Positions 1 to 64,000 of a stretch of DNA of 64,000 bases are shown one piece after another; position 1 is the stretch's first letter, and every line of letters starts with the position of its first letter. The notes beneath the pieces are model-generated. The model searched no databases and was not told where the DNA came from. It saw nothing but the letters and a program-made list of their open reading frames with translations. Location of the stretch: NCBI GenBank assembly GCA_017465505.1, contig JAFTWB010000013.1, positions 1-64,000 of the forward strand. The letters run 5' to 3'. This DNA is from Clostridia bacterium (lineage in GTDB: Bacteria; Bacillota; Clostridia; Oscillospirales; Acutalibacteraceae). Position numbers and translations under genes: made by a program.

Positions 1-209
<209 letters not shown>

Positions 210-492
210 CTGTATCTTAACGCCTGCGCGTTAATATCAATTTCAGAGCTTTGTGTCTGCTCAAACTAAACACTTGCGTGTTTCTTTTCAAATGTCTTTT
301 CAGACATCCGGATTTTTTTAGTGTTAATCTCACTGTAATTATTCGAGTAATTCACTCAAATTCATTACGGGTTCTCATTTCTTTGTTGTTTAATTTTCAA
401 GGTCCTTGTTTCGTACAGGTTGCACAATTTAGAAGACTTTACTTTGGTTAAGTTGCTTCGTTTTTTGTGGTGTCCCGTGCGGAACGTGTATT
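210..492 (-). other. 16S rRNA leader region
   Basis: This is the transcribed leader between the rRNA promoter and the 16S 5' end. On the minus strand it contains CCTTGAAAATTAAACAAC (about 382-402), a sequence typical of clostridial rRNA leaders, and small hairpins such as ATGTCTGAAAAGACAT and TTAACGCGCAGGCGTTAA close to the mature end. These may serve in processing or antitermination, which is inference. The short open frames here on the plus strand have no ribosome-binding site worth defending. Confidence 0.6.
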
Positions 493-521
493 ATAATACC
501 ACGTACCCCCACAAATGTCAA
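493..521 (-). promoter_or_regulatory. rRNA operon promoter
   Basis: On the minus strand TTGACA (complement at 516-521) is followed after exactly 17 bp by TATTAT (complement at 493-498). Upstream lie A/T tracts that could act as an UP element (about 525-565). The position, about 285 bp before the 16S gene, fits a sigma-A rRNA promoter. Confidence 0.85.
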
Positions 522-654
522 CCCCTTTTTTCAAATTTTTTTAAATTTTTTTCAAGTTTTTTTCGATGTACAAAAAGTAGGGTTTTGTCGCTTTTTGGTT
601 CACAAGATGTTGGGTTGTATCCGATAGAAAACATAAGGCATTTATCTCAAACCA

Positions 655-690
655 AAACAAAAAGGCTTCCGAAAAACGAAAGCCTTTGAA
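655..690 (-). terminator. Rho-independent terminator of the lipoprotein gene
   Basis: AAAGGCTT (661-668) pairs with AAGCCTTT (680-687). On the minus strand the stem runs into a T-rich tract, just after the stop codon at 697. Confidence 0.8.
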
Positions 691-696
691 AAGTTT

Positions 697-1215
697 TTAT
701 TTTCCCTTGGGATAGAAATTATTGAAAGCCTCAATAATCTTTGCCTGACGTTCCTCTCCATCCTTTGGAGTATGGATTACAATACCGAAATTGTTGTTTA
801 CGGTAATTTCGAAGGAGCCGTTCTCAATCTCTTCAGTAAGAGTTACCTTACCGCTCTTAGCCTGCTTGTACAAATCGGACTTTGTATCTTTATAATAGTA
901 AACCTCAACGCCCCACTGTTTGCCGTCGTAGGTGTATCTGGACTTATAGCCCTCTTCTGCACCAATCATATCTGCCTGCATTTTAATGGTGGCCGCACCT
1001 GCTTCGTCTTTGGAAGCGTCGTAGTCAAACACCATATAGCCCAAATCATCAAGATACTCACAGATACCCATAATAGAATAGTCGTAGTTTTCATACTTAA
1101 TGCTCTCGGGATTTGTGGGGTCAGTGGCTTTTGTTGCATTAGAGCCTGTACCCATACAGCCTGCAAGGGAAAGCACTGCCACAAGAGCCAGAGCGAATGC
1201 TAAAATCTTCTTCAT
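697..1215 (-). CDS. Putative secreted lipoprotein, unknown function
   Basis: A 172-residue protein that begins MKKILAFALALVAVLSLAGC, a signal peptide ending in a lipobox (LAGC), so it should be lipid-anchored at the outer face of the membrane. The mature part starts with a short S/T/N/P-rich linker and continues as one small alpha/beta domain of about 140 residues that I do not recognise. The start at 1215 was chosen because GGAGG lies 7 nt upstream; the open frame extends 21 codons further without a good site. It is a monocistronic gene with its own terminator, divergent from the ttcA-like gene. The function is unknown. Confidence 0.8.
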   Translation of the reverse strand: MKKILAFALALVAVLSLAGCMGTGSNATKATDPTNPESIKYENYDYSIMGICEYLDDLGYMVFDYDASKDEAGAATIKMQADMIGAEEGYKSRYTYDGKQWGVEVYYYKDTKSDLYKQAKSGKVTLTEEIENGSFEITVNNNFGIVIHTPKDGEERQAKIIEAFNNFYPKGK

Positions 1216-1323
1216 ATTAACCTCCGTAATATTTAGATACATATTTAATTTACGTTTCATATAATAACATACTTCCAAAATTAAATCAATAGTGTATAAT
1301 AATAAGAACAGCGAGGTGTTTTT

Positions 1324-2034
1324 ATGCAGAAATTAAGCAGTATTATGAGAGCTGCCGTTGACAGATACAATATGATAGAAGAGGGCGACAGAATCGCCGT
1401 GGGCGTTTCAGGTGGCAAGGACAGTATTGCACTCCTTGCAGGCCTTGCCCACTTAAGGCGGTACTATCCCAAGAAGTTTGACCTTGTGGCACTTATAGCT
1501 GACCCAAGCTTTCAGAACACCCCGACGGACTTTTCAAAAGTAGAGGATTTCTGCCGTGAGCTGGACGTGCCCTGTATTATAAAGAGGACAGAGCTTTATA
1601 GGGTTGTCTTTGAAATTAAGAAAAGCGACAGCCCCTGCTCTCTCTGTGCAAAAATGCGTCGTGGTATTCTTCACGATATGGCTAAGGAAGCAGGGTGCAA
1701 CAAGCTTGCTCTGGGACATCACTCCGACGACGCCGTGGAAACCTTTATGATGAATCTTCTCTGTGCAGGAAACATCGCCTGCTTCAGACCCGTTACATAC
1801 CTTTCCAACAAGGATTTGTGGATGATTCGCCCTTTGATTCTTGCTGACGAAAGCAAAATAGCCGCTCTTGTGGAGAATAAGGCTCTCCCTGTGGTTAAAA
1901 GCACCTGCCCTATGGACAAGAACACCCAGAGAGAAAAGAGCAAGGAGCTCATCCGTAGCCTTTCTAAAGACTATCCCGATATTAAGGCGAAAATTCTGGG
2001 GGCGATGGAAAGAAGCAAAATCAGCGGATGGTAA
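1324..2034 (+). CDS. TtcA-family tRNA 2-thiocytidine biosynthesis protein
   Basis: A 236-residue PP-loop ATP pyrophosphatase. The SGGKDS loop (about residues 29-34) binds and adenylates. A CSLC motif in SPCSLCAKMRRG (about 100-111) and LGHHSDDAVET (about 129) are hallmarks of the TtcA/TtuA group, which thiolate tRNA using an Fe-S cluster. The protein is shorter than E. coli TtcA, as in many Firmicutes, and the exact target nucleoside cannot be told from sequence. A GAGGTG site precedes the ATG by 8 nt and TATAAT lies at 1295-1300. The stop codon is followed directly by the first copy of the GTTAGCCAC repeat. Confidence 0.85.
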   Translation: MQKLSSIMRAAVDRYNMIEEGDRIAVGVSGGKDSIALLAGLAHLRRYYPKKFDLVALIADPSFQNTPTDFSKVEDFCRELDVPCIIKRTELYRVVFEIKKSDSPCSLCAKMRRGILHDMAKEAGCNKLALGHHSDDAVETFMMNLLCAGNIACFRPVTYLSNKDLWMIRPLILADESKIAALVENKALPVVKSTCPMDKNTQREKSKELIRSLSKDYPDIKAKILGAMERSKISGW

Positions 2035-2350
2035 CCGCTAGCCACGGTGGGCTACTCAGGTCGTTAGCCACGACGGGGCGATTCCGCCTTTTGTAAGGGT
2101 TCATCTGACTTTTAAGTACATCCACGGCGGGGTTAAACGTAAAAAATCGTCCGAAGGACAATACCACTCAATTATAGGGGACGGCTCCCAGGACGTCCCG
2201 AGCAATGTTTCAATTTACATTGTGCTTTTCACATTGAAAATGAAACGTTAGATTCAAATCAATTAAAATCCATTTAATAAAACCGACGTTAATGAATTTT
2301 CCCTATAAATCCATTTTATCAAAAGGCGGAATTGCCTACCGTGGCTAACA
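2035..2350 (+). repeat. GTTAGCCAC composite repeat, copy 1, with inverted ends
   Basis: This fills the gap between the ttcA-like gene and the 3D-domain gene. The leader starts GTTAGCCAC (2063-2071). A helix strand CCGCC (2084-2088) pairs with GGCGG (2126-2130). One palindrome, GTCCGAAGGAC, follows with the linker ATACCACT. A long imperfect hairpin spans about 2205-2255. The right end (2325-2349) is an inverted copy of the leader start, GGCGGAATTGCC then CGTGGCTAAC, so the unit looks like a small element with terminal inverted repeats. No gene was found in it. Confidence 0.75.
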
Positions 2351-2353
2351 GCA

Positions 2354-2386
2354 AAAAACGGAAACCTTTTGGGGGTTTCCGTTTTT
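2354..2386 (-). terminator. Bidirectional terminator between ttcA-like and 3D-domain genes
   Basis: AAAAACGGAAACC pairs with GGTTTCCGTTTTT, flanked by T-rich sequence on the right and A-rich sequence on the left. It can serve the convergent genes on both sides. Confidence 0.85.
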
Positions 2387-2419
2387 CTTATATATAGATG
2401 TTAGAGATGTGTGATAATC

Positions 2420-3664
2420 TTAGCCTAAGATATAAACGGTTACGTCACATCTGCCCCAGTATACGCAATCGTCGTAGGTGGGATAGAAAACGTCAACCAA
2501 GGCTTCGCCGCTCATAAGAGCTGAGCCTGTATCAACAGCGGTTGCGTAGCCGTAAACCTTGCTGCCGTCTGTGGATACTATATAAAGAGATGTGCCGTAG
2601 GGGATGATGTCGGGGTTAACCGCTACACCGCCAACGTGAACAGGTACGCCTGTGGCTGTGTAAGCACCCTCGGCTGCGTAGTATGCAGTGGATGAACCTG
2701 TCAGCACACTTGTGTAAGAAACTTTGTTGCCATTATGGTCTGTGAATGTACCAGAATTTCCTGAAGGGGGAGCGTAACTTGAATCGGAATCGTAACCATA
2801 ATCGTAGTCATAGTCGTAATCATAATCGGGCTCGTCGTACTCGGGCTCAACGTAAGTGCCTACAAGCTCAAGCTGGTTAACAGGCTCTTTTATGATTTCT
2901 TCTTTAATAAATTCGTCGCTTTCAAAAACTCCGTCAACGTACTTACATTTGTAGGTGACTTCCTTCTCGCCTTCTTCGCCGTAACGCTCAACAGAGGTAA
3001 CGCCAAGGTACATATCCTCGGTTTCTTCGGTAATAAATTCGTAGTCGATATACTCGGTTCTGACTTCTTCCTTATATTCTACTCTCTTTACGGAAATTTC
3101 AATGCCGTCATAAATCTCGGCACTTAAATCGGTATCAAGGATATCATCCTTGCCAAGAGTAAAGGAAATGTCCTCAAAAAACTCTTCAACAGTCTTTGCC
3201 TTGGTGGCGATTTCCATAACCTCACCATCAGCAGTAAGTACAACGTAACTGTCGGCAACGATTTCGATAACTGTGTTTTCGCTGACCTTGGAGTCAAGAG
3301 CAGGGGTAACTGTTTCAGCCCCTGAGAGAGTAATGCCTGCAAGCTCGATTGCCTCGGCTACTGTGCAGTCTGCACATTTTACAGAGAAGCTCTTGCCTCG
3401 GTAAATAACCTCTACATCCTGAGCTCTCAGAACTGTAAGGGACACAGCGCCCTCAGTGTCAACTCTGAGAACCTTGTCGCCGTCTTCCAGGCTTACGCCT
3501 GCCTGACTGAGTATATCGTCGGTGAAAACTGCACTTGTGTCAGGGTTTTTGTTATCGCCTGCCACAGAAAGAGTAGCGCCTGCCAGAACAAAGGCAAACA
3601 CCAGCACTGCAAGAACACAAACCACAAGAACGAAGGCTCTTGGGCTTTTGGCTGTCTTCTGCAT
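2420..3664 (-). CDS. Cell-wall protein with DUF348, G5-like and 3D domains (YabE-like)
   Basis: A 414-residue protein with an N-terminal membrane anchor or signal (about residues 12-34). Next come two DUF348-type segments (about 60-190) and a G5-like region containing EVRTEYIDYEF. A Y/D-rich linker (DYDYDYDYDYGY) leads to a C-terminal 3D domain (about 325-414). The architecture is that of YabE/Rpf-like peptidoglycan-lytic proteins. The DTG and VDVF aspartates are present, but the first aspartate of the 3D family (normally AVDP) reads AVNP here. It is a monocistronic gene with a clear promoter and AAGGAG 9 nt before the ATG. The wall-hydrolase role is inferred from the family. Confidence 0.85.
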   Translation of the reverse strand: MQKTAKSPRAFVLVVCVLAVLVFAFVLAGATLSVAGDNKNPDTSAVFTDDILSQAGVSLEDGDKVLRVDTEGAVSLTVLRAQDVEVIYRGKSFSVKCADCTVAEAIELAGITLSGAETVTPALDSKVSENTVIEIVADSYVVLTADGEVMEIATKAKTVEEFFEDISFTLGKDDILDTDLSAEIYDGIEISVKRVEYKEEVRTEYIDYEFITEETEDMYLGVTSVERYGEEGEKEVTYKCKYVDGVFESDEFIKEEIIKEPVNQLELVGTYVEPEYDEPDYDYDYDYDYGYDSDSSYAPPSGNSGTFTDHNGNKVSYTSVLTGSSTAYYAAEGAYTATGVPVHVGGVAVNPDIIPYGTSLYIVSTDGSKVYGYATAVDTGSALMSGEALVDVFYPTYDDCVYWGRCDVTVYILG

Positions 3665-3725
3665 TTTCTCCGACTCCTTTCGTGTAAACTTTTAATTATA
3701 TATACCATTTCAAGAGTACAACTGG

Positions 3726-3754
3726 ATTATAGCGGACATTTTATTATGAGTCAA
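3726..3754 (-). promoter_or_regulatory. Promoter of the 3D-domain gene
   Basis: On the minus strand TTGACT (complement at 3749-3754), 17 bp, TATAAT (complement at 3726-3731). The 5' untranslated region would be only about 55 nt, too short for a large riboswitch. The rest of the gap up to 4000 shows nothing I can name. Confidence 0.75.
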
Positions 3755-4000
3755 ACAAATCGGAATGTAAGTTTTTGTGAAAGTTGCACAAACACAAAAG
3801 TGACAATTTGATATTCCGTGTCGAGCCAGTCCCATATCTTGGGTTTTGCGATTTTATTTTCATATAACTTCTGTGTATTTTAGTTAAAAATCAAAGGTTA
3901 CAAAAACGTAACAAAAAATGACAAATATACAGGGGTAAGTTCCTGTTTTTTGCACAATATCAAAAATTATCTTTTCCCATAAACACTAAGGTTTCGGGCA

Positions 4001-4038
4001 AAAAATAACGCTTCTGCTGAAAAACAGAAGCGTTTTTT
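4001..4038 (-). terminator. Terminator of the ABC-transporter operon
   Basis: ACGCTTCTG (4008-4016) pairs with CAGAAGCGT (4025-4033). A-rich on the left, so T-rich in the direction of the operon, 9 bp before the stop of the DUF4340 gene. Confidence 0.85.
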
Positions 4039-4046
4039 CTTTGATT

Positions 4047-5609
4047 TTAACCTGCGATTGAGGAGATTTCTTTGCCCTCGGAGAGAGCCTTTGCGTTCTC
4101 AAAAATACCCTCAATGTCGGTTTTGTAGATATAGCAGTCAACCTCTCCGTTAACCTCGGGGATAACCTTCTGAGAGTCGGTAGCGTAATAAATTACTGTG
4201 TCGTCAGCTCTGTCGGTGGAGTAGCCGTAGGTTACCTCAAGGCAAACCTCACTGCTCTTCTCGCTGCTCTGAGCACCGCCTCTTGAGGGAATATAGGCGA
4301 TATCGTCAAAGAGAGTTCTGAAATATCCTTCTTCAAGCTTTTTGTCGCCAAAGCTCACAACCAGCTCGGAAACCGAGGTTTCTTCACCGTTTTCGTCCTC
4401 ACCCTCGGTAATAACAGTGGAAACATCGAAGGTGTAGCTGTCAACGCCGTTTGAAACGGTCATAGTCTTGATTGCAGAGTAAGAAGGAGCAAAGGCATAT
4501 TCGCTTCTCAAATCCTCGGCAGTTGCCACAGACCAGTCAATTGCGTCTGTGCCGATGAGATAAACAAGCTTGCCGCCTTCGTCCATAAGGTATACCTTGC
4601 CGTCCTCATCAGGCTCAGAGCAAAGCATAGAAACAAGAAGAGTCTGCTCCTTTTCGTCTTTTTCAAAGACGTACTCTGCCTTTACTGTGGCATAGGGCTC
4701 ATCAAGGCCAAGCTCCTTGAGAGTTTTTTCGTCGGGATTTGCGAAAGCAACGCTCTCAGCGGTAATGGACTTTACAGAGCCCACAATTTCAGAGCCAACG
4801 GAAGAGTTAACAGGCTTGTTGCTGTGGGAAGCCATTACATAGTAGCTGTTGAGAGAGCCGTCCTCGGCGTGTTTGAGGGTTATTTCTTCCTCAAGATGAG
4901 TACCGCCAAGGGTGATGTAGGTGAAGTCCTCGTCAGAAACTGTGCTGTAATCGCTTCTGATAAGGGCATTGAACATATCGTTGAGGTTAAGCATAAGGGG
5001 CTCGATATCTGCCTTTGCAACGGCAAAAACAGAGTCGCAACCCTCAAGAGCTACATAGGTATAAGTGCCGCCCGGGCCGTCGTCGCCGATATACATAATC
5101 ACCTTTGAGCCGTCGTTAAACTCAGCAGAGGCGGTCACCTTGGGGTTGTCAAGGCCGAAATCAGCCTTGTTCTCACCCTTTGCGTCGGCAACGCCTGCCA
5201 TTTTAAGGGTGGCAATTGTACTGCCTATCATAGATGTATTTGTGCCGTTGAGGTCGTAATCCTCAAAGTCCACAAGAGTGTAGCTTGTAGCACCGTCTGC
5301 GTTTGTGGAGCAGATAAACTCATAGTTACCTGAGCTGTTGCTGATTTTTACCGTCTTAAGGTCGGCAGGGAGCATTTCTACCAAAGCACCCGAGAGGTTA
5401 TCCTCTGCCTCGCCGTTTTCCTTAAGGGGAACACTTACGGTACGGATACCGCTTTCGTCAACAGTTGCCTCAAGGCTGTGAAACTCCTTGGCAACAAAGT
5501 CGTCTTCGTTATTACCCGAAGGAAGGAAGATAACCAGAAGTACCACTGCCACAACCAGCAAAAGTGCCACTACGCCTGCGATAAAGCCGATTTTTGTGCG
5601 TTTATTCAT
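4047..5609 (-). CDS. DUF4340 domain protein of a gliding-type ABC cassette
   Basis: A 520-residue protein with one N-terminal membrane segment (about residues 8-30, GFIAGVVALLLVVAVVLLVI). A large extracellular part follows that resembles repeated DUF4340 modules, including VADAKGENKADFGLDNP and ELGLDEPYATV. DUF4340 proteins are regularly encoded after GldF/GldG-type ABC genes. The start codon overlaps the stop of the upstream GldG-like gene by one base (TAATG), which indicates translational coupling. It is the last gene of the four-gene operon. The substrate of the system is unknown; in non-gliding Firmicutes no role has been assigned that I can name. Confidence 0.8.
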   Translation of the reverse strand: MNKRTKIGFIAGVVALLLVVAVVLLVIFLPSGNNEDDFVAKEFHSLEATVDESGIRTVSVPLKENGEAEDNLSGALVEMLPADLKTVKISNSSGNYEFICSTNADGATSYTLVDFEDYDLNGTNTSMIGSTIATLKMAGVADAKGENKADFGLDNPKVTASAEFNDGSKVIMYIGDDGPGGTYTYVALEGCDSVFAVAKADIEPLMLNLNDMFNALIRSDYSTVSDEDFTYITLGGTHLEEEITLKHAEDGSLNSYYVMASHSNKPVNSSVGSEIVGSVKSITAESVAFANPDEKTLKELGLDEPYATVKAEYVFEKDEKEQTLLVSMLCSEPDEDGKVYLMDEGGKLVYLIGTDAIDWSVATAEDLRSEYAFAPSYSAIKTMTVSNGVDSYTFDVSTVITEGEDENGEETSVSELVVSFGDKKLEEGYFRTLFDDIAYIPSRGGAQSSEKSSEVCLEVTYGYSTDRADDTVIYYATDSQKVIPEVNGEVDCYIYKTDIEGIFENAKALSEGKEISSIAG

Positions 5610-7120
5610 TATTTGTTTCTCCTTCTTACCCAGATTACAATGCCAAGTGCAAAGACTGCAAGGGGAACAATAACAACAAAGATTACGAAAATACTAACCT
5701 GCTGAGCAGAGTTTACAGTAAGGCTTTCGAAGGTAAGGTCGACGCTTTCAACCACAATTGCTTCGCTTTCGTTGCCAAGGGTCTTGTTAAAGACATTTAC
5801 AAAGTAAGCGGCATTGTTGAAGTTTGAAGAAAGGGTTGCACTCTGATTTATTGCGTCATAAGAGCCCCACACAACCACGTTGGAAGCCTTGGAGAGGTCA
5901 TCGTTTCCTTTCTTACCCACTGCGGCATAGTTAAGGGCAGTGCCGTTGCTCTTTTCAAATTTAGGCTCTTCGTCGTTCTTTGTGAGAATCATAAGGTCAG
6001 CAGTGTCGGAAGAGGTGAGCATAGGAGCAGCTACCTTGTCGTCCAGCACCTCAACGCCCATAGAGTAAGGCATAATTACAGGAAGAGCTGTGCTCTTAAG
6101 GTCCTCGGTAAAGGTTTCGTCAGCATAGTTTACAATACTTGTAAGCTGAGGAGTAGAGCTGCCAGAGAGAGAAAGTGTAAGGTCGTTTTCGTAGATATAG
6201 CCTTTCTGCACCTTCATACCCCACTGCTCTAAAAGAAGGCTGATATTCTCGTCAGACTCAATAAAGTCAAAGGGCACATACATAAAGGTTTTGCCATAGT
6301 CTCCGTCGTTTTTCAGCCAGGTGCTGATTTTCTCGCTCTGCTCGTTGGTGATGTCAACTGAGGGAGCAAGCATTAAAATTGCGTCGATATCATCAGAAAT
6401 CTCCTCTGTAAGAAGATTCAGGTTTACAACATCGTAGGCGTTATCTCCCAAGAGAGAAGAAAGGTGAGAGAAGTTACTGTACATTGTGGACTGCTCGTTG
6501 GTAAACTCGCCGTTACCTGTGGTAATGGCAATTTTAAGCACATTTTCCGCAGTAAGCTTCTGAATTGTGCTGAGGGTCATCTGCTCAATGCTCTGGCTGT
6601 CAATAACATTTGCGCCGTAGTAGAAGGCGTACTCCTCGCTGAAGGTGAAAATATCATTTACGGTGAGCATTTTGTATTTTTCGCCACACTCTACAAGAAT
6701 GAGGTTGTCGGCACTTGTCCAGTCGATGTCAGGATACTGAGCCGCAAGCTTTGAAGCGGAAGAAGCTGAAATATCCTTATACTGGAGATTGAAGTTTTCG
6801 TAAACGGACATTTCCTTTAAAAGTCTGTTTACCTGATAGTAGTAAGAGGAAGAGCCGGAGTCGTCTGCTCGGGAAGCAAAGCTTTCTTCCTCAAGAAGAA
6901 CTGTCACGGTGATTTCGTCGTCCATATACTCAAGGTATTCCTTGGTTGTGGCGTTAAGGGTGTATGTGCCTTTGGATGTAACGTCAGCTTCCATAGCAGG
7001 GAAACGGTTAACAAGCACTGTGGCAAGAACATTTACGCCTGCAAGAAGGAGCACAACAAGAACGATAATTCCTGCGTTAAGAAGTTTTCTCTGTTTTAAG
7101 GAAAGTCTTTTAGTATTCAT
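5609..7120 (-). CDS. GldG-like ABC transporter auxiliary protein
   Basis: A 503-residue protein with a membrane helix at each end (about residues 14-37 and 475-497, the latter followed by WVRRRNK). The periplasm-like central domain matches the ABC_transp_aux/GldG family: TLNATTKEYLEYMDDEITVTV near the start and a DAILMLAPSVDITNEQ segment. GldG works with the GldF permease and GldA ATPase. Here it follows the permease by 19 bp and is coupled to the DUF4340 gene. The residues look intact. The function outside Bacteroidetes gliding is unclear, and the name reflects family only. Confidence 0.8.
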   Translation of the reverse strand: MNTKRLSLKQRKLLNAGIIVLVVLLLAGVNVLATVLVNRFPAMEADVTSKGTYTLNATTKEYLEYMDDEITVTVLLEEESFASRADDSGSSSYYYQVNRLLKEMSVYENFNLQYKDISASSASKLAAQYPDIDWTSADNLILVECGEKYKMLTVNDIFTFSEEYAFYYGANVIDSQSIEQMTLSTIQKLTAENVLKIAITTGNGEFTNEQSTMYSNFSHLSSLLGDNAYDVVNLNLLTEEISDDIDAILMLAPSVDITNEQSEKISTWLKNDGDYGKTFMYVPFDFIESDENISLLLEQWGMKVQKGYIYENDLTLSLSGSSTPQLTSIVNYADETFTEDLKSTALPVIMPYSMGVEVLDDKVAAPMLTSSDTADLMILTKNDEEPKFEKSNGTALNYAAVGKKGNDDLSKASNVVVWGSYDAINQSATLSSNFNNAAYFVNVFNKTLGNESEAIVVESVDLTFESLTVNSAQQVSIFVIFVVIVPLAVFALGIVIWVRRRNK

Positions 7121-7139
7121 AATAGTTCAACCTCCCTTA

Positions 7140-7874
7140 TTAAACCCAGCGTCTTCTGTCCAGCACACGGTTGGTGAGGAACAAAAAGAGCACAACGAAG
7201 CTTAAGAAAAATACAAAGTCAACAGGGCTTAAAATACCCTTGTAGAAGTTCTGGTAGTGAGAAGTAACAGAGAGCTTGTCAAGGACAACCACCTGATAAT
7301 CACCGCCGAAAAGTGTGTTTATAAAGTTTTCAACCGCACCTACGATGGAATCGTAAAGCATAAACACAAGGCCTGTGGCAATACCCACAACTGCTGCAAT
7401 AATCTGGTGCTCTGTAAGAGAAGAGAACAGAAGATTAAGAGAAAGCATAGCCGCACCTAAAAGGATAATACCGATAATCGCACCAAGAAGGTGGCCCCAG
7501 GCAATGGTTGCACCTGTAACTGCCATAAGGATAAGTGCGTAGAAGATAAACACAAGGTTGCAAAGTGCGTAAAGAGTAAGAGCACTGAGGTACTTGCCCA
7601 GAACAATCTCCCAAAGTCCCACAGGAGCGGTGAAAAGTGCCTGGTCTGTGTGCTGGTGCTTTTCATCGGCAAAGCTCTTCATAGTAATAAGAGGCACTAA
7701 GAAGAAAACAATGTAAAGCATATAGTTAACAACATCTGCAAGGGCGTTTGCTCCGCTGTTAAAGCAAATCATCCAGAAAAAGAAGCCCGAAAACAAAAGG
7801 TAAAGGGCTATAATTATGTAACCTAAAGTAGAGTTAAAGTAAGAGCTGAGCTCTTTTTTGTAAATCGCAAACAT
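7140..7874 (-). CDS. ABC-2 type permease (GldF-like)
   Basis: A 244-residue integral membrane protein with about six hydrophobic segments, starting MFAIYKKELSSYFNSTLGYI, a typical ABC-2 permease opening. It contains ADEKHQHTDQALFTAPVGLWEIVLGKYLSAL, the conserved loop of this family. It should form the channel with the ATPase encoded just upstream, whose stop codon overlaps its start by one base. It belongs to the operon ATPase, permease, GldG-like, DUF4340. Confidence 0.88.
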   Translation of the reverse strand: MFAIYKKELSSYFNSTLGYIIIALYLLFSGFFFWMICFNSGANALADVVNYMLYIVFFLVPLITMKSFADEKHQHTDQALFTAPVGLWEIVLGKYLSALTLYALCNLVFIFYALILMAVTGATIAWGHLLGAIIGIILLGAAMLSLNLLFSSLTEHQIIAAVVGIATGLVFMLYDSIVGAVENFINTLFGGDYQVVVLDKLSVTSHYQNFYKGILSPVDFVFFLSFVVLFLFLTNRVLDRRRWV

Positions 7875-8830
7875 CAGTCCCTGCCTCCTTTGTCCTGATA
7901 TGTGGGAGTTGTAAGGGTGAGGAACATTTCCTCAAGGCTCATTCCTGCGTCCTTCATCTGAAGTATAGGACAATCTGCCTTTGCAAGAGCACGGAAAATG
8001 CCCTTTCTTACGTCAACGTCCTTCTTATACTCAACAGAGTAGTTGCAGACAGAATCGCTCTGTCTGTCCCCTCGTCTTACCTTGGTAACGCCGTCAACCG
8101 AGCTGACAGCAGAGATAACGGTGGCAGAAGTACCCTCAACAGTAAGGGTAAGCTTCATTTCCTCTGTGTTCATATAGGAGAACTTGTTGGTAGCCTCATC
8201 AGCTACAATCCTGCCCTGAGAGATAACCACGATTCTGTCGCAAACCGCACTTACCTCAGACAAAACGTGAGAGGAGAAAATAACGGCGTGTTTTTTGCCC
8301 AGATTTTTAATAAGGGTTCGCATTTCAATAATCTGCTTGGGGTCAAGACCTACTGTGGGCTCGTCCAGAATAATTACAGGGGGATTTCCCACCAGAGCCT
8401 GAGCCACGCCTACTCTCTGGCGATAACCCTTGGAAAGATTGCGGATGATTCTGTCTGAAATCTCCAGGATTCCGCACTGCTTCATAATTTCATTAAGGTG
8501 CTCTTCTCTGGGCTGAGTAGCCTTTTTAAGCTCATACATAAAGTTAAGGTACTTCTTAACTGTCATCTCCTGATAAACAGGAGGAAGCTCGGGCAAGTAA
8601 CCGATACGCTTCTTTGCCTCTTTGGGCTCGTCAACAATGTCGTAGCCGTCAATTGTAACAGTGCCAGAGGTAGCAGAAAGATAACCCGAGATAATATTCA
8701 TTGTGGTGGATTTACCCGCACCGTTAGGGCCTAAGAATCCCAGAACCTCGCCAACGTTTGCGGTAAAGCTGATGTTATTTACTGCGTCAATATTGCCGTA
8801 GCTTTTCACCAGGTTTTTTACTTCAACCAT
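7874..8830 (-). CDS. ABC transporter ATP-binding protein (GldA-like)
   Basis: A 318-residue ATPase with Walker A GPNGAGKST (about residues 34-42), the signature LSKGYRQRVG, Walker B VIILDEPTVGLDP and the switch histidine in SSHVLSEV. A C-terminal extension of about 90 residues is typical of ATPases serving ABC-2 permeases. The start was set at 8830 (MVEVKNLV), 9 nt after AAGGAG. The ATG three codons earlier at 8839 directly abuts the Shine-Dalgarno sequence and cannot use it. First gene of the operon; the two tandem hairpin units lie immediately upstream and could be part of its leader. Confidence 0.92.
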   Translation of the reverse strand: MVEVKNLVKSYGNIDAVNNISFTANVGEVLGFLGPNGAGKSTTMNIISGYLSATSGTVTIDGYDIVDEPKEAKKRIGYLPELPPVYQEMTVKKYLNFMYELKKATQPREEHLNEIMKQCGILEISDRIIRNLSKGYRQRVGVAQALVGNPPVIILDEPTVGLDPKQIIEMRTLIKNLGKKHAVIFSSHVLSEVSAVCDRIVVISQGRIVADEATNKFSYMNTEEMKLTLTVEGTSATVISAVSSVDGVTKVRRGDRQSDSVCNYSVEYKKDVDVRKGIFRALAKADCPILQMKDAGMSLEEMFLTLTTPTYQDKGGRD

Positions 8831-8846
8831 TTTTTGCATCTCCTTA

Positions 8847-9145
8847 TTTTGTGTGCTGAGGGTGCGTAGTCCGAGAATATCAACTGCGAACGGTAATTTA
8901 CCGCCAAGTATGCAAGTGTTTCACATTTGCATACAGGTAAATTTCGTGAGTGGGCAGATATTCGAGGAGATACGTAGCACCTACGAAGCATTATAGTTTT
9001 GTGTGCTGAGCCACCGAAGCCTTAAAATAAGAAATGCGACGCCGTAAATCGCCGAAAAGAATGTAAATACTGTAATTTACATTCAGGGGATTTCGGGGAG
9101 CGTGCACTTATTTTAAGACAGCGTAGGTGAGCAAAGCATTATATT
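8847..9145 (-). repeat. Two tandem 150-bp hairpin units before the ABC operon
   Basis: GTGTGCTGAG occurs at 8851-8860 and again at 9001-9010, exactly 150 bp apart. AAGCATTATA occurs at the other end of each unit (about 8986 and 9134). The interior of each unit is a long imperfect hairpin. In the right unit CTTAAAATAAG pairs with CTTATTTTAAG, then GAATGTAAAT with ATTTACATTC. The left unit has GAATATC with GATATTC and TATGCAAGTG with CACATTTGCATA. The stems differ in sequence while the termini are conserved. If transcription of the operon starts at about 9150 or above, both would lie in its 5' leader. Confidence 0.7.
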
Positions 9146-9377
9146 ATAAAAAAGTCCAAATACATAAACATTATATAATAAAAACAAAAGAATTTGTAGT
9201 CCTTTTTGGAAAAATCACTATTCAATCACAAAACTTCATAAATATTACACAAACTTATAGCAAGAAATTAAGTCAATCATCCAAACCAACGCTCGCCTGT
9301 CCCTACAATCACTCATCACACTCCACTATAATCCCACTCAAAGCGTGACACAAAAACTTTCAATTTTAAATTATTCA
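9146..9377. other. Intergenic region, no gene found
   Basis: AT-rich sequence between the hairpin units and the rnf terminator. The minus strand has several TATAAT-like hexamers near 9140-9175 that may hold the ABC-operon promoter, but none has a convincing -35 partner. An open frame at 9127-9348 lacks a ribosome-binding site and has no recognisable product. Confidence 0.4.
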
Positions 9378-9410
9378 GTAAAAAACCTCGTCGCAAAGCA
9401 ACGAGGTTAA
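9378..9410 (-). terminator. Terminator of the rnf operon
   Basis: AACCTCGT (9384-9391) pairs with ACGAGGTT (9401-9408). On the minus strand it is followed by a T run, directly after the rnfB stop. Confidence 0.85.
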
Positions 9411-9420
9411 TTTCATTATA

Positions 9421-10218
9421 TCAAGGAATAAACGGTGTGACACAACCTCTGGGACAGGCGGCTACGCATTTGCCGCAGGCGGTGCATTTCTTCGGGTCAA
9501 CAAGGGCGTGGTAGTTTTTCACTTCTATTGCACCATCTTCGCAAACCTTAACGCACTTCATACATCCGATACAGCCCACGTTGCAGTCCTTTCTGGTCAG
9601 AGCACCCTTGTGAAAATTCTGACATCTCACAAGAGCCTGCTCCTTAACAGGCACAAGGACAATAAGATTTTTGGGACAGGTGGCGGTGCAGATTCCGCAG
9701 CCGCGGCAATTCTCGGAAATAACCCTTGCAACGCCGTTGCACACTTCAATAGCACCGTAGGGGCAAGCCTTCATACAGTCGCCCAGACCCATACATCCGT
9801 AAACACAGGAGCTTAAATTGCCCACAAGATTTGTTGTGCTGCGGCAATTCTGAGCACCCTGATAATTAAATCTTCTTTCGGTGTTGTCTTTACTGCCCAT
9901 ACAGCGGACAACGGCAATTTTCTGCTCAACATCCCCTGCTTCAACACCCATAATATCCGCAACCTTCACGGCAACATCCTTGCCGCCAACGGGACAAAGG
10001 TTAACCTCTGCCTCACCTGCAACAATTGCCTTGGCATAAGCACGGCAACCCGAATATCCGCAGGCACCGCAGTTTGCACCGGGAAGCTCATTTCGCACTG
10101 CGTCTACCTTTTCGTTTGTGGGCACTGCCATCACTGCTGAAGCAATGGCAAGGACAATACCTATGATAAGTCCGATTCCTGAAACAATCAGAATAGCAAG
10201 AAGAATTTCATTTGGCAT
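9421..10218 (-). CDS. rnfB: Rnf complex electron-transport protein RnfB
   Basis: A 265-residue ferredoxin-like subunit that receives electrons from reduced ferredoxin at the cytoplasmic face. One N-terminal membrane helix (about residues 5-30) is followed by the RnfB-specific cluster site with C50, C53, C58 and C75 (GANCGACGYSGC). Several 4Fe-4S sites follow, including CRGCGICTATCP, CIGCMKCVKVC and CTACGKCVAACP. It is the last gene of rnfCDGEAB, 12 bp after rnfA, followed by a terminator. The gene order is the one seen in clostridial Rnf operons. The complex couples ferredoxin:NAD+ oxidoreduction to Na+ or H+ export; which ion cannot be read here. Confidence 0.95.
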   Translation of the reverse strand: MPNEILLAILIVSGIGLIIGIVLAIASAVMAVPTNEKVDAVRNELPGANCGACGYSGCRAYAKAIVAGEAEVNLCPVGGKDVAVKVADIMGVEAGDVEQKIAVVRCMGSKDNTERRFNYQGAQNCRSTTNLVGNLSSCVYGCMGLGDCMKACPYGAIEVCNGVARVISENCRGCGICTATCPKNLIVLVPVKEQALVRCQNFHKGALTRKDCNVGCIGCMKCVKVCEDGAIEVKNYHALVDPKKCTACGKCVAACPRGCVTPFIP

Positions 10219-10230
10219 ATCAATTCCTCC

Positions 10231-10839
10231 TTACCCTAAACCTAACATATTATCAACGAGTCCTGCAAATCCCAGAAAGCTCAGCGACACCAGAGAAGCC
10301 GCCACAAGAGTAATGGGCAGACCCTTCAGGGACTTGGGAATGTCGGCAGTTTCAAGCTTACTTCTTACACCTGCAAACATAACCATTGCCAGCAAAAAGC
10401 CGATACCTGCACCCAGAGCATTTATAAGGGCGTGGCCAAAGCCGTAGGAAGCACCGCTTTTCTCAATAACCAGCATAGTAACACCAAGAACCGCACAGTT
10501 TGTGGTGATAAGGGGCAGATAAATTCCCAGAGAGCGGTAAAGAACTCTCATATATTTTTTAAGGACAATTTCTACAAGCTGAACCAGACCTGCAATAACA
10601 AGGATAAACACAATTGTCTGCAAGTAGCTAAGCCCAGCAGGAACCAAAAGATACATATAGATAGGATAGGTAACGGCAGTGGCAAGCACCATAACAAAGG
10701 TAACCGCTCCGCTCATACCTACCGCAGTGTTCAGCTTTTTGGAAACACCCAGGAAGGGGCAGATTCCCAAAAATTTTGCCAGAACGTAGTTTTCGGTAAG
10801 AATAGCCGCCAGAAAAACGGCAATAAGACCTTTAATCAC
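10231..10839 (-). CDS. rnfA: Rnf complex membrane subunit RnfA
   Basis: A 202-residue membrane protein with about six helices, starting LIAVFLAAILTENYVLAKFLGICPFLGVSKK, the strongly conserved RnfA opening, whose cysteine (CPFLG) is a family feature. RnfA and RnfE are homologous, oppositely inserted halves of the membrane core. The start overlaps the rnfE stop by 8 bp, consistent with coupled translation. The length is normal for the family. Confidence 0.95.
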   Translation of the reverse strand: MIKGLIAVFLAAILTENYVLAKFLGICPFLGVSKKLNTAVGMSGAVTFVMVLATAVTYPIYMYLLVPAGLSYLQTIVFILVIAGLVQLVEIVLKKYMRVLYRSLGIYLPLITTNCAVLGVTMLVIEKSGASYGFGHALINALGAGIGFLLAMVMFAGVRSKLETADIPKSLKGLPITLVAASLVSLSFLGFAGLVDNMLGLG

Positions 10840-11509
10840 TGAGCTTATCCCCCTTACCTAAAACTGTGCAGCTTCCCTTCATAGGACAAGCGGCACAGCC
10901 GCCTGCGTTCTTTGCGGTTTTGCCGCCGTTAAGCTTGTTGGCAAGTGCAATCAGCATACCGAAAACAAAGAACCCACCGGGAGGAAGCAGGAAAATAACA
11001 ATGTTAAGTGCAGGGATAATCTCCATTCCAAACCAAGTGCCTGCACCCAGAAGCTCTCGGATAGAGCCCATTAAAAGCAAGGCCGCCGTAAAGCCTATGC
11101 CCATACCCAAGCCGTCAAGCATTGAGGGAATAACAGGATTTTTGCTGGCAAACATCTCAGCTCTGCCTAAAATAATGCAGTTAACAACAATAAGAGGCAG
11201 GAAAATTCCCAGACTTTCGTCAATTGCAGGAGCAAAGGCCTTAACAATCATCTGCACAATGGTAACAAAGGTAGCGATAATGGTGATGTAAGCAGGGATA
11301 CGCACCTTGTCGGGGATAATCTTTCGAAGAGCCGACACAACGGCATTTGAACCTATAAGAACAATGGTCGCCGCCAAGCCCATACCGATAGCGTTGGAAG
11401 CGGCAGTGGTAACTGCCAGAGTGGGACAAGTACCGAGCACAAGGGTGAGAACAGGATTTTCCTTGATAATACCCTTGGTAACTTCTTTTAAATATCCTTT
11501 ACAAGCCAT
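10832..11509 (-). CDS. rnfE: Rnf complex membrane subunit RnfE
   Basis: A 225-residue membrane subunit with the family motif NPVLTLVLGTCPTLAVTTAA near the N-terminus and about six helices. It pairs with RnfA to form the core that carries electrons across the membrane. After the last helix there is a cysteine-containing tail, CAACPMKGSC, about 20 residues from the C-terminus. I cannot say from memory how widespread it is. The start overlaps the rnfG stop by one base. Confidence 0.94.
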   Translation of the reverse strand: MACKGYLKEVTKGIIKENPVLTLVLGTCPTLAVTTAASNAIGMGLAATIVLIGSNAVVSALRKIIPDKVRIPAYITIIATFVTIVQMIVKAFAPAIDESLGIFLPLIVVNCIILGRAEMFASKNPVIPSMLDGLGMGIGFTAALLLMGSIRELLGAGTWFGMEIIPALNIVIFLLPPGGFFVFGMLIALANKLNGGKTAKNAGGCAACPMKGSCTVLGKGDKLSD

Positions 11510-12096
11510 TAAAGCACACCTCCTTCAATAAGAGAACTGTAAATATTCAAAGCTTCGTTCACTGCATTTGTAACTGCGTTGGATGTAATGGTAGCACCTG
11601 TAATAGCGTCGATTCTGCCCTCAGTGCCGCCTGTGCCGTCTTTAACCACAGAAAAGCCCGAAGCAGTAATATCCTGCTTATATTCTTTAAGAAAGCTTTC
11701 GTTTGCGGCGTTTGCTCCAAGTCCGGGAGTTTCAGAGTGGCTTAAAATCTCAACACCCGTTACCTTGCCCAGAGCGGTTTCTCCTTGGGTAGCAATACCT
11801 ACCATAACAGAAACATCACCGCCGTAGCCCTTTGAAGCAACAGGAATTGCACAGCCGATAACTTCGCCACTTTCATCCAGTGCCTTGTAAACTTCAACCT
11901 CAAGACCCTTTTTGCCTTCAAAGCTTGCCGCCTCGGGACAAACCGCAAACATAGCGTCCTGAGCTTTTTTAATTTCGTTTTCTGCAATGGCGTCCTTGGT
12001 AAGAGCGTTTGTGCCTGCAAGAAGTGCCGACACAATAAGGCAGATAACAAAAAGAGTAATTGTGGGGACAAAAATGTCCTTAAACTTTATTTTCAT
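11509..12096 (-). CDS. rnfG: Rnf complex FMN-binding subunit RnfG
   Basis: A 195-residue protein with an N-terminal membrane helix (about residues 8-30) and an FMN-binding domain. The motif TGATITSNAV near residue 165 contains the threonine to which FMN is covalently attached in this family ([ST]GAT-x-[TS]). LSHSETPGLGANA is also conserved. It is located between rnfD (4-bp overlap) and rnfE (1-bp overlap). It transfers electrons on the outer face of the membrane. Confidence 0.95.
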   Translation of the reverse strand: MKIKFKDIFVPTITLFVICLIVSALLAGTNALTKDAIAENEIKKAQDAMFAVCPEAASFEGKKGLEVEVYKALDESGEVIGCAIPVASKGYGGDVSVMVGIATQGETALGKVTGVEILSHSETPGLGANAANESFLKEYKQDITASGFSVVKDGTGGTEGRIDAITGATITSNAVTNAVNEALNIYSSLIEGGVL

Positions 12097-13049
12097 ACTT
12101 TATCCCCCTTTTTTCTGCTCTCGCCGAAAGCTCTGGGCTTTGTGAGAGTTTCAATATGAGGAACAAGAATGTTCATCAGAAGAATTGCAAAGGAAACACC
12201 CTCGGGCAGATTTGAGTATGTACGGATAAGCATTGTAAGCACACCTAAGCCTACACCGAAAATCACCTTGCCCCACTTGGTAATGGGAGAGGTTACATAA
12301 TCCGTTGCCATAAACACCGCACCCAACATAATGCCGCCTGACATAAGCTGATAAAGAGGGTCAAGCCCCAAAATAAGGCTCATAATTGCCGCAGTGCCAA
12401 GGTAAACAACTGGAATAATGGGAGAGATAACGCGTCGAATAACAAGGTAAAGACCGCCCAGAAGGATAGCCAGTGTGCACACCTCGCCCATTGAGCCGCC
12501 GATATTTCCAAGGAAAAGGTCAAGGTAACTGTAAGCACCCTCGCCTGCCGCCAAAGGAGTGGCAGAGGTAACTGCGTCCACAGTTGTTGCAGAGGTAACT
12601 GCGTCAGCTTCCATAAATCTTGTGTTTGTCCAGGTTGTCATAGCCGTGGGGAAAGACACCATAAGCACAACTCTTGCCGCCAGAGCAGGGTTTACAAAGT
12701 TATAGCCTATGCCGCCAAACATCTGCTTTACAACCACAATCGCCACAACACAGCCGAAAACCGCAATAAAGGGATTTATACCCACAGGCAGGTTAAGAGC
12801 AAGCAAAAGTCCTGTAACCACTGCGGACAAATCTGTAATTGTGTTCTTTCTTTTCATAACCTTACGGCAGATGTATTCTGTCAGCACACAGGTAGCCACA
12901 CAGATAAAGGCAAGCAATAACGCCTGAAAACCAAAATACACCACCGCCATCACAAGAGCAGGCATTAAGGCGATAACAACGTCCAGCATAACCCCTGTGG
13001 TGGTTTTTTTACTTCTTAAATGTGGAGAGGAGGAAACAAACAGCTTCAT
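12093..13049 (-). CDS. rnfD: Rnf complex membrane subunit RnfD
   Basis: A 318-residue membrane subunit starting MKLFVSSSPHLRSKKTT with about ten hydrophobic segments. The probable covalent FMN site lies in AVTSATPLAAGEG (about residues 155-168); many homologues have a glycine where this one has the serine of TSAT. A second very similar stretch, DAVTSATTVDAVTSATPLA, looks like a small internal duplication just before it. It overlaps rnfC and rnfG by 4 bp each. Confidence 0.94.
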   Translation of the reverse strand: MKLFVSSSPHLRSKKTTTGVMLDVVIALMPALVMAVVYFGFQALLLAFICVATCVLTEYICRKVMKRKNTITDLSAVVTGLLLALNLPVGINPFIAVFGCVVAIVVVKQMFGGIGYNFVNPALAARVVLMVSFPTAMTTWTNTRFMEADAVTSATTVDAVTSATPLAAGEGAYSYLDLFLGNIGGSMGEVCTLAILLGGLYLVIRRVISPIIPVVYLGTAAIMSLILGLDPLYQLMSGGIMLGAVFMATDYVTSPITKWGKVIFGVGLGVLTMLIRTYSNLPEGVSFAILLMNILVPHIETLTKPRAFGESRKKGDKV

Positions 13050-14419
13050 TTTTTAACCTCAGCTCCTTTCTCTTTTCTGGCTTCTTCTCTTAAAATTGCC
13101 TTTCCCAGACGGATACTCTGAACAAGATATCTCTGGGCAGGACAGGAAACCGTACAACATCCGCATTCCATACAGGACATAACGTTGTATTCTTTTAGCA
13201 CATCAATCTGATTTTTCTTTGCCGCACGTACCAGAGTAGCAGGCACAAGATTCATAGGACAGGCCTCAACGCATTTGCCGCAGCGTATGCAGCTTCCGCC
13301 TTTTGCGGTGGAAGCGTCCTTCTTGTTAAAGCCCAGAATTGCGTTGTTCTGCTTTAAAATGGGAGCATTGTCCTCAAAAAGTGAAATACCCATCATAGGG
13401 CCGCCCATAATAAGCTTGCCGCACTCCTCTTTGTAGCCGCCGCAAAGCTCAATAAGCCTGTTGACAGGTGTTCCTATGGGAACAATTACGTTCTGAGGAT
13501 TTTTAATGGCACTGCCGTCAACGGTGAGCCTCTTTCTCACAAGAGGCATACCTGTTTTCATATATTCTGCAATAAAGGCAACAGAGGCAACGTTCATTAC
13601 CACCACGCCAACATCAGCAGGGAGCTTGCCTGCGGGCACAACCCTTCCTGTGCAGGCTTTAATAAGCACCTTTTCAGCACCCTGAGGATAGCCCGACTTA
13701 AGAGTCAGCACCCTTACAACGTCGTCGGGGTCGGCGGTTTTATTGTCTGCAATTTCCTTAAGAAGCTTTATGGCGTCGGGCTTGTTGCTCTCAACACCGA
13801 TAATAACCCTCTTGACCCCAAGAATCTCCTTAACCGCATAAATACCCGAGAAAATGCTCCAGCTGTTCTCCAGAACCTCTCTGTGGTCTGCCGTTATGTA
13901 AGGCTCGCACTCTGCACAGTTAATAAGCAGTGTGTCAATCTCCTTGTCCTTGGGAACATTGAGCTTAACGTGAGCAGGAAAACCTGCACCGCCAAGACCC
14001 ACCAGTCCCGAAGCTCGCACCGCCTTAAGAAAATCCTCTTTGCTCTCAATAACAGGGGGCTTTACAGAGGGGTCTTTTTCAAAAAGAGAATCGGAAGTAA
14101 TAACAACCGCCTCAGTAACAACGCCGTTTGGCAAGGTCATTGTGATAATGTCCTTAACCTCTCCCGACACCGAAGAATGAACGGGAGCAGACACAAAGGC
14201 GTCGCTATCGCCCACAACAGTACCCACATACACCTTGTCACCCTTAGCCACCACGGGCTTGCAGTGAGCACCGATGTGCTGAGCCATAGGAAGAATAACC
14301 TCCTCAATATCTGTGAGCACAACGCTTTCGCAGTTTGCCGTGTTCTTGTGGTGAGGCACCTTAACGCCGCCTCGGGTGAAAAAGGGCTTTTTAGGGAAAA
14401 CAAGCTCTTTTCTTTCCAA
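13046..14419 (-). CDS. rnfC: Rnf complex NADH-oxidoreductase-like subunit RnfC
   Basis: The 457-residue subunit that binds FMN and NAD(H). It has the GGVKVPHHK opening, the Rossmann-like GLVGLGGAGFPAHVKLN (about residue 140) and two C-terminal 4Fe-4S motifs, CIRCGKCVEACP and CMECGCCTVSCP. First gene of the operon. The start is uncertain. AGGAGG lies only 2 nt before the ATG at 14425 but 8 nt before a TTG at 14419, and TTG starts with good sites occur elsewhere in the window, so 14419 is preferred. The open frame continues to 14452. Confidence 0.92.
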   Translation of the reverse strand: MERKELVFPKKPFFTRGGVKVPHHKNTANCESVVLTDIEEVILPMAQHIGAHCKPVVAKGDKVYVGTVVGDSDAFVSAPVHSSVSGEVKDIITMTLPNGVVTEAVVITSDSLFEKDPSVKPPVIESKEDFLKAVRASGLVGLGGAGFPAHVKLNVPKDKEIDTLLINCAECEPYITADHREVLENSWSIFSGIYAVKEILGVKRVIIGVESNKPDAIKLLKEIADNKTADPDDVVRVLTLKSGYPQGAEKVLIKACTGRVVPAGKLPADVGVVVMNVASVAFIAEYMKTGMPLVRKRLTVDGSAIKNPQNVIVPIGTPVNRLIELCGGYKEECGKLIMGGPMMGISLFEDNAPILKQNNAILGFNKKDASTAKGGSCIRCGKCVEACPMNLVPATLVRAAKKNQIDVLKEYNVMSCMECGCCTVSCPAQRYLVQSIRLGKAILREEARKEKGAEVKK

Positions 14420-14508
14420 AATCATCGCCTCCTGTTTGTTCTGTGGAAACAAAGAGAATTTGTTAAATTTTAGACAAATTCACTAAAAATCTACAATAAT
14501 TTACAGTA

Positions 14509-14537
14509 ATTATACAACAGGTTTTTTTGATTTTCAA
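14509..14537 (-). promoter_or_regulatory. Promoter of the rnf operon
   Basis: On the minus strand TTGAAA (complement at 14532-14537), 17 bp, TATAAT (complement at 14509-14514), about 90 bp before rnfC. It is divergent from spoVAE. Confidence 0.8.
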
Positions 14538-14582
14538 TAAGTATAACAATAAATATATAAGAAAACTATTGGAAATGGCATA

Positions 14583-14611
14583 AAATTATTCCTTTTTGCA
14601 AAGGATAATTT
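14583..14611 (+). promoter_or_regulatory. Inverted repeat in front of spoVAE
   Basis: AAATTATTCCTTT (14583-14595) and AAAGGATAATTT (14600-14611) form an almost perfect inverted repeat with a 4-base centre. It ends 11 nt before the spoVAE ribosome-binding site. It may be an operator or a leader hairpin; the sequence alone does not decide. Confidence 0.45.
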
Positions 14612-14636
14612 CAAAAAACAGAAAGGAAGAGCGGCT

Positions 14637-14990
14637 TTGACAATTTTAAACGCCTTCTGGGTAGGCGGTCTTGTGTGCCTTATTGCTCAGCTTTTAATAT
14701 CAAAAACCAAGCTCACTCCTGCCAGAATTTTGGTGGGGATGGTAATGTTGGGAGTTTTTTTAAGCGGCGTGGGGGTTTTTCAGCCCCTTAAAAAGTTCGC
14801 AGGCTCAGGGGTAACGGTGCCTCTTCTGGGCTTTGGCGACTTAATGGCACAGGGTGTAAAAGAGGCCATAGAAAAAGACGGTGCTTTGGGAATCCTCACA
14901 GGAGGACTCACGGCAGGAAGTGCAGGCATTGCCTTTGTAATAGTTTTAGGGGTAATCGGAGCTTTACTTTGCAGGCCAAAAGAGAAATAA
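14637..14990 (+). CDS. spoVAE: Stage V sporulation protein AE
   Basis: A 117-residue membrane protein matching SpoVAE from end to end: NAFWVGGLVCLIAQLLISKTKLTPARILV, a middle loop with LKKFAGSGVTVPLLGFGDLMAQGVKEA, and a final helix. SpoVA proteins move dipicolinic acid into the forespore and out during germination. The start codon is TTG, with AAAGGAAG about 8 nt upstream. The usual spoVAC and spoVAD neighbours are absent here; spoVAD lies 15 kb away at 29872, also with a TTG start. It stands alone, divergent from rnf. Confidence 0.9.
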   Translation: MTILNAFWVGGLVCLIAQLLISKTKLTPARILVGMVMLGVFLSGVGVFQPLKKFAGSGVTVPLLGFGDLMAQGVKEAIEKDGALGILTGGLTAGSAGIAFVIVLGVIGALLCRPKEK

Positions 14991-15080
14991 GCTCACTGCA
15001 AAACAATAAACAAACAACTTGAAAACCCTGAAAAAAAGGTGTATAATCAATACTTGAGAATGTTTTCTCGGAGGTGCGTT

Positions 15081-16568
15081 ATGATTAAACAAGGTTTTAA
15101 CAACGACAAGTACATTCAGCTTCAGTCTGCCTGTATCAAGGAAAGAATCAAACAGTTCGGCGGCAAGCTTTATCTTGAATTCGGCGGCAAGCTTTACGAC
15201 GATAACCACGCCGCAAGGGTTTTGCCCGGCTTCCAGCCTGATTCAAAGCTTCAAATGCTTATTGAGCTTAAGGACAAAGCTGAGATTGTTATTGTAATCA
15301 ACGCAGGAGATATCGAGAAAAACAAAGTAAGAGGGGATTTGGGCATTACATACGACCTTGACACCCTCAGACTTATTGACCTTTTCAGAGGGGTTGGGCT
15401 TTTTGTAGGCAGTGTTGTGCTCACCTGTTTTCACAATCAGCCTGCTGCGGCAGCTTTTCAGAAACGCCTTGAAAGCTTAGGAATCAAGGTTTACCGCCAC
15501 TATCCCATTGAGGGTTACCCTTCCAACATTGACCTTATTGTAAGCGACGACGGCTACGGCAAAAATGAATATATCGAAACAGAAAAACAGCTTGTTGTGG
15601 TTACTGCTCCCGGCCCGGGTTCAGGTAAAATGGCTGTGTGTCTTTCTCAGCTTTATCACGACCACAAAAAGGGTATCCAGGCAGGCTACGCCAAGTTTGA
15701 AACCTTCCCTATCTGGAATTTACCTCTCAAGCACCCTGTAAATATGGCTTACGAAGCCGCCACTGCCGACCTTAACGATGTGAATATGCTTGACCCATAT
15801 CACTTTGAGGCTTACGGCGAAACCACTGTCAACTACAACCGTGACGTTGAAATTTTCCCTGTTCTTTCAGCAATGTTTGAGCAGATTCTTGGCGAAAGCC
15901 CCTATAAATCCCCTACAGATATGGGCGTAAATATGGCAGGCAACTGTATCGAGGACGACGAGGCAGTGTGTGCCGCCGCAAATCAGGAAATCATCCGCCG
16001 CTACTACACCGCTCTTTGCAACCGCAAGCAGGGCTTAGGCTCAGACGGCGAAATTTATAAGCTTGACATCCTTATGAAGCAGGCTGGAGTAACCTCAGAA
16101 AACCGACCTGTAATAGCTCAGGCTCTGAAAAAATCCGAAGAAACAGGCGGTGAGCCTGCGGCGGCAATTGAAATGCCCGACGGCAGAATCATCACAGGCA
16201 AAACCTCTTCCCTTCTGGGTGCTTCTTCTGCGGCTCTTCTCAACGCTCTCAAATACCTCGGCGGAATTGATGACGAAATCCACCTCATCTCTCCCACCAT
16301 TATTGAGCCTATCCAGAAGCTGAAGCTCACTCATTTAGGCAACTCTAACCCCAGACTTCATATGGACGAGGTGCTCCTCGCACTGTCCATCTGTGCCGCA
16401 ACTGACGAACAGGCTCAGCTTGCTCTGGACCAGCTTGAAAAGCTTAAAGGCTGTGAGGCTCACGCCACGGTAATTCTTGCCAGCACCGACGAAAAAATGT
16501 TCAAAAAGCTGGGCATTAACCTTACCTGCGAGCCTAAGTACCAGACAAAGAAACTTTACAGACGCTAA
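15081..16568 (+). CDS. DUF1846 domain-containing protein
   Basis: A 495-residue cytosolic protein matching the DUF1846 family over its full length. It has the opening GFNNDKYIQLQSACIKERI, the block LYLEFGGKLYDDNHAARVLPGF and the segment VVTAPGPGSGKMAVCLSQLYHD, which looks like a nucleotide or phosphate-binding loop. The family is widespread in Firmicutes and of unknown function. The start at 15081 has GGAGG 8 nt upstream; the frame is open 14 codons further but has no site. It is monocistronic. The stop codon runs directly into a copy of the GTTAGCCAC repeat. Confidence 0.9.
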   Translation: MIKQGFNNDKYIQLQSACIKERIKQFGGKLYLEFGGKLYDDNHAARVLPGFQPDSKLQMLIELKDKAEIVIVINAGDIEKNKVRGDLGITYDLDTLRLIDLFRGVGLFVGSVVLTCFHNQPAAAAFQKRLESLGIKVYRHYPIEGYPSNIDLIVSDDGYGKNEYIETEKQLVVVTAPGPGSGKMAVCLSQLYHDHKKGIQAGYAKFETFPIWNLPLKHPVNMAYEAATADLNDVNMLDPYHFEAYGETTVNYNRDVEIFPVLSAMFEQILGESPYKSPTDMGVNMAGNCIEDDEAVCAAANQEIIRRYYTALCNRKQGLGSDGEIYKLDILMKQAGVTSENRPVIAQALKKSEETGGEPAAAIEMPDGRIITGKTSSLLGASSAALLNALKYLGGIDDEIHLISPTIIEPIQKLKLTHLGNSNPRLHMDEVLLALSICAATDEQAQLALDQLEKLKGCEAHATVILASTDEKMFKKLGINLTCEPKYQTKKLYRR

Positions 16569-16640
16569 TCCTTAGCCACTGTGGGCGGTTTTGGTTGTTA
16601 GCCACGACAGGGCAATTCCGACTTTTTATAACAACATTAA
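16569..16640 (+). repeat. GTTAGCCAC composite repeat, copy 2 (decayed leader)
   Basis: TTAGCCACTGTGGGC and then GTTAGCCACGACAGGGC followed by AATTCCG match the leader of the other copies. The helix partner has been lost or replaced by the terminator stem that follows. Confidence 0.65.
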
Positions 16641-16672
16641 ACCCCGACGTTTAATCAACGTCGGGGTTTTTA
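16641..16672 (+). terminator. Terminator of the DUF1846 gene
   Basis: ACCCCGACGTT pairs with AACGTCGGGGT, followed by a T run. Confidence 0.88.
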
Positions 16673-16675
16673 GTT

Positions 16676-16870
16676 TGCAACAAATACTATAATTTCAACC
16701 TTTTAGTTATATTCTGTGTCTAAACACAGAGTGATATTTACCTATCGGTAAGTGGTATTGAAATCAAAAGATTTCAGTGATATTTTATTCGCCAAGCTGC
16801 CGCAGGCAATACCACTATGCGTAGCATAATATAACTAATTTATCAATACCACTCGCCGTCAGGCGAATAA
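16676..16870. repeat. Array of short palindromes with ATACCACT-type linkers
   Basis: Palindromes CTGTGTCTAAACACAG, ACCTATCGGT, GAAATCAAAAGATTTC, ATGCGTAGCAT and TTCGCCGTCAGGCGAA are separated by AGTGATATT, AGTGGTATT or AATACCACT. Linkers on the left half are the reverse complement of those on the right half. The palindromes share no sequence with one another. No gene lies in it; it occupies the gap between two convergent genes. Confidence 0.7.
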
Positions 16871-16905
16871 AACTGCCCCAGTGTTCATCAGAACACTGGG
16901 GCAAA
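16870..16905 (-). terminator. Terminator of nifJ
   Basis: TGCCCCAGTGTTC (16874-16886) pairs perfectly with GAACACTGGGGCA (16891-16903). It reads into TTTTATT on the minus strand. Confidence 0.85.
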
Positions 16906-16963
16906 CCCTCAGGGCGTAAGTTTTGTTTATGATACTTTTCTCAACGGAGAACTTAAGCTAAAA

Positions 16964-19900
16964 TCAGCCTTCTGCTCTCTTCTTGAGCTCTGCGTATCTT
17001 TCCTCAGCAACCTTAGCTGCCTTCTCGAAGAGAACTTCTGCTCTGTCGGGGAAGGAGCGTGTGAGAGAGGAGTAACGAGCCTCGTTAAGGATAAAGTCAC
17101 GGTAAGAAGCATTGGGCTCCTTAGAATCGAGGATGAAGGGGTTCTTGCCCTCAGCCTTGAGTCTGGGGTCATAACGGAAGTTGTTCCAGTAACCGCACTC
17201 AACAGCCTTAGCCATTTCCTTCTGGCAGTTAACCATACCGCCCTTGATGGAGTGCATCTCACAGGGAGCATAGCCGATGATGAGAGAAGGACCGTTGTAA
17301 GACTCAGCTTCCTTGATAGCCTTAAGTGTCTGGTTCATATCAGCACCCATAGCAATTTGAGCTACGTAGATGTAGCCGTAGGAGATAGCAATGTCAGCAA
17401 GGCTCTTCTTGCGGATATCCTTACCTGCAGCAGCAAACTGAGCAACCTGACCGATGTTGGAAGCCTTGGAAGCCTGACCGCCTGTGTTGGAGTAAACCTC
17501 AGTATCGAATACCATAATGTTTACATCCTCACCTGTTGCGAGAACGTGGTCAACACCGCCGAAGCCGATGTCGTATGCCCAACCGTCGCCACCGAAGATC
17601 CATACGGACTTCTTGGAAAGGAACTCTTTGCTCTCAAGGATTTCCTTGCAGAGGTCGCAGTCACACTTGGAAAGCTCAGCAACAAGTGCGTCTGTTGCAG
17701 CAGCGTTCTTCTCGCCATCCTCAAGAGTTGCAAGGTACTCATCAGCTGCAGCCTTAAGCTCTGCTGTTGCACACTCTGCCTCAGCAACTGCCTTAACCTG
17801 CTCAATGAGTCTTGCGCGGATAGCCTTCTGGCCGAGGTGCATACCTAAGCCGTGCTCTGCGTTATCTTCGAAGAGGGAGTTAGCCCAAGCAGGACCCTGA
17901 CCCTTCTTGTTAACTGTGTAGGGAGATGTAGCAGCAGGACCACCCCAGATAGAGGAACAACCTGTTGCGTTGGAGATGTACATTCTGTCGCCGAAGAGCT
18001 GTGTGATAAGACGAGCATAAGCTGTCTCTGCACAACCTGCGCAGGAACCGGAGAACTCAAGGAGAGGCTGCTTGTACTGAGAACCGATGAGGTTGAGGTT
18101 AGCAACTGTCTCGGGCTTCTCTGTAACATTAGCTACACAGTAATCGAATACTGCCTGCTGGTCGTCCTGGCTCTCACGAGCAACCATTGTAAGAGAGTTT
18201 GTGGGACAAACGCCTACGCAAACGCCGCAACCCATACAATCCATGGGAGAAACAGCAAGTGTGTACTTGTAGTTTGTCTTAACAACGGGCTTGGGAGCAA
18301 TCTTTGTATTCTCGGGAGCAGCAGCTGCCTCTTCGTCAGAAAGAGCGAAGGGACGGATTGTTGCGTGGGGACATACGAAGGAACACTTGTTACACTTTGC
18401 ACAAGTCTCAGCATTCCACTCGGGAACCATAACAGCAACACCGCGCTTCTCGTAAGCGGAAGCACCCTGCTCGAATGTACCGTCAGCGTGATCCATAAAT
18501 GCGGAAACGGGGAGAGAGTCACCGTCCATCTTGCCAACGGGAATCATAATGTTATCTACCATCTTAACGAGCTTCTCAGCACCCTTGGAAGCTGCCTTAG
18601 CTGCGTCGTCAGTAGCGTTAGCCCAATCAGCGGGTACGTCAATCTTAACATAAGCGGAAGCACCCATGTCGATTGCCTTCTCGTTCATCTCAACGATTTC
18701 TTTACCCTTCTTCATAAACTTCTGAGCCTTTTCCTTCATATAGCCGATAGCTTCCTCGGGAGGAAGAACCTTAGCGAGGCTAAAGAAAGCAGACTGAAGA
18801 ACTGTATTTGTACGCTTGCCAAGACCAATCTGAGCAGCGATGTCAATAGCGTTAACTGTATAAAGCTGAATGTTGTTTTCTGCGATGTACTTCTTGGAAG
18901 CAGCGTCCAGCTTAGCGGAAAGCTCATCTGCTGACCACTGGCAGTTGATGAGGTATACGCCGCCGGGCTTAACGTCCTGAACCATCTTGAAGCCCTTCTC
19001 AACATAAGAGGGGTTGTGGCAAGCAACGAAGTCAGCCTTGTTGATGTAATAGGGGGACTTGATGGGAGCGTCACCAAATCTCAAGTGAGAAATTGTGATA
19101 CCGCCTGTCTTCTTGGAGTCATACTGGAAGTAAGCCTGAACGAACTTCTCTGTGTGGTCACCGATAATCTTGATGGAGTCTTTGTTAGCACCAACAGTAC
19201 CGTCACCGCCGAGACCCCAGAACTTACACTCGATAGTACCCTCTGCTGCTGTGTTGGGAGCAGGCTTCTCTTCGAGAGAGAGGTTTGTAACGTCGTCGTT
19301 GATACCAAGTGTGAAGAGCTGCTTGGGCTCATCCTTTTTGAGCTCCTCGTATACTGCGAATACGCTTGAAGGAGGAGTATCCTTGGAACCAAGACCGTAT
19401 CTGCCGCCGATGAGAACGTCTGTCTTAACGCCCTTGGAAGCAAGAGCAGCAACAACGTCAAGGTAAAGAGGCTCGCCAAGAGCACCGGGCTCTTTTGTTC
19501 TGTCGAGAACTGCAATCTTCTTAGCTGTTGCAGGAATAGCCTCAACAAGCTTCTCTGCGCTGAAGGGTCTGTAAAGTCTAACCTTAACAAGACCAACCTT
19601 CTCGCCTCTTGCGTTCATATAGTCAATAACTTCTTCTGCAACGTCACAGATAGAACCCATAGCGATGATAACTCTCTCTGCGTCCTCTGCACCGTAGTAG
19701 TTGAAGAGCTTGTAGTCTGTACCAAGCTTCTCGTTAACCTTGTTCATATACTCCTCAACAATACCGGGTACTGCCTCGTAGTACTTGTTACAAGCTTCTC
19801 TGTGCTGGAAGAAGATGTCGCCGTTTTCGTGAGAACCACGCATTACGGGGTGCTCAGGGTTAAGAGCTCTCTTTCTGAAAGCCTTAACAGCGTCCATATC

Positions 19901-20485
19901 AACCATTTCCTTAAGGTCGTCGAAATCCCAAACTTCAATTTTCTGAAGCTCGTGAGATGTTCTGAAGCCGTCGAAGAAGTTGAGGAAGGGAACGCTGGAC
20001 TTGATAGCTGCAAGGTGAGCTACTGCACCAAGGTCCATAACTTCCTGTGTATTTGTCTCAGCGAGCATAGCGAAACCTGTCTGACGACAAGCATAAACGT
20101 CGGAATGGTCACCGAAGATGTTAAGAGCGTGGGAAGCAACAGTTCTTGCACTTACGTGGAAAACTGCGGGTAAAAGCTCACCTGCGATCTTGTACATATT
20201 GGGGATCATCAGAAGAAGACCCTGTGAAGCTGTGAATGTTGTGGTAAGAGCACCTGCGTTAAGGGAGCCGTGAACTGTACCGGCTGCACCTGCCTCAGAC
20301 TGCATCTCCTCAACCTTAACTGTTGTACCGAAGATGTTCTTGAGACCCTGTGCTGACCACATGTCAACATAGTCTGCCATGGGGCTGGAAGGAGTAATAG
20401 GATAAATACCTGCTACTTCTGTAAACGCATAGGAAACGTGAGCCGCTGCGTTGTTACCGTCCATGGTCTTTCTTAATCTTGCCAT
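16964..20485 (-). CDS. nifJ: Pyruvate:ferredoxin (flavodoxin) oxidoreductase
   Basis: A single-chain homodimeric-type enzyme of 1173 residues, the normal length. It converts pyruvate, CoA and oxidised ferredoxin to acetyl-CoA, CO2 and reduced ferredoxin. The N-terminus has GIYPITPSSPMADYVD. The ferredoxin domain has CAKCNKCSFVCPHA and CMGCGVCVGVCPTNS. Thiamine diphosphate binding is in GDGWAYDIGFGGVDHVLA and NTGGQASK, and the extra cluster cysteines include CAGCAETAY. The start at 20485 (MARLRKTMDG) has AAGGAGGA upstream; the frame is open 29 codons further. The reduced ferredoxin would feed the Rnf complex encoded 2.5 kb away. Large antisense frames within it are codon shadows. Confidence 0.97.
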   Translation of the reverse strand: MARLRKTMDGNNAAAHVSYAFTEVAGIYPITPSSPMADYVDMWSAQGLKNIFGTTVKVEEMQSEAGAAGTVHGSLNAGALTTTFTASQGLLLMIPNMYKIAGELLPAVFHVSARTVASHALNIFGDHSDVYACRQTGFAMLAETNTQEVMDLGAVAHLAAIKSSVPFLNFFDGFRTSHELQKIEVWDFDDLKEMVDMDAVKAFRKRALNPEHPVMRGSHENGDIFFQHREACNKYYEAVPGIVEEYMNKVNEKLGTDYKLFNYYGAEDAERVIIAMGSICDVAEEVIDYMNARGEKVGLVKVRLYRPFSAEKLVEAIPATAKKIAVLDRTKEPGALGEPLYLDVVAALASKGVKTDVLIGGRYGLGSKDTPPSSVFAVYEELKKDEPKQLFTLGINDDVTNLSLEEKPAPNTAAEGTIECKFWGLGGDGTVGANKDSIKIIGDHTEKFVQAYFQYDSKKTGGITISHLRFGDAPIKSPYYINKADFVACHNPSYVEKGFKMVQDVKPGGVYLINCQWSADELSAKLDAASKKYIAENNIQLYTVNAIDIAAQIGLGKRTNTVLQSAFFSLAKVLPPEEAIGYMKEKAQKFMKKGKEIVEMNEKAIDMGASAYVKIDVPADWANATDDAAKAASKGAEKLVKMVDNIMIPVGKMDGDSLPVSAFMDHADGTFEQGASAYEKRGVAVMVPEWNAETCAKCNKCSFVCPHATIRPFALSDEEAAAAPENTKIAPKPVVKTNYKYTLAVSPMDCMGCGVCVGVCPTNSLTMVARESQDDQQAVFDYCVANVTEKPETVANLNLIGSQYKQPLLEFSGSCAGCAETAYARLITQLFGDRMYISNATGCSSIWGGPAATSPYTVNKKGQGPAWANSLFEDNAEHGLGMHLGQKAIRARLIEQVKAVAEAECATAELKAAADEYLATLEDGEKNAAATDALVAELSKCDCDLCKEILESKEFLSKKSVWIFGGDGWAYDIGFGGVDHVLATGEDVNIMVFDTEVYSNTGGQASKASNIGQVAQFAAAGKDIRKKSLADIAISYGYIYVAQIAMGADMNQTLKAIKEAESYNGPSLIIGYAPCEMHSIKGGMVNCQKEMAKAVECGYWNNFRYDPRLKAEGKNPFILDSKEPNASYRDFILNEARYSSLTRSFPDRAEVLFEKAAKVAEERYAELKKRAEG

Positions 20486-20570
20486 TGGAATAGTCCTCCT
20501 TTTTAAGATAAATGTGAAAAAAATCACATACTTTAAAATAATATCGGGTACGCCCTTTGTACCAACTAAC

Positions 20571-20599
20571 ATAATACCACTTTATTCGTCTTTTGTAAA
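20571..20599 (-). promoter_or_regulatory. Promoter of nifJ
   Basis: On the minus strand TTTACA (complement at 20594-20599), 17 bp, TATTAT (complement at 20571-20576), 86 bp before the start codon. Confidence 0.75.
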
Positions 20600-20710
20600 G
20601 TATAAAAACCCCATAGGATTGACTTTTTATTGGTTTTTATGTAAACTTATGGTTGTGAGGATTTTTTTATGTTACTCACCAACAAATTTAAACCGAAAGG
20701 GTTGAACAAA

Positions 20711-21580
20711 ATGCCTGACGATTCAGGTAATAAGCTTAAAGAAAACAAAAAGCGTGACGGCTTTTTTTCTCGTTTTTTCTCTGGCAAAAGCCAGGAGGAA
20801 ATCCAGCAGGAGGCTGAGGAGGAAATCCTCTCTTTGGTTGAAGAGGGTCAGGAAAAAGGCGTCATCGGCGACTCTACAAAAAGCATTATCGAAAACGTTT
20901 TTGACTTCGACGACACAGTAGCTTCCGAGATTATGCGTCACCGCACCGAGGTGGTGGCAATTGAGTGCACAGCCTCACTTTCAGAGGTTGTGGACACCGC
21001 CATAGAAAGCGGCTATTCCCGTATTCCCGTTTTTGAAGGAGATATTGACTCAGTCAGAGGCGTGCTTTACGTCAAGGACCTTCTCCCCTTTGTAGGCTCA
21101 AAGGTTGAGGGTTTTGACCTTTCAAAAATCATCCGTGATGTTATCTTTGTTCCCAAAACAAAAAACTGCTCCGAGCTTTTCACAGAAATGACCAAGAAAA
21201 GAATCCAGATGGCAATTGTTGTGGACGAGTACGGCGGAACCGAAGGACTTATCACCCTTGAGGACTTAATCGAGGACATTCTGGGCAACATCCGTGACGA
21301 ATACGACAACGAAGAGGACGAGGTAAAGAAGCTTTCCGACAACCGCTTCACCGTTGAAGGCAGTGCCTCAATCGAAGACATTGCCAAGGAACTTGACCTT
21401 ACTCTTCCCGAAACCGACTGCGACACAGTAGCAGGTTTTGTGCTGGAAAATTTAGGCAGAATCCCCGAAGACGGCGAAACCCCTCAGGTAGAGGTAAACA
21501 ACACCACCTTTAAAATTGAGAAAATCGAAGAACGCCGAATCCTCTGGGTAACAATCGAAAAACATAACACCGAAGAATAA
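20711..21580 (+). CDS. CBS-domain protein of the CorC/HlyC type
   Basis: A 289-residue cytosolic protein. A charged N-terminus (KKRDGFFSRFFSGKSQEE) and a helical linker with GVIGDSTKSIIENVFDFDD lead to two CBS motifs (IPVFEGDIDSVRGVLYVKDLL and IVVDEYGGTEGLITLEDLIEDILG). A C-terminal CorC_HlyC (transporter-associated) domain follows from about residue 205. No DUF21 membrane domain is present, so it resembles E. coli CorC/YbeX rather than the long YhdP type. AAAGGG precedes the ATG at 20711. An in-frame ATG at 20669 with GAGGA upstream is a plausible alternative, adding 14 residues. Role in magnesium or other ion handling is a family-level inference. Confidence 0.85.
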   Translation: MPDDSGNKLKENKKRDGFFSRFFSGKSQEEIQQEAEEEILSLVEEGQEKGVIGDSTKSIIENVFDFDDTVASEIMRHRTEVVAIECTASLSEVVDTAIESGYSRIPVFEGDIDSVRGVLYVKDLLPFVGSKVEGFDLSKIIRDVIFVPKTKNCSELFTEMTKKRIQMAIVVDEYGGTEGLITLEDLIEDILGNIRDEYDNEEDEVKKLSDNRFTVEGSASIEDIAKELDLTLPETDCDTVAGFVLENLGRIPEDGETPQVEVNNTTFKIEKIEERRILWVTIEKHNTEE

Positions 21581-21596
21581 ATAACTGACAAAAACC

Positions 21597-21628
21597 AAAG
21601 CCGCTTTCAGAACGAAAGCGGCTTTTTT
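21597..21628. terminator. Bidirectional terminator
   Basis: AAGCCGCTTTC pairs with GAAAGCGGCTT, with T tracts in both reading directions. It lies between the convergent CorC-like and acetyltransferase genes. Confidence 0.85.
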
Positions 21629-21629
21629 A

Positions 21630-22220
21630 TCAAAATTTCATCTTTTTAAAATAATACTGCTTATCCTCGTCGGTGATTTCACGCAAAACTCTGCAAGGGT
21701 TACCTGCTGCCACCACCATAGGGGGAACATCCTTGGTGACCACACTGCCTGAGCCTATAACCGAACCTGAGCCGATGGTTACGCCGGGGTTTATTATTAC
21801 CCCTGCACCAATCCACACATCGTCGCCGATTTTTACAGGGGCGGCGTACTCCGCAACTGTACGCATTTCGGGGTGGATGGGGTGTCCTGCGGCAGAGATG
21901 GTAACATTGGGAGCAATAAGCACATTGTCCCCTATCTCAACTCTGTTGCAATCCAGAATTGTCAGATTAAAGTTTGCGTAAAAATTCTCACCCACGTGGA
22001 TGTTGTAGCCGTAATCACAGTGAAAAGGCGGCTCCATATAGGCGTTTTTCTTACGGGAGCCGAAAATCCTGGTAATCAGCTCATCTCTCTTTTCACGCTC
22101 ATAAGGACGTGAATTGTTAAAATCATAAACAAGCTCTCTTACCCTGGCCTTTTCCTCTTCAAGCTCCTCATCCCAGCCCACATAAGGCAGGGTGTTCAGC
22201 ATTTTTTCCTTTTCTGTCAT
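21630..22220 (-). CDS. Sugar O-acetyltransferase (maltose/galactoside acetyltransferase family)
   Basis: A 196-residue left-handed beta-helix acyltransferase. The N-terminus TEKEKMLNTLPYVGWDEELEEEKARVRELV is that of Maa/LacA enzymes, and hexapeptide repeats run from about residue 70 to 175 (VEIGDNVLIAPNVTI, VKIGDDVWIGAGVIINPGV, IGSGSVVTKDVPP). AAGHPIHPEMR carries the catalytic histidine of the family. It would transfer acetyl from acetyl-CoA to a sugar hydroxyl. The start directly abuts the stop of the CpXC gene, so the two form an operon. Confidence 0.9.
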   Translation of the reverse strand: MTEKEKMLNTLPYVGWDEELEEEKARVRELVYDFNNSRPYEREKRDELITRIFGSRKKNAYMEPPFHCDYGYNIHVGENFYANFNLTILDCNRVEIGDNVLIAPNVTISAAGHPIHPEMRTVAEYAAPVKIGDDVWIGAGVIINPGVTIGSGSVIGSGSVVTKDVPPMVVAAGNPCRVLREITDEDKQYYFKKMKF

Positions 22221-22913
22221 TTATTCTTCATCTCCGCTCTTTCCAAGCTGCTTCATTCTCTTGTAGCGGTAAAGCACGTTTTCTGCCCACTCACGGTCAA
22301 TCTTGATAAATCCGCTGATTTTCTTATCCTTAATGGCAAGTTCACTAACAATTCCCACAGACTTGCCGTAAATTTCAAGACGTGCAGACTGAACATAAGG
22401 CTCTTTGTCTTCTCCTACAAAGAAGGTAAAGCCCATAGTGTTCTGCTCTCTGTCATACATCGAGAGGTAACCTTCCTCAACGTGCTTAAGGCCGTACTTT
22501 TTGGCTACAATCTCGCTGATAACAAGCTTGGTAATTTCCACCGCCATATCATCAAGGCCCGATTCAAAGATAAACACCTTCTCCTTGAAAACATTGAAAT
22601 CAGGAGCAAGACGCTTTCTTATGCCCTTGAGTCGCTCGTACTTCTGCTCAAGCTCCACGTCCTCAAGCTGAAAACGGTCAGCTTCGGGGATAAGGTACAC
22701 CATAAAGCGGTTTTTCATATCGTTATATAAAAGAGGATAGGTCAGCCTTGCCTCGTATCCGCAGGCAGAGCACCTCCATTTCAGAAGCTTTTCGTCCAGA
22801 ATATCCCCTCTCAGGGTGGGCTCGTTGGTGGCATTTATGCTCATAAAAAGCTTTGCGTCTGTGGTTTCGCTGCACTTGGGGCAGGCTATTTTTTTGACAA
22901 CTACATTTGCCAT
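22221..22913 (-). CDS. CpXC zinc-ribbon domain protein
   Basis: A 230-residue protein. Two cysteine pairs, CPKC (about residues 9-12) and CSAC (about 44-47), with the intervening LRGDILDEKLLKWRCSACGYEA, match the CpXC domain, probably a zinc ribbon. The C-terminal part (LEIYGKSVGIVSELAIKDKKISGFIKIDREWAENVL) is family-specific and unassigned. The start was placed at 22913 because AAGGAG lies 9 nt upstream; the frame stays open 16 codons further. Function unknown. Confidence 0.8.
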   Translation of the reverse strand: MANVVVKKIACPKCSETTDAKLFMSINATNEPTLRGDILDEKLLKWRCSACGYEARLTYPLLYNDMKNRFMVYLIPEADRFQLEDVELEQKYERLKGIRKRLAPDFNVFKEKVFIFESGLDDMAVEITKLVISEIVAKKYGLKHVEEGYLSMYDREQNTMGFTFFVGEDKEPYVQSARLEIYGKSVGIVSELAIKDKKISGFIKIDREWAENVLYRYKRMKQLGKSGDEE

Positions 22914-23006
22914 AGTAATTTTCTCCTTAGAAAACTGTATTATATAGGAATTATACCACAATTTTTACTTCAAACCAATAGGATGACAAAATTTTTATTG
23001 ATTTTA

Positions 23007-23015
23007 TGCTAAAAT
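23007..23015 (+). promoter_or_regulatory. Extended -10 promoter of the LEA-like gene
   Basis: TGCTAAAAT, an extended -10 element, without a good -35 hexamer. The same nonamer occurs at the dnaA promoter and the sequence TGnGCTAAAAT at the parA and second dockerin promoters. Confidence 0.45.
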
Positions 23016-23065
23016 AGTGCGATAATATAAGGGTAAGAAAAAATATACTCAAAAGGAGTTTAGCT

Positions 23066-23758
23066 ATGCTTAATACCTGCAAAGAAATGTTCTCTCTGAT
23101 GTGCGAAGCCGCTGAGGAAGGTCTTCAGAAAGCCAGAATCAAAACTCAGCAGAACAGAATCCGTCAGATTATGCGTGTTGATGAAGGCGAGCTTGAGTCA
23201 GTTTATGCTAAAATAGGCAGAATCTCAGTAACAGGCAAAGACAAGGACAAACGCGACGACCTCATTGCCGAAGCAAAACGTATTGAAGCAAGAATTTTAA
23301 GAGCAGAGGTTCGCCTTGAAATGCTCAAAAACGCCGCTTCCGTAGACGAGTGCACCCGTGCCTTTGAAGAAAAACTTATTGAAACCGCTCAGTCCGTGAA
23401 GAAAGCCACCGAAGAAAAAACAAAGGACATAAAAGAAAAAGCTAAGGTAAAAAGCGGCGATATAAAAGAAAAGCTCAAGGACACCGCCTCTGACCTAACC
23501 GCCAAAGCCGAGGACCTTACCATCAAGGCAAAGGACAAGGCAGCGGACATTTCCATCAAGGCAAAAGACACATCCGACAAAGCCAAGGACAAGGCAAAGG
23601 AAAAAGCCAAAGACCTGAAAGAAAAGCTTCCCAAAGCAGAAAAAGCAGAGAAAGAAGCTGAGGAAAAAGTCCTTGATAATGTTGATGACATTTTAAAAAG
23701 AATTGAAGACACCATCAACTCCGTAGACGAAGAGTCTGCCGAGGAGTTTAAGTTTTAA
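23066..23758 (+). CDS. LEA-like charged repeat protein
   Basis: A 230-residue soluble, very hydrophilic protein. Residues 1-105 look like a helical coiled coil (KTQQNRIRQIMRV, RIEARILRAEVRLEMLKNAA). Residues 105-205 are K/A/D/E-rich with an approximate 11-residue period (TEEKTKDIKEKAKVKSGDIK, AKDKAADISIKAKDTSDKAK), the pattern of group 3 late-embryogenesis-abundant proteins, usually disordered and protective under drying. AAAAGGAG precedes the ATG. It is monocistronic. The resemblance could be compositional only. A spore- or stress-protection role would fit this organism but is inference. Confidence 0.75.
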   Translation: MLNTCKEMFSLMCEAAEEGLQKARIKTQQNRIRQIMRVDEGELESVYAKIGRISVTGKDKDKRDDLIAEAKRIEARILRAEVRLEMLKNAASVDECTRAFEEKLIETAQSVKKATEEKTKDIKEKAKVKSGDIKEKLKDTASDLTAKAEDLTIKAKDKAADISIKAKDTSDKAKDKAKEKAKDLKEKLPKAEKAEKEAEEKVLDNVDDILKRIEDTINSVDEESAEEFKF

Positions 23759-23778
23759 TTAAAGCTTTATCACAAAAA

Positions 23779-23825
23779 AAGAGCAAGAGCAAAAGGGCAA
23801 ACCCTTCTGTTCTTGCTCTTATTTT
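23779..23825. terminator. Bidirectional terminator
   Basis: AAGAGCAAGA (23779-23788) pairs with TCTTGCTCTT (23811-23820). An inner AAGGG/CCCTT stem and T tracts lie on both sides. Confidence 0.85.
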
Positions 23826-23836
23826 TTATTTTGTTA

Positions 23837-24394
23837 TTAACCGAAAATAGGCTGTAAAAAAGGAATCATACAAAAGGCGTCTGAGGCAAATTTTGAGGCA
23901 ATACCGCAAACTACGCCCACCACGATTCCGCCGCAGACATCTGAGAAATAATGAACTCTCAGATAAACTCTGGAAAATGAAATAAGGATTGCAACAATCA
24001 AAGCAGGAAGCCAGAAAATCACCGTGCAGTTAATCATCAACCCTACAGCCACGGAAATACTTGTGGAGGTGTGACCCGAGGGAAAGGAAGAGTGCCTTGG
24101 AGAGCGGATAATAAGCTCGTCCTGCTCTAAAAGCTCTGACGGGCGTGTTCTTCCCACAATATTTTTAATAATAACCTCGCCAATCATCAGACCCAGAAAC
24201 ATAGACATAAGAATGTTGAGTCCTGTCTGGCGGTACTCCTTGCTTATAAAAAAGGGCACGGAAAGAATCCACCAGAAAATACCTGCGTTGCCCATCATTG
24301 TAATGAGGTGAACTATAATATTGTTGGCTCTTGAGTGCAGAGCGGTTACGGTGTTTAGCACATAACTGTCTGCTTTTGAGAACATTTTTTTCAC
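23837..24394 (-). CDS. PAP2-family membrane phosphatase
   Basis: A 185-residue protein with about five membrane helices and the three phosphatase motifs: KNIVGRTRP, SFPSGHT and SRVYLRVHYFSDVCGG. The histidines and arginines of the active site are intact. Likely substrates are undecaprenyl diphosphate or other lipid phosphates. AAAGGGG lies 8 nt before a GTG at 24394, chosen as start; an ATG three codons later and the open frame to 24418 are alternatives. Last gene of the group rlmB, pseudo-ATPase gene, rpe, PAP2. Confidence 0.85.
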   Translation of the reverse strand: MKKMFSKADSYVLNTVTALHSRANNIIVHLITMMGNAGIFWWILSVPFFISKEYRQTGLNILMSMFLGLMIGEVIIKNIVGRTRPSELLEQDELIIRSPRHSSFPSGHTSTSISVAVGLMINCTVIFWLPALIVAILISFSRVYLRVHYFSDVCGGIVVGVVCGIASKFASDAFCMIPFLQPIFG

Positions 24395-24407
24395 AATAAA
24401 AACCCCT

Positions 24408-25061
24408 TTAGATTTCACAAAGTGCCTTAAGCTCTTTGATTTTTGCCTCTGCGTCCTCTGCCTTGAAAACCGCTGTGCCTGCTACTGCCACGTCAACCCC
24501 TGCCTGAGCGGCAACTGAAATGGTGTTGTCGGCAATTCCGCCGTCGGCTTCAATAAGAAAATCAAGGCTCAGCTCCTCACGCTTTGCTTTAAGAGCCTCT
24601 ACCTTGCTCATCATATCTGCCATAAAGCTCTGACCCCCAAAGCCGGGCTCAACAGTCATAACCAGCACCATATAAAGGTCTTTAAGGTAAGGATAAACAG
24701 ACTCAACAGGAGTGTTGGGCTTAATAACAAGTCCTGCCTTTATGCCTAAAGACTTGATTTTATCAATGGTTTCCTGAATGGGAGAATCACTCTCAACGTG
24801 GAAGGTGATAATATCTGCCCCTGCCTTAGCGAAGTCCTCAATGTACTTAAGAGGCTCTGAAATCATAAGGTGAACATCAAAGGGCTTGTCTGTATATTTT
24901 CTTACAAACTTGATAACAGGAGCACCAAAGGTAAGGTTAGGCACAAAGTGAGCGTCCATAACGTCAAGGTGCATAAAATCTGCACCTGCCTTGTCCATTC
25001 GGGCGATTTCTTCACCGAAACGGGAAAAATCACAGGATAAAAGTGAGGGAGCTATTAACAT
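24408..25061 (-). CDS. rpe: Ribulose-phosphate 3-epimerase
   Basis: A 217-residue TIM barrel that interconverts ribulose 5-phosphate and xylulose 5-phosphate. It has IAPSLLSCDF at the start, FMHLDVMDAHFVPNLTFG with the metal-binding His and Asp, the MTVEPGFGGQ phosphate loop, and DFLIEADGGI. The length is normal. It sits between the pseudo-ATPase gene (12-bp gap) and the PAP2 gene. Confidence 0.97.
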   Translation of the reverse strand: MLIAPSLLSCDFSRFGEEIARMDKAGADFMHLDVMDAHFVPNLTFGAPVIKFVRKYTDKPFDVHLMISEPLKYIEDFAKAGADIITFHVESDSPIQETIDKIKSLGIKAGLVIKPNTPVESVYPYLKDLYMVLVMTVEPGFGGQSFMADMMSKVEALKAKREELSLDFLIEADGGIADNTISVAAQAGVDVAVAGTAVFKAEDAEAKIKELKALCEI

Positions 25062-25073
25062 TTTATTGCCTCC

Positions 25074-27692
25074 TTAAGATTTTTGGATAAGGGGAGCTAC
25101 TACTGCGGCAATTCCCCAGAAAAGTATATAGAGTAAAATTTTAAGTGCACTAAGGTTATGAACCCCTGAGCAAAGAACAATGGCGGCACTGAGAAGCACA
25201 CCTAAAATAAGACCAATAAGCTGAATAACCACAGAAAGAGAGATGTTGCTCTTCATTCTTACGCAGCCTGAAATTGCCCTGAGAAAAGGCAGGAAAGAGC
25301 CGCGGGTAGCAAGATAAGCACGGGAAGTGTCCTCTTTCTGAGAAGAAATTTCTCTGCAAACGTTGCCAAGACCTGTGGAAAGCACCTTTACACTTCTGAA
25401 GAAAATTCCGAAGTCCTCGGCAATTTTCTCGTTGGTGATGTTGGGGTCACTTGTTCTTACAAGCAGGCTTATGCCGTTTGCCTCAGCTCTCTGAAGCTCC
25501 TCGGCAATTCTTAGAGTGGAGCTGTAAGTTGTAACAAACATAGCCACCGCCTTACTGCCCTTGGCAAAGTAGGTTTTCTGTCTGCCCTCTTTCATATACT
25601 GCTCTTCCCCTGAAAGAGCAGGGGCTTCAACACCGAATTTCTCCAAAAGCTCGGCACTGCCCACAAGGAGTCTTTCTCCTGAAACCCAGCCCACAAGTCC
25701 CAGCTTGTCCTCGTACATAACGCTTTCGACTGAGGGAAGCTTGCCGCCGTGGTTGTCCACAACATTGTCAAAAACCGAAGCAAGAGGGCTTTTTGCCTCT
25801 CTGAGCACTGCGGCACAGGCAAGAAAGCTTTCTTCGATTCTGTAATTATCAAAGGCTTTTACACCGTTAAGGGTAATACTTCCTGTGGGGTAGAGGTCCC
25901 CTGCTTCCACAATAACCGCCTTGGTATCGCAGAATTGTCTTACAGAGGGATAACCTGCAATCATAGCGTTTTTGGCAAGGGTATCGCTGCAAAGCTTACG
26001 CATAGGCAGATTCACCGCCAGCAGGTTTGCCACAGGTACGCTTACTGCACACATAAGAGCAAGAGCAGAAACCGCACCGAAAATATCTCCTCTTGTAAGT
26101 ATGCCGTAAAGGATACTTACGAAAAGCGAGCAAAGAATTGCCACGGGTGCAACCTTGCCCGACATATCTTCACTTGGGTCGGGAGAATAAGAAATTTTAA
26201 GGTAGTCTGAAAGAAAGTCGCTTTCCACCTGATAAGCCACAATAGGCTTGCCTAAAGTACCGCTCATCAGCTTCTTTGCGATATCTTCGTTAACGTATAT
26301 TTTGCCCGAATATGTGGGGGCTTTCTGAGTAATAAACTTGAAATTATCCTTGACTCTCAGCACCATAAAGAGCTTTCCAAGGCAGTTTGCCAGGAGCAAA
26401 ACTGAAACAATAACTGCGTAAAGGTGCATATTGCCCTTTGCAAAGGATGTGGCTGTGAAAATAGACACAATACCCTGAATAACTCCTGCAATTGAAGCAA
26501 CTGAAACCCCTGTGTCGGAATTTCCCTTGAACTTTTTAAGGGGAGCAAGTCCGTTTAAAAGTGCCACTCTGCAAATCCAGCAGCCCAAAAGCAAAAGCAA
26601 AGTGCTTACAAAGGAAATAACAATGGAAACCACGTCTGTAAAACTGCTTCCCATAATCACTGTTACAATGGAAAGAGCCAGAAGCAAGGCGGTAATAACT
26701 CCCATAAACAGAGAATTAAGGAACATTTTGCGGATGTTCAGGTTGATTTCCTGCATAATTGAGGAAGAATCCTGACGGCTTTTGTAGTCCTCAATCTGCA
26801 CTGTTTTATCTCTGAAATCGTCGTTGTCCTCTTCGTTTGAGCTGAAAAAGCCAACTATTCTGCCGAAAATACCATCGGCAACCTTTTTGGGAGTTTTCTC
26901 CTCTTCCTCTACCTTTTCTTCCTGAGGAGTCATCCTCTGAGAAATTACGGGGTTGGGAGAGGCTATGTATTTTTTGTACTCGTTTTCAACAACAGATGAG
27001 AACTTGCCTGCCCTGACGTGGACCTTGTCCACCTTGCTTTCGTGCTGATAAACAGGCACTCTGGACACAACCTTCTGAGCAGAAGACACAGGCTTTGCCT
27101 TGCCGAAAAGCTTTTCAAACTCGCTTTCTTCCTTCTGAGGCTCTGCCTCAGCCTGAGCCTCATCCTCAGGCTTAACCTCAGCTTCTGCCTCAGCCTTAAC
27201 CTCAGATTTCTCTGATTTTTCAGAGTCTTCAGCTTCACCCTCTTCAGCGTCAAGGTCAATGTCAATGGTGTCGATATCCTTTATTTTTACAGGTTTTACG
27301 TTGAAGTTTTCAACATTTTCCACTATATCTTCAGAAATTTTTGTGCCTTCCTCATACTCGGGAGTCAGGGTAACAGCTACCTCTTCCTCTGCCTTTTCCT
27401 GTGACTGCCGAGCTTTTTCTTCCTCTTCGGCTTCTTGTTCAGTTATTTCCTGAGTGTTTTCTTCTGTCTCGTCGTCGGCAATATCCAGAGGATTCTGATT
27501 TGTGTATCTTACTTCTTTGCTTTTGTTGGAGTAAATCTCCTCTACTCCTGCTGTACCTCTGTTACGCTTTACTTTATTAAGCTTTAAGGCTTCCATTTCC
27601 ATTTTTTCTTTCTCAGAAAGATAACGGGTTTCCTCAATAATGGAGTCAATCATATTATCCTTCTGCTGGATATCCTTTATCTCGTCGCTCAT
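25074..27692 (-). CDS. Degenerate P-type-ATPase-like membrane protein with acidic N-terminus
   Basis: An 872-residue protein. Residues 1-300 are very acidic and probably disordered (E/A/K-rich). Membrane segments fall at about 326-348, 352-375, 398-417, 423-445, 515-533, 537-560, 817-842 and 850-868. The part from 320 onward follows the order of a heavy-metal P-type ATPase. CAVSVPVANLLAV (548-560) stands where CPC-x6-P is expected. KAVIVEAGDL (591-600) is at the DKTGTLT site. GWVSGERLLVGSAELLEKFGV (668-688) resembles the nucleotide domain. TLRIAEELQRAEANGISLL leads to RTSDP (746-750) at the TGD site. The phosphorylated Asp, TGES and GDGxND are all missing, so ATP-driven transport is unlikely. 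It sits between rlmB and rpe. No function can be assigned. Confidence 0.7.
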   Translation of the reverse strand: MSDEIKDIQQKDNMIDSIIEETRYLSEKEKMEMEALKLNKVKRNRGTAGVEEIYSNKSKEVRYTNQNPLDIADDETEENTQEITEQEAEEEEKARQSQEKAEEEVAVTLTPEYEEGTKISEDIVENVENFNVKPVKIKDIDTIDIDLDAEEGEAEDSEKSEKSEVKAEAEAEVKPEDEAQAEAEPQKEESEFEKLFGKAKPVSSAQKVVSRVPVYQHESKVDKVHVRAGKFSSVVENEYKKYIASPNPVISQRMTPQEEKVEEEEKTPKKVADGIFGRIVGFFSSNEEDNDDFRDKTVQIEDYKSRQDSSSIMQEINLNIRKMFLNSLFMGVITALLLALSIVTVIMGSSFTDVVSIVISFVSTLLLLLGCWICRVALLNGLAPLKKFKGNSDTGVSVASIAGVIQGIVSIFTATSFAKGNMHLYAVIVSVLLLANCLGKLFMVLRVKDNFKFITQKAPTYSGKIYVNEDIAKKLMSGTLGKPIVAYQVESDFLSDYLKISYSPDPSEDMSGKVAPVAILCSLFVSILYGILTRGDIFGAVSALALMCAVSVPVANLLAVNLPMRKLCSDTLAKNAMIAGYPSVRQFCDTKAVIVEAGDLYPTGSITLNGVKAFDNYRIEESFLACAAVLREAKSPLASVFDNVVDNHGGKLPSVESVMYEDKLGLVGWVSGERLLVGSAELLEKFGVEAPALSGEEQYMKEGRQKTYFAKGSKAVAMFVTTYSSTLRIAEELQRAEANGISLLVRTSDPNITNEKIAEDFGIFFRSVKVLSTGLGNVCREISSQKEDTSRAYLATRGSFLPFLRAISGCVRMKSNISLSVVIQLIGLILGVLLSAAIVLCSGVHNLSALKILLYILFWGIAAVVAPLIQKS

Positions 27693-27722
27693 ATTTTCAC
27701 TTCCTTTATATGTAAATATCTC

Positions 27723-28505
27723 TTATCTTTTGCCTGCAACGGCATACATCAATACACCTGCGGCAACTGAAGCGTTAAGAGAGTTAAGCTTGCCTTTCAT
27801 AGGCAAGGACACAATAACGTCGCATTTTTCTCTTACCAATCTGCCGATTCCTTTGCCCTCATTGCCGATAACAAGGGCAACTGCACCGCTCATATCGCAG
27901 GTTCTGAAGTCTTCTCCGTCCATATCGGCACCGTAAACCCAAAGACCCTTTTCTTTTAATGTGTCAAGGGTCTGGGCAATATTGGGCACTCTCACCACAG
28001 GCACATACTCCACTGCACCTGCACTTACCTTGCCAACGGTAAAGGTAAGTGAAGCACTTCGTCTGGAAGGAATAATCACACCGTGAGCACCACTACACTC
28101 GGCAGTACGGATAATCGCACCTAAATTGTGGGGGTCTTCGATTTCGTCCAGCACCACAACAAAGGGGTCTTCCCCACGCTCTTGAGCCAGAGCAAAAATA
28201 TCCTCAAGCTCCTTGTATTCACAGGCAGCCACAACTGCGGCAATGCCCTGATGAGTGCCGTGGGCACACATAAAATCAAGCTTTTTGGGGTCAACCTCTT
28301 TTATGCGGATTTTCTTTTCTCTTGCTTTTGCCAATATTCCTGTGATAGCTCCGCCTTTATTGCCCTTTGCAATAAGGATGGAGTCAATGGCTCTGCCGCT
28401 TCTTATAGCTTCAGAAACGGGATTTCTGCCGAAAATCACGTCTTCTCTTATAGTAACTTCAGTTTTATCGGTTCTGTCAGTTTTATCTCTTTTTACGTTT
28501 TCCAT
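27723..28505 (-). CDS. rlmB: TrmH-family 23S rRNA 2'-O-methyltransferase (RlmB-like)
   Basis: A 260-residue SPOUT methyltransferase. An N-terminal substrate-binding domain (VIFGRNPVSEAIRSG) precedes the catalytic knot with motif 1 LDEIEDPHNLGAIIRTAE, motif 2 ALVIGNEGKGIGRLV and motif 3 VSLPMKGKLNSLNASVAAGV. RlmB modifies G2251 of 23S rRNA, although some Firmicute homologues methylate other sites. AAAGAGGA precedes the ATG at 28505, so this start is preferred to 28526. It begins the leftward group with the pseudo-ATPase gene (30-bp gap), rpe and PAP2. Confidence 0.92.
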   Translation of the reverse strand: MENVKRDKTDRTDKTEVTIREDVIFGRNPVSEAIRSGRAIDSILIAKGNKGGAITGILAKAREKKIRIKEVDPKKLDFMCAHGTHQGIAAVVAACEYKELEDIFALAQERGEDPFVVVLDEIEDPHNLGAIIRTAECSGAHGVIIPSRRSASLTFTVGKVSAGAVEYVPVVRVPNIAQTLDTLKEKGLWVYGADMDGEDFRTCDMSGAVALVIGNEGKGIGRLVREKCDVIVSLPMKGKLNSLNASVAAGVLMYAVAGKR

Positions 28506-28612
28506 ATATATTCCTCTTTCAAGCAAATTGCTCTTATCTCGACATTCTTATACATAGTATATCATACCACAAATAAAAGCATTTGAAAACAGGAAAATTA
28601 AAAAAATTTGTC

Positions 28613-28890
28613 GTTAGCCACGGGTTAGCCACCCGAGGGCAACTCCGCCTTTTGAAAGGTAAGATAAAACTTTAAACTTTCATCAACGGCGGGAAAATAA
28701 CAGAGTTGAAAATTTCGGGTCGCTTCGCTCCGATTTATATTAAATAAAATAGGATTGCACGCAAAGCGTGCCACATTAACGTTTGCCAACGGCAAACACA
28801 TCACTTTGCAACGCAAAACATCATCAGCTTTGCGACATCATATTACGAAGCAATACATCATTTGTATTTGCTTGCAAATGCACCGCTCCT
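28613..28890 (+). repeat. GTTAGCCAC composite repeat, copy 3, with ACATCAT-linked palindromes
   Basis: The leader starts GTTAGCCACGGG (28613). The helix strands are CCGCC (28645-28649) and GGCGG (28688-28692). The hairpin GGGTCGCTTCGCTCC and then the palindromes GCACGCAAAGCGTGC, GTTTGCCAACGGCAAAC and TTTGCAACGCAAA follow, with further ones joined by ACATCAC or ACATCAT. The array runs into the 3' end of the DUF6512 coding sequence. No gene lies in 28527-28823. Confidence 0.75.
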
Positions 28891-29435
28891 CTGTCGATTA
28901 TGTTTGCTTTTATGCCGTATTCTCCTGTTACCACATCCCTGAAAAGCTCTGCCTTTGGCGGAAAGAAAGAAAAGCTCATCAAGCACATCAGCACAAGAAA
29001 AAGAAACATCAAAGCAGTGAGAAAATATTTTTCAAGCTCCCCATTGCCCTTATAAAGCCTGTAAGACACAAGAAAACCCAAAACAGACCCAGTAAAACCT
29101 ATGAGTAAATCTGCAATAAGCACCGGCTTTTGCGTAAAAAAGGTATAACTGTAATAAGCAAGAGGTATGAAAGCACCCTGTGCAAAAAGCCCAACTGTCT
29201 TTGCCACAACAAATCTTTTAAAAGAGGGTCTTGCCCACAGAAGCTCTACAAAAGAGTAAAAAATGAAAGCTACTGAAAAAATCTTGATATGCTCCCAGAT
29301 ACTTTCGTTTACTGAGGCAAAAAGTGCTGTCAATACACTTGGGCTTAAGTCGTACAAAAAATGAAGCAGGGTTGCAATTATAAAAACTATAAATGCCCCT
29401 GCAATTTCAAGCCTTAGAAAAAGTTTTTTCTGCAT
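28824..29435 (-). CDS. DUF6512-like membrane protein with a repeat-encoded C-terminus
   Basis: A 203-residue protein with about five membrane helices (LEIAGAFIVFIIATLLHFLY, then a loop with SVNESIWEHIKIF, which is characteristic of DUF6512). The function is unknown. The likely native end is near EYGI; the last 25 or so residues (RGAVHLQANTNDVLLRNMMS) are read through the palindrome array at 28824-28900. The usual stop seems to have been lost when the repeat inserted or spread. A ribosome-binding site, AAGGGGG, is close to the ATG. Confidence 0.75.
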   Translation of the reverse strand: MQKKLFLRLEIAGAFIVFIIATLLHFLYDLSPSVLTALFASVNESIWEHIKIFSVAFIFYSFVELLWARPSFKRFVVAKTVGLFAQGAFIPLAYYSYTFFTQKPVLIADLLIGFTGSVLGFLVSYRLYKGNGELEKYFLTALMFLFLVLMCLMSFSFFPPKAELFRDVVTGEYGIKANIIDRGAVHLQANTNDVLLRNMMSQS

Positions 29436-29496
29436 AAAAAATCCCCCTTATATATTCTTATAAAATATATTCAGAGGGAGATGATATGATGATTTT

Positions 29497-29760
29497 TCAG
29501 AGCAAAAGCCCCAGTACCGTGCCTGCACCCACACCGCAAAGAACAGAAGGAGCAATACGGAGAAACCAGAACAAAAACGTCCGCCTGCCCTTCATACTTG
29601 AGGGAGTGCCCACATTTGCCAGAAGCTTTTTTGCTTCATTTCTCAGCACGGCTTCCTCTGCCTGCTCATAAACAGGGCTTACAAGAAGATAGGCTCTCTC
29701 GTAGTAAACACTGTCGGTGTCCGTAATTTCAATAATTTTGTGGTTAATGCCTTTTATCAT
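29497..29760 (-). CDS. Small membrane protein, unknown function
   Basis: An 87-residue protein. The N-terminal 60 residues are soluble (INHKIIEITDTDSVYYERAYL, then a helical EQAEEAVLRNEAKKLL), followed by one C-terminal membrane helix (about residues 65-86, FWFLRIAPSVLCGVGAGTVL). GGAGG lies 6 nt before the ATG, which supports a real gene. It is divergent from spoVAD, so a sporulation link is possible but unproven. Confidence 0.65.
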   Translation of the reverse strand: MIKGINHKIIEITDTDSVYYERAYLLVSPVYEQAEEAVLRNEAKKLLANVGTPSSMKGRRTFLFWFLRIAPSVLCGVGAGTVLGLLL

Positions 29761-29871
29761 AAAATCCTCCGAAAGCTTTTTAGATTAACTCGCTATAAAT
29801 ATCTTTGGCAAAGTTTCTCTTGCTTATGCAATTTTCTTCTGCAAAAAATAAAGATGAAAGGACTGATTTAA

Positions 29872-30888
29872 TTGATTAAAAGAATGGGAAAATACTCCCT
29901 TAAATTTACAGAAGCTCCCATAATTTCCGCTTTTTCTTCCGTTGTGGGAAAGCTCGAAAGCAGGGGCCCTCTTAAAGAAGGTTTTGATAAGGTAATTTAT
30001 GACTGTCACGCCCTTAAAGACAGCTTTGAAGAAGCTGAAAGCACTCTTCAGCAGGAAGCGTTGAGCCTTGCATTATCAAAATGGGGTGGCAATAAAGAAG
30101 ATGTGGACTTCATTTTTGCAGGAGATTTACTTAATCAATGCACTGCCTCAAGCTTTGCCTTAAAGGGCTTTAACATCCCCTTTCTCGGTCAGTACGGAGC
30201 TTGCTCCACCTCGGCTCAGACTCTTATTATGGCGGCAATTTTTGCACAAAGCAATGCTTCTTCCGTGTCAGCGGCGGTGACTTCCTCTCACTTTTGCTCG
30301 GCAGAGCGACAGTTTCGCTTTCCTCTGGAATACGGAGCTGTAAAAACCCCTACCGCTCAGCGTACGGTCACAGGCTCAGGGGCGTTTATTATAGAAAAGA
30401 ATAAGCCCCACTACCCAAGTATTTCTTCGGCCACCATAGGAAAAATTGTGGATTTTTCAGTCAAAGACGCCAACAATATGGGTGCGGCTATGGCTCCTGC
30501 CGCCGCTGATACTCTGGAAAATTTCTTTAAAGACAGCAACACAACCCCAAAGGATTTTGACGCAGTTTTCACGGGAGATTTGGGAGAAGTGGGAAGCAAA
30601 ATTCTCTATGAGCTTATGGGTGAAAAGGGCTTTGACATAAGGGAAAACCACAAGGACTGCGGACTTATGATTTTTGACAGAAAAAATCAGGACGTACAGG
30701 CAGGCGGCTCGGGCTGCGGCTGCGGTGCTTGCACCCTCAGTGCACACATATTGCCAAAACTTTTAAAGGGCACTTACAAAAGGGTGCTTTATATGGCAAC
30801 AGGTGCTCTTTTAAGCTCCACCACTTCAGCTCAGGGTCAGAGTATCCCTGCAATTGCCCATCTTCTGGAGCTTAATTACAGTAAGTAA
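29872..30888 (+). CDS. spoVAD: Stage V sporulation protein AD
   Basis: A 338-residue protein with the thiolase/KAS-III-like fold of SpoVAD. Recognisable blocks are FAGDLLNQCTASSFALKGFNIPFLGQYGACSTSA (the family's ACSTSA site), SSHFCSAERQFRFPLEYG and QAGGSGCGCGACTL. SpoVAD binds dipicolinic acid and is needed for its uptake into spores. The start is TTG with AAAGGA 9 nt upstream. It stands alone without spoVAC or spoVAE. It overlaps the convergent bPH2 gene by 17 bp, and its terminator lies inside that gene. Confidence 0.92.
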   Translation: MIKRMGKYSLKFTEAPIISAFSSVVGKLESRGPLKEGFDKVIYDCHALKDSFEEAESTLQQEALSLALSKWGGNKEDVDFIFAGDLLNQCTASSFALKGFNIPFLGQYGACSTSAQTLIMAAIFAQSNASSVSAAVTSSHFCSAERQFRFPLEYGAVKTPTAQRTVTGSGAFIIEKNKPHYPSISSATIGKIVDFSVKDANNMGAAMAPAAADTLENFFKDSNTTPKDFDAVFTGDLGEVGSKILYELMGEKGFDIRENHKDCGLMIFDRKNQDVQAGGSGCGCGACTLSAHILPKLLKGTYKRVLYMATGALLSSTTSAQGQSIPAIAHLLELNYSK

Positions 30889-32254
30889 AGCAAGTAAATC
30901 CCTGCAAAATTGACAATGCAGGGATTTTTTCTATATGCTTGATTTTTATTTTTGTTTTGCGGTTGTTTTTAATCAAAAACTCAAGGTTGCACCTGCCTGA
31001 AAGCCGCTGAAAAATACTTTGGGTAAGCCGCAGTGAGATAACATCCTCAACCTGGAAAACGCTTCGGGTAAAGTTCATCCCTGAGAAGTATTTTACCTCA
31101 AGGAAGTCTTGCCACAGGGTCAGAGAGCTTCTGTAAAGAGCAAAAATCCGAAATAAAAACCACAGAAAAATCACAAGTGCCAGAGTGGAGAAAATCCCCT
31201 TTACAAAAAGGTTTTCACCGAAAAAAACAAGCACTGCCGAAACAACTATAAGGCTTAGAAGCGGCAGATAGGTATAGCCTAAAATCGCCTTATCCCTTAC
31301 GTTTAAGTGAAGAAGTCTTTTACCTTTCTCTTTAAGCAAAACATCCTCCAAGTCCCTGCACCTTGTGGCTGAGGACGCCGAAAGCAGGTGGATTTTTCCA
31401 CCCTTTATGTTAAGCCGCACCTCGCCACTGTAAAGTCCCGTTAAAAACATTATTATACTTTGTCTGAAAACAAGCACCCGTACACTGTCTTTTGGAAAAA
31501 CTGAGGTTTCCTTGGTAACAAGCCCTTTTTTTACTCTTATTTCTTTTTGAAAAATCTCGCAGGAAAGGCCGTATTCTCTGAAAAATTCGGTGAAGAATCC
31601 CACTGTCCAGGCAAGAAATATAAGGGCTGAAAGTCGGCTAAGCGTAAGCTCAAGCTCAGAAAAATTCAGAATTTTTTCAATGCTTACTCCCTCTAAAGTC
31701 TGCCTTGCTCCAAGCACTGCTGAGATTCTCCGAATCAAAGGCACTGCCGCCAAAAGCCCTGTGAGTGCATTTGAAAAAGAGGCTGACATAATCAGGGTTC
31801 GGGGTATTTTTGAAGTGAATTTTTCTATTATTCTGCTGTTGACAAAACCCTGTGAAATCTCCTCTGAGTCCTCTTTTTTTACATACGCCCCAAGGCTTAC
31901 TGCTCCTGAAAAAAACTTAATCCTTACTCCCTTAAAAGCTCTTAAAAGCAGACTTTGGGTTAATAAAACACAACCAGAAAAGCTTCTTATTGTTGACTCC
32001 TTAGTTTTAAAAAACACCCCTCGGCAAAGCAAAATATTTCTTTTCATTATATATATACGAGAGCTTCGGTATCGCACAAGAGCCACTGCAAATAAAAAAC
32101 CTACCACCAGCAAATCAGCAAAATACAATGTAAAAAGTTTATAAAGTCCAAGATGTGCAAAGAAAAGCCCCTGCAAAAAAGGCACAAACAAAAGAAAAGC
32201 AAAGCGGTACAAAAAGAAGACAATATATGTTTTTGAAAATTTATATTCTTTCAT
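30872..32254 (-). CDS. bPH2 (YdbT-like) PH-domain membrane protein
   Basis: A 460-residue protein with membrane segments near residues 10-55, 165-185, 205-225 and 345-385 alternating with soluble bacterial PH domains (bPH2). The YdbT architecture shows in SRIYIMKRNILLCRGVFFKTKESTI and CEIFQKEIRVKKGLVTKETSVFPKDSV. The downstream small bPH2 gene overlaps its start by 14 bp, the YdbS-YdbT arrangement. The last 20 residues are coded by DNA that also forms the spoVAD terminator and stop. The function is not established. YdbS/YdbT of B. subtilis have been linked to resistance to a lantibiotic-type peptide, which I recall only loosely. Confidence 0.8.
   Translation of the reverse strand: MKEYKFSKTYIVFFLYRFAFLLFVPFLQGLFFAHLGLYKLFTLYFADLLVVGFLFAVALVRYRSSRIYIMKRNILLCRGVFFKTKESTIRSFSGCVLLTQSLLLRAFKGVRIKFFSGAVSLGAYVKKEDSEEISQGFVNSRIIEKFTSKIPRTLIMSASFSNALTGLLAAVPLIRRISAVLGARQTLEGVSIEKILNFSELELTLSRLSALIFLAWTVGFFTEFFREYGLSCEIFQKEIRVKKGLVTKETSVFPKDSVRVLVFRQSIIMFLTGLYSGEVRLNIKGGKIHLLSASSATRCRDLEDVLLKEKGKRLLHLNVRDKAILGYTYLPLLSLIVVSAVLVFFGENLFVKGIFSTLALVIFLWFLFRIFALYRSSLTLWQDFLEVKYFSGMNFTRSVFQVEDVISLRLTQSIFQRLSGRCNLEFLIKNNRKTKIKIKHIEKIPALSILQGFTCFTYCN
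30895..30930 (+). terminator. Terminator of spoVAD, inside the bPH2 coding sequence
   Basis: AAATCCCTGCA (30896-30906) pairs with TGCAGGGATTT (30917-30927), followed by T residues. It begins 7 nt after the spoVAD stop codon. Confidence 0.85.
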
Positions 32255-32681
32255 TTTTAAGTCCTGATTCTTTAATTTTCAGCAAAATTTCATCGCAATC
32301 CTCTTCAAAAAGGGGCGGTAAAAAGTAAATATTGCCTTCAAAAATCAAGGCTGCCGAATAAACCTTAAGAAGCTTACCTAAGGGAGAAGTAAGGCTTTTT
32401 ACCGAAACCACCATTGAAAGCTTTAAAAATTCCTGTCGTCTGATAAAAAAGCCTTTTTTAATACAAAGCTTTTCACCCTCGAAGCTTGCTTTGAAGGTGC
32501 AGAAATTTATAACCGAAATGCTGAATAATCCCACAAAAAACACCAATATAAAAATGTAAACAAAAGGCACAAGAAAAGGCAGATACTTCTGAAGAAGAAC
32601 CTTAAGAGGAAAATACAGAAGTGAGCTCAGTACAGTAATTCTCACAACCCACAGCACAAGAGCTCTTACGGGAATTTTCAA
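32241..32681 (-). CDS. bPH2 (YdbS-like) PH-domain membrane protein
   Basis: A 146-residue protein with two N-terminal membrane helices (about residues 10-28 and 33-60). One bPH2 domain follows (CTFKASFEGEKLCIKKGFFIRRQEFLKLSMVVSV, then SPLGKLLKVYSAALIFEGNIYFLPPL). First gene of the pair with the 460-residue bPH2 protein; the 14-bp overlap suggests coupled synthesis and probably a complex. Confidence 0.82.
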   Translation of the reverse strand: MKIPVRALVLWVVRITVLSSLLYFPLKVLLQKYLPFLVPFVYIFILVFFVGLFSISVINFCTFKASFEGEKLCIKKGFFIRRQEFLKLSMVVSVKSLTSPLGKLLKVYSAALIFEGNIYFLPPLFEEDCDEILLKIKESGLKNERI

Positions 32682-32815
32682 AACCTCACCTCTTTTTTAT
32701 TTACACTATATATGTATAATTTATGTAATTTCTGCTGATTTATTAAATAGTCATTCAAAATGATATATAGTATTCCTGTTTTTTAGCTTATTTATTTATT
32801 TTATTTATAAATACT

Positions 32816-32844
32816 TTTACTTTTTATTATCAATAGTGTAAAAT
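32816..32844 (+). promoter_or_regulatory. Promoter of the leucine-rich-repeat dockerin gene
   Basis: TTTACT (32816-32821), 17 bp, TAAAAT (32839-32844), about 29 bp before the ATG. Confidence 0.65.
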
Positions 32845-32872
32845 TAAGGTACAAATTATAAGGAGGAAAATT

Positions 32873-34819
32873 ATGAAAACATTAAAAGCAAAAAAACTTT
32901 TAGCTTGCTTTATGGCAGTGCTTGTTTTGATGACAAGTCTTTCCATAAGTATTGCCAGTGCAGAAACAGACGGCACATTCAACTACACTGTTTACAACGA
33001 GTATGACGCAGATTTCAACTCCACAAAATGTGCCAGAATCACAGGCTATACAGGCAGCAGCTCTGAGGTAGTTATCCCCGAAGAAATTGCAGGCTATCCT
33101 GTTACAATGATTTACGACAGAGCATTTGCCGAAAATAAGACAATCACTTCTGTTTCAATTCCCGATTCTGTTAAAAGAATCGGTATGGAAGCTTTCCGTG
33201 ATTGCGAAAATCTTTCTGAAATCAACCTGCCCACAGGTCTTGAAGAAATCGGCGGCTATATTCTTATGAACACAGCTTACTCTTTAGACAGTGCAAACTG
33301 GGACGGCGAACTTCTTTACATTAACAATTATCTTTTAATGAGCACTGACCAGGTTACAGGCGACCTTAAGCTCAAGGACGGTACAACTTTTGTTGCTGAT
33401 TTTGCATTCTCCTTCAACAGAACCATCACTTCTGTTACAATTCCTGCAAGCGTAAAGATTATCGGTTCTTATGCTTTCTCTTCTTGTGAAAAGCTCAGCT
33501 CTGTTACATTTAACGAGGGTACTGAGATTATCGGCTTCGGCTCTTTTGAAGGTACTAATCTTTCCGAAGTAACAATTCCTCAGTCAGTAACAACCCTTGA
33601 AGGCTGGGCATTTGCAGATACAAAGCTGGAAAGCATTGACATCAGTGCAAATGTAAAAGACTTGGATGATACTTCTTTTGACGGCTGTACTTCTCTTAAG
33701 AGCATTAACGTTGACGAAAGCAATCCCATATATTACTCAACAGATGGTATCCTCTTTGAAAAATCCAAGTATGATTTTGTGGGCGATTACCTTTTGATTT
33801 ATCCTTCCGCAAAAGAGGGTCACTCCTACACAATCCCCGAAAATGTTGAGTATTTAGGCTACAATGCTTTCTGTGACCTTGTTTATCTCAAGGACTTAAA
33901 TGTTCCTGCAAAGGTTGACATTTTCTCAGGTCTTCACTCCGACACACTTGAAAACATAAACATCGACGAAGCTCACGAGGATTACAAATCCGTTGACGGC
34001 GTTGTTTACTCCAAAGACGGCACTATTCTCATTTGCTTCCCCGGCGGCAAAAATGTTGAAAAATATGAGGTTGCAAGCGCTGTTAAAGAAACAACCATCA
34101 ATGCTGTTACAGGCTGCGTACCTATGAAAGAAATCACCTTCCCCGAGGGCTTTGAAAAGCTTTCAGAGGCAAGCCTTTACTTCTGCGAAAACCTCACAAC
34201 AATCAATCTTCCTTCTACATTGACAGAGGTTGAAGATGATTTCTTCCGTGCCTGTAATGCGGTTACTACCATTAACTTTAACGGCACAAAGGCACAGTGG
34301 GAGGCTTTTGATACTTCCGTTTACTTCCCCTCTTATGAAGAAACCGAGGGTATCTACGTTTACTGCACTGACGGCGAAATTGAGCTTGTAGCTCCTCACT
34401 ATGAGGATGATTTTACTCTTCCCACTGAACCCGAGGTAACTACAACTGCTCCCACAGAGCCCGAAGTAACTACTACAGCTTTTACAGAGCCTCAGGAAAC
34501 AACCACTGTTCCTGCTACCTCTGAAAACAACACAACCGCTCCCACAACCACAACCGAGCCTGAGGAATCTGTAACAACTACCGCTACAGAGCCCAAAGAA
34601 AGCTCAACTGCTCCTGCTGTTGATAAAGAGTTTGAAACAGGCGACGCTAATATGGACGGCAAGTTAAACATCCGTGACGCAACAGCTATCCAGAAGCACC
34701 TTGCAAAGGTTCTTACTCTTGGTGAAGAAGCTCTTGAGCTTGCTGATTTCAACGGCGACGCAAAGGTTAACATCAAGGACGCAACCACAATTCAGAAGAG
34801 AATTGCAGGTATTGTCTGA
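32873..34819 (+). CDS. Secreted leucine-rich-repeat (BspA-type) protein with dockerin
   Basis: A 648-residue protein. Signal peptide of about 30 residues (LLACFMAVLVLMTSLSISIASA). BspA-type LRR_5 repeats run from about residue 60 to 500 (TSVSIPDSVKRIGMEAFRDC, SSVTFNEGTEIIGFGSFEG and others). A T/E/P-rich linker covers about 515-580. A C-terminal type I dockerin has two calcium loops, GDANMDGKLNIRDATAIQKH and ADFNGDAKVNIKDATTIQKR. The dockerin should dock the protein to a cohesin-bearing scaffold outside the cell, where the LRR part may bind protein or host surfaces. AAGGAGG lies 7 nt before the ATG. It is monocistronic with its own promoter. Confidence 0.93.
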   Translation: MKTLKAKKLLACFMAVLVLMTSLSISIASAETDGTFNYTVYNEYDADFNSTKCARITGYTGSSSEVVIPEEIAGYPVTMIYDRAFAENKTITSVSIPDSVKRIGMEAFRDCENLSEINLPTGLEEIGGYILMNTAYSLDSANWDGELLYINNYLLMSTDQVTGDLKLKDGTTFVADFAFSFNRTITSVTIPASVKIIGSYAFSSCEKLSSVTFNEGTEIIGFGSFEGTNLSEVTIPQSVTTLEGWAFADTKLESIDISANVKDLDDTSFDGCTSLKSINVDESNPIYYSTDGILFEKSKYDFVGDYLLIYPSAKEGHSYTIPENVEYLGYNAFCDLVYLKDLNVPAKVDIFSGLHSDTLENINIDEAHEDYKSVDGVVYSKDGTILICFPGGKNVEKYEVASAVKETTINAVTGCVPMKEITFPEGFEKLSEASLYFCENLTTINLPSTLTEVEDDFFRACNAVTTINFNGTKAQWEAFDTSVYFPSYEETEGIYVYCTDGEIELVAPHYEDDFTLPTEPEVTTTAPTEPEVTTTAFTEPQETTTVPATSENNTTAPTTTTEPEESVTTTATEPKESSTAPAVDKEFETGDANMDGKLNIRDATAIQKHLAKVLTLGEEALELADFNGDAKVNIKDATTIQKRIAGIV

Positions 34820-34882
34820 TTTTCATTTTGAATAAAAATTTTTGGCATATATTTTAATTGCCGAAGTATTATACTAAAAAAG

Positions 34883-34922
34883 AAAGAGAAGACTCGCCCA
34901 AAAAGCGAATCTTCTCTTTTCT
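34883..34922 (+). terminator. Terminator of the leucine-rich-repeat dockerin gene
   Basis: AAGAGAAGACTCGC pairs with GCGAATCTTCTCTT, with one mismatch bulge, followed by TTTTCTATTTC. Confidence 0.75.
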
Positions 34923-34937
34923 ATTTCTATGGGTTAG

Positions 34938-34959
34938 CACTCCCAAGCGATTGGGGGTG
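34938..34959 (+). promoter_or_regulatory. Hairpin sequestering the ribosome-binding site of the small peptide
   Basis: CACTCCC (34938-34944) pairs with GGGGGTG (34953-34959) around an 8-nt loop. The right arm is the Shine-Dalgarno sequence of the peptide at 34966. Such occlusion is known in type I toxin mRNAs. Confidence 0.6.
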
Positions 34960-34965
34960 ATATGT

Positions 34966-35037
34966 ATGACTGAGTCGGTAATACTTGTTCTGATACTTGT
35001 TGCACTTGCAGAAGTCATTAAACATATAAAGAGATAA
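34966..35037 (+). CDS. Hydrophobic 23-residue peptide, candidate type I toxin
   Basis: ATG at 34966 and stop TAA at 35035-35037 code for MTESVILVLILVALAEVIKH plus IKR: one membrane helix followed by a basic tail. This is the general shape of Fst/TxpA/holin-like type I toxins, although I cannot match it to a named family. GGGGGTG lies 6 nt upstream but is held in a 7-bp hairpin. A strong promoter facing the other way (35121-35148) would make an RNA antisense to its 3' end. An out-of-frame three-codon reading frame at 34962 overlaps the start. No expression evidence is available. Confidence 0.6.
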   Translation: MTESVILVLILVALAEVIKHIKR

Positions 35038-35063
35038 CCGCCCAACGGCAATTGGACGGTTAT
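35034..35063. terminator. Hairpin at the end of the small-peptide gene
   Basis: ATAACCG (35034-35040) pairs with CGGTTAT (35057-35063), with an inner CCAA/TTGG stem. It could end the peptide mRNA or, more convincingly because CTCTTTAT follows on the minus strand, the antisense RNA. Confidence 0.5.
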
Positions 35064-35114
35064 TGTAATAAAATAAATCATTCATTTGACTAACCGCTTT
35101 GAGCGGTTCCCTGT
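35034..35114 (-). ncRNA. Predicted antisense RNA to the small-peptide mRNA
   Basis: Inferred transcript from the promoter at 35121-35148. It would begin near 35114, contain the hairpin AACCGCTTTGAGCGGTT (35091-35107) and overlap the 3' end of the peptide mRNA as in txpA/RatA or bsrG/SR4 pairs. The 3' end is a guess. Confidence 0.45.
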
Positions 35115-35120
35115 AATCTC

Positions 35121-35148
35121 ATTATATATTATTATTTTTTCTTGTCAA
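35121..35148 (-). promoter_or_regulatory. Promoter facing the small-peptide gene
   Basis: On the minus strand TTGACA (complement at 35143-35148), 16 bp, TATAAT (complement at 35121-35126). It lies just beyond the gyrA terminator and no protein gene follows it, so a short RNA is the likely product. Confidence 0.7.
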
Positions 35149-35154
35149 TATCAT

Positions 35155-35190
35155 AAAAGCTCCCGATTTTTGAAGTCGGGAGCTTTCTTT
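35155..35190 (-). terminator. Terminator of gyrA
   Basis: AAAGCTCCCGA pairs with TCGGGAGCTTT, T-rich on the minus strand, just after the gyrA stop. Confidence 0.85.
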
Positions 35191-35196
35191 TATTTA

Positions 35197-37740
35197 TTAT
35201 TCTGTTGTTTCTGTTACTTCTTCGGCTTCAGGCTCTTCTGATTCACTGTCGCTGGTGTCGGGTACTTCGGTAATTACCTCTGCACTGTCCTCGTGAGGAG
35301 CAGATACAACTGCAACAACCTTGTTGCCCTCTTTAATCTTCATAACAGTAACACCCTTGGAGGGTCTTGCACAAACTCTTACGCTTTCAGCGGCAATTCT
35401 GATAATTACGCCGTCTGCGTTAACCATAATGATGTCTTCATCAAGGTTAATTGTCTTAACTGCGGCAACATCGCCGTATTTCTCGGTATGATAGTTTCTA
35501 AGACCCATACCGCCTCTGGACTGGAGTCTGTAATTATCGGCAGAGGAGATTCGACCAAAGCCTGTTTCGGAAACTGTGAGCACATAAGCGTTTTCTTCCA
35601 GAACAGTAAGGCTTACAACCTCGTCATTTTCCTTAAGCTTAAGTGCCTTAACACCACGGGCAAGTCTGCCCATTGCTCTTACGTCACTTTCGTTAAAGCG
35701 GATGGACATACCCTTACGGGTAGCAATCATAAGCTGTTTATCCCCTGTTGTAACCTGAACACCCACAAGAGAGTCGCCTTCATTAAGGTCAAGTGCAATA
35801 AGACCGCCCTTGCGGTTTGTGTCGTAGGCACTGAGAAGGATTCTCTTGATGATACCCATTTTGGTAACCATATTGAGGTAAAGCTCCTCGGAAAATTCGG
35901 GAATACGCACCATTGCGGTGATTTTTTCATCACCCTCAACAGGAAGAAGGTTAGCAATGTTGATACCCTTGGACTGACGACTTCCTTCGGGAATTTCGTA
36001 GCACTTAAGCCTGTAAACCCTGCCTCTGTCTGAGAAGAAGAGGATGTAGTCGTGGCTGCCTGTGGTAAACATTTCGGTGGCAATATCTTCTTCACGTCTT
36101 GCCATACCTGCCACACCTCTGCCGCCACGGTTCTGAAGCTTATAGGTGTCCACAGTCTGACGCTTGATATAGCCGTAACGGGTGTAAGTAACAACGCACT
36201 CTTCCTTTGGGATAAGGTCTTCAATATCAACCTCGCCACTGATGGCACAAATCTCTGTGCGTCTGGGGTCGTCGTACTTGTTGCGGATAGCAATAGCCTC
36301 TTCCTTAACAATAGCCAGTCGTCTTTCCTCTTTTGCAAGGATATCTATAAAGTCGGCAATCTTAAGTCTGAGCTCTGCGATTTCGTTTTCTATTTTCTCC
36401 CGCTCTAAGCCTGTGAGCTGACGGAGTCTCATCTGAACAATCGCCTGAGCCTGAATATCTGTAAGGCCGTACTTTTCCATAAGATTCTTAACAGCGTCGG
36501 CGGTATCCTTACTTGCCTTAATGGTGGCAATGATGTCGTCGATGTTGTCAAGAGCAATCTTCAAGCCCTCTAAGATGTGCATTCTCTCCTGAGCTTTTTT
36601 TAAATCAAACTGGGTTCTTCTTGTAATAACTTCAACCTGGAAGTCGATGTAATGCTGTAAAATTTCCTTGAGAGTAAGGGTTTTTGGCTCGCCGTTAACA
36701 ATAGCAAGCAGAATTGCACCAAAGGTTGACTGCAAAGCAGTATAGGTGAAAAGCTGATTAAGAACAACCTGAGGAGAAGCGTCACGCTTAACATCAATTT
36801 CGATGTGCATACCGTTTCTGTCGGAGTGGTCCTCAATATTTGAAATACCCTCAATTCTCTTGTCGTTAACAAGGTCGGCAATGTTGGAGATAAGACGTGC
36901 TTTGTTTACCTGATAAGGAAGCTCGGTAACAATAATCTTGAATCTGTTATTCTTAGCCTCAACGATTTCTGTCTTTGCTCTTACTACGATTTTACCCTTA
37001 CCTGTGGCGTAAGCGGCTCTGATTCCGCTTCTGCCCATAACAATACCGCCTGTGGGAAAGTCAGGGCCGGGCAGAACTTCCATAAGCTCTGCTACTTCAG
37101 CCTCGGGATTATCAATAAGCAGACACATAGCGTCGATGGTTTCGCCAAGGTTATGAGGGGGAATATTTGTTGTCATACCAACTGCGATACCGCCCGAGCC
37201 GTTTACCAAGAGGTTTGGAAAACGTGAAGGAAGAACAGTGGGCTCTTCCAGACGGTCATCAAAGTTTGGCTGAAAATCAACTGTGTCCTTGTCAATGTCA
37301 GCGAGCATTTCCGTGGAAATTTTGCTCATTCTTGACTCGGTGTATCGGTAAGCAGCAGGGGGGTCGCCATCCACAGAACCGAAGTTACCGTGGCCGTCCA
37401 CCAGCATATATCTCATAGAGAAATCCTGTGCAAGTCTTACCATTGCGTCATAAACAGAGGCGTCGCCGTGGGGATGATAAGAACCCAGCACCGAACCAAC
37501 TGTATCAGCACATTTACGGTAAGCCTTCTCGGGAGCAAGTCCCTTTTCGTACATTGTGTAAAGAATACGTCTGTGTACAGGCTTAAGGCCGTCCCTTACA
37601 TCAGGAAGAGCACGGGAAACGATAACCGACATTGAGTAGTCAAGGAAGGACTGACGCATTTCACGGTTAACGTCTACATTTATAAGTCTGCCGCCTTTTT
37701 CAGTTTCTTCAATATTCATCATATTTTCATTATCCATCAT
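35197..37740 (-). CDS. gyrA: DNA gyrase subunit A
   Basis: An 847-residue breakage-reunion subunit. The quinolone-resistance region is near the N-terminus ([19 protein letters not shown]), and the catalytic tyrosine lies in the [11 protein letters not shown] context. The C-terminal beta-pinwheel contains the GyrA box QRGGKG-like NRGGRGVAG. An acidic tail ([16 protein letters not shown]) ends the protein. At the position equivalent to E. coli Ser83 there is Ala (residue 94). It lies 17 bp downstream of gyrB in the usual dnaN to gyrA order. AAGGGTGAG precedes the start. Confidence 0.97.
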
Positions 37741-37757
37741 TATTCACTCACCCTTCA

Positions 37758-39728
<1,971 letters not shown>

Positions 39729-39745
39729 TCATTCGATTACTGTTA

Positions 39746-40543
39746 TTAAAACTTTCTGTTAGCGGAATAATTCTTCTCATTTCCTGCTTTGTCAATTTCC
39801 TTTGCTTTTTCCTTAAGCTCGGCCTTTCTCAGCTCCTGCTCACGGAGCACCTTTACTCTGTAAAGCTCCTGAGGCTCTGAGATTTTTTCAGGCTTTACAC
39901 GCTCCACTTTTTTAAGAGGGGCGTCGCTTCTGAAAGAAGCTGACTTGGTATAGCTTTCGGGGTTAACCTCAACCATAGATTCTCTTAAATTAAAGCTTCT
40001 TGTGTCACTTGTTTTACCTGAATTTGAAGAAATATTCTCAAACTCAAAGTCATCATCAACTCTTGTAGCACCCATTTTTGGAATAACTCTGGTTGAGCCG
40101 TTATTATCAGAAGTCTCTGAATTATTTACAGGAGGAATAAACCCTGTACCCAAGTCAATTCTGTCTGAGCTCTGATAAGCGTATTTTTTTTGCATTGTAT
40201 ATTTTACAAACAAAGGCGATACAAAGAAGAAAGCAACAAAAGGCAACATCTCCCACAAAATCCATTTGAGGGTTTTTAATTTTCCGAAGAAAATGGCAAC
40301 AAGCACCGCATTGCTTCCGTCAATATTGTATTCGTGCTGAGCAACGGTGCCGAAAGTAAAATAAAACAGTAATACCAGAATCGAAAAAACAGCACAAGCG
40401 GCAAAAACCGCCCATATTCCCTTATCCAGTACAATATTTGAAGGCTTCTTGCAATGCTTGCAGTAATGCTCGCCTTCTCCTTTTTCAAGAAGTCTTGTAC
40501 CGTATGTAATCTTTCTTCCGCAGTATGGACATTTAGCTTTCAT
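39746..40543 (-). CDS. Zinc-ribbon membrane protein, unknown function
   Basis: A 265-residue protein. An N-terminal zinc ribbon, CPYCGRKITYG and CKHCKKPSN, spans residues 5-35. Two membrane helices lie at about 44-68 and 92-112, and a long charged, likely disordered C-terminus ends in a helical KVLREQELRKAELKEKAKEI stretch. It is located between remB (11-bp overlap) and gyrB in the replication operon, where other Firmicutes usually have no gene. The function is not known to me. Confidence 0.7.
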   Translation of the reverse strand: MKAKCPYCGRKITYGTRLLEKGEGEHYCKHCKKPSNIVLDKGIWAVFAACAVFSILVLLFYFTFGTVAQHEYNIDGSNAVLVAIFFGKLKTLKWILWEMLPFVAFFFVSPLFVKYTMQKKYAYQSSDRIDLGTGFIPPVNNSETSDNNGSTRVIPKMGATRVDDDFEFENISSNSGKTSDTRSFNLRESMVEVNPESYTKSASFRSDAPLKKVERVKPEKISEPQELYRVKVLREQELRKAELKEKAKEIDKAGNEKNYSANRKF

Positions 40544-40808
40544 ATAATCCCTCTTTTACATTGCTTTCAAGTCGTTTTACCAAGGTAGAGCTTGAAAGCT
40601 GACTTATATAAACGGTGGTTTCTCCCTTTCTCGTCACAATAACAAAGGATTTTGGAAGCTCCATTGAAACATTCACAACCTGCCCTTTTTTAGTGGCGTT
40701 ACTTAAAAAATCCCTTGTTTTGTGAGAAACGGTAGAGGTGTCAAGGTCGCAGATAGCAACCACGTCCTTGGTATTTACCACCGTATCCTGTCCCAGATGA
40801 AGAAGCAT
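40533..40808 (-). CDS. remB: RemB/YaaB-like DUF370 regulator
   Basis: A 91-residue protein of the DUF370 family (LHLGQDTVVNTKDVVAICDLDT and PKSFVIVTRKGETTVYISQL). In B. subtilis the homologue remB lies between recF and gyrB and helps activate extracellular-matrix genes; the position is the same here. The start overlaps the recF stop by one base. Whether it binds DNA like RemA is uncertain. Confidence 0.85.
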   Translation of the reverse strand: MLLHLGQDTVVNTKDVVAICDLDTSTVSHKTRDFLSNATKKGQVVNVSMELPKSFVIVTRKGETTVYISQLSSSTLVKRLESNVKEGLYES

Positions 40809-41908
40809 TAGTTTACTACTCCTTCCTTAACCTCAAAAAGCCTAACTTCCTTGAGGCACTCACTTTTCAGAGGCTCGCAACAAGTTATGAAAACCTGATT
40901 TTCCTCTGTATTCTTTATGAGAAACTCCTGCCTTTTTGGGTCGAGCTCGCTCATAACGTCATCAAGAAGCACCACAGGTGGCTCTTCAAAGGCTTCTTTC
41001 ATCAGCCTTGCCTCAGAAAGCTTCAGAGAAAGGACTATACTTCTCTGCTGACCTTGTGAGCCAAACCGTCTTGCACTTTTTGAATTTATAAAAAACTCCA
41101 GGTCATCCCTGTGAGGGCCTGCGTTTGTAACTCCGTAAAGGATATCCTCACGCCTGAGCCTCTTAAACTCCTTGGAAAGAAGAGAGATAACCTCGTCTTT
41201 TGTGTACTCTTTTTCTTCCTTAATGCAGGAAGACATATATTTAATCTCAAGGTCTTCGTTGCCCGAAGAAATCCCCTTGTGAAGCTCTTTTGCAATAACC
41301 TTCAGCTTTGAAAGAAACTCAAGCCTTTTCAGGATTATATCAGCACCCAAGTCAATAAGCACCTCGTCCCAAATCTCAAGAGTGTCCTTAAGCTCCTTAT
41401 GCTTTGAAATTTCTTTTAAAAGAGCATTTCTCTGCTGAAGAGTCTGGTTATATTTATTAAGCCTTACCGCAAAGCGTAAATCCTGCTGACAAATTGAGCC
41501 GTCCATAAACTTACGCCTTAAAGCAGGGCCGTTTTTAATTAAAGTAAGGTGTTCAGGAGAAAAAATAACCGCAGAGAAATGCTGAGAAAGAAAAGCAGAA
41601 GAGCTTTTCTTCACGTTATTTATTATTGCCTCTTTTTTAGAGGGAGTATACAGGATTTCGGCTTTCTGATTTCTTTTTCCCGAGAAAAATTCCATCTTAA
41701 GCCTTGCCTTACCCTCGTTAAATTTAATAATCTCGCTGTCCTTAGCACCTCTGAAGGAGTGACCTCCCGAAAAAAGCCATATTGCTTCAAGTAAATTTGT
41801 CTTGCCCTGAGCATTTAAGCCGTAAATTACATTCACCTTTTCAGAAGGCTCTATTCTGTTATCCGAAAGGTTTCTGTAACCTGCAAACTCAAGGGCGTTT
41901 ACCTTCAA
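40808..41908 (-). CDS. recF: DNA replication and repair protein RecF
   Basis: A 366-residue SMC-like ATPase. It has Walker A GLNAQGKTNLLEAI (about residue 30), the RecF-type FRGAKDSEIIKF loop, the signature GSQGQQRSIVLSLKLSEA, and Walker B PVVLLDDVMSELDPKRQ. It loads RecA at single-strand gaps. It overlaps the yaaA stop by 4 bp. Confidence 0.96.
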   Translation of the reverse strand: MKVNALEFAGYRNLSDNRIEPSEKVNVIYGLNAQGKTNLLEAIWLFSGGHSFRGAKDSEIIKFNEGKARLKMEFFSGKRNQKAEILYTPSKKEAIINNVKKSSSAFLSQHFSAVIFSPEHLTLIKNGPALRRKFMDGSICQQDLRFAVRLNKYNQTLQQRNALLKEISKHKELKDTLEIWDEVLIDLGADIILKRLEFLSKLKVIAKELHKGISSGNEDLEIKYMSSCIKEEKEYTKDEVISLLSKEFKRLRREDILYGVTNAGPHRDDLEFFINSKSARRFGSQGQQRSIVLSLKLSEARLMKEAFEEPPVVLLDDVMSELDPKRQEFLIKNTEENQVFITCCEPLKSECLKEVRLFEVKEGVVN

Positions 41909-42123
41909 GGAGCTTTCACCTCAATTAAAAAATCCTCAATCTGAGCTTTGTCGCCATTTCGCATTTTTTTGCCACGCATAGTGCACACTTCGCCATTTAC
42001 TAAAACCTGACCGTCCTGAATCACAAATTTTGCTTCACCGCCTGTATCAACCGCACCTGCAAACTTAAGAAGGTTATCAAGTCTTATAAATTCTGTGTCA
42101 ATTTTAATTACTTCAGTTCTCAT
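41905..42123 (-). CDS. yaaA: S4-domain RNA-binding protein YaaA
   Basis: A 72-residue S4 domain protein (FIRLDNLLKFAGAVDTGGEAK, VLVNGEVCTMRGKKMRNGD). It is found between dnaN and recF in most Firmicutes, where it is often annotated yaaA or rlbA and associated with ribosome assembly. It overlaps dnaN by 11 bp and recF by 4 bp. Confidence 0.9.
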   Translation of the reverse strand: MRTEVIKIDTEFIRLDNLLKFAGAVDTGGEAKFVIQDGQVLVNGEVCTMRGKKMRNGDKAQIEDFLIEVKAP

Positions 42124-43219
42124 CGTTAATCCTCATAGGCACAACCAGGAATGTAAAAGCGTCTCCTTCAACGGGAGAAACAATCATAGGAGTAAGGCTG
42201 CCGTTTAAAATCAGCATAACCTCGTCGCACTCGCTGTTTTTAAGAGCGTCAAGAAGATAGCGGTTGTTAAAGCCGATTTCTACGTCCATACCCACAGTGC
42301 CAACCTGAATAGAGTCAGAAGCTCTGCCCACTGTTGTTTTGCAGGTAAGCTTAATCTCATCCTTACCGATGGAGCATTTTACAGGGGACTGGATACGCTC
42401 GGAAGTTAAAAGACTCATTCTTTCAACTGCACTGATAAGCTTTCTTGTGTTAATGCGTACCTCTGTGTTCTTGTCCTTGGGAATAGTTGTGGCATAATCA
42501 AGGAAAGTACCCTCAATAAGTCTGGAAATTACAGAATATGTGCCCACTGTAAAGAGGACGTGACGCTGACCTACGATAATGTTTACTTTCTCCTCTTCAG
42601 AGTCAATAAGCTTTAAAATTTCCATCTGAATCTTACCGGGGACAATAAACTGGGTGTTTCTCTGTGCCTCGATGTTTTCTTTTCTGATTGCCATTCTGTA
42701 ACCGTCAATGGCAACGATTCTCAGGACATTTTCCTTGATTTCGTAAAGTGAGCCTGTATAAATAGGCTTTGCCATATTGTCACTAACGGCATAAATTGTC
42801 TGGCGAATCATATTTTTCAGTATGCCTGCCTCAAGAGTAATCTCGTCTGTGCTCTCAAAAGTAGGAGTGTCGGGATACTCAATGGAAGACATACCGATAA
42901 TCTGGTAGTCTGCGTTACCACTGTTAATGTAGAAAATGTATCTTTCGTCGCTTTCGAAGCTGGCGATTTCTTCAGGCAGCTTTCTCACAATGTCAGAGAA
43001 AAGCTTTGCACCAACTACGATTTCACCCTGCTCAGCAATTGTGGCGTCAATAGTGGTTGTGATACCGATTTCAAGGTCGTAGCCTGTAAGAGTGAGTTGG
43101 TTGTCGTAGGCTTTAATAAGAATACCCTCAAGGGCAGGTAAAGTAGCTTTTGTAGAAACCGCACGGGAAACATTCTGAAGTGCTTCGGAAAGCTCTGAGC
43201 GGATACAGGTAAATTTCAT
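42113..43219 (-). CDS. dnaN: DNA polymerase III sliding clamp (beta subunit)
   Basis: A 368-residue protein with the three clamp domains: MKFTCIRSELSEALQNVSRAVSTKATLPALEGILI at the start, the SIEYPDTP and LYEIKENVLRIVAIDGYRMA blocks, and the conserved ending VEGDAFTFLVVPMRINDEN. It encircles DNA and tethers the polymerase. GAAAGGAT lies upstream of the ATG. It is the first gene of the leftward dnaN to gyrA group; oriC lies directly in front. Confidence 0.97.
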   Translation of the reverse strand: MKFTCIRSELSEALQNVSRAVSTKATLPALEGILIKAYDNQLTLTGYDLEIGITTTIDATIAEQGEIVVGAKLFSDIVRKLPEEIASFESDERYIFYINSGNADYQIIGMSSIEYPDTPTFESTDEITLEAGILKNMIRQTIYAVSDNMAKPIYTGSLYEIKENVLRIVAIDGYRMAIRKENIEAQRNTQFIVPGKIQMEILKLIDSEEEKVNIIVGQRHVLFTVGTYSVISRLIEGTFLDYATTIPKDKNTEVRINTRKLISAVERMSLLTSERIQSPVKCSIGKDEIKLTCKTTVGRASDSIQVGTVGMDVEIGFNNRYLLDALKNSECDEVMLILNGSLTPMIVSPVEGDAFTFLVVPMRINDEN

Positions 43220-43259
43220 ATAAACTATCCTTTCTGTCAGAAAATTAAAGAATGAATTG

Positions 43260-43465
43260 ATTTGATTATATATATTTTAGTAGTAGTAGTAGTAGGGGTC
43301 GTTAATTTGTTGAAACACTCAAAAATCCCAGATTTAATGAGGTTTTGCCTCTCCTTACAATAATGTTGAAAATCAACAGGTTTTAAACATAGATTTTTTG
43401 CCAGAAATTAGCAATGATAATATGTTGAAAAGTGTAATGTTAATGTGAGTTAAAATGTTAAAAAG
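43260..43465 (-). other. Chromosomal replication origin oriC (dnaA-dnaN gap)
   Basis: Read on the minus strand, the order is DnaA-box-like sequences, GACCCC, six CTA triplets, then AAATATATATAAT. The triplets (43279-43296 on the plus strand as TAG repeats) are the DnaA-trio, 3'-GAT-5', in the orientation known from B. subtilis, next to a GC patch and an AT-rich unwinding tract. No TTATCCACA is present. TTTTCAACA occurs exactly at 43423-43431 and 43364-43372. GTTTCAACA lies nearest the trio (43308-43316) and TTTTTAACA at 43456-43464, all pointing toward the trio. The position between dnaA and dnaN is the classical Firmicute one. Confidence 0.85.
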
Positions 43466-43742
43466 TCGTTAGCCACGACGGGGCATTTCCACCTTTTGAA
43501 AAGTAGGCGATAATTGTAACGCCTGCTTAACGGTGGGGTTAAAAGTTAATTTAATTTTATATTATAATCAGTTGCACGCATTGCGTGGGTTTATAATATT
43601 ATATAAATCAGGAGCGAAGCGACCCTACGTGTTTTTCGTAGAAAAACATATCGCAACAATGAAGTTGTTATATCGAATTTGCAACGCAAATATATCGCAT
43701 TGACAAAGTCAATATATCGATTCATTTGCTTCAGCAAATGAT
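43466..43742 (+). repeat. GTTAGCCAC composite repeat, copy 4, with ATATCG-linked palindromes
   Basis: This lies between oriC and the 3' end of dnaA. The leader starts GTTAGCCACGACGGGGC. Helix strands CCACC (43489-43493) and GGTGG (43532-43536) enclose an inner stem AAGTAGGCG with CGCCTGCTT. Palindromes AACAATGAAGTTGTT, ATTTGCAACGCAAAT, ATTGACAAAGTCAAT and TCATTTGCTTCAGCAAATGA follow, joined by ATATCG. The last one ends 1-2 nt from the dnaA stop codon and may also end its mRNA. Confidence 0.75.
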
Positions 43743-43743
43743 G

Positions 43744-45063
43744 TTAGCGTTCGCCGCGGATGTTTTTCATAATATCCTGTACCGTTTCTTTTACCTTGGA
43801 GTCGGTCTGCATTTTCTTTTCCATCTGCTGAACTGTATAAACGATGGTTGAGTAATGCTTGCCGCCGAATTTTTCGCCGATTTGCTCCATTGTAAAGGTG
43901 GTGAGCTCACGGGCAATATAAATGGCGATATTTCTGGGGTTCTTAACCGCCGCCGTACGGCTCTTCTGGCTGGTAATATCCTCGGGAGTAATACCGAAGG
44001 TACGGGCAACCTCCTCAACAATTTTCTCAATTGTATGCTCAGGAGAGATATTGTTTGTGAGAATATCGGAAATAACCTCTGAAACAATGAGAATTGTAGG
44101 CTTTTCGTTGTTGAGCATATATCTTGCCTTAAGCTTCTTTACAGTACCCTCAAGCTGACGGATGTTGTTTTTAAGCTTCTGTGCAATAAACTCTGCAACC
44201 TCGTTGGACATAGGCAAATCAAGGTGGTCTGCTTTACGCTTGATAATGGCAATTCGTGTTTCCATATCGGGAGGCTGAACGTCTGCCAGCAAGCCCCACT
44301 CAAAACGGGAGCGGAGTCTTTCCTCAAGAACGTTGATGTCCTTAGGAGGACGGTCTGAGGTGAGAACAATCTGCTTTTTACTTTCGAAAAGTGTATTGAA
44401 GGTATGGAAGAACTCTTCCTGAGTAGCTTCCTTACCGCCGATGAACTGAACGTCGTCCACTAAAAGGACGTCTGCCTGTCTGTACTTATGTCTGAACTCT
44501 ACTGTGGTGTTCTGGCGGATTGACTCAATAAGCTCGTTGGCAAAGTCGTCGCCCTTGATGTAGATGATTTTCATATCGGGGTTGGCTTTTTTGATATCGT
44601 TGCCAATGGCGTAGAGAAGATGAGTTTTGCCAAGTCCCGAGTTACCGTAAAGGAAAAGAGGGTTGTATGCACCTGCAGGGTTTGCGGCAACTGCCAGAGA
44701 GGCGGCGTGGGCAAATTTGTTGGATGAGCCTACAATAAAGTTTTCGAAGGTATACTCATAGTCAGAATTGATTACTTCTGTACCTTGCTCTTCCTCTTCT
44801 TTTTTCTGCTCCTCTTCGGTAACAAAGCAGATTTCAAAGCTGCAACTGAAAACAGCCTGAAAAGCCTCGTTAAGAAGAGTTATGTAGTTTCTCACAAGAG
44901 TCTGCCTGTGAAAATCGTTGGGAACCAGAAGCACAACCTTGCTCTGTTCGTAGTCAAGAGAAACAGGCTTTACTCTTGCAATCCAGGTTTTGTATGCTAT
45001 ATCGGTAATTTTTGTTCTGCAATATTCGCTTACTATAAGCCAAGCGTCTTTAAAAGAATCCAT
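43744..45063 (-). CDS. dnaA: Chromosomal replication initiator protein DnaA
   Basis: A 439-residue initiator. Domain I covers about residues 1-85. A short acidic linker (EEEQKKEEEEQGTE) follows. The AAA+ domain has Walker A GNSGLGKT (140-147), Walker B VLLVDDVQFIGGK and the sensor region. Domain IV is at the C-terminus. The domain IV signature is altered: FGGKHYSTIVYT (about 399-410) instead of FGG[RK]DH[ST]T, so the two base-contacting residues D and H are H and Y. The start at 45063 has GGAGG upstream; the open frame is 15 codons longer. The promoter at 45146-45174 leaves a leader of about 75 nt. Confidence 0.97.
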   Translation of the reverse strand: MDSFKDAWLIVSEYCRTKITDIAYKTWIARVKPVSLDYEQSKVVLLVPNDFHRQTLVRNYITLLNEAFQAVFSCSFEICFVTEEEQKKEEEEQGTEVINSDYEYTFENFIVGSSNKFAHAASLAVAANPAGAYNPLFLYGNSGLGKTHLLYAIGNDIKKANPDMKIIYIKGDDFANELIESIRQNTTVEFRHKYRQADVLLVDDVQFIGGKEATQEEFFHTFNTLFESKKQIVLTSDRPPKDINVLEERLRSRFEWGLLADVQPPDMETRIAIIKRKADHLDLPMSNEVAEFIAQKLKNNIRQLEGTVKKLKARYMLNNEKPTILIVSEVISDILTNNISPEHTIEKIVEEVARTFGITPEDITSQKSRTAAVKNPRNIAIYIARELTTFTMEQIGEKFGGKHYSTIVYTVQQMEKKMQTDSKVKETVQDIMKNIRGER

Positions 45064-45145
45064 TAAAACTTCCTCCGTTCTTTTAAAATTCTGAACTTCT
45101 TTTCTCAAAATCAGCCTACTACGGCATAATAAAAATTACTATTTA

Positions 45146-45174
45146 ATTTTAGCAAATTTTTCGCCTTAAATCAA
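45146..45174 (-). promoter_or_regulatory. Promoter of dnaA
   Basis: On the minus strand TTGATT (complement at 45169-45174), 17 bp, TAAAAT (complement at 45146-45151) with an extended TGC in front. No DnaA box was recognised near it. Confidence 0.75.
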
Positions 45175-45419
45175 TAGTTTTTTCTATTATTATGTAAATA
45201 TAACAATAATAATTAGGTCTTATTTTGAGAAGCAGTTACTTTTTTATATTTCGGTTGTATTTTTGAAAAAGGTTTGGCAAAATACTGAAAAAACTCAGTT
45301 GTATCAAAGGTTTTCTAAATTTTTAAGAAGAAATTTTTGTCACAATTTGTGGCAGAAAAGAAAATTTATACAATATCTTGTAAATTTTAGAAATCCCGAG
45401 TAAAATGGAAAAATTTTTG
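45175..45419. other. AT-rich gap between dnaA and rpmH
   Basis: Very AT-rich sequence between the divergent dnaA and rpmH promoters. Neither TTATCCACA nor TTTTCAACA was found, and I see no gene or clear hairpin. Confidence 0.5.
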
Positions 45420-45448
45420 TTGACTTTAAGCCGCACTTTAGATATAAT
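45420..45448 (+). promoter_or_regulatory. Promoter of rpmH
   Basis: TTGACT (45420-45425), 17 bp, TATAAT (45443-45448), 38 bp before the ATG. Confidence 0.85.
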
Positions 45449-45486
45449 GTTACATTGCAAGGTTATGTTGTGAAAGGAGGATTTAT

Positions 45487-45621
45487 ATGCTGAGAACATA
45501 TCAACCCAAAAAGCTTCACAGAAAGAAGGAGCACGGCTTCAGAAAGAGAATGTCCGACAAAAACGGTCGTAAGGTTCTTGCTCGCAGAAGAGCAAAGGGC
45601 AGAAAGAGACTTTCTTACTAA
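45487..45621 (+). CDS. rpmH: 50S ribosomal protein L34
   Basis: A 44-residue ribosomal protein beginning [20 protein letters not shown] and ending with [12 protein letters not shown]. The whole L34 sequence is present. GAAAGGAGG lies 6 nt upstream of the ATG. First gene of the rightward rpmH-rnpA-yidD-yidC-jag group, as in most bacteria. Confidence 0.98.
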
Positions 45622-45736
45622 TTTGAAAGGCCACCGTTTAACTGTGGTCTTTCTTTAGTTTTTCTAACTTTAATGCGTAATTTACTACTTCTACTACTTC
45701 TTTGATACGCATACTGTTATTTCAAGGTGGTTAATA

Positions 45737-46081
45737 ATGAGTGAGATAATCACTTTATGTGATGCTTGGGCTTTCAGACGTGCTTACCGACAGGGTAAAA
45801 GCTTCGTCGCGCCCGAGCTTGTCACCTATGTCATTAAAAATAAACAAAATAACCTGCGTATCGGTATAACCACCGGCAAGAAAATCGGCAAGGCTGTTTT
45901 AAGAAGCCGTGCCAGACGGGTCATCAGAGCGGCCTTTCGAGAGGTTATGAATGATTCAGAGCTTTTAAAGTCGGGCTTTGACGTTGTTTTTGTGGCAAGG
46001 GGGAAGACTCCTTACATTAAAAGCACAGCTCTCTCAAAGGTAATGAAAAAACAGCTTAAGGAAAGCAGTCTTATAAAATGA
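45737..46081 (+). CDS. rnpA: Ribonuclease P protein component
   Basis: A 114-residue basic protein that assists the RNase P RNA in trimming tRNA 5' leaders. It has the family motif RSRARRVIRAAFRE and an N-terminal FRRAYRQGKSF. It overlaps yidD by 4 bp (ATGA). Confidence 0.95.
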   Translation: MSEIITLCDAWAFRRAYRQGKSFVAPELVTYVIKNKQNNLRIGITTGKKIGKAVLRSRARRVIRAAFREVMNDSELLKSGFDVVFVARGKTPYIKSTALSKVMKKQLKESSLIK

Positions 46082-46299
46082 AAAAGCTCTTTATCCGTAT
46101 GATTCGTTATTATCAGACGCATATTTCGGTTCACACACCGCCAATGTGTAAATATTATCCTACCTGCTCTCAATATGCTCTGGAGGCTATTGAGAATTTT
46201 GGTGCGTTTAAAGGATTTTTTATGGCGTTGTGGAGGTTTTTGCGGTGCAATCCCTTTTCAAAGGGTGGCTATGACCCTGTACCTCAAAAGAAAAAGTGA
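46078..46299 (+). CDS. yidD: Membrane protein insertion efficiency factor YidD
   Basis: A 73-residue protein with the conserved IRYYQTHIS, CKYYPTCSQYALEAIENFGAFKG and RCNPFSKGGYDPVP. It probably helps YidC. It lies between rnpA (4-bp overlap) and yidC. Confidence 0.96.
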   Translation: MKKLFIRMIRYYQTHISVHTPPMCKYYPTCSQYALEAIENFGAFKGFFMALWRFLRCNPFSKGGYDPVPQKKK

Positions 46300-46324
46300 T
46301 TAGTTATTTAAGGAAGGTTTGCCA

Positions 46325-47236
46325 ATGACAGGACTTTTTGAATTTTTAGGCGGTATCTTCGGCTGGGTACTCTATGGTGCTTATCTGCTGGTACATAACT
46401 ATGGTCTTGCAATTTTAATCTTTACCATATTTACAAAGCTTATTTTCTTCCCTTCTACTATCAAACAGCAGAAAAGTATGGCAAAGAATGCCCGTCTTTC
46501 AGGGCAAATGCAGGCTCTCCGTGAGAAGTACGGCAATAATCGTGAAAAGCTCAACGAAGAAACCCAGAAGCTTTACGAAAAAGAGGGTACAAGCCCTTAT
46601 AGCGGATGTTTGTCCTCTATTCTCCCTATGTTCCTGTTATTAGGTGTTTTCTATGCAGTCGCCTATCCCCTTACCAACACTTTGCATATTGACGCAAATA
46701 TGGTTAACAATGCAAGGACTGCTCTTGAGGCTGTCCCCGGACTTAACCTTTCTGCTTCTCAGCAGTACGGCGGTCAGATTGACATCCTTATGTATTTCAA
46801 CGCCTTCCCCAGTGTACAGAACTGCTTCTCTGCAGATGTAATTCAGAAAATCAGTGATTTCAGTAATTCATTTAATCTTTGCGGATTAAATCTTCTTGTA
46901 AGCCCTTCAGCTTTGGGCTTTTCCTGGTATCTTATTATTCCTGTGCTCAGCTTTATATCATCCGTTGCTTCTCAGCTTGTTATGCAGAAGATGAACGGTA
47001 CAGCTCAGGCTCAGCAGGGTTGTATGAAGATTATGATTTACGGTCTTCCCCTTTTCTCCGCTTACATCGCTTACAGTGTTCCCTCGGCGGTTGGTTTTTA
47101 TTGGATTTGTTCCACCGTCATCAGCTTTATTCAGTCAGTTATTGTGCACAAATACTTCGGTCCCGATATGTTGATTGCAAGGAGCGAAGCTGCCAGAGTT
47201 GCTCTGCTTGAACAGCAGGAGAGTCTGGTTAAATAA
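46325..47236 (+). CDS. yidC: Membrane protein insertase YidC (SpoIIIJ/OxaA type)
   Basis: A 303-residue short (Gram-positive type) insertase with about five membrane segments. The conserved NYGLAILIFTIFTKLIFFPSTIKQQKSM includes the positively charged groove region, and the cytoplasmic hairpin is rich in charged residues. AGGAAGG lies 7 nt before the ATG at 46325, preferred to a TTG at 46319. No lipobox is seen at the N-terminus, unlike B. subtilis SpoIIIJ. Confidence 0.94.
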   Translation: MTGLFEFLGGIFGWVLYGAYLLVHNYGLAILIFTIFTKLIFFPSTIKQQKSMAKNARLSGQMQALREKYGNNREKLNEETQKLYEKEGTSPYSGCLSSILPMFLLLGVFYAVAYPLTNTLHIDANMVNNARTALEAVPGLNLSASQQYGGQIDILMYFNAFPSVQNCFSADVIQKISDFSNSFNLCGLNLLVSPSALGFSWYLIIPVLSFISSVASQLVMQKMNGTAQAQQGCMKIMIYGLPLFSAYIAYSVPSAVGFYWICSTVISFIQSVIVHKYFGPDMLIARSEAARVALLEQQESLVK

Positions 47237-47281
47237 ATAAGAAAATTAGCGGTATATTTACATATACTTTAAGGAGAAAAA

Positions 47282-48067
47282 ATGATTAGAGAAGCTATCG
47301 GCGTAGGTAACGACGAGGTTCAGGCATTGGAAGATGCCTGCAAACAGCTCGGTGTAGAAACCTACGAAGTAGAATTTGAAACCTTGCAGCGTGCCGAAAA
47401 AGGTGTTTTAGGTATTTTCGGTAAAAAGCAGGCAAAGGTAAGAGCATTTATCAAAACAGGTCCTGCAGAAACTGCTGCTCAGTTTGTTAAGGATGTTCTC
47501 TCTGCTATGGATATTAACTCTGTTGAAGTTAAGTTAACAGAAGAAGAGCAGGGTGCAACAATTGAGCTTGAGGGTGAAGAGGTTGGCTCTATCATCGGCA
47601 GACGCGGTGAAACCCTCGACGCTTTACAGTATCTTACAGGTCTTGTTGCAAATCACGTTGACAATTCCTATTATAAAATTACAATCAACACAGGTAACTA
47701 CCGTGAAAAGAGAGAAAAGACTCTTGAAATCTTAGGCAGAAAGCTTGCTTTCAAAGCAGTAAAGACAGGTATGAAAACCTCTCTTGAGCCTATGAATCCT
47801 TATGAAAGACGTGTTATCCACACTGCAGTTCAGAAGGTAAACGGTGCTACTTCCTGGAGCGAAGGTGAAAACCTTCAGCGCCACGTTGTTATCGGCCCCG
47901 ACGGTAACGTTAAGCCCAGAAACGACAGATATCGCGGTAAGGGTAACAATAACAGAGGCGGCAGAGGCAGATACAACTCAAAGCCCAAGTACGTTCCCGA
48001 AAAGAACGACCGTGCTCCCATCAACGAGGGCGAGGGTATGGGTCTTTACGGCAGAATTGACAAGTAA
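47282..48067 (+). CDS. jag: RNA-binding protein Jag (KhpB)
   Basis: A 261-residue protein. The Jag-N domain (residues 1-55) has EKGVLGIFGKKQAKVRAF. A KH domain with the GRRG-type loop SIIGRRGETLDALQYLTG is followed by an R3H domain (NPYERRVIHTAVQ). A basic, G/N/R-rich tail of about 45 residues (GKGNNNRGGRGRYNSKPK) is long for the family. It binds RNA with KhpA in other Firmicutes. Confidence 0.95.
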   Translation: MIREAIGVGNDEVQALEDACKQLGVETYEVEFETLQRAEKGVLGIFGKKQAKVRAFIKTGPAETAAQFVKDVLSAMDINSVEVKLTEEEQGATIELEGEEVGSIIGRRGETLDALQYLTGLVANHVDNSYYKITINTGNYREKREKTLEILGRKLAFKAVKTGMKTSLEPMNPYERRVIHTAVQKVNGATSWSEGENLQRHVVIGPDGNVKPRNDRYRGKGNNNRGGRGRYNSKPKYVPEKNDRAPINEGEGMGLYGRIDK

Positions 48068-48096
48068 ACAACGACGAGTTTTAACCCGTCGATTTA

Positions 48097-48126
48097 AAAG
48101 GCGGCTCTGTGCCGCCTTTTATTTTT
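48097..48126 (+). terminator. Terminator of the rpmH-jag group
   Basis: AAAAGGCGGC (48097-48106) pairs with GCCGCCTTTT (48111-48120), then a T-rich tract. Confidence 0.88.
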
Positions 48127-48159
48127 AAGGCTACAAAATCACATTTAAAAGGTGAGATT

Positions 48160-49527
48160 ATGAGAGAATCTACCATTGCCGCCATAAGCACTCCACAAGG
48201 TGCAGGCGGAATTGCAGTTATAAGAATATCGGGAGATAAGGCTATTGAGGTTGCTGACAGGGTTTTTGTTTCTTTTTCAGGCAAAAAACTTGTTGACTTA
48301 GAAGGGTACCGTGCACTTTACGGCAATATCGTTTTTGAGGACGAAATCTTAGACGAGTGTGTAGCCCTTGTTTTCAGAGCTCCAAAGAGTTTTACAGGTG
48401 AAAACGTGGTGGAGCTTTGTTGTCACGGTGGTAATCTTGTAACAAAGCTGGTACTGAGAGCAGTTTTAAGTTCAGGTGCAGAAGCCGCCGAAGCAGGAGA
48501 GTTTACCAGACGAGCCTTTCTTAATGGCAAAATGAACATTGCAGAAGCTGAAAGTATAATGAATCTTATTTCAGCCCAGAGCAAAAGTGCACTTCGTGCC
48601 GCAAACAACGTAAGACGAGGGGCTGTAAGCAAGAAGATTTACGCTCTTTGTGAAAGACTGGAATTCACTGCTGCTCACCTCAGTGCCTGGGCAGATTTCC
48701 CTGAAGAGGACATACCCGAGGTAAATGAGGAGAATCTGAGAAAAACTCTTACCGAAACACTTGCTGAGCTTGACTTTCTTATGAAAAATTACGACGCAGG
48801 CAAGGCTATAACTCAGGGTGTGCCCACTGCTATTTTAGGTAAGCCAAATGTGGGCAAATCTACCTTGATGAATCTTCTCTCAGGCTTTGATAAGAGCATT
48901 GTCACCGATATCCCCGGCACTACCCGTGATGTAGTTGAGGAAACCGTTGTGTTGGGTGAGATTATTTTAAGGCTCAGTGACACCGCAGGTATCCGTGACA
49001 CAGATAATGTTGTGGAGAAAATCGGTGTTGACCGTGCCAAGGAGAAGATAAGCGAAAGCCAGCTTCTTCTTGCGGTTTTTGATTCAAGCAATGAGCTTGA
49101 TGATGAAGACAAAAAGATAATTGAAGAAATCGGCGATACTCCTGCAGTGGCGGTTATTAACAAAAGCGATTTGGAAAGTAAAATCGACACCGCTTTTATT
49201 GAAAGCCATTTTGAGCAGGTTGTTTACATCAGTGCAAAGCTTGGAAGCGGCAAGGATGAGCTTATTTCTGCCGTAACAAAGGCAACAGGCAGCGAGAACT
49301 TCTCTGCTTCTGCGGTTTTACTTGCAGGAGAAAGACAACGTGCTGCCGCAGAAAACGCAAGAGATTGTGTATCTTCTGCTATAAGTGCACTAGATATGGG
49401 ATTTTCTCTTGACGCCGTTACTATTGATATAGAAAACGCTCTCTATAAGCTTTACGAGCTTGTGGGCAAAAATGTCAGCGAAGAAATTGTAGACAAAGTT
49501 TTCCACACCTTCTGCGTAGGAAAATAA
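48160..49527 (+). CDS. mnmE: tRNA modification GTPase MnmE
   Basis: A 455-residue protein. The N-terminal folate-binding domain has STIAAISTPQGAGGIAVIRISG. The G domain has GKPNVGKST (G1), DTAGIRDT (G3) and NKSD (G4). The C-terminal FCVGK carries the catalytic cysteine. With MnmG it modifies wobble U34 to cmnm5U. AAAGGTGAG lies 4 nt before the ATG at 48160; the frame is open 17 codons further upstream, but those lie beyond the terminator and have no site. Confidence 0.97.
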   Translation: MRESTIAAISTPQGAGGIAVIRISGDKAIEVADRVFVSFSGKKLVDLEGYRALYGNIVFEDEILDECVALVFRAPKSFTGENVVELCCHGGNLVTKLVLRAVLSSGAEAAEAGEFTRRAFLNGKMNIAEAESIMNLISAQSKSALRAANNVRRGAVSKKIYALCERLEFTAAHLSAWADFPEEDIPEVNEENLRKTLTETLAELDFLMKNYDAGKAITQGVPTAILGKPNVGKSTLMNLLSGFDKSIVTDIPGTTRDVVEETVVLGEIILRLSDTAGIRDTDNVVEKIGVDRAKEKISESQLLLAVFDSSNELDDEDKKIIEEIGDTPAVAVINKSDLESKIDTAFIESHFEQVVYISAKLGSGKDELISAVTKATGSENFSASAVLLAGERQRAAAENARDCVSSAISALDMGFSLDAVTIDIENALYKLYELVGKNVSEEIVDKVFHTFCVGK

Positions 49528-49544
49528 AGACAGGATTTGATTAT

Positions 49545-51419
49545 ATGAAATACATCGCAGGAAATTATGACGTTGCCGTTATAGGTGCAGGCCACGCAGG
49601 TATTGAAGCTGCTCTGGCTTCAGCTCGCCTTGGGGTTAAGACTGTGATTTTCACCATAAATATGGACGCCGTGGGCAACTGCCCCTGTAATCCGTCCATT
49701 GGCGGCACTGCAAAGGGTCATCTTGTAAGGGAGATTGACGCTCTAGGCGGTGAAATGGGCAAAACTGCCGACAAAGCGATTTTACAGATGAGGATGTTAA
49801 ACCTTGGTAAAGGCCCTGCCGTTCATTCTCTCAGAGGACAGATTGACAGACGTAAGTATCAGGATATTATGAAGCACAAGCTTGAGCTTACAGAGAATCT
49901 GGAGCTAAGACAGGCAGAAATCGTTTCCGTAGAAAAAACCGAAGATGGCTTTATTTTAGAGAGTCGTACCCACGCTCAGTACATCACAAAGAAGGTTATT
50001 ATTGCTACAGGTACTTATCTTGGTGGCAGAATCTTTATCGGTGATGTTTCTTATGAAGGCGGCCCTGACGGAATGTTTGCCGCCACAGAGCTGACAAAGA
50101 GCCTTGTAAATCTTGGTTTGCCCTTAAGACGATTCAAGACAGGTACTCCTGCAAGAGTGCTGAGAAGCAGTATTGATTTCAGCGATTTAGAAGCTCAGCA
50201 GGGCGACGAGCCCCCTCAGCACTTTTCCTTTGAAACAGAAGGCGATCTTGAGAACAAGGTTGTTTGTCATATAAGCTGGACAAATGAAAATACAAAAAAG
50301 GTTATCCTTGATAATATTCACCTCAGTCCCCTTTACTCGGGTATGATTGAGGGTGTTGGCCCCAGATATTGTCCCAGTTTAGAGGATAAGATTATGAGGT
50401 TTAAGGATAAAGAAAGACATCAGCTCTTTATTGAGCCCTGCGGTCTTGATACCGAGGAGATGTACTTACAGGGTATGTCCTCTTCCCTGCCTGAAGGTGT
50501 GCAGAGTGCTTTCTACAAAACCATAAAGGGTCTGGAAAACGCAGTTATTATGCGTCCTGCTTATGCTATTGAGTACGATTGCGTTGACCCCACAAGTATG
50601 AAGGCAACTCTTGAGTTCAAGGACATCAAGGGTCTGTACGGAGCCGGACAGTTCAACGGCTCTTCAGGATATGAAGAAGCCGCTGCTCAGGGCTTGGTGG
50701 CAGGTATCAATGCCGCCAGAGCAGTTAAAGGGGATAACGAATTTATCCTCGAACGCTCGGGCTCGTATATCGGCACTCTTATTGACGACCTTGTAACAAA
50801 AGGCAGTAACGAGCCATACAGAATGATGACTTCCAGAAGTGAGTACCGACTTCTTTTAAGGCAGGACAACGCCGACGAAAGGCTTACCCCCTCGGGTTAT
50901 GATATCGGCCTTATAAGCGAGGAAAGATGGCAGAAGTACCTTAAGAAAACAGAGCTTAAGGCAAAGGAGCTTAAACGGCTTAAGTCTACCACCCTGTCCC
51001 CTACTGAAGAGTTAAACAATATACTTGTTTCACGTGAAACATCTCCTGTTGCTTCGGGGGTAACTCTCTACGATTTGCTTAAGAGGCCTCAGCTCAGCTA
51101 CAAGGATTTGGCAGAGGTGGACAAAGACAGACCCGAGCTTGAACCCATTATTATTGAGCAGTTGCAGACAGAAATCAAGTACGAGGGTTATATCTCCAAG
51201 CAGAAAGACCGCATTGAGCAAGTAAGACGTATGAGCGAGAAAAAGCTCCCTGAAGATATAGATTACAGAGAAATAGCAGGACTTCGACTTGAGGCTCAGG
51301 AAAAGCTCAACAAAATCAAGCCTCTCAGCATTGACCAGGCAAGCAGAATCTCAGGAGTTTCTCCTGCTGATATCAGCGTGCTTATTATCTGGCTGAGCAG
51401 TAAAAAAGGAGGCAAATAA
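49545..51419 (+). CDS. mnmG: tRNA uridine-5-carboxymethylaminomethyl modification enzyme MnmG
   Basis: A 624-residue FAD enzyme. It has GAGHAGIEAALASARLG (dinucleotide fold), CNPSIGGTAKGHLVREIDALGGEMGK, GPAVHSLRGQIDR and AQFNGSSGYEEAAAQGLVAGINAAR. It is the partner of MnmE, 17 bp upstream. A perfect parS site (51026-51041) lies within the coding sequence at codons for LVSRETSP. Confidence 0.97.
   Translation: MKYIAGNYDVAVIGAGHAGIEAALASARLGVKTVIFTINMDAVGNCPCNPSIGGTAKGHLVREIDALGGEMGKTADKAILQMRMLNLGKGPAVHSLRGQIDRRKYQDIMKHKLELTENLELRQAEIVSVEKTEDGFILESRTHAQYITKKVIIATGTYLGGRIFIGDVSYEGGPDGMFAATELTKSLVNLGLPLRRFKTGTPARVLRSSIDFSDLEAQQGDEPPQHFSFETEGDLENKVVCHISWTNENTKKVILDNIHLSPLYSGMIEGVGPRYCPSLEDKIMRFKDKERHQLFIEPCGLDTEEMYLQGMSSSLPEGVQSAFYKTIKGLENAVIMRPAYAIEYDCVDPTSMKATLEFKDIKGLYGAGQFNGSSGYEEAAAQGLVAGINAARAVKGDNEFILERSGSYIGTLIDDLVTKGSNEPYRMMTSRSEYRLLLRQDNADERLTPSGYDIGLISEERWQKYLKKTELKAKELKRLKSTTLSPTEELNNILVSRETSPVASGVTLYDLLKRPQLSYKDLAEVDKDRPELEPIIIEQLQTEIKYEGYISKQKDRIEQVRRMSEKKLPEDIDYREIAGLRLEAQEKLNKIKPLSIDQASRISGVSPADISVLIIWLSSKKGGK
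51026..51041. promoter_or_regulatory. parS site inside mnmG
   Basis: TGTTTCACGTGAAACA, a perfect 16-bp palindrome identical to the B. subtilis parS consensus. ParB loads here and spreads. Confidence 0.95.
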
Positions 51420-52139
51420 ATGACAAAGACAGAATTTATCACCACCTTACTTAATAAAGCAGAAGAATTTGGCGTACCTCTTACTCAGGAACAAGGCGAA
51501 AAGCTTTTTGTTTACTTTGAAGAGCTTGTGAGAGTCAACGAGTATATGAACCTCACCGCTATTACCGAGCCTGAGGAAGTTATAGTGAAGCATTTCTGTG
51601 ACAGTCTGGCACTTCTTAAGTACAGCTTCATAAAAGAAAACGCAAGCCTTGTGGATGTAGGCACAGGTGCAGGCTTCCCCGGTGTGGTTATAAAAATCGC
51701 CAGAGATGACATCAGGCTTACCCTTATGGACGCTGCAGGCAAGAGAATCAACTTTCTTGAAGAGCTTTGTGAGAAAATCGGAATTGAGGTTGAGTGTGTT
51801 CATATCCGAGCTGAACAAGCAGGCGTTGACACTGACTATCGTGAAGAGTTCGACGTTGTTACAAGCCGTGCAGTTGCCGAGCTGAGAGTTCTCAATGAAT
51901 ATTGTCTGCCTCTGGTAAAGGTAAACGGCAAGTTCGTTGCCCTTAAGGGTAAAAACGGAAGTGAAGAGGTTAACCTTGCAAAGTCCTCTATTTCCGTTTT
52001 AGGCGGCAAGCTTACTAAGGTTGAGGAGTACTCTCTCTTTGACGCAGGAGAAAGAACCGTGGTTGAAATTAAAAAGGTGAAGAAAACTTCTTCCAAGTAT
52101 CCTCGCCACAACTCCCAGATTAAATCCAAACCCCTTTGA
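51420..52139 (+). CDS. rsmG: 16S rRNA (guanine(527)-N7)-methyltransferase RsmG
   Basis: A 239-residue SAM-dependent methyltransferase with MNLTAITEPEEVIVKHFCDSL, LVDVGTGAGFPGVVIKIA (SAM site) and the conserved VTSRAVAELRVLNEYCLPLVK. It starts immediately after the mnmG stop codon. It methylates G527 of 16S rRNA. The C-terminus (SSKYPRHNSQIKSKPL) has the usual basic end. Confidence 0.96.
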   Translation: MTKTEFITTLLNKAEEFGVPLTQEQGEKLFVYFEELVRVNEYMNLTAITEPEEVIVKHFCDSLALLKYSFIKENASLVDVGTGAGFPGVVIKIARDDIRLTLMDAAGKRINFLEELCEKIGIEVECVHIRAEQAGVDTDYREEFDVVTSRAVAELRVLNEYCLPLVKVNGKFVALKGKNGSEEVNLAKSSISVLGGKLTKVEEYSLFDAGERTVVEIKKVKKTSSKYPRHNSQIKSKPL

Positions 52140-52145
52140 ATAACG

Positions 52146-52174
52146 CTCCCTTTCTTTTGAGAGGGAGTTTTTTT
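52146..52174 (+). terminator. Terminator of mnmE-mnmG-rsmG
   Basis: CTCCCT pairs with AGGGAG, followed by seven T residues. Confidence 0.85.
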
Positions 52175-52322
52175 ATGCCTTTTTTCGCCCAATTTCAAAA
52201 AACTCCCCCTATATATACCTCTATTTCCAATAAAAATTGCACAGAATTATGCAATTTTTTTAAGTGAGAAGTGATAAAATTTAATTACAGCAAAACCAAG
52301 GGCACGAAAAGGAGATTTAAGG

Positions 52323-53147
52323 ATGAAATTTTCAAAGTTCAGAAATGAAAACAGAGTTCTTGATATTCCTATTATAAGTATCCGTCCCAATAAGACTCAG
52401 CCCAGAAAAAACTTTGACGAAGAAAGCCTTCTCAGCCTTGCTCGTTCAATATCTGCAAACGGAATTTTGCAGCCTCTTACAGTGCGTAAAGTTACGGAAA
52501 GCGAGTACGAGCTTATTGCAGGAGAGCGACGGCTGAGAGCCTCAATTATAGCAGGGCTTAAAACCGTACCTTGTGTTTTACTGAAATGTACGGACAAGGA
52601 CAGTGCCGTCTTTGCTCTCATAGAAAATCTTCAGCGAGCCGACCTTAATATGTTTGAAGAAGCCAGAGGTATTAGCCGACTTATCCGCAAGTTTAACGTA
52701 ACTCAGGAAGAAGCAGCTCTGAAGCTGGGCAAAAAGCAAAGCACTGTTGCCAACAAGCTGAGGCTTTTAAAGCTTACCTTAGAAGAACAGGACTGGATTA
52801 TTCAGGCAGGACTTTCCGAAAGACACGCCAGAGCACTGCTTCGGATTGAGGACGAAGAAATCCGCAAAAAGACCCTGAGTAAAATCATCAGCGAAGGCTT
52901 AAGCATTACAGATACAGAAACTCTTGTGTCAGACCTGCTTCATACCAATACCCTGCCTGACAAAAAGCAGGACAGAAAGTTCATCGTAAAGGATTTAAGG
53001 ATTTTTGTGAATACCATAAACAAAGCGGTGGACACTATGAGGCTTTCGGGAATCAACGCCATTGCAAAACGAGTGGAGAGTGAGGAGTACATCACCTACA
53101 CCGTTAAAATTCCCAAAGCCGAGGCTATCCAAGGTAAAACCGCCTGA
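52323..53147 (+). CDS. noc: Nucleoid occlusion protein Noc (ParB family)
   Basis: A 274-residue ParB-like protein. The N-terminal CTP-binding domain has AGERRLRASIIAG and LIENLQRADLNMFEEA. The central helix-turn-helix lies around TQEEAALKLGKKQSTVANKLRLLKL. The C-terminal dimer domain is shorter than in ParB. The place next to rsmG and upstream of parA-parB is that of noc in B. subtilis. No typical Noc-binding site was noticed. AAAAGGAG precedes the ATG. Confidence 0.88.
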   Translation: MKFSKFRNENRVLDIPIISIRPNKTQPRKNFDEESLLSLARSISANGILQPLTVRKVTESEYELIAGERRLRASIIAGLKTVPCVLLKCTDKDSAVFALIENLQRADLNMFEEARGISRLIRKFNVTQEEAALKLGKKQSTVANKLRLLKLTLEEQDWIIQAGLSERHARALLRIEDEEIRKKTLSKIISEGLSITDTETLVSDLLHTNTLPDKKQDRKFIVKDLRIFVNTINKAVDTMRLSGINAIAKRVESEEYITYTVKIPKAEAIQGKTA

Positions 53148-53307
53148 AAAGGCGTGTTTACATAAATTATCTTTATGAAAGGAAGTTGAGAATTAGCTTT
53201 CCCCCGAATGCATTTGCATTCGCCACTCATACCCATTTCCTTATCTGAACCCCTTTGTCAGAAGCCACACAGTGTTGCCACCGCTGTGTGGCTTTCTGGC
53301 ATTTGAC
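53148..53307 (+). other. Noc 3' region with two hairpins
   Basis: GAATGCATTTGCATTC (about 53206-53221) and the longer stem AGAAGCCACACAG with CTGTGTGGCTTTCT (53260-53297). They lack a convincing T run. No gene found. Confidence 0.45.
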
Positions 53308-53920
53308 CGTTAGCCACGGTGGGCAGTTCCGGTCGTTAGCCACGGCAGGGCAACTCCACCTTTGGAAAGGTTTGATGTAACTTTGACCAATCATCAATGG
53401 TGGGATTAAACGCAAAAAACTGTCCTTAAGGACAATACCACTGCGAAGCAATACCACTGGCAAAAGCCAATACCACTCGCTGCAGGCGAATAACACTACC
53501 GTTAGCCACGGGTTAGCCACCCGAGGACAATTCCGCCTTTTGAAAGGCTTGATGTAACTTTGACCAGTCATCAACGGTGGGGTTAAATGTAAAAACTGTC
53601 CGTAAGGACAATACCACTGCGTAGCAATACCACTGGCAAAAGCCAATACCACTCGCCGCAGGCGAATATCACTACCCCTTGCCACGGGTTAGCCACCCGA
53701 GGGCAACTCCACCTTTGGAAAGGCTTGATGTAACTTTGACCAGTCATCAACGGTGGGAGAAAAAGTAAAAAAATATAATCGCACGTGAAACGTGCCACCA
53801 CAATGTTTGTGTTTACCCAAACACATCATTTACGTAGCAAACATCATTAGCCGTGCTACATCATTTCGCCAAAGGCGAAACATCTTTCCGACCCTAGGTC
53901 GGCTAACCCGTGGCTATTGG
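53308..53920 (+). repeat. GTTAGCCAC composite repeat, copies 5-7 in tandem
   Basis: Three leaders start near 53309, 53501 and 53678. Their helix strands are CCACC/GGTGG (53356-53360, 53399-53403), CCGCC/GGTGG (53533-53537, 53576-53580) and CCACC/GGTGG (53709-53713, 53752-53756). The first two are followed by palindromes GTCCTTAAGGAC or GTCCGTAAGGAC, GCGAAGC or GCGTAGC, GGCAAAAGCC and CGCTGCAGGCG or CGCCGCAGGCG, joined by ATACCACT. The third has GCACGTGAAACGTGC, TTACGTAGCAA, TTCGCCAAAGGCGAA and others, joined by ACATCAT. The right end (53901-53916) is an inverted TAGCCACGGGTTAGCC. The long minus-strand frame at 53227-53685 is read from this repeat. Confidence 0.8.
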
Positions 53921-53921
53921 T

Positions 53922-53937
53922 TGTTTCACGTGAAACA
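53922..53937. promoter_or_regulatory. parS site upstream of parA
   Basis: TGTTTCACGTGAAACA, a perfect consensus parS, about 125 bp before parA. Confidence 0.96.
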
Positions 53938-53976
53938 TTGTTTTTGCAAAAAATTTCAGAAATTGCATATTTACTC

Positions 53977-54005
53977 TTTAATTTTACCTTTATATGTGCT
54001 AAAAT
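53977..54005 (+). promoter_or_regulatory. Promoter of parA-parB
   Basis: TTTAAT (53977-53982), 17 bp, TAAAAT (54000-54005), with an extended TGC in front of the -10. Confidence 0.6.
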
Positions 54006-54062
54006 ATTCTCTATTAAGTCTAAAAACAGTAAAAACCCAAATGTTACGAAAGGTGATACGTA

Positions 54063-54827
54063 TTGGCAAAGGTAATTGCAGTTTCAAACCAGAAGGGCGG
54101 CGTGGGTAAAACCACCTCTGCCGTAAACCTTGCCGCAGTTTTCGGAGCTCTCGGAAAGAGAGTTTTGCTTGTGGACACCGACCCTCAGGGCAACGCCACC
54201 AGTGGTGTGGGTATCGACAGAAGAAAAACCGCAGGCTCATCCTACAATATAATAGTAGACGGCAAAAGTGCCGCAGAATGTATTATCACAACCCAGTTTA
54301 AAAATCTGGACGTTATCCCCTCAAGTCTTGACCTTGCGGCGGCAGAAATCGAGATTGCAGACAGAAATCACAGAGAAAGTCTTTTAAAGGCAGCTCTTGC
54401 TCCCGTTAAAGGAAATTACGATTACATTTTTATTGACTGTCCCCCATCTCTCGGTCTTATTACAATCAACGCACTTTGCTGTGCAGACTCTGTACTGCTT
54501 CCCATTCAGTGCGAATATTACGCTCTTGAAGGTCTATCTCAGCTTATGAACACTGTAAGACGAATTAAGAGAATGTATAATCCTCGTCTTGATATTGAAG
54601 GTATCGTTCTTACAATGTACGACGGCAGACTTAACCTTACACAGCAGGTTGTGGCTGAGGTAAAGAAGTATTTCCCGAAAAAAGTTTATTCTACTCCGAT
54701 TCCCCGAGGTGTTCGTATTTCCGAGGCTCCCAGCTTCGGTATGCCTATAATTTACTACGACAAGAGCTGTAAGGGCAGTGAAGCCTATACCGCTCTGGGT
54801 AAGGAAATTCTTAAAAAGGAGAAGTAA
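54063..54827 (+). CDS. parA: Chromosome-partitioning ATPase ParA (Soj)
   Basis: A 254-residue deviant Walker ATPase with [19 protein letters not shown] (P-loop, residues 6-24), [11 protein letters not shown], and [16 protein letters not shown]. The short N-terminus is typical of Soj. It segregates origins together with ParB and parS. The start codon is TTG, with GAAAGGTGAT upstream. One nucleotide separates its stop from parB. Confidence 0.96.
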
Positions 54828-54828
54828 T

Positions 54829-55698
54829 ATGGCAAAGAAAAAATCAGGTCTTGGTAAAGGCTTTGACGCTATTTACGGCGAAAACGAGTTTGAAAACCGA
54901 GATTCAGTGATAGTTCTGGGAATTGACGAGATTTCTCCTAACCGCAGTCAGCCCAGAACCGAATTTGACCCCGAGGCTCTGGCTGAGCTTACAGACAGTA
55001 TCAGCCGTCACGGTGTGCTTCAGCCCATTCTGGTGCGTCCTCTTATTGCAGGGGGATATCAGATTGTAGCAGGCGAAAGACGTTACAGAGCTTCCTTGCA
55101 GGCAGGGCTCAGCGAAATTCCTGCGATTATCCGTGAGCTTGACGATAAGGAAACAATGGAAATTGCCCTTATTGAAAACTTACAGAGAAAAGACCTCACC
55201 CCTGTGGAAGAAGCCCTTGGTTTTGACGCTTTAATGAAAAATCACGGCTTTACTCAGGAAATGGTGGCAGAATCTGTGGGCAAATCCCGTTCTGCCGTTG
55301 CAAATACTCTCAGACTTCTCACTCTTCCTCAGCCTGTTCTGGATTTAATGAGCGAAGGTAAGCTCAGTGCAGGACACGCAAGGGCTCTGGTTAATGTTGA
55401 GGACGAAGAAACCGCCGTAAAAATCGCAAATGAAATCGCAGACAACGGGCTTTCTGTCCGTGCGGTTGAGTCCTTGGTAAAAAACGCCGCCAAGAAAAAG
55501 AAGGTTAAGGAAACCGACGGCAGAAAAGCCAAAAAGCCCACCTACTTTGCAGAGGTTGAAATGGCACTTTCTGAAAATATGGGCAGAAGGGTTGTTGTTA
55601 CTGCCGCAAAAAACGGAAGTGGCGGTACAATTTCCATAGATTTCTATTCTGACGATGAGCTTAAAGCTATCGCAAACAGAATTGCAGAAGCAGATTAA
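54829..55698 (+). CDS. parB: Chromosome-partitioning protein ParB (Spo0J)
   Basis: A 289-residue ParB. It opens with KKKSGLGKGFDAIYGENEF and has the CTP-binding GERRYRASLQAG and IALIENLQRKDLTPVEEA. The helix-turn-helix (TQEMVAESVGKSRSAVANTLRLL) reads parS, and a C-terminal dimer domain follows after a lysine-rich linker. AAAAGGAG precedes the ATG at 54829. The frame is open back to 54778 inside parA, but without a site. Confidence 0.96.
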   Translation: MAKKKSGLGKGFDAIYGENEFENRDSVIVLGIDEISPNRSQPRTEFDPEALAELTDSISRHGVLQPILVRPLIAGGYQIVAGERRYRASLQAGLSEIPAIIRELDDKETMEIALIENLQRKDLTPVEEALGFDALMKNHGFTQEMVAESVGKSRSAVANTLRLLTLPQPVLDLMSEGKLSAGHARALVNVEDEETAVKIANEIADNGLSVRAVESLVKNAAKKKKVKETDGRKAKKPTYFAEVEMALSENMGRRVVVTAAKNGSGGTISIDFYSDDELKAIANRIAEAD

Positions 55699-55725
55699 AG
55701 TTAAAATTACAAGGAGAATATAAAG

Positions 55726-57015
55726 ATGATTGACATTAAATTTTTAAGAGAAAATCCCGAAGCAGTTAAAGAAAATATCCGCAAAAAGTTTCAGGACAGC
55801 AAGCTTCCTTTGGTTGACGAGGTAATTGAGCTTGACAAAGAGAGCCGTGCCGCAAAGGGCGAGGCAGACGCACTTCGTGCCGAGAGAAACAAGTACTCCA
55901 AGCAGATTGGTGCACTTATGGGTCAGGGAAAGAAAGAAGAAGCCGAAGCTATGAAGAAGCTTGTTACCGAGAAAGGCGACGAGCTTGCAGCTCTTGAGAA
56001 GAAGGAAGCTGAGCTTTCAGAGAGAGTTAAGACAATTATGATGACAATTCCCAACATCATTGACCCCTCTGTTCCCATTGGTAAGGATGATTCTGAAAAC
56101 GTTGAGGTTCAGCGTTACGGTGAGCCCGTAACTCCTGACTTTGAGGTTCCCTATCACACAGATATTATGGAGCGTTTCAACGGTATTGACCTTGACGCCG
56201 CAAGAAAGGTAGCAGGTAACGGCTTTTACTACCTTATGGGGGATATTGCCCGTCTTCACTCCGCAGTTATCTCTTACGCAAGAGATTTTATGATTGACCG
56301 CGGCTTTACTTATTGCGTACCTCCCTTTATGATTCGTGCAGAGGTTGTAACAGGCGTTATGAGCTTTGCTGAAATGGACGCAATGATGTATAAAATCGAG
56401 GGTGAGGACCTTTACCTTATCGGTACTTCTGAGCATTCTATGATTGGTAAGTTTATTGACACGATCACTCCCGAGAAAGAGCTCCCCTACACCCTTACAA
56501 GCTACAGCCCCTGCTTCAGAAAAGAAAAGGGTGCTCACGGCATTGAGGAGCGTGGCGTTTACCGTATCCATCAGTTTGAAAAGCAGGAAATGATTGTTGT
56601 TTGCAAACCCGAGGACAGCCCCAAGTACTTCGACGTTCTCTGGCAGAACACTGTTGATTTGTTCAGAAGTATGGATATCCCCGTAAGAACTCTTGAGTGC
56701 TGCTCAGGTGATTTGGCTGACCTTAAGGTTAAGTCCATTGACGTTGAGGCCTGGTCACCCCGTCAGCAGAAGTATTTCGAGGTTGGCTCCTGCTCAAATC
56801 TTGGCGACGCTCAGGCAAGACGTCTTAAAATCCGTGTAAACGGCGAAAACGGCAACAAGTATTTTGCTCACACTCTTAACAACACAGTTGTTGCTCCTCC
56901 CAGAATGTTAATTGCATTTTTAGAGAACAACTTAAACGCAGACGGCTCTGTAAATATTCCTGTTGCTCTTCGTCCTTATATGGGCGGTAAGGAAGTTATT
57001 ACACCCGTTAAGTAA
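55726..57015 (+). CDS. serS: Seryl-tRNA synthetase
   Basis: A 429-residue class II synthetase. The N-terminal coiled-coil arm (about residues 30-100) is followed by the catalytic core with motif 2 CFRKEKGAHGIEERGVYRIH and motif 3 RPYM-type end. The active-site segment VGSCSNLGDAQARRLKIR and the ending LNNTVVAPPRMLIAFLENN differ from the common bacterial forms (GSYG-DTRG; SSCSN-DFQARR; LNGSGLA). This resembles the second SerRS subtype found in some Clostridia and archaea. It follows parB by 27 bp, with AAGGAG before the ATG. No T-box precedes it. Confidence 0.93.
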   Translation: MIDIKFLRENPEAVKENIRKKFQDSKLPLVDEVIELDKESRAAKGEADALRAERNKYSKQIGALMGQGKKEEAEAMKKLVTEKGDELAALEKKEAELSERVKTIMMTIPNIIDPSVPIGKDDSENVEVQRYGEPVTPDFEVPYHTDIMERFNGIDLDAARKVAGNGFYYLMGDIARLHSAVISYARDFMIDRGFTYCVPPFMIRAEVVTGVMSFAEMDAMMYKIEGEDLYLIGTSEHSMIGKFIDTITPEKELPYTLTSYSPCFRKEKGAHGIEERGVYRIHQFEKQEMIVVCKPEDSPKYFDVLWQNTVDLFRSMDIPVRTLECCSGDLADLKVKSIDVEAWSPRQQKYFEVGSCSNLGDAQARRLKIRVNGENGNKYFAHTLNNTVVAPPRMLIAFLENNLNADGSVNIPVALRPYMGGKEVITPVK

Positions 57016-57077
57016 TTAAAGGTTAATATTAAGGATTGTATCCTTTCTATTATAAAATTTTTAAAGGAGTTTTTATT

Positions 57078-58052
57078 ATGAAGGCAATGAAGAAAATTCT
57101 TGCAGTTGCTCTTACTCTTGTAATGATTCTTTCTATGGGCATTATGGCTGTAAGTGCAGCAGACACAGACAAGCAGGTTATCTACTTTGAGGAGCCCAAG
57201 AACTTAGGCGCTCAGAGCTGGAACAGCTCCAAGATGTACTGCCATATCTGGGCATACGGCGGTGACTCTTTTGCAGCTTGGCAGAGCAAAAAGGAATCTT
57301 GCGTTAAGGCTGAAACAGAAGGTGTTTGGATGTACGACATCACAGGCAAGGGCTTTGCTATTGAAGAAGGCGTAACTTATGCAGTTATCTTCTCCAATCA
57401 GGATGGCGCACAGACTTACGACACACTCTTTGACATCACTTGCGTAGGCGATACACTTTACTGCAAGGGTGAGGAGTCCATTATCGAAGCTCCCACAGAC
57501 AGCTCCAAGACAGCTTTAGCTGCTTACTGGAAGAACGCTGACGCTACTCAGTACGGCCCTGTTCGTCAGCTCACAAGCCTTGGCAACGTTGTTGGTGAGT
57601 GCTTTGCTCCCGGTGCAGACGCAGAGAGCCTCTACACAGACTTCCTCGTTAACAAGCTTGAAACAACTCTTCAGTATGTTTCTATGACTCAGGACGAGCT
57701 TTTAGACCACGCTTCCGGCCAGCTTGGCATTTCCAAGGACCGTGCTATTGAGCTTGAGGTTGAGGCAGGTGTAACAAGAACCTGGTCTGACGACGAAATC
57801 CCCACAGACCCCTCTACAGATGATGAGGCTTCCAAGGATGAGGCTTCTAAGGACGAGTTCAAGTTCGAGATGGGCGACGTAAATATGGACGGTAAGCTTA
57901 ACATTAAGGACGCAACTCTTATCCAGAAGTACGCCGCAAAGATTGTTGACTTTGACGAGGCTCAGAAGACTCTCGCAGATATCAACAAAGACGAAAAAAT
58001 CAACGTAAAAGACGCAACCTACATCCAGAAGGTTATCGCAAAGATTATATGA
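57078..58052 (+). CDS. Secreted dockerin protein with a CBM26-like N-terminal module
   Basis: A 324-residue protein. Signal peptide MKAMKKILAVALTLVMILSM plus GIMAVSA. The first module (about residues 30-130) has aromatic residues placed as in starch-binding module 26 (HIWAYGGDSFAAWQ, GVWMYDITGKGF, TYAVIFSNQDG), a tentative match. The middle part of about 100 residues is unknown, and an acidic S/K/D/E linker precedes a C-terminal type I dockerin: GDVNMDGKLNIKDATLIQKY and ADINKDEKINVKDATYIQKV. AAAGGAG lies before the ATG at 57078; the open frame continues to 57036. A terminator follows. Confidence 0.88.
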   Translation: MKAMKKILAVALTLVMILSMGIMAVSAADTDKQVIYFEEPKNLGAQSWNSSKMYCHIWAYGGDSFAAWQSKKESCVKAETEGVWMYDITGKGFAIEEGVTYAVIFSNQDGAQTYDTLFDITCVGDTLYCKGEESIIEAPTDSSKTALAAYWKNADATQYGPVRQLTSLGNVVGECFAPGADAESLYTDFLVNKLETTLQYVSMTQDELLDHASGQLGISKDRAIELEVEAGVTRTWSDDEIPTDPSTDDEASKDEASKDEFKFEMGDVNMDGKLNIKDATLIQKYAAKIVDFDEAQKTLADINKDEKINVKDATYIQKVIAKII

Positions 58053-58065
58053 TTTTTCTAAAAAA

Positions 58066-58097
58066 AGACTCCTGTCGGTTTTCGGCAGGAGTTTTTG
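58066..58097 (+). terminator. Terminator of the first dockerin gene
   Basis: ACTCCTG (58068-58074) pairs with CAGGAGT (58086-58092), followed by T residues. Confidence 0.85.
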
Positions 58098-58108
58098 TTA
58101 TGTTTATC

Positions 58109-58136
58109 TTGTAATTTTTTTATTATGTGCTAAAAT
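58109..58136 (+). promoter_or_regulatory. Promoter of the second dockerin gene
   Basis: TTGTAA (58109-58114), 16 bp, TAAAAT (58131-58136) with TGTGC in front. Confidence 0.6.
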
Positions 58137-58171
58137 AATGTTGAAAAAATTTTTTAAAAGGATGATTTGAA

Positions 58172-58975
58172 ATGAAAAGGATTTTAGCTTTTATCCTTGC
58201 ACTTATAACTCTTACAAGCTTTGCAACTCTTTGCGTAAGTGCCGAGGCAACGGAAGACGAAACAGGCACAAACCGCTATTATTTTTACAAGCCCGCTTTC
58301 TGGTTTGACAGTGAGTATTCCGACAGCGTAGGCATTTACTGGTGGGATGGTACTGATTTTTGCGACAGTTGGCCCGGTTATGAGGCAAAGAAAGCAGACG
58401 CAGAGGGTGTATATTACTACGACGTGCCCAAGGACGTAACCACAGTTATCTGGAATAATTTCCTTGACGGCGGTATGGACCCTGAGGCTGATGTTTATAA
58501 ATATGCCTATCAGACAAGAAATATCGGCACAGAGTATTACGACCCCGAGGAAAGCTTTGTTTACCCCGAAGGCACAACCAGCTTTGATGGAATGATTTTC
58601 GTTTGCAATCCTATTTCTAACGTCAGCGGTGCTTACTGGGAAGGTATTCACGCTCTTTTTGGTGAATGGTATTATTACTACGGCAACGGCGAGTATGGAA
58701 TTACTCCCGAGAAAGGCGAAGAGTTTTACACCTGCTCTTTCCAGATGGATATAGCAACATCAGCCAGCTTTGACGAAAGCCTTATTCCTGTTGACGGTGA
58801 CGTAAACTACGACAGAAAGCTCAGCATCCGTGACGCAACACTTATCCAGAAATATATTGCAAATATTGCCTATTTTGATCGCGTTGAAATGTATCTTGGT
58901 GACTACAACAAGGATAAAATCGTAAACATCAAAGACGCCACCGCAATTCAGAAAACCCTTGCAAAAATTTATTAA
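58172..58975 (+). CDS. Secreted dockerin protein with a starch-binding-like module
   Basis: A 267-residue protein. Signal peptide of about 24 residues (ILAFILALITLTSFATLCVSA). The following region (about 30-190) is rich in W and Y, with GIYWWDGTDFCDSWPGYEAK and DVTTVIWNNFLDGG. That pattern is seen in starch-binding-type modules of Ruminococcus secreted proteins, inferred rather than proven. A C-terminal dockerin has GDVNYDRKLSIRDATLIQKY and GDYNKDKIVNIKDATAIQKT. It lies between another dockerin gene and glycogen phosphorylase, so a role in external starch capture is plausible. Confidence 0.87.
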   Translation: MKRILAFILALITLTSFATLCVSAEATEDETGTNRYYFYKPAFWFDSEYSDSVGIYWWDGTDFCDSWPGYEAKKADAEGVYYYDVPKDVTTVIWNNFLDGGMDPEADVYKYAYQTRNIGTEYYDPEESFVYPEGTTSFDGMIFVCNPISNVSGAYWEGIHALFGEWYYYYGNGEYGITPEKGEEFYTCSFQMDIATSASFDESLIPVDGDVNYDRKLSIRDATLIQKYIANIAYFDRVEMYLGDYNKDKIVNIKDATAIQKTLAKIY

Positions 58976-58999
58976 ACTGATATTAAACTGATATTAAAC

Positions 59000-59045
59000 A
59001 AAAGGGGCTGTCTCACTAAATTAAGTGAGGCAGTCCCTTTTTATA
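59000..59045. terminator. Bidirectional terminator between dockerin gene and glgP
   Basis: AAAGGGGCTGTCTCACT pairs with AGTGAGGCAGTCCCTTT (one mismatch), with A and T tracts at the ends. Confidence 0.85.
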
Positions 59046-59050
59046 CAGGT

Positions 59051-61447
59051 TTATTTTCTTTTAACGGGTGTGATGTTCCAGATGTTCTTTGCGTAGTCGT
59101 TTATAGAACGATCAGCAGCAAAAATACCTGCCTGAGCAATGTTTTTCAGGGACATCTGGTTCCACAGTGTGCGGTTTTGATAAAGTCTTGCACTGTGAGC
59201 CTGAGCCTGAGCGTAAGAAGCAAAATCAGCCAGCACCATATAGGGGTCGGAGTTAATAAGATTTTCGCCGATTGCCTTGAACTCGGAGTTTAAAAGCCAG
59301 TCAATAGCTCTGCGGATAACAGGGTCGGTTTCGTAGAAATAGCGAGGAATGTAGCCGTTTTGCTGAGTATTGATAACCTCGGGAGTACTCATACCAAAGA
59401 GCACCATATTGTCCTTGCCGACAGCCTCATAAATCTCAACATTTGCACCGTCCAGAGTACCCAGAGTAATAGCACCGTTAATCATAAACTTCATATTACT
59501 TGTGCCCGAGGCCTCTGTGCCTGCAAGAGAAATCTGCTCGCTGATTTCAGCAGAAGGAATAAGCTGCTCGGCAACTGTTACACGGTAGTTTTCAAGGTAA
59601 ACCACCTTAAGCTTGCCATTTACACGGTTGTCGTTGTTGATAATGTCCGAGAGCTTGCAGATAAACTGGATAATCTGCTTAGCAAAATAGTAACCGGGAG
59701 CAGCCTTGGCACCGAAAATATAGGTTCGGGGAGCAAAGTCTGCACTGGGATTGTCGCAGAGGTACTGGTAAGTGGCCAGAATGTGAAGAGCGTTCATAAG
59801 CTGACGCTTGTACTCGTGAAGTCTTTTAACCTGAACGTCAAAGATAGAGTCGGGGTCAACGGTAATGCCATTTGTTTTGCGGATGATTTCGCTCATTCTC
59901 ATTTTGTTCTGACGTTTGATGTCAGCAAGCTTGTCAAGGCTTGTGCGGTCATTTAAGTATTTCTCAAGCTTTAAAAGCTCTGAGGCGTCGCTCTTGAAGC
60001 CCTCCCCTATTCTTTCAGAGATAAACTGAGAAAGACCGGGGTTTGCCTGAGTCAGCCAACGTCTGTGAGCAATACCGTTGGTTACATTTGTAAATTTATC
60101 GGGAGTATCCTCGTAGAAATCTGCAAAAACAGTGTCCTTGAGGATTTCGCTGTGAAGTGCAGATACACCGTTTACCTTGTAGCTTGCCATAACCGCAAGA
60201 TTTGCCATACGCACATAGCCGTCATAAATAATGGACATACGGTTAACCTTGTCAGTGGGCACACCCTTGTTAATAAGCTCCTCGCAGTATCTGCGGTTAA
60301 TCTCGCATACAATCTGATAAATTCTGGGAAGCTTAGTTTTAAACATATTCTCGTTCCAGCACTCCAGAGCTTCCTTCATAACGGTGTGGTTGGTGTAAGC
60401 AATGGTCTTGTTAACAATGTTCCAGGCGTCGTCCCAGCGGTAACCGCACTCGTCCAGCAAAATTCTCATAAGCTCAGGCACCGCCAGAACAGGGTGAGTG
60501 TCGTTAAGGTGGATCGCTACCTTCTCAGAAAGATTATCAAGAGTCTTGTAAACTCTCAAGTGTCTCTTAATAATATCCTGAACTGTGGCAGAAACAAGGA
60601 AATATTGCTGATTAAGTCTTAAGGACTTACCCTCGGTGTGATTATCTCCGGGGTAAAGCACCTTTGTGATACTTTCTGCCATAGCTTTCTGCTCAACGGC
60701 TCTTAAGTACTCGCCGTCGTTGAAAAGCTGCATATTGAAGTCCTTTGAGTCAGCCGCCCAAAGACGAAGTCTTGAGACACCCTTGCCGTTACTTCCTGCC
60801 ACAAGCATATCATAAGGCACTGCAAGCACCTTGGTGTCACCGTAAATCTCTACCTTATGGTTGCCGTCAATCCACTCTTCACGCATTTCACCGTTAAAGC
60901 TGATTTCCACTGCCTTTTCAGGGTGAGCGTGAAGCCATACACTGCCGCCGGGAAGCCAGAAATCAGGCAGCTCTGTCTGCCAGCCATCCACAAGCTTCTG
61001 ATTAAAAATACCGTACTCGTATCTCAGAGAGTAGCCCATAGATGAGTAACCCTGAGAGGCAAGTCCGTCAAGAAAACAAGCCGCAAGACGACCCAGACCG
61101 CCGTTACCAAGTCCTGCGTCGGGCTCCATATCGTAAACCTTGTCCATAGAAACGCCAAATTCTTTAAGGGCAGACTTTACTGTGTCCTCAATACCCATAT
61201 TGGAGAGGTTGTTCTTAAGAGAACGACCCATTAAAAACTCCATACAAAGGTAGTAAACGGTCTTTTTGCCCTCGGTGTTTACCTGATTTTTGAAATCAGT
61301 GTAATCGCTGCTCATCATATCTCGGCAGATAAGTGCAACCGCCTTGTAAAAATGCTCGTGGGTAGCTTCCTCGGGAGTAACGTGAAAGACGGATTCGAGC
61401 TTTTCTTTGATTTGATTGACCAAATCTTTTACTTTGATTTTCTTCAT
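59051..61447 (-). CDS. glgP: Glycogen/starch/alpha-glucan phosphorylase
   Basis: A 798-residue phosphorylase that releases glucose 1-phosphate from alpha-1,4-glucans. It has GNGGLGRLAACFLDGLAS near residue 115, AIHLNDTHPVLAVPELMRIL, and DVQVKRLHEYKRQLMNALHI. The pyridoxal-phosphate site is in EASGTSNMKFMINGAITLGTLDGANVEI, whose lysine binds the cofactor. The start at 61447 follows GAGGAAG; the frame is open 14 codons upstream. It is monocistronic with a strong promoter. It would handle glycogen or imported maltodextrins. Confidence 0.97.
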   Translation of the reverse strand: MKKIKVKDLVNQIKEKLESVFHVTPEEATHEHFYKAVALICRDMMSSDYTDFKNQVNTEGKKTVYYLCMEFLMGRSLKNNLSNMGIEDTVKSALKEFGVSMDKVYDMEPDAGLGNGGLGRLAACFLDGLASQGYSSMGYSLRYEYGIFNQKLVDGWQTELPDFWLPGGSVWLHAHPEKAVEISFNGEMREEWIDGNHKVEIYGDTKVLAVPYDMLVAGSNGKGVSRLRLWAADSKDFNMQLFNDGEYLRAVEQKAMAESITKVLYPGDNHTEGKSLRLNQQYFLVSATVQDIIKRHLRVYKTLDNLSEKVAIHLNDTHPVLAVPELMRILLDECGYRWDDAWNIVNKTIAYTNHTVMKEALECWNENMFKTKLPRIYQIVCEINRRYCEELINKGVPTDKVNRMSIIYDGYVRMANLAVMASYKVNGVSALHSEILKDTVFADFYEDTPDKFTNVTNGIAHRRWLTQANPGLSQFISERIGEGFKSDASELLKLEKYLNDRTSLDKLADIKRQNKMRMSEIIRKTNGITVDPDSIFDVQVKRLHEYKRQLMNALHILATYQYLCDNPSADFAPRTYIFGAKAAPGYYFAKQIIQFICKLSDIINNDNRVNGKLKVVYLENYRVTVAEQLIPSAEISEQISLAGTEASGTSNMKFMINGAITLGTLDGANVEIYEAVGKDNMVLFGMSTPEVINTQQNGYIPRYFYETDPVIRRAIDWLLNSEFKAIGENLINSDPYMVLADFASYAQAQAHSARLYQNRTLWNQMSLKNIAQAGIFAADRSINDYAKNIWNITPVKRK

Positions 61448-61497
61448 AGTTCTTCCTCGCTGGGGTAAAATTTTTCTGCAAAAATGCAATTATAGTA

Positions 61498-61526
61498 ATT
61501 ATACAATATTTGTATAATTTATGCAA
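61498..61526 (-). promoter_or_regulatory. Promoter of glgP
   Basis: On the minus strand TTGCAT (complement at 61521-61526), 17 bp, TATAAT (complement at 61498-61503). Confidence 0.75.
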
Positions 61527-61694
61527 TAGCGTTTAGTTGATACGACAACATTTAGTTATATTCTTTACATTGAGAAAAAAGAGAAATTTCATATTCTTTA
61601 TAAAAGTTACAATTTATAAATTTTTATATACATAAAGAAATTTTTGAATTATAATGTAAATTGGATTAAAAGACAAACAAGGAGATGTGCCCTA

Positions 61695-62231
61695 ATGGAT
61701 AGCAAAAACGTGATTATATATGTTGCAGGTCAGAGGTTTTCTCTTCGCACCAAAGACACCGAGGAATACGTTATTTCCACAGGTGAGCAGGTGGATTTAA
61801 GAATCAAGGGTATCCTTAACGACAACCCCAGACTTAACCGTGACTCTGCGGCTATTCTTGCCGCCCTTGATTATTGCGACGATATGCGTAAGCTCAGCTC
61901 CCGTGTGGATATTTTGCGTGAGCAGGTAAAGGATTATCTCGCCGACGGCGAAAAGCTGAGAAGCCAAAACGCAAACCTTAAGTCAGAAATCGAAAAGCTT
62001 AAGACAGAGCTTCGTGAGCTAAAGGAAAAGAAAGCTGATTTCAAGCACGGCCAGCCTCAGACACAAGGCAAAAAGCCTCAGCAGAATCAAAAAAACACAG
62101 GTGTGCCCTACGCAAATCCCCAGAACCGCTACGGAGTTCAGAGCTTTTCAAACACCAAAGACCCAAAGCCTGAAAATACAAAGACAGAAAATTTTCACCA
62201 GTTCAGCATTTTTGACAAGGACATTAAATAA
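61695..62231 (+). CDS. zapA: Cell division protein ZapA
   Basis: A 178-residue protein. Residues 1-85 match ZapA (KNVIIYVAGQRFSLRTKDTEEYV, DSAAILAALDYCDDMRKL). A coiled coil follows (about 70-130, LREQVKDYLADGEKLRSQN), then a Q/N/K-rich tail (about 130-178). ZapA bundles FtsZ filaments. The tail makes it longer than the usual 90-100 residues. AAGGAG lies 10 nt before the ATG at 61695; the frame is open back to 61644. The U32 gene follows after 3 bp. A TATAAT is at 61650-61655. Confidence 0.88.
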   Translation: MDSKNVIIYVAGQRFSLRTKDTEEYVISTGEQVDLRIKGILNDNPRLNRDSAAILAALDYCDDMRKLSSRVDILREQVKDYLADGEKLRSQNANLKSEIEKLKTELRELKEKKADFKHGQPQTQGKKPQQNQKNTGVPYANPQNRYGVQSFSNTKDPKPENTKTENFHQFSIFDKDIK

Positions 62232-62234
62232 ACA

Positions 62235-64000
62235 ATGAACAAATGCGAAATTCTTGCTCCTGCAGGGAGTATGGAAAGCGTTATTGCCGCCGCAAAAAGC
62301 GGTGCTGACGCAATTTACATCGGTGCCAAGGATTTTTCGGCTCGTAAAGCGGCCGAAAATTTCTCCATTGATGAAATAAAAGAGGTTACTTCTTACTGTC
62401 ACGAAAGGGATATTCTGGTTTACCTTACCCTTAACACCCTTATTTTTGACAGCGAGATGGAGTCTGCCCTTGAGCTTTGCAAAAATGCTTACAAAGCAGG
62501 CATAGACGCCGTTATTGTGCAGGATATGGGACTTGCTTCTCTTATAAAAGAGAGTATGCCCGACCTTGCTCTTCACGCCTCAACCCAGCTTAGTGTTCAC
62601 ACCGCCTCGGGTGCAAGAGCTCTCAAGGAGCTTGGTTTTGCCAGGGTGGTTTTAGCCAGAGAGCTTTCAAAAGCGGAGATTAAGGAGATTGCCGACGCAG
62701 TAGATATTGAGCTCGAGGTTTTTGTTCACGGAGCACTTTGTATGAGTGTTTCGGGTCAGTGCTATTTCTCGGCAATGCTGGGCTCTCGCTCAGGCAACCG
62801 AGGCAGGTGTGCTCAGCCCTGCCGTCTTCCCTTTAAAGTAAAAGGCGGCAACGGCTACGCCTTAAGCCTTAAGGACTCCAGCCTTGTGCAGTATCTTAAG
62901 GAGCTTCAGGCTCTGGGCGTAAAAAGTGCCAAGATTGAAGGCAGAATGAAACGCCCCGAGTACGTTTCCGTGGCGGTGAGAGCTTGCAGAGAAAGCCTTG
63001 ATAATGGCTTTGTCAGCGAAAAAACAGCGGAGAATCTCCGTGGTGTTTTCTCTCGTACAGGCTTTACCGATGGTTATTATAAAGGTAAAAGGGATAAAAA
63101 CCTTTTCGGCTTTCGCCAGAAAGATGACGTTACCTCTGCTACCGGTAAGCTTCTCTCTGATATCCGCAACTCCTACAAGGACGAGCCTAAAAAAGCAGGG
63201 CTTTCTATGACTCTTTCTCTTAAAAGCGGCGAGAAAGCAGAGCTTAAGGTAAGGGACAAAAACCACACAGTTACAGTATATTCCGAAACCGTGGCGGAAA
63301 TTGCCAAATCCTCGCCTCTTACCAAGGAAAGTGCAGAGAAAAGCCTTTCCAAAACAGGCGGCACTCCCTATTTTCTTGAGAGTCTTGAATTTATTACTGA
63401 CGAAAAGGCCATTATCCCCTCGTCTGCAATAAACGCAATGCGTAGAGAGGCACTTGAAAAGCTGGGAGAAAAACGCAGAGAAAAAAAGAAAGTTCAGATT
63501 TTTCCTGTTACCCTTGCAGAAACAGGCACAAACTCACAGCGAAAAGCAGGTGCCTTCTGCGCTCGTTTCACAGATACAGATGTACCACAGGAGTTTATAA
63601 AGGCAGAGAGGATTTTTATTCCTCTTTTTGCCCCTGTTAAGGAATACGAAAGGCTTATAAGCAGTAAATTTAATGTATGCGCTGAAATTCCCCGAGGAAT
63701 GTTTGGCATAGAAAATCAGATTAAATTAAGGCTCACCGAGCTTAAAAAGCTGGGTGTAAAGGGCGTAATGGTGTCAAATATCGGTGCACTTTACCTTGCC
63801 CGTGAGCTAAATTTTGAGCTTCACGGTGGTTTCGGTCTTAATATTGTAAATACACAAAGCCTTGTTTTTTATGAAAAAATGGGACTGAAAAGTGCAGAGC
63901 TGAGCTTTGAGCTTACCAAAAATCAGATTGCAAACCTTGGCGGCAGTATAGAAAGAGGTATAATTTCTTCAGGTTATCTGCCTCTTATGCTTACAAGAGC
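62235..64000 (+). CDS. Peptidase U32 family protein (partial, runs off the window)
   Basis: An open frame from ATG 62235 to the window end, at least 588 residues. It begins MNKCEILAPAGSMESVIAAA and has GADAIYIGAKDFSARK, HASTQLSVHTASGARALKELGF, and the family cysteine motif GSRSGNRGRCAQPCRLPF (about residues 182-199). This is the U32 peptidase/RlhA-type family, with a second collagenase-like domain after about residue 300. Related proteins act in rRNA hydroxylation (RlhA) or were described as collagenases; which applies is not clear. It is translationally close to zapA, a common neighbour pair in Clostridia. Confidence 0.92.
   Translation, partial: MNKCEILAPAGSMESVIAAAKSGADAIYIGAKDFSARKAAENFSIDEIKEVTSYCHERDILVYLTLNTLIFDSEMESALELCKNAYKAGIDAVIVQDMGLASLIKESMPDLALHASTQLSVHTASGARALKELGFARVVLARELSKAEIKEIADAVDIELEVFVHGALCMSVSGQCYFSAMLGSRSGNRGRCAQPCRLPFKVKGGNGYALSLKDSSLVQYLKELQALGVKSAKIEGRMKRPEYVSVAVRACRESLDNGFVSEKTAENLRGVFSRTGFTDGYYKGKRDKNLFGFRQKDDVTSATGKLLSDIRNSYKDEPKKAGLSMTLSLKSGEKAELKVRDKNHTVTVYSETVAEIAKSSPLTKESAEKSLSKTGGTPYFLESLEFITDEKAIIPSSAINAMRREALEKLGEKRREKKKVQIFPVTLAETGTNSQRKAGAFCARFTDTDVPQEFIKAERIFIPLFAPVKEYERLISSKFNVCAEIPRGMFGIENQIKLRLTELKKLGVKGVMVSNIGALYLARELNFELHGGFGLNIVNTQSLVFYEKMGLKSAELSFELTKNQIANLGGSIERGIISSGYLPLMLTR

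Follow-up and report, generated by a model that had tools for sequence, protein, structure and literature searches.

A candidate type I toxin-antitoxin locus on a BsrG-like chassis beside gyrA in a Clostridia bacterium, with a toxin gene that has most likely lost its front end

The locus between the dockerin gene and gyrA

The window, that is, the whole stretch of 64,000 nucleotides of Clostridia bacterium DNA analysed here, contains a compact locus between the gene of an LRR_5 and type I dockerin protein (32873-34819, + strand) and gyrA (35197-37740, - strand), where the original prediction had placed it. The peptide gene (34966-35037, +) was recognised by its open reading frame, hydropathy and frame conservation. 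It encodes a toxin-like product of 23 residues, MTESVILVLILVALAEVIKHIKR, with one hydrophobic segment (approximately residues 4-18) and a basic KHIKR tail; mean hydropathy over 15 residues reaches 2.99. The ribosome-binding site lies in a predicted hairpin (34938-34959, +), in which GGGGGTG (34953-34959), with the Shine-Dalgarno (SD) sequence, pairs with CACTCCC (34938-34944) in both the minimum free energy and the centroid fold. This hairpin is conserved in 34 loci. The fold energy of 34925-35135 corresponds to z = -2.88, with 1 of 200 shuffles equally good. On the 5’ side, alignment reveals a remnant of the toxin mRNA leader, GGGTTAGC, at 34931-34938 (+). A terminator hairpin, AGAGAAGACTCG..CGAATCTTCTCT, occupies 34883-34919, the expected place of the leader and the toxin promoter; closely similar copies stand at three other sites of the genome (L007, L008 and L009), in the manner of a dispersed repeat.

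The opposite strand carries the antitoxin promoter, TTGACA-16-TATAAT, which reads from 35148 to 35121 (-) and scores 12/12. A predicted antitoxin RNA of approximately 90 nt would extend over 35023-35114 (-), as judged from the promoter and the terminator. That terminator, a stem with a T-rich tail at 35034-35063 (-), is indicated by wobble counts and alignment. The trailer of the toxin mRNA (35088-35119, +) is the reverse complement of the antitoxin 5’ domain, as seen in the alignment and the pairing energies, and a near-symmetric terminator at 35156-35186, between the locus and gyrA, would end toxin-strand RNA past the trailer. After the antisense promoter, only two mechanically called frames were found, one of 70 aa (35081-34869) and one of 52 aa (35085-34927). 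Both cross the hairpin at 35063-35034, and their start codons are unconserved in the alignment as read by eye, which argues that no protein gene lies downstream of this promoter. The hydrophobic peptide, the ribosome-binding site in a stem and the strong opposite promoter without a protein gene were all present as originally described. Promoter-like sites scoring at least 9/12 are no commoner than in shuffles (4 found, 4.2 expected). At gathering score, the only Rfam match in the whole window is the 16S end; a 16S rRNA gene, truncated by the window edge, has its 5’ part at positions 1-209 (-).

Conservation of the peptide, the folds and the promoters

Relatives with the same layout, a search for which had originally been proposed, were found in the window’s own genome and across the genus and the order. 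This genome (1.9 Mb, 84% complete) has another three toxin frames, located on contigs C8 and C28. Of these, two look like a single tandem copy read from two contig ends, so that there are probably two distinct further copies of the peptide subfamily, both of which carry the leader. Both contigs end inside a tandem array of toxin loci (L022:1-560, L021:2888-3360); their ends seem to share a few hundred bases, apart from small differences, and the repeat therefore probably broke the assembly. In 58 of 150 genus genomes the DNA gave matches at E<=0.01, some of them partial. With the toxin covariance model, under strict filters, matches were obtained in 31 of 60 genomes of the genus (E<=1e-4), in 57 of 300 genomes and 39 of 135 genera of the family (E<=0.01), in 22 of 197 genomes of the order and in 7 of 299 genomes of the phylum (both E<=0.001); all genome tallies count the window’s own genome. 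One scan found an exact pattern in 25 stretches of named genomes, R. bromii ATCC 27255 and 5AMG among them, under titles naming Ruminococcus, Ruminococcaceae, Oscillospiraceae, Anaeromassilibacillus and uncultured Clostridia. With the 223-base region as query, nothing in the phage and plasmid collections reached E<=0.01, and one exact pattern was absent from viral contigs, in a search that diverged relatives could escape.

Among 32 unique sequences, whose pairs are not independent, dN/dS is 0.18 over codons 1-22 (pS>pN in 492 of 496 pairs) and 0.21 over codons 5-19, which omit most codons fixed by the fetching pattern (493 of 496 pairs). By sequence comparison, the peptide frame is a real gene under purifying selection; this range of 0.18-0.21 and the hydropathy together indicate the short hydrophobic peptide of a type I toxin-antitoxin system. 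The original prediction had staked its reading on conservation of the frame in relatives, which is present (dN/dS about 0.2), and the reading stands. In L038, L041 and L043, a one-base change in the 3’ run of A codons alters the frame and lengthens the peptide by 8-13 residues, which suggests loose constraint on the C-terminal tail of the toxin.

The folding strand was judged from departures from Watson-Crick pairing, counted on the toxin strand in alignment A2, which holds 34 of the 38 listed loci and leaves out L022:1-201 (a contig-end copy), L048, L049 and L051. The SD hairpin shows 43 G-T cells against 1 C-A, 34 of the 43 coming from one invariant column, and this excess indicates that the hairpin is kept in the toxin-strand RNA. 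The terminator stem shows 2 G-T against 51 C-A; since such C-A cells are G-U on the opposite strand, this stem appears to be kept in the antisense RNA. Cells altered on both sides number 25 in the two stems, compared with a shuffled mean of 10.0, and 0 of 500 shuffles match. Wobble and compensation thus speak, on comparative grounds, for the existence of both RNAs. The U tract of the antitoxin terminator is the reverse complement of the toxin’s last codons, so that a single stretch has two roles.

Most aligned copies have a toxin mRNA leader, ACAGGGAAGTTAAGGCGGTTAGC, that repeats the trailer in inverted orientation; the trailer doubles as the template of the antitoxin 5’ domain. Across the 34 loci, departures number 23 G-T against 8 C-A in the leader-trailer stem and 21 G-T against 1 C-A in the stem between the leader and the stop-codon region. 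Leader-trailer cells altered on both sides number 11 (shuffled mean 2.5; matched by 0 of 500 shuffles); further pair types in this stem are not beyond chance, being reached by 129 of 500 shuffles. In a comparison over 76 loci, inflated by shared descent as are the pair counts, leaders pair with their own trailers at -39.8 kcal/mol and with swapped ones at -27.1 kcal/mol, and 0 of 10000 permutations were equally good. The same holds in the genus set (35 loci) and in the family and order set (41 loci), with 0 of 5000 each, and in 63 of the 76 loci none of 30 trailer shuffles reaches the own energy. Loci entered this set only with an antisense promoter of 10/12 or better, so that it is uninformative on promoter conservation; it keeps a second L140 frame that is probably no real locus. 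By eye, the leaders and trailers of L048, L051, L081, L104 and L146 diverge considerably yet still match each other. In the predicted folds of two copies from the window’s own genome, the leader-trailer stem closes the molecule around the SD hairpin. Toxin-strand terminators lie within about 110 nt past the antitoxin promoter in 8 of 36 loci, compared with 3.8% of 1800 control windows, and none follows the trailer in the other 28; their placement agrees with a trailer-containing toxin mRNA at some loci.

All 31 scored loci have an antisense promoter of 11/12 or better, and its position hardly varies. This scoring set excluded L043, L048, L049, L051, L053 and L055; in three divergent loci (L048, L051 and L053) the promoter reaches only 10/12. 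Toxin promoters are weak and variable, with at least 10/12 in 8 of 31 loci compared with 2% of shuffles. The antitoxin covariance model matches 35017-35118 at E 1.4e-15, the window locus having been in its training set, and the antitoxin half of the window copy is whole as far as its sequence indicates. The models used 30 of 32 (A3) and 29 of 33 (A4) references; L029 and L043 were omitted from both as near-duplicates, and L053 and L055 from A4. For the antitoxin, these last two had already been set aside on account of divergent trailers. The promoter scores and the terminator wobble argue for an antisense RNA gene that overlaps the toxin mRNA, and the overlap with its 3’ end, as first proposed, is borne out on comparative evidence.

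The front end of the window copy

The window copy retains only GGGTTAGC of the family leader and starts right after the terminator hairpin at 34883-34919. Its leader-trailer energy, -16.4, is the weakest of the 76 loci, and its predicted fold lacks the closing leader-trailer stem and retains the SD hairpin. The best upstream score for a toxin promoter is 8/12, the level of shuffles, and the copy gave no match to Rfam BsrG at E<=1. The antitoxin gene of the window copy is intact, and the toxin next to it has probably been decapitated. With the leader and a convincing promoter lost, its toxin half may be silent; the intact frame and SD hairpin suggest a recent truncation or continued use. The kind of system named in the original prediction, TxpA/BsrG, holds for this locus, but the loss of the 5’ leader and of a convincing toxin promoter had been overlooked.

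It is rather unlikely that the window copy is fully working, with a weak promoter at approximately 34841-34878 and with the hairpin at 34883-34919 acting as a protective 5’ stem-loop of the toxin mRNA and not as a terminator. Several relatives, read by eye, do have a hairpin between promoter and leader, TATTATACT is located just upstream of the window hairpin, and the frame and SD hairpin are intact. Against this, the genome has similar hairpins at three further places, none followed by a toxin frame (by eye), the best promoter is of a strength found in shuffles, and the leader is lost and the closing stem unformed.

A truncated toxin beside a whole antitoxin can also be observed, by eye, in the C28 copy (L112), L176 and L177, which are read as the same decay in a more advanced state. 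The antitoxin of the window has a predicted duplex energy of -161 kcal/mol on its own target and of -79 and -98 kcal/mol on two other copies. Antitoxin-model hits without a toxin-model hit within 60 nt amount to 23 of 71, an upper bound on orphan antitoxins, since a toxin frame is present in L113, L173 and L180 (L180 by eye) and G000:C28:12789 is a contig-end fragment. This comparison used 74 of 76 rows, leaving out the opposite-strand G042:C13:299-377 and G052:C12:28262-28344. A further scan found no promoter in 12 of its 30 loci, and its calls of an absent toxin were accepted only after reading by eye. At L021:1960-2100 (C28 of the same genome, -), an antitoxin gene with a 12/12 promoter stands beside only the tail of a toxin; it is flanked by ORFs that by eye resemble those of a lipoprotein and of a 59-aa Arc-like protein, and an ATPase-like ORF lies further out.

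Family identity, proposed working and known systems

Pfam, NCBIfam, PHROGs and PADLOC assigned the window peptide to no recognised family; a Pfam match to PMP1_2 (E 0.085) was below cut-off and was taken as chance. Neither the window peptide nor the subfamily consensus, MTE..VLLI..EVIK.IKK, matches Hol_Tox (PF16935). The original statement that the peptide family was unrecognised therefore holds for profile libraries, but the peptide belongs to a widespread subfamily. The branch apparently has no name: the family is undescribed in the titles and abstract openings on type I toxin-antitoxin systems, Ruminococcus, Hol_Tox and T1TAdb, which cover the subscription literature thinly, and a text search of PMC6563280 and PMC11264685, both on type I systems, gave no match for Ruminococcus.

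The leader, SD hairpin, stop-codon stem, antisense terminator, trailer and strong antisense promoter are here called the chassis. Hol_Tox is found on the same chassis in other genera, with L098 above the Pfam cut-off (E 2.2e-6), and matches below the cut-off occur on this chassis in L094, L105, L113 and others. In the window’s own genome, L113 (C1:61542) and L115 (C26:57368) have Hol_Tox-like peptides, MYITIQDLFQFSIVIISVITLVITAIKKK and VVTYESLFLFCTLIVTVIGTVVAIIKKK, on the same chassis. Rfam BsrG (RF01412) was matched at the toxin locus and on the toxin strand in 16 of 46 scanned loci, all below the gathering score of 55 bits. The best matches have E 1.5e-7 and 2.8e-7 (44.5 and 43.7 bits), and 13 of the 16 lie above E 0.001. 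By scan, 3 of 6 loci matched at E<=1, and 5 of 20 and 8 of 20 at E<=0.5; the other 30, the window copy included, gave no match at these thresholds. The stems of the BsrG type (closing 5’-3’ stem, leader to post-ORF stem and SD hairpin) are present in relatives with the leader. A THF riboswitch above gathering score was also observed at L103:30-126 (+), upstream of a chassis locus in another genus.

Because the frame, SD hairpin, antisense promoter and antisense terminator are kept as a unit, and because Hol_Tox peptides occur on the same chassis and Rfam BsrG matches below gathering score at related loci, the family appears to be type I of the BsrG/TxpA kind, as originally proposed. It is highly probable that the locus is such a type I toxin-antitoxin member on a BsrG-like chassis, the window copy being most likely decapitated. 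The peptide might instead be a small conserved membrane protein without toxicity, whose expression an antisense RNA tunes, at a locus that is type I-like only in its RNAs; its place outside every recognised toxin family would agree with this, but the Hol_Tox matches of peptides on the same chassis, the sub-gathering BsrG matches of the chassis and the persistence of antitoxin genes after toxin truncation (three cases, by eye) make it improbable. A small non-autonomous mobile element with the leader and trailer as terminal repeats and an incidental ORF would explain the inverted repeats and the copies at unrelated sites, some in tandem and none in the 18 other gyrA 3’ contexts of relatives (about 330 nt each, motif search), but is very unlikely given a conserved antitoxin promoter outside the repeats, a frame under purifying selection and stems that change in a compensated, strand-specific manner.

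For a type I toxin-antitoxin system, the following working is proposed. In copies with the leader, a weak promoter would make the toxin mRNA, whose 5’ leader would fold back on its own 3’ trailer and stop-codon sequence, while the local hairpin would hide the SD sequence. The near-consensus opposite promoter would make an antitoxin RNA of approximately 90-100 nt (predicted), complementary to the toxin mRNA over its 3’ part, which runs from the last codons to the end of the trailer, and RNase III would presumably cut the duplex, as reported for txpA/RatA and bsrG/SR4. Once the antitoxin is exhausted, the peptide would be made, insert in the membrane and presumably be toxic. The window copy would still make the antitoxin, and the toxin at most by read-through of the upstream terminator. 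A tentative and doubtful extension is that an order-wide RNA chassis carries interchangeable membrane peptides, with copies that lack the front end persisting as antitoxins that guard other copies in trans.

Peptide loci of this BsrG/Hol_Tox type, with predicted antisense control, are common, and often multi-copy, in genomes of Ruminococcus and its order, here in a peptide form missed by four profile libraries. The strand-specific count of G-U and C-A cells offers genome-only evidence for two RNAs folded on opposite strands. The window copy seems to capture a stage of decay, in which the front end of the toxin may go first and the antitoxin gene stays.

Several known systems share part of this arrangement. 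In aapA/IsoA and hok/Sok, which belong to a bacterial group other than the present one, the ends of the toxin mRNA also fold together, but the 3’ end itself hides the SD sequence (PMC6733600), whereas here a local hairpin does so, enclosed by the long-range stem. The par/Fst system of pAD1 has convergent toxin and antisense RNAs and an SD sequence in a stem-loop, with direct repeats and a bidirectional terminator (PMC7472228); here the leader and trailer are inverted and the terminator stem belongs to the antisense strand. A par/Fst reading was rejected because the repeats are inverted and because the terminator stem has 51 C-A against 2 G-T on the toxin strand. In txpA/RatA of Bacillus subtilis, as here, an antisense RNA covers the 3’ end of the toxin mRNA and the SD sequence lies in a short stem (PMC3531473, PMC7430163); TxpA, however, has 59 aa compared with 23 aa here and is encoded on a prophage-like element, whereas searches of phage, plasmid and viral collections, within their scope, did not find the present locus.

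Pairing at the 3’ end, an SD sequence in a short stem and involvement of RNase III are described for both bsrG/SR4 and txpA/RatA (PMC6562991, PMC7430163, PMC3531473). In bsrG/SR4 (RF01412) and bsrE/SR5 of Bacillus subtilis, a short hydrophobic toxin, an SD sequence in a local stem and a convergent antisense RNA at the 3’ end are found as in the present family. SR4 and SR5 are longer, with 180 nt and 163 nt (PMC7430163) compared with a predicted 90-100 nt here, and, unlike bsrG and bsrE, the present peptide is not recognised by profiles and the Rfam scores all lie below gathering. The Rfam BsrG consensus agrees in the order of its elements: closing 5’-3’ stem, leader to post-ORF stem, SD hairpin. 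Since the closing stem is the same in that consensus, the leader-trailer stem of the present family is a feature of the BsrG type and no novelty.
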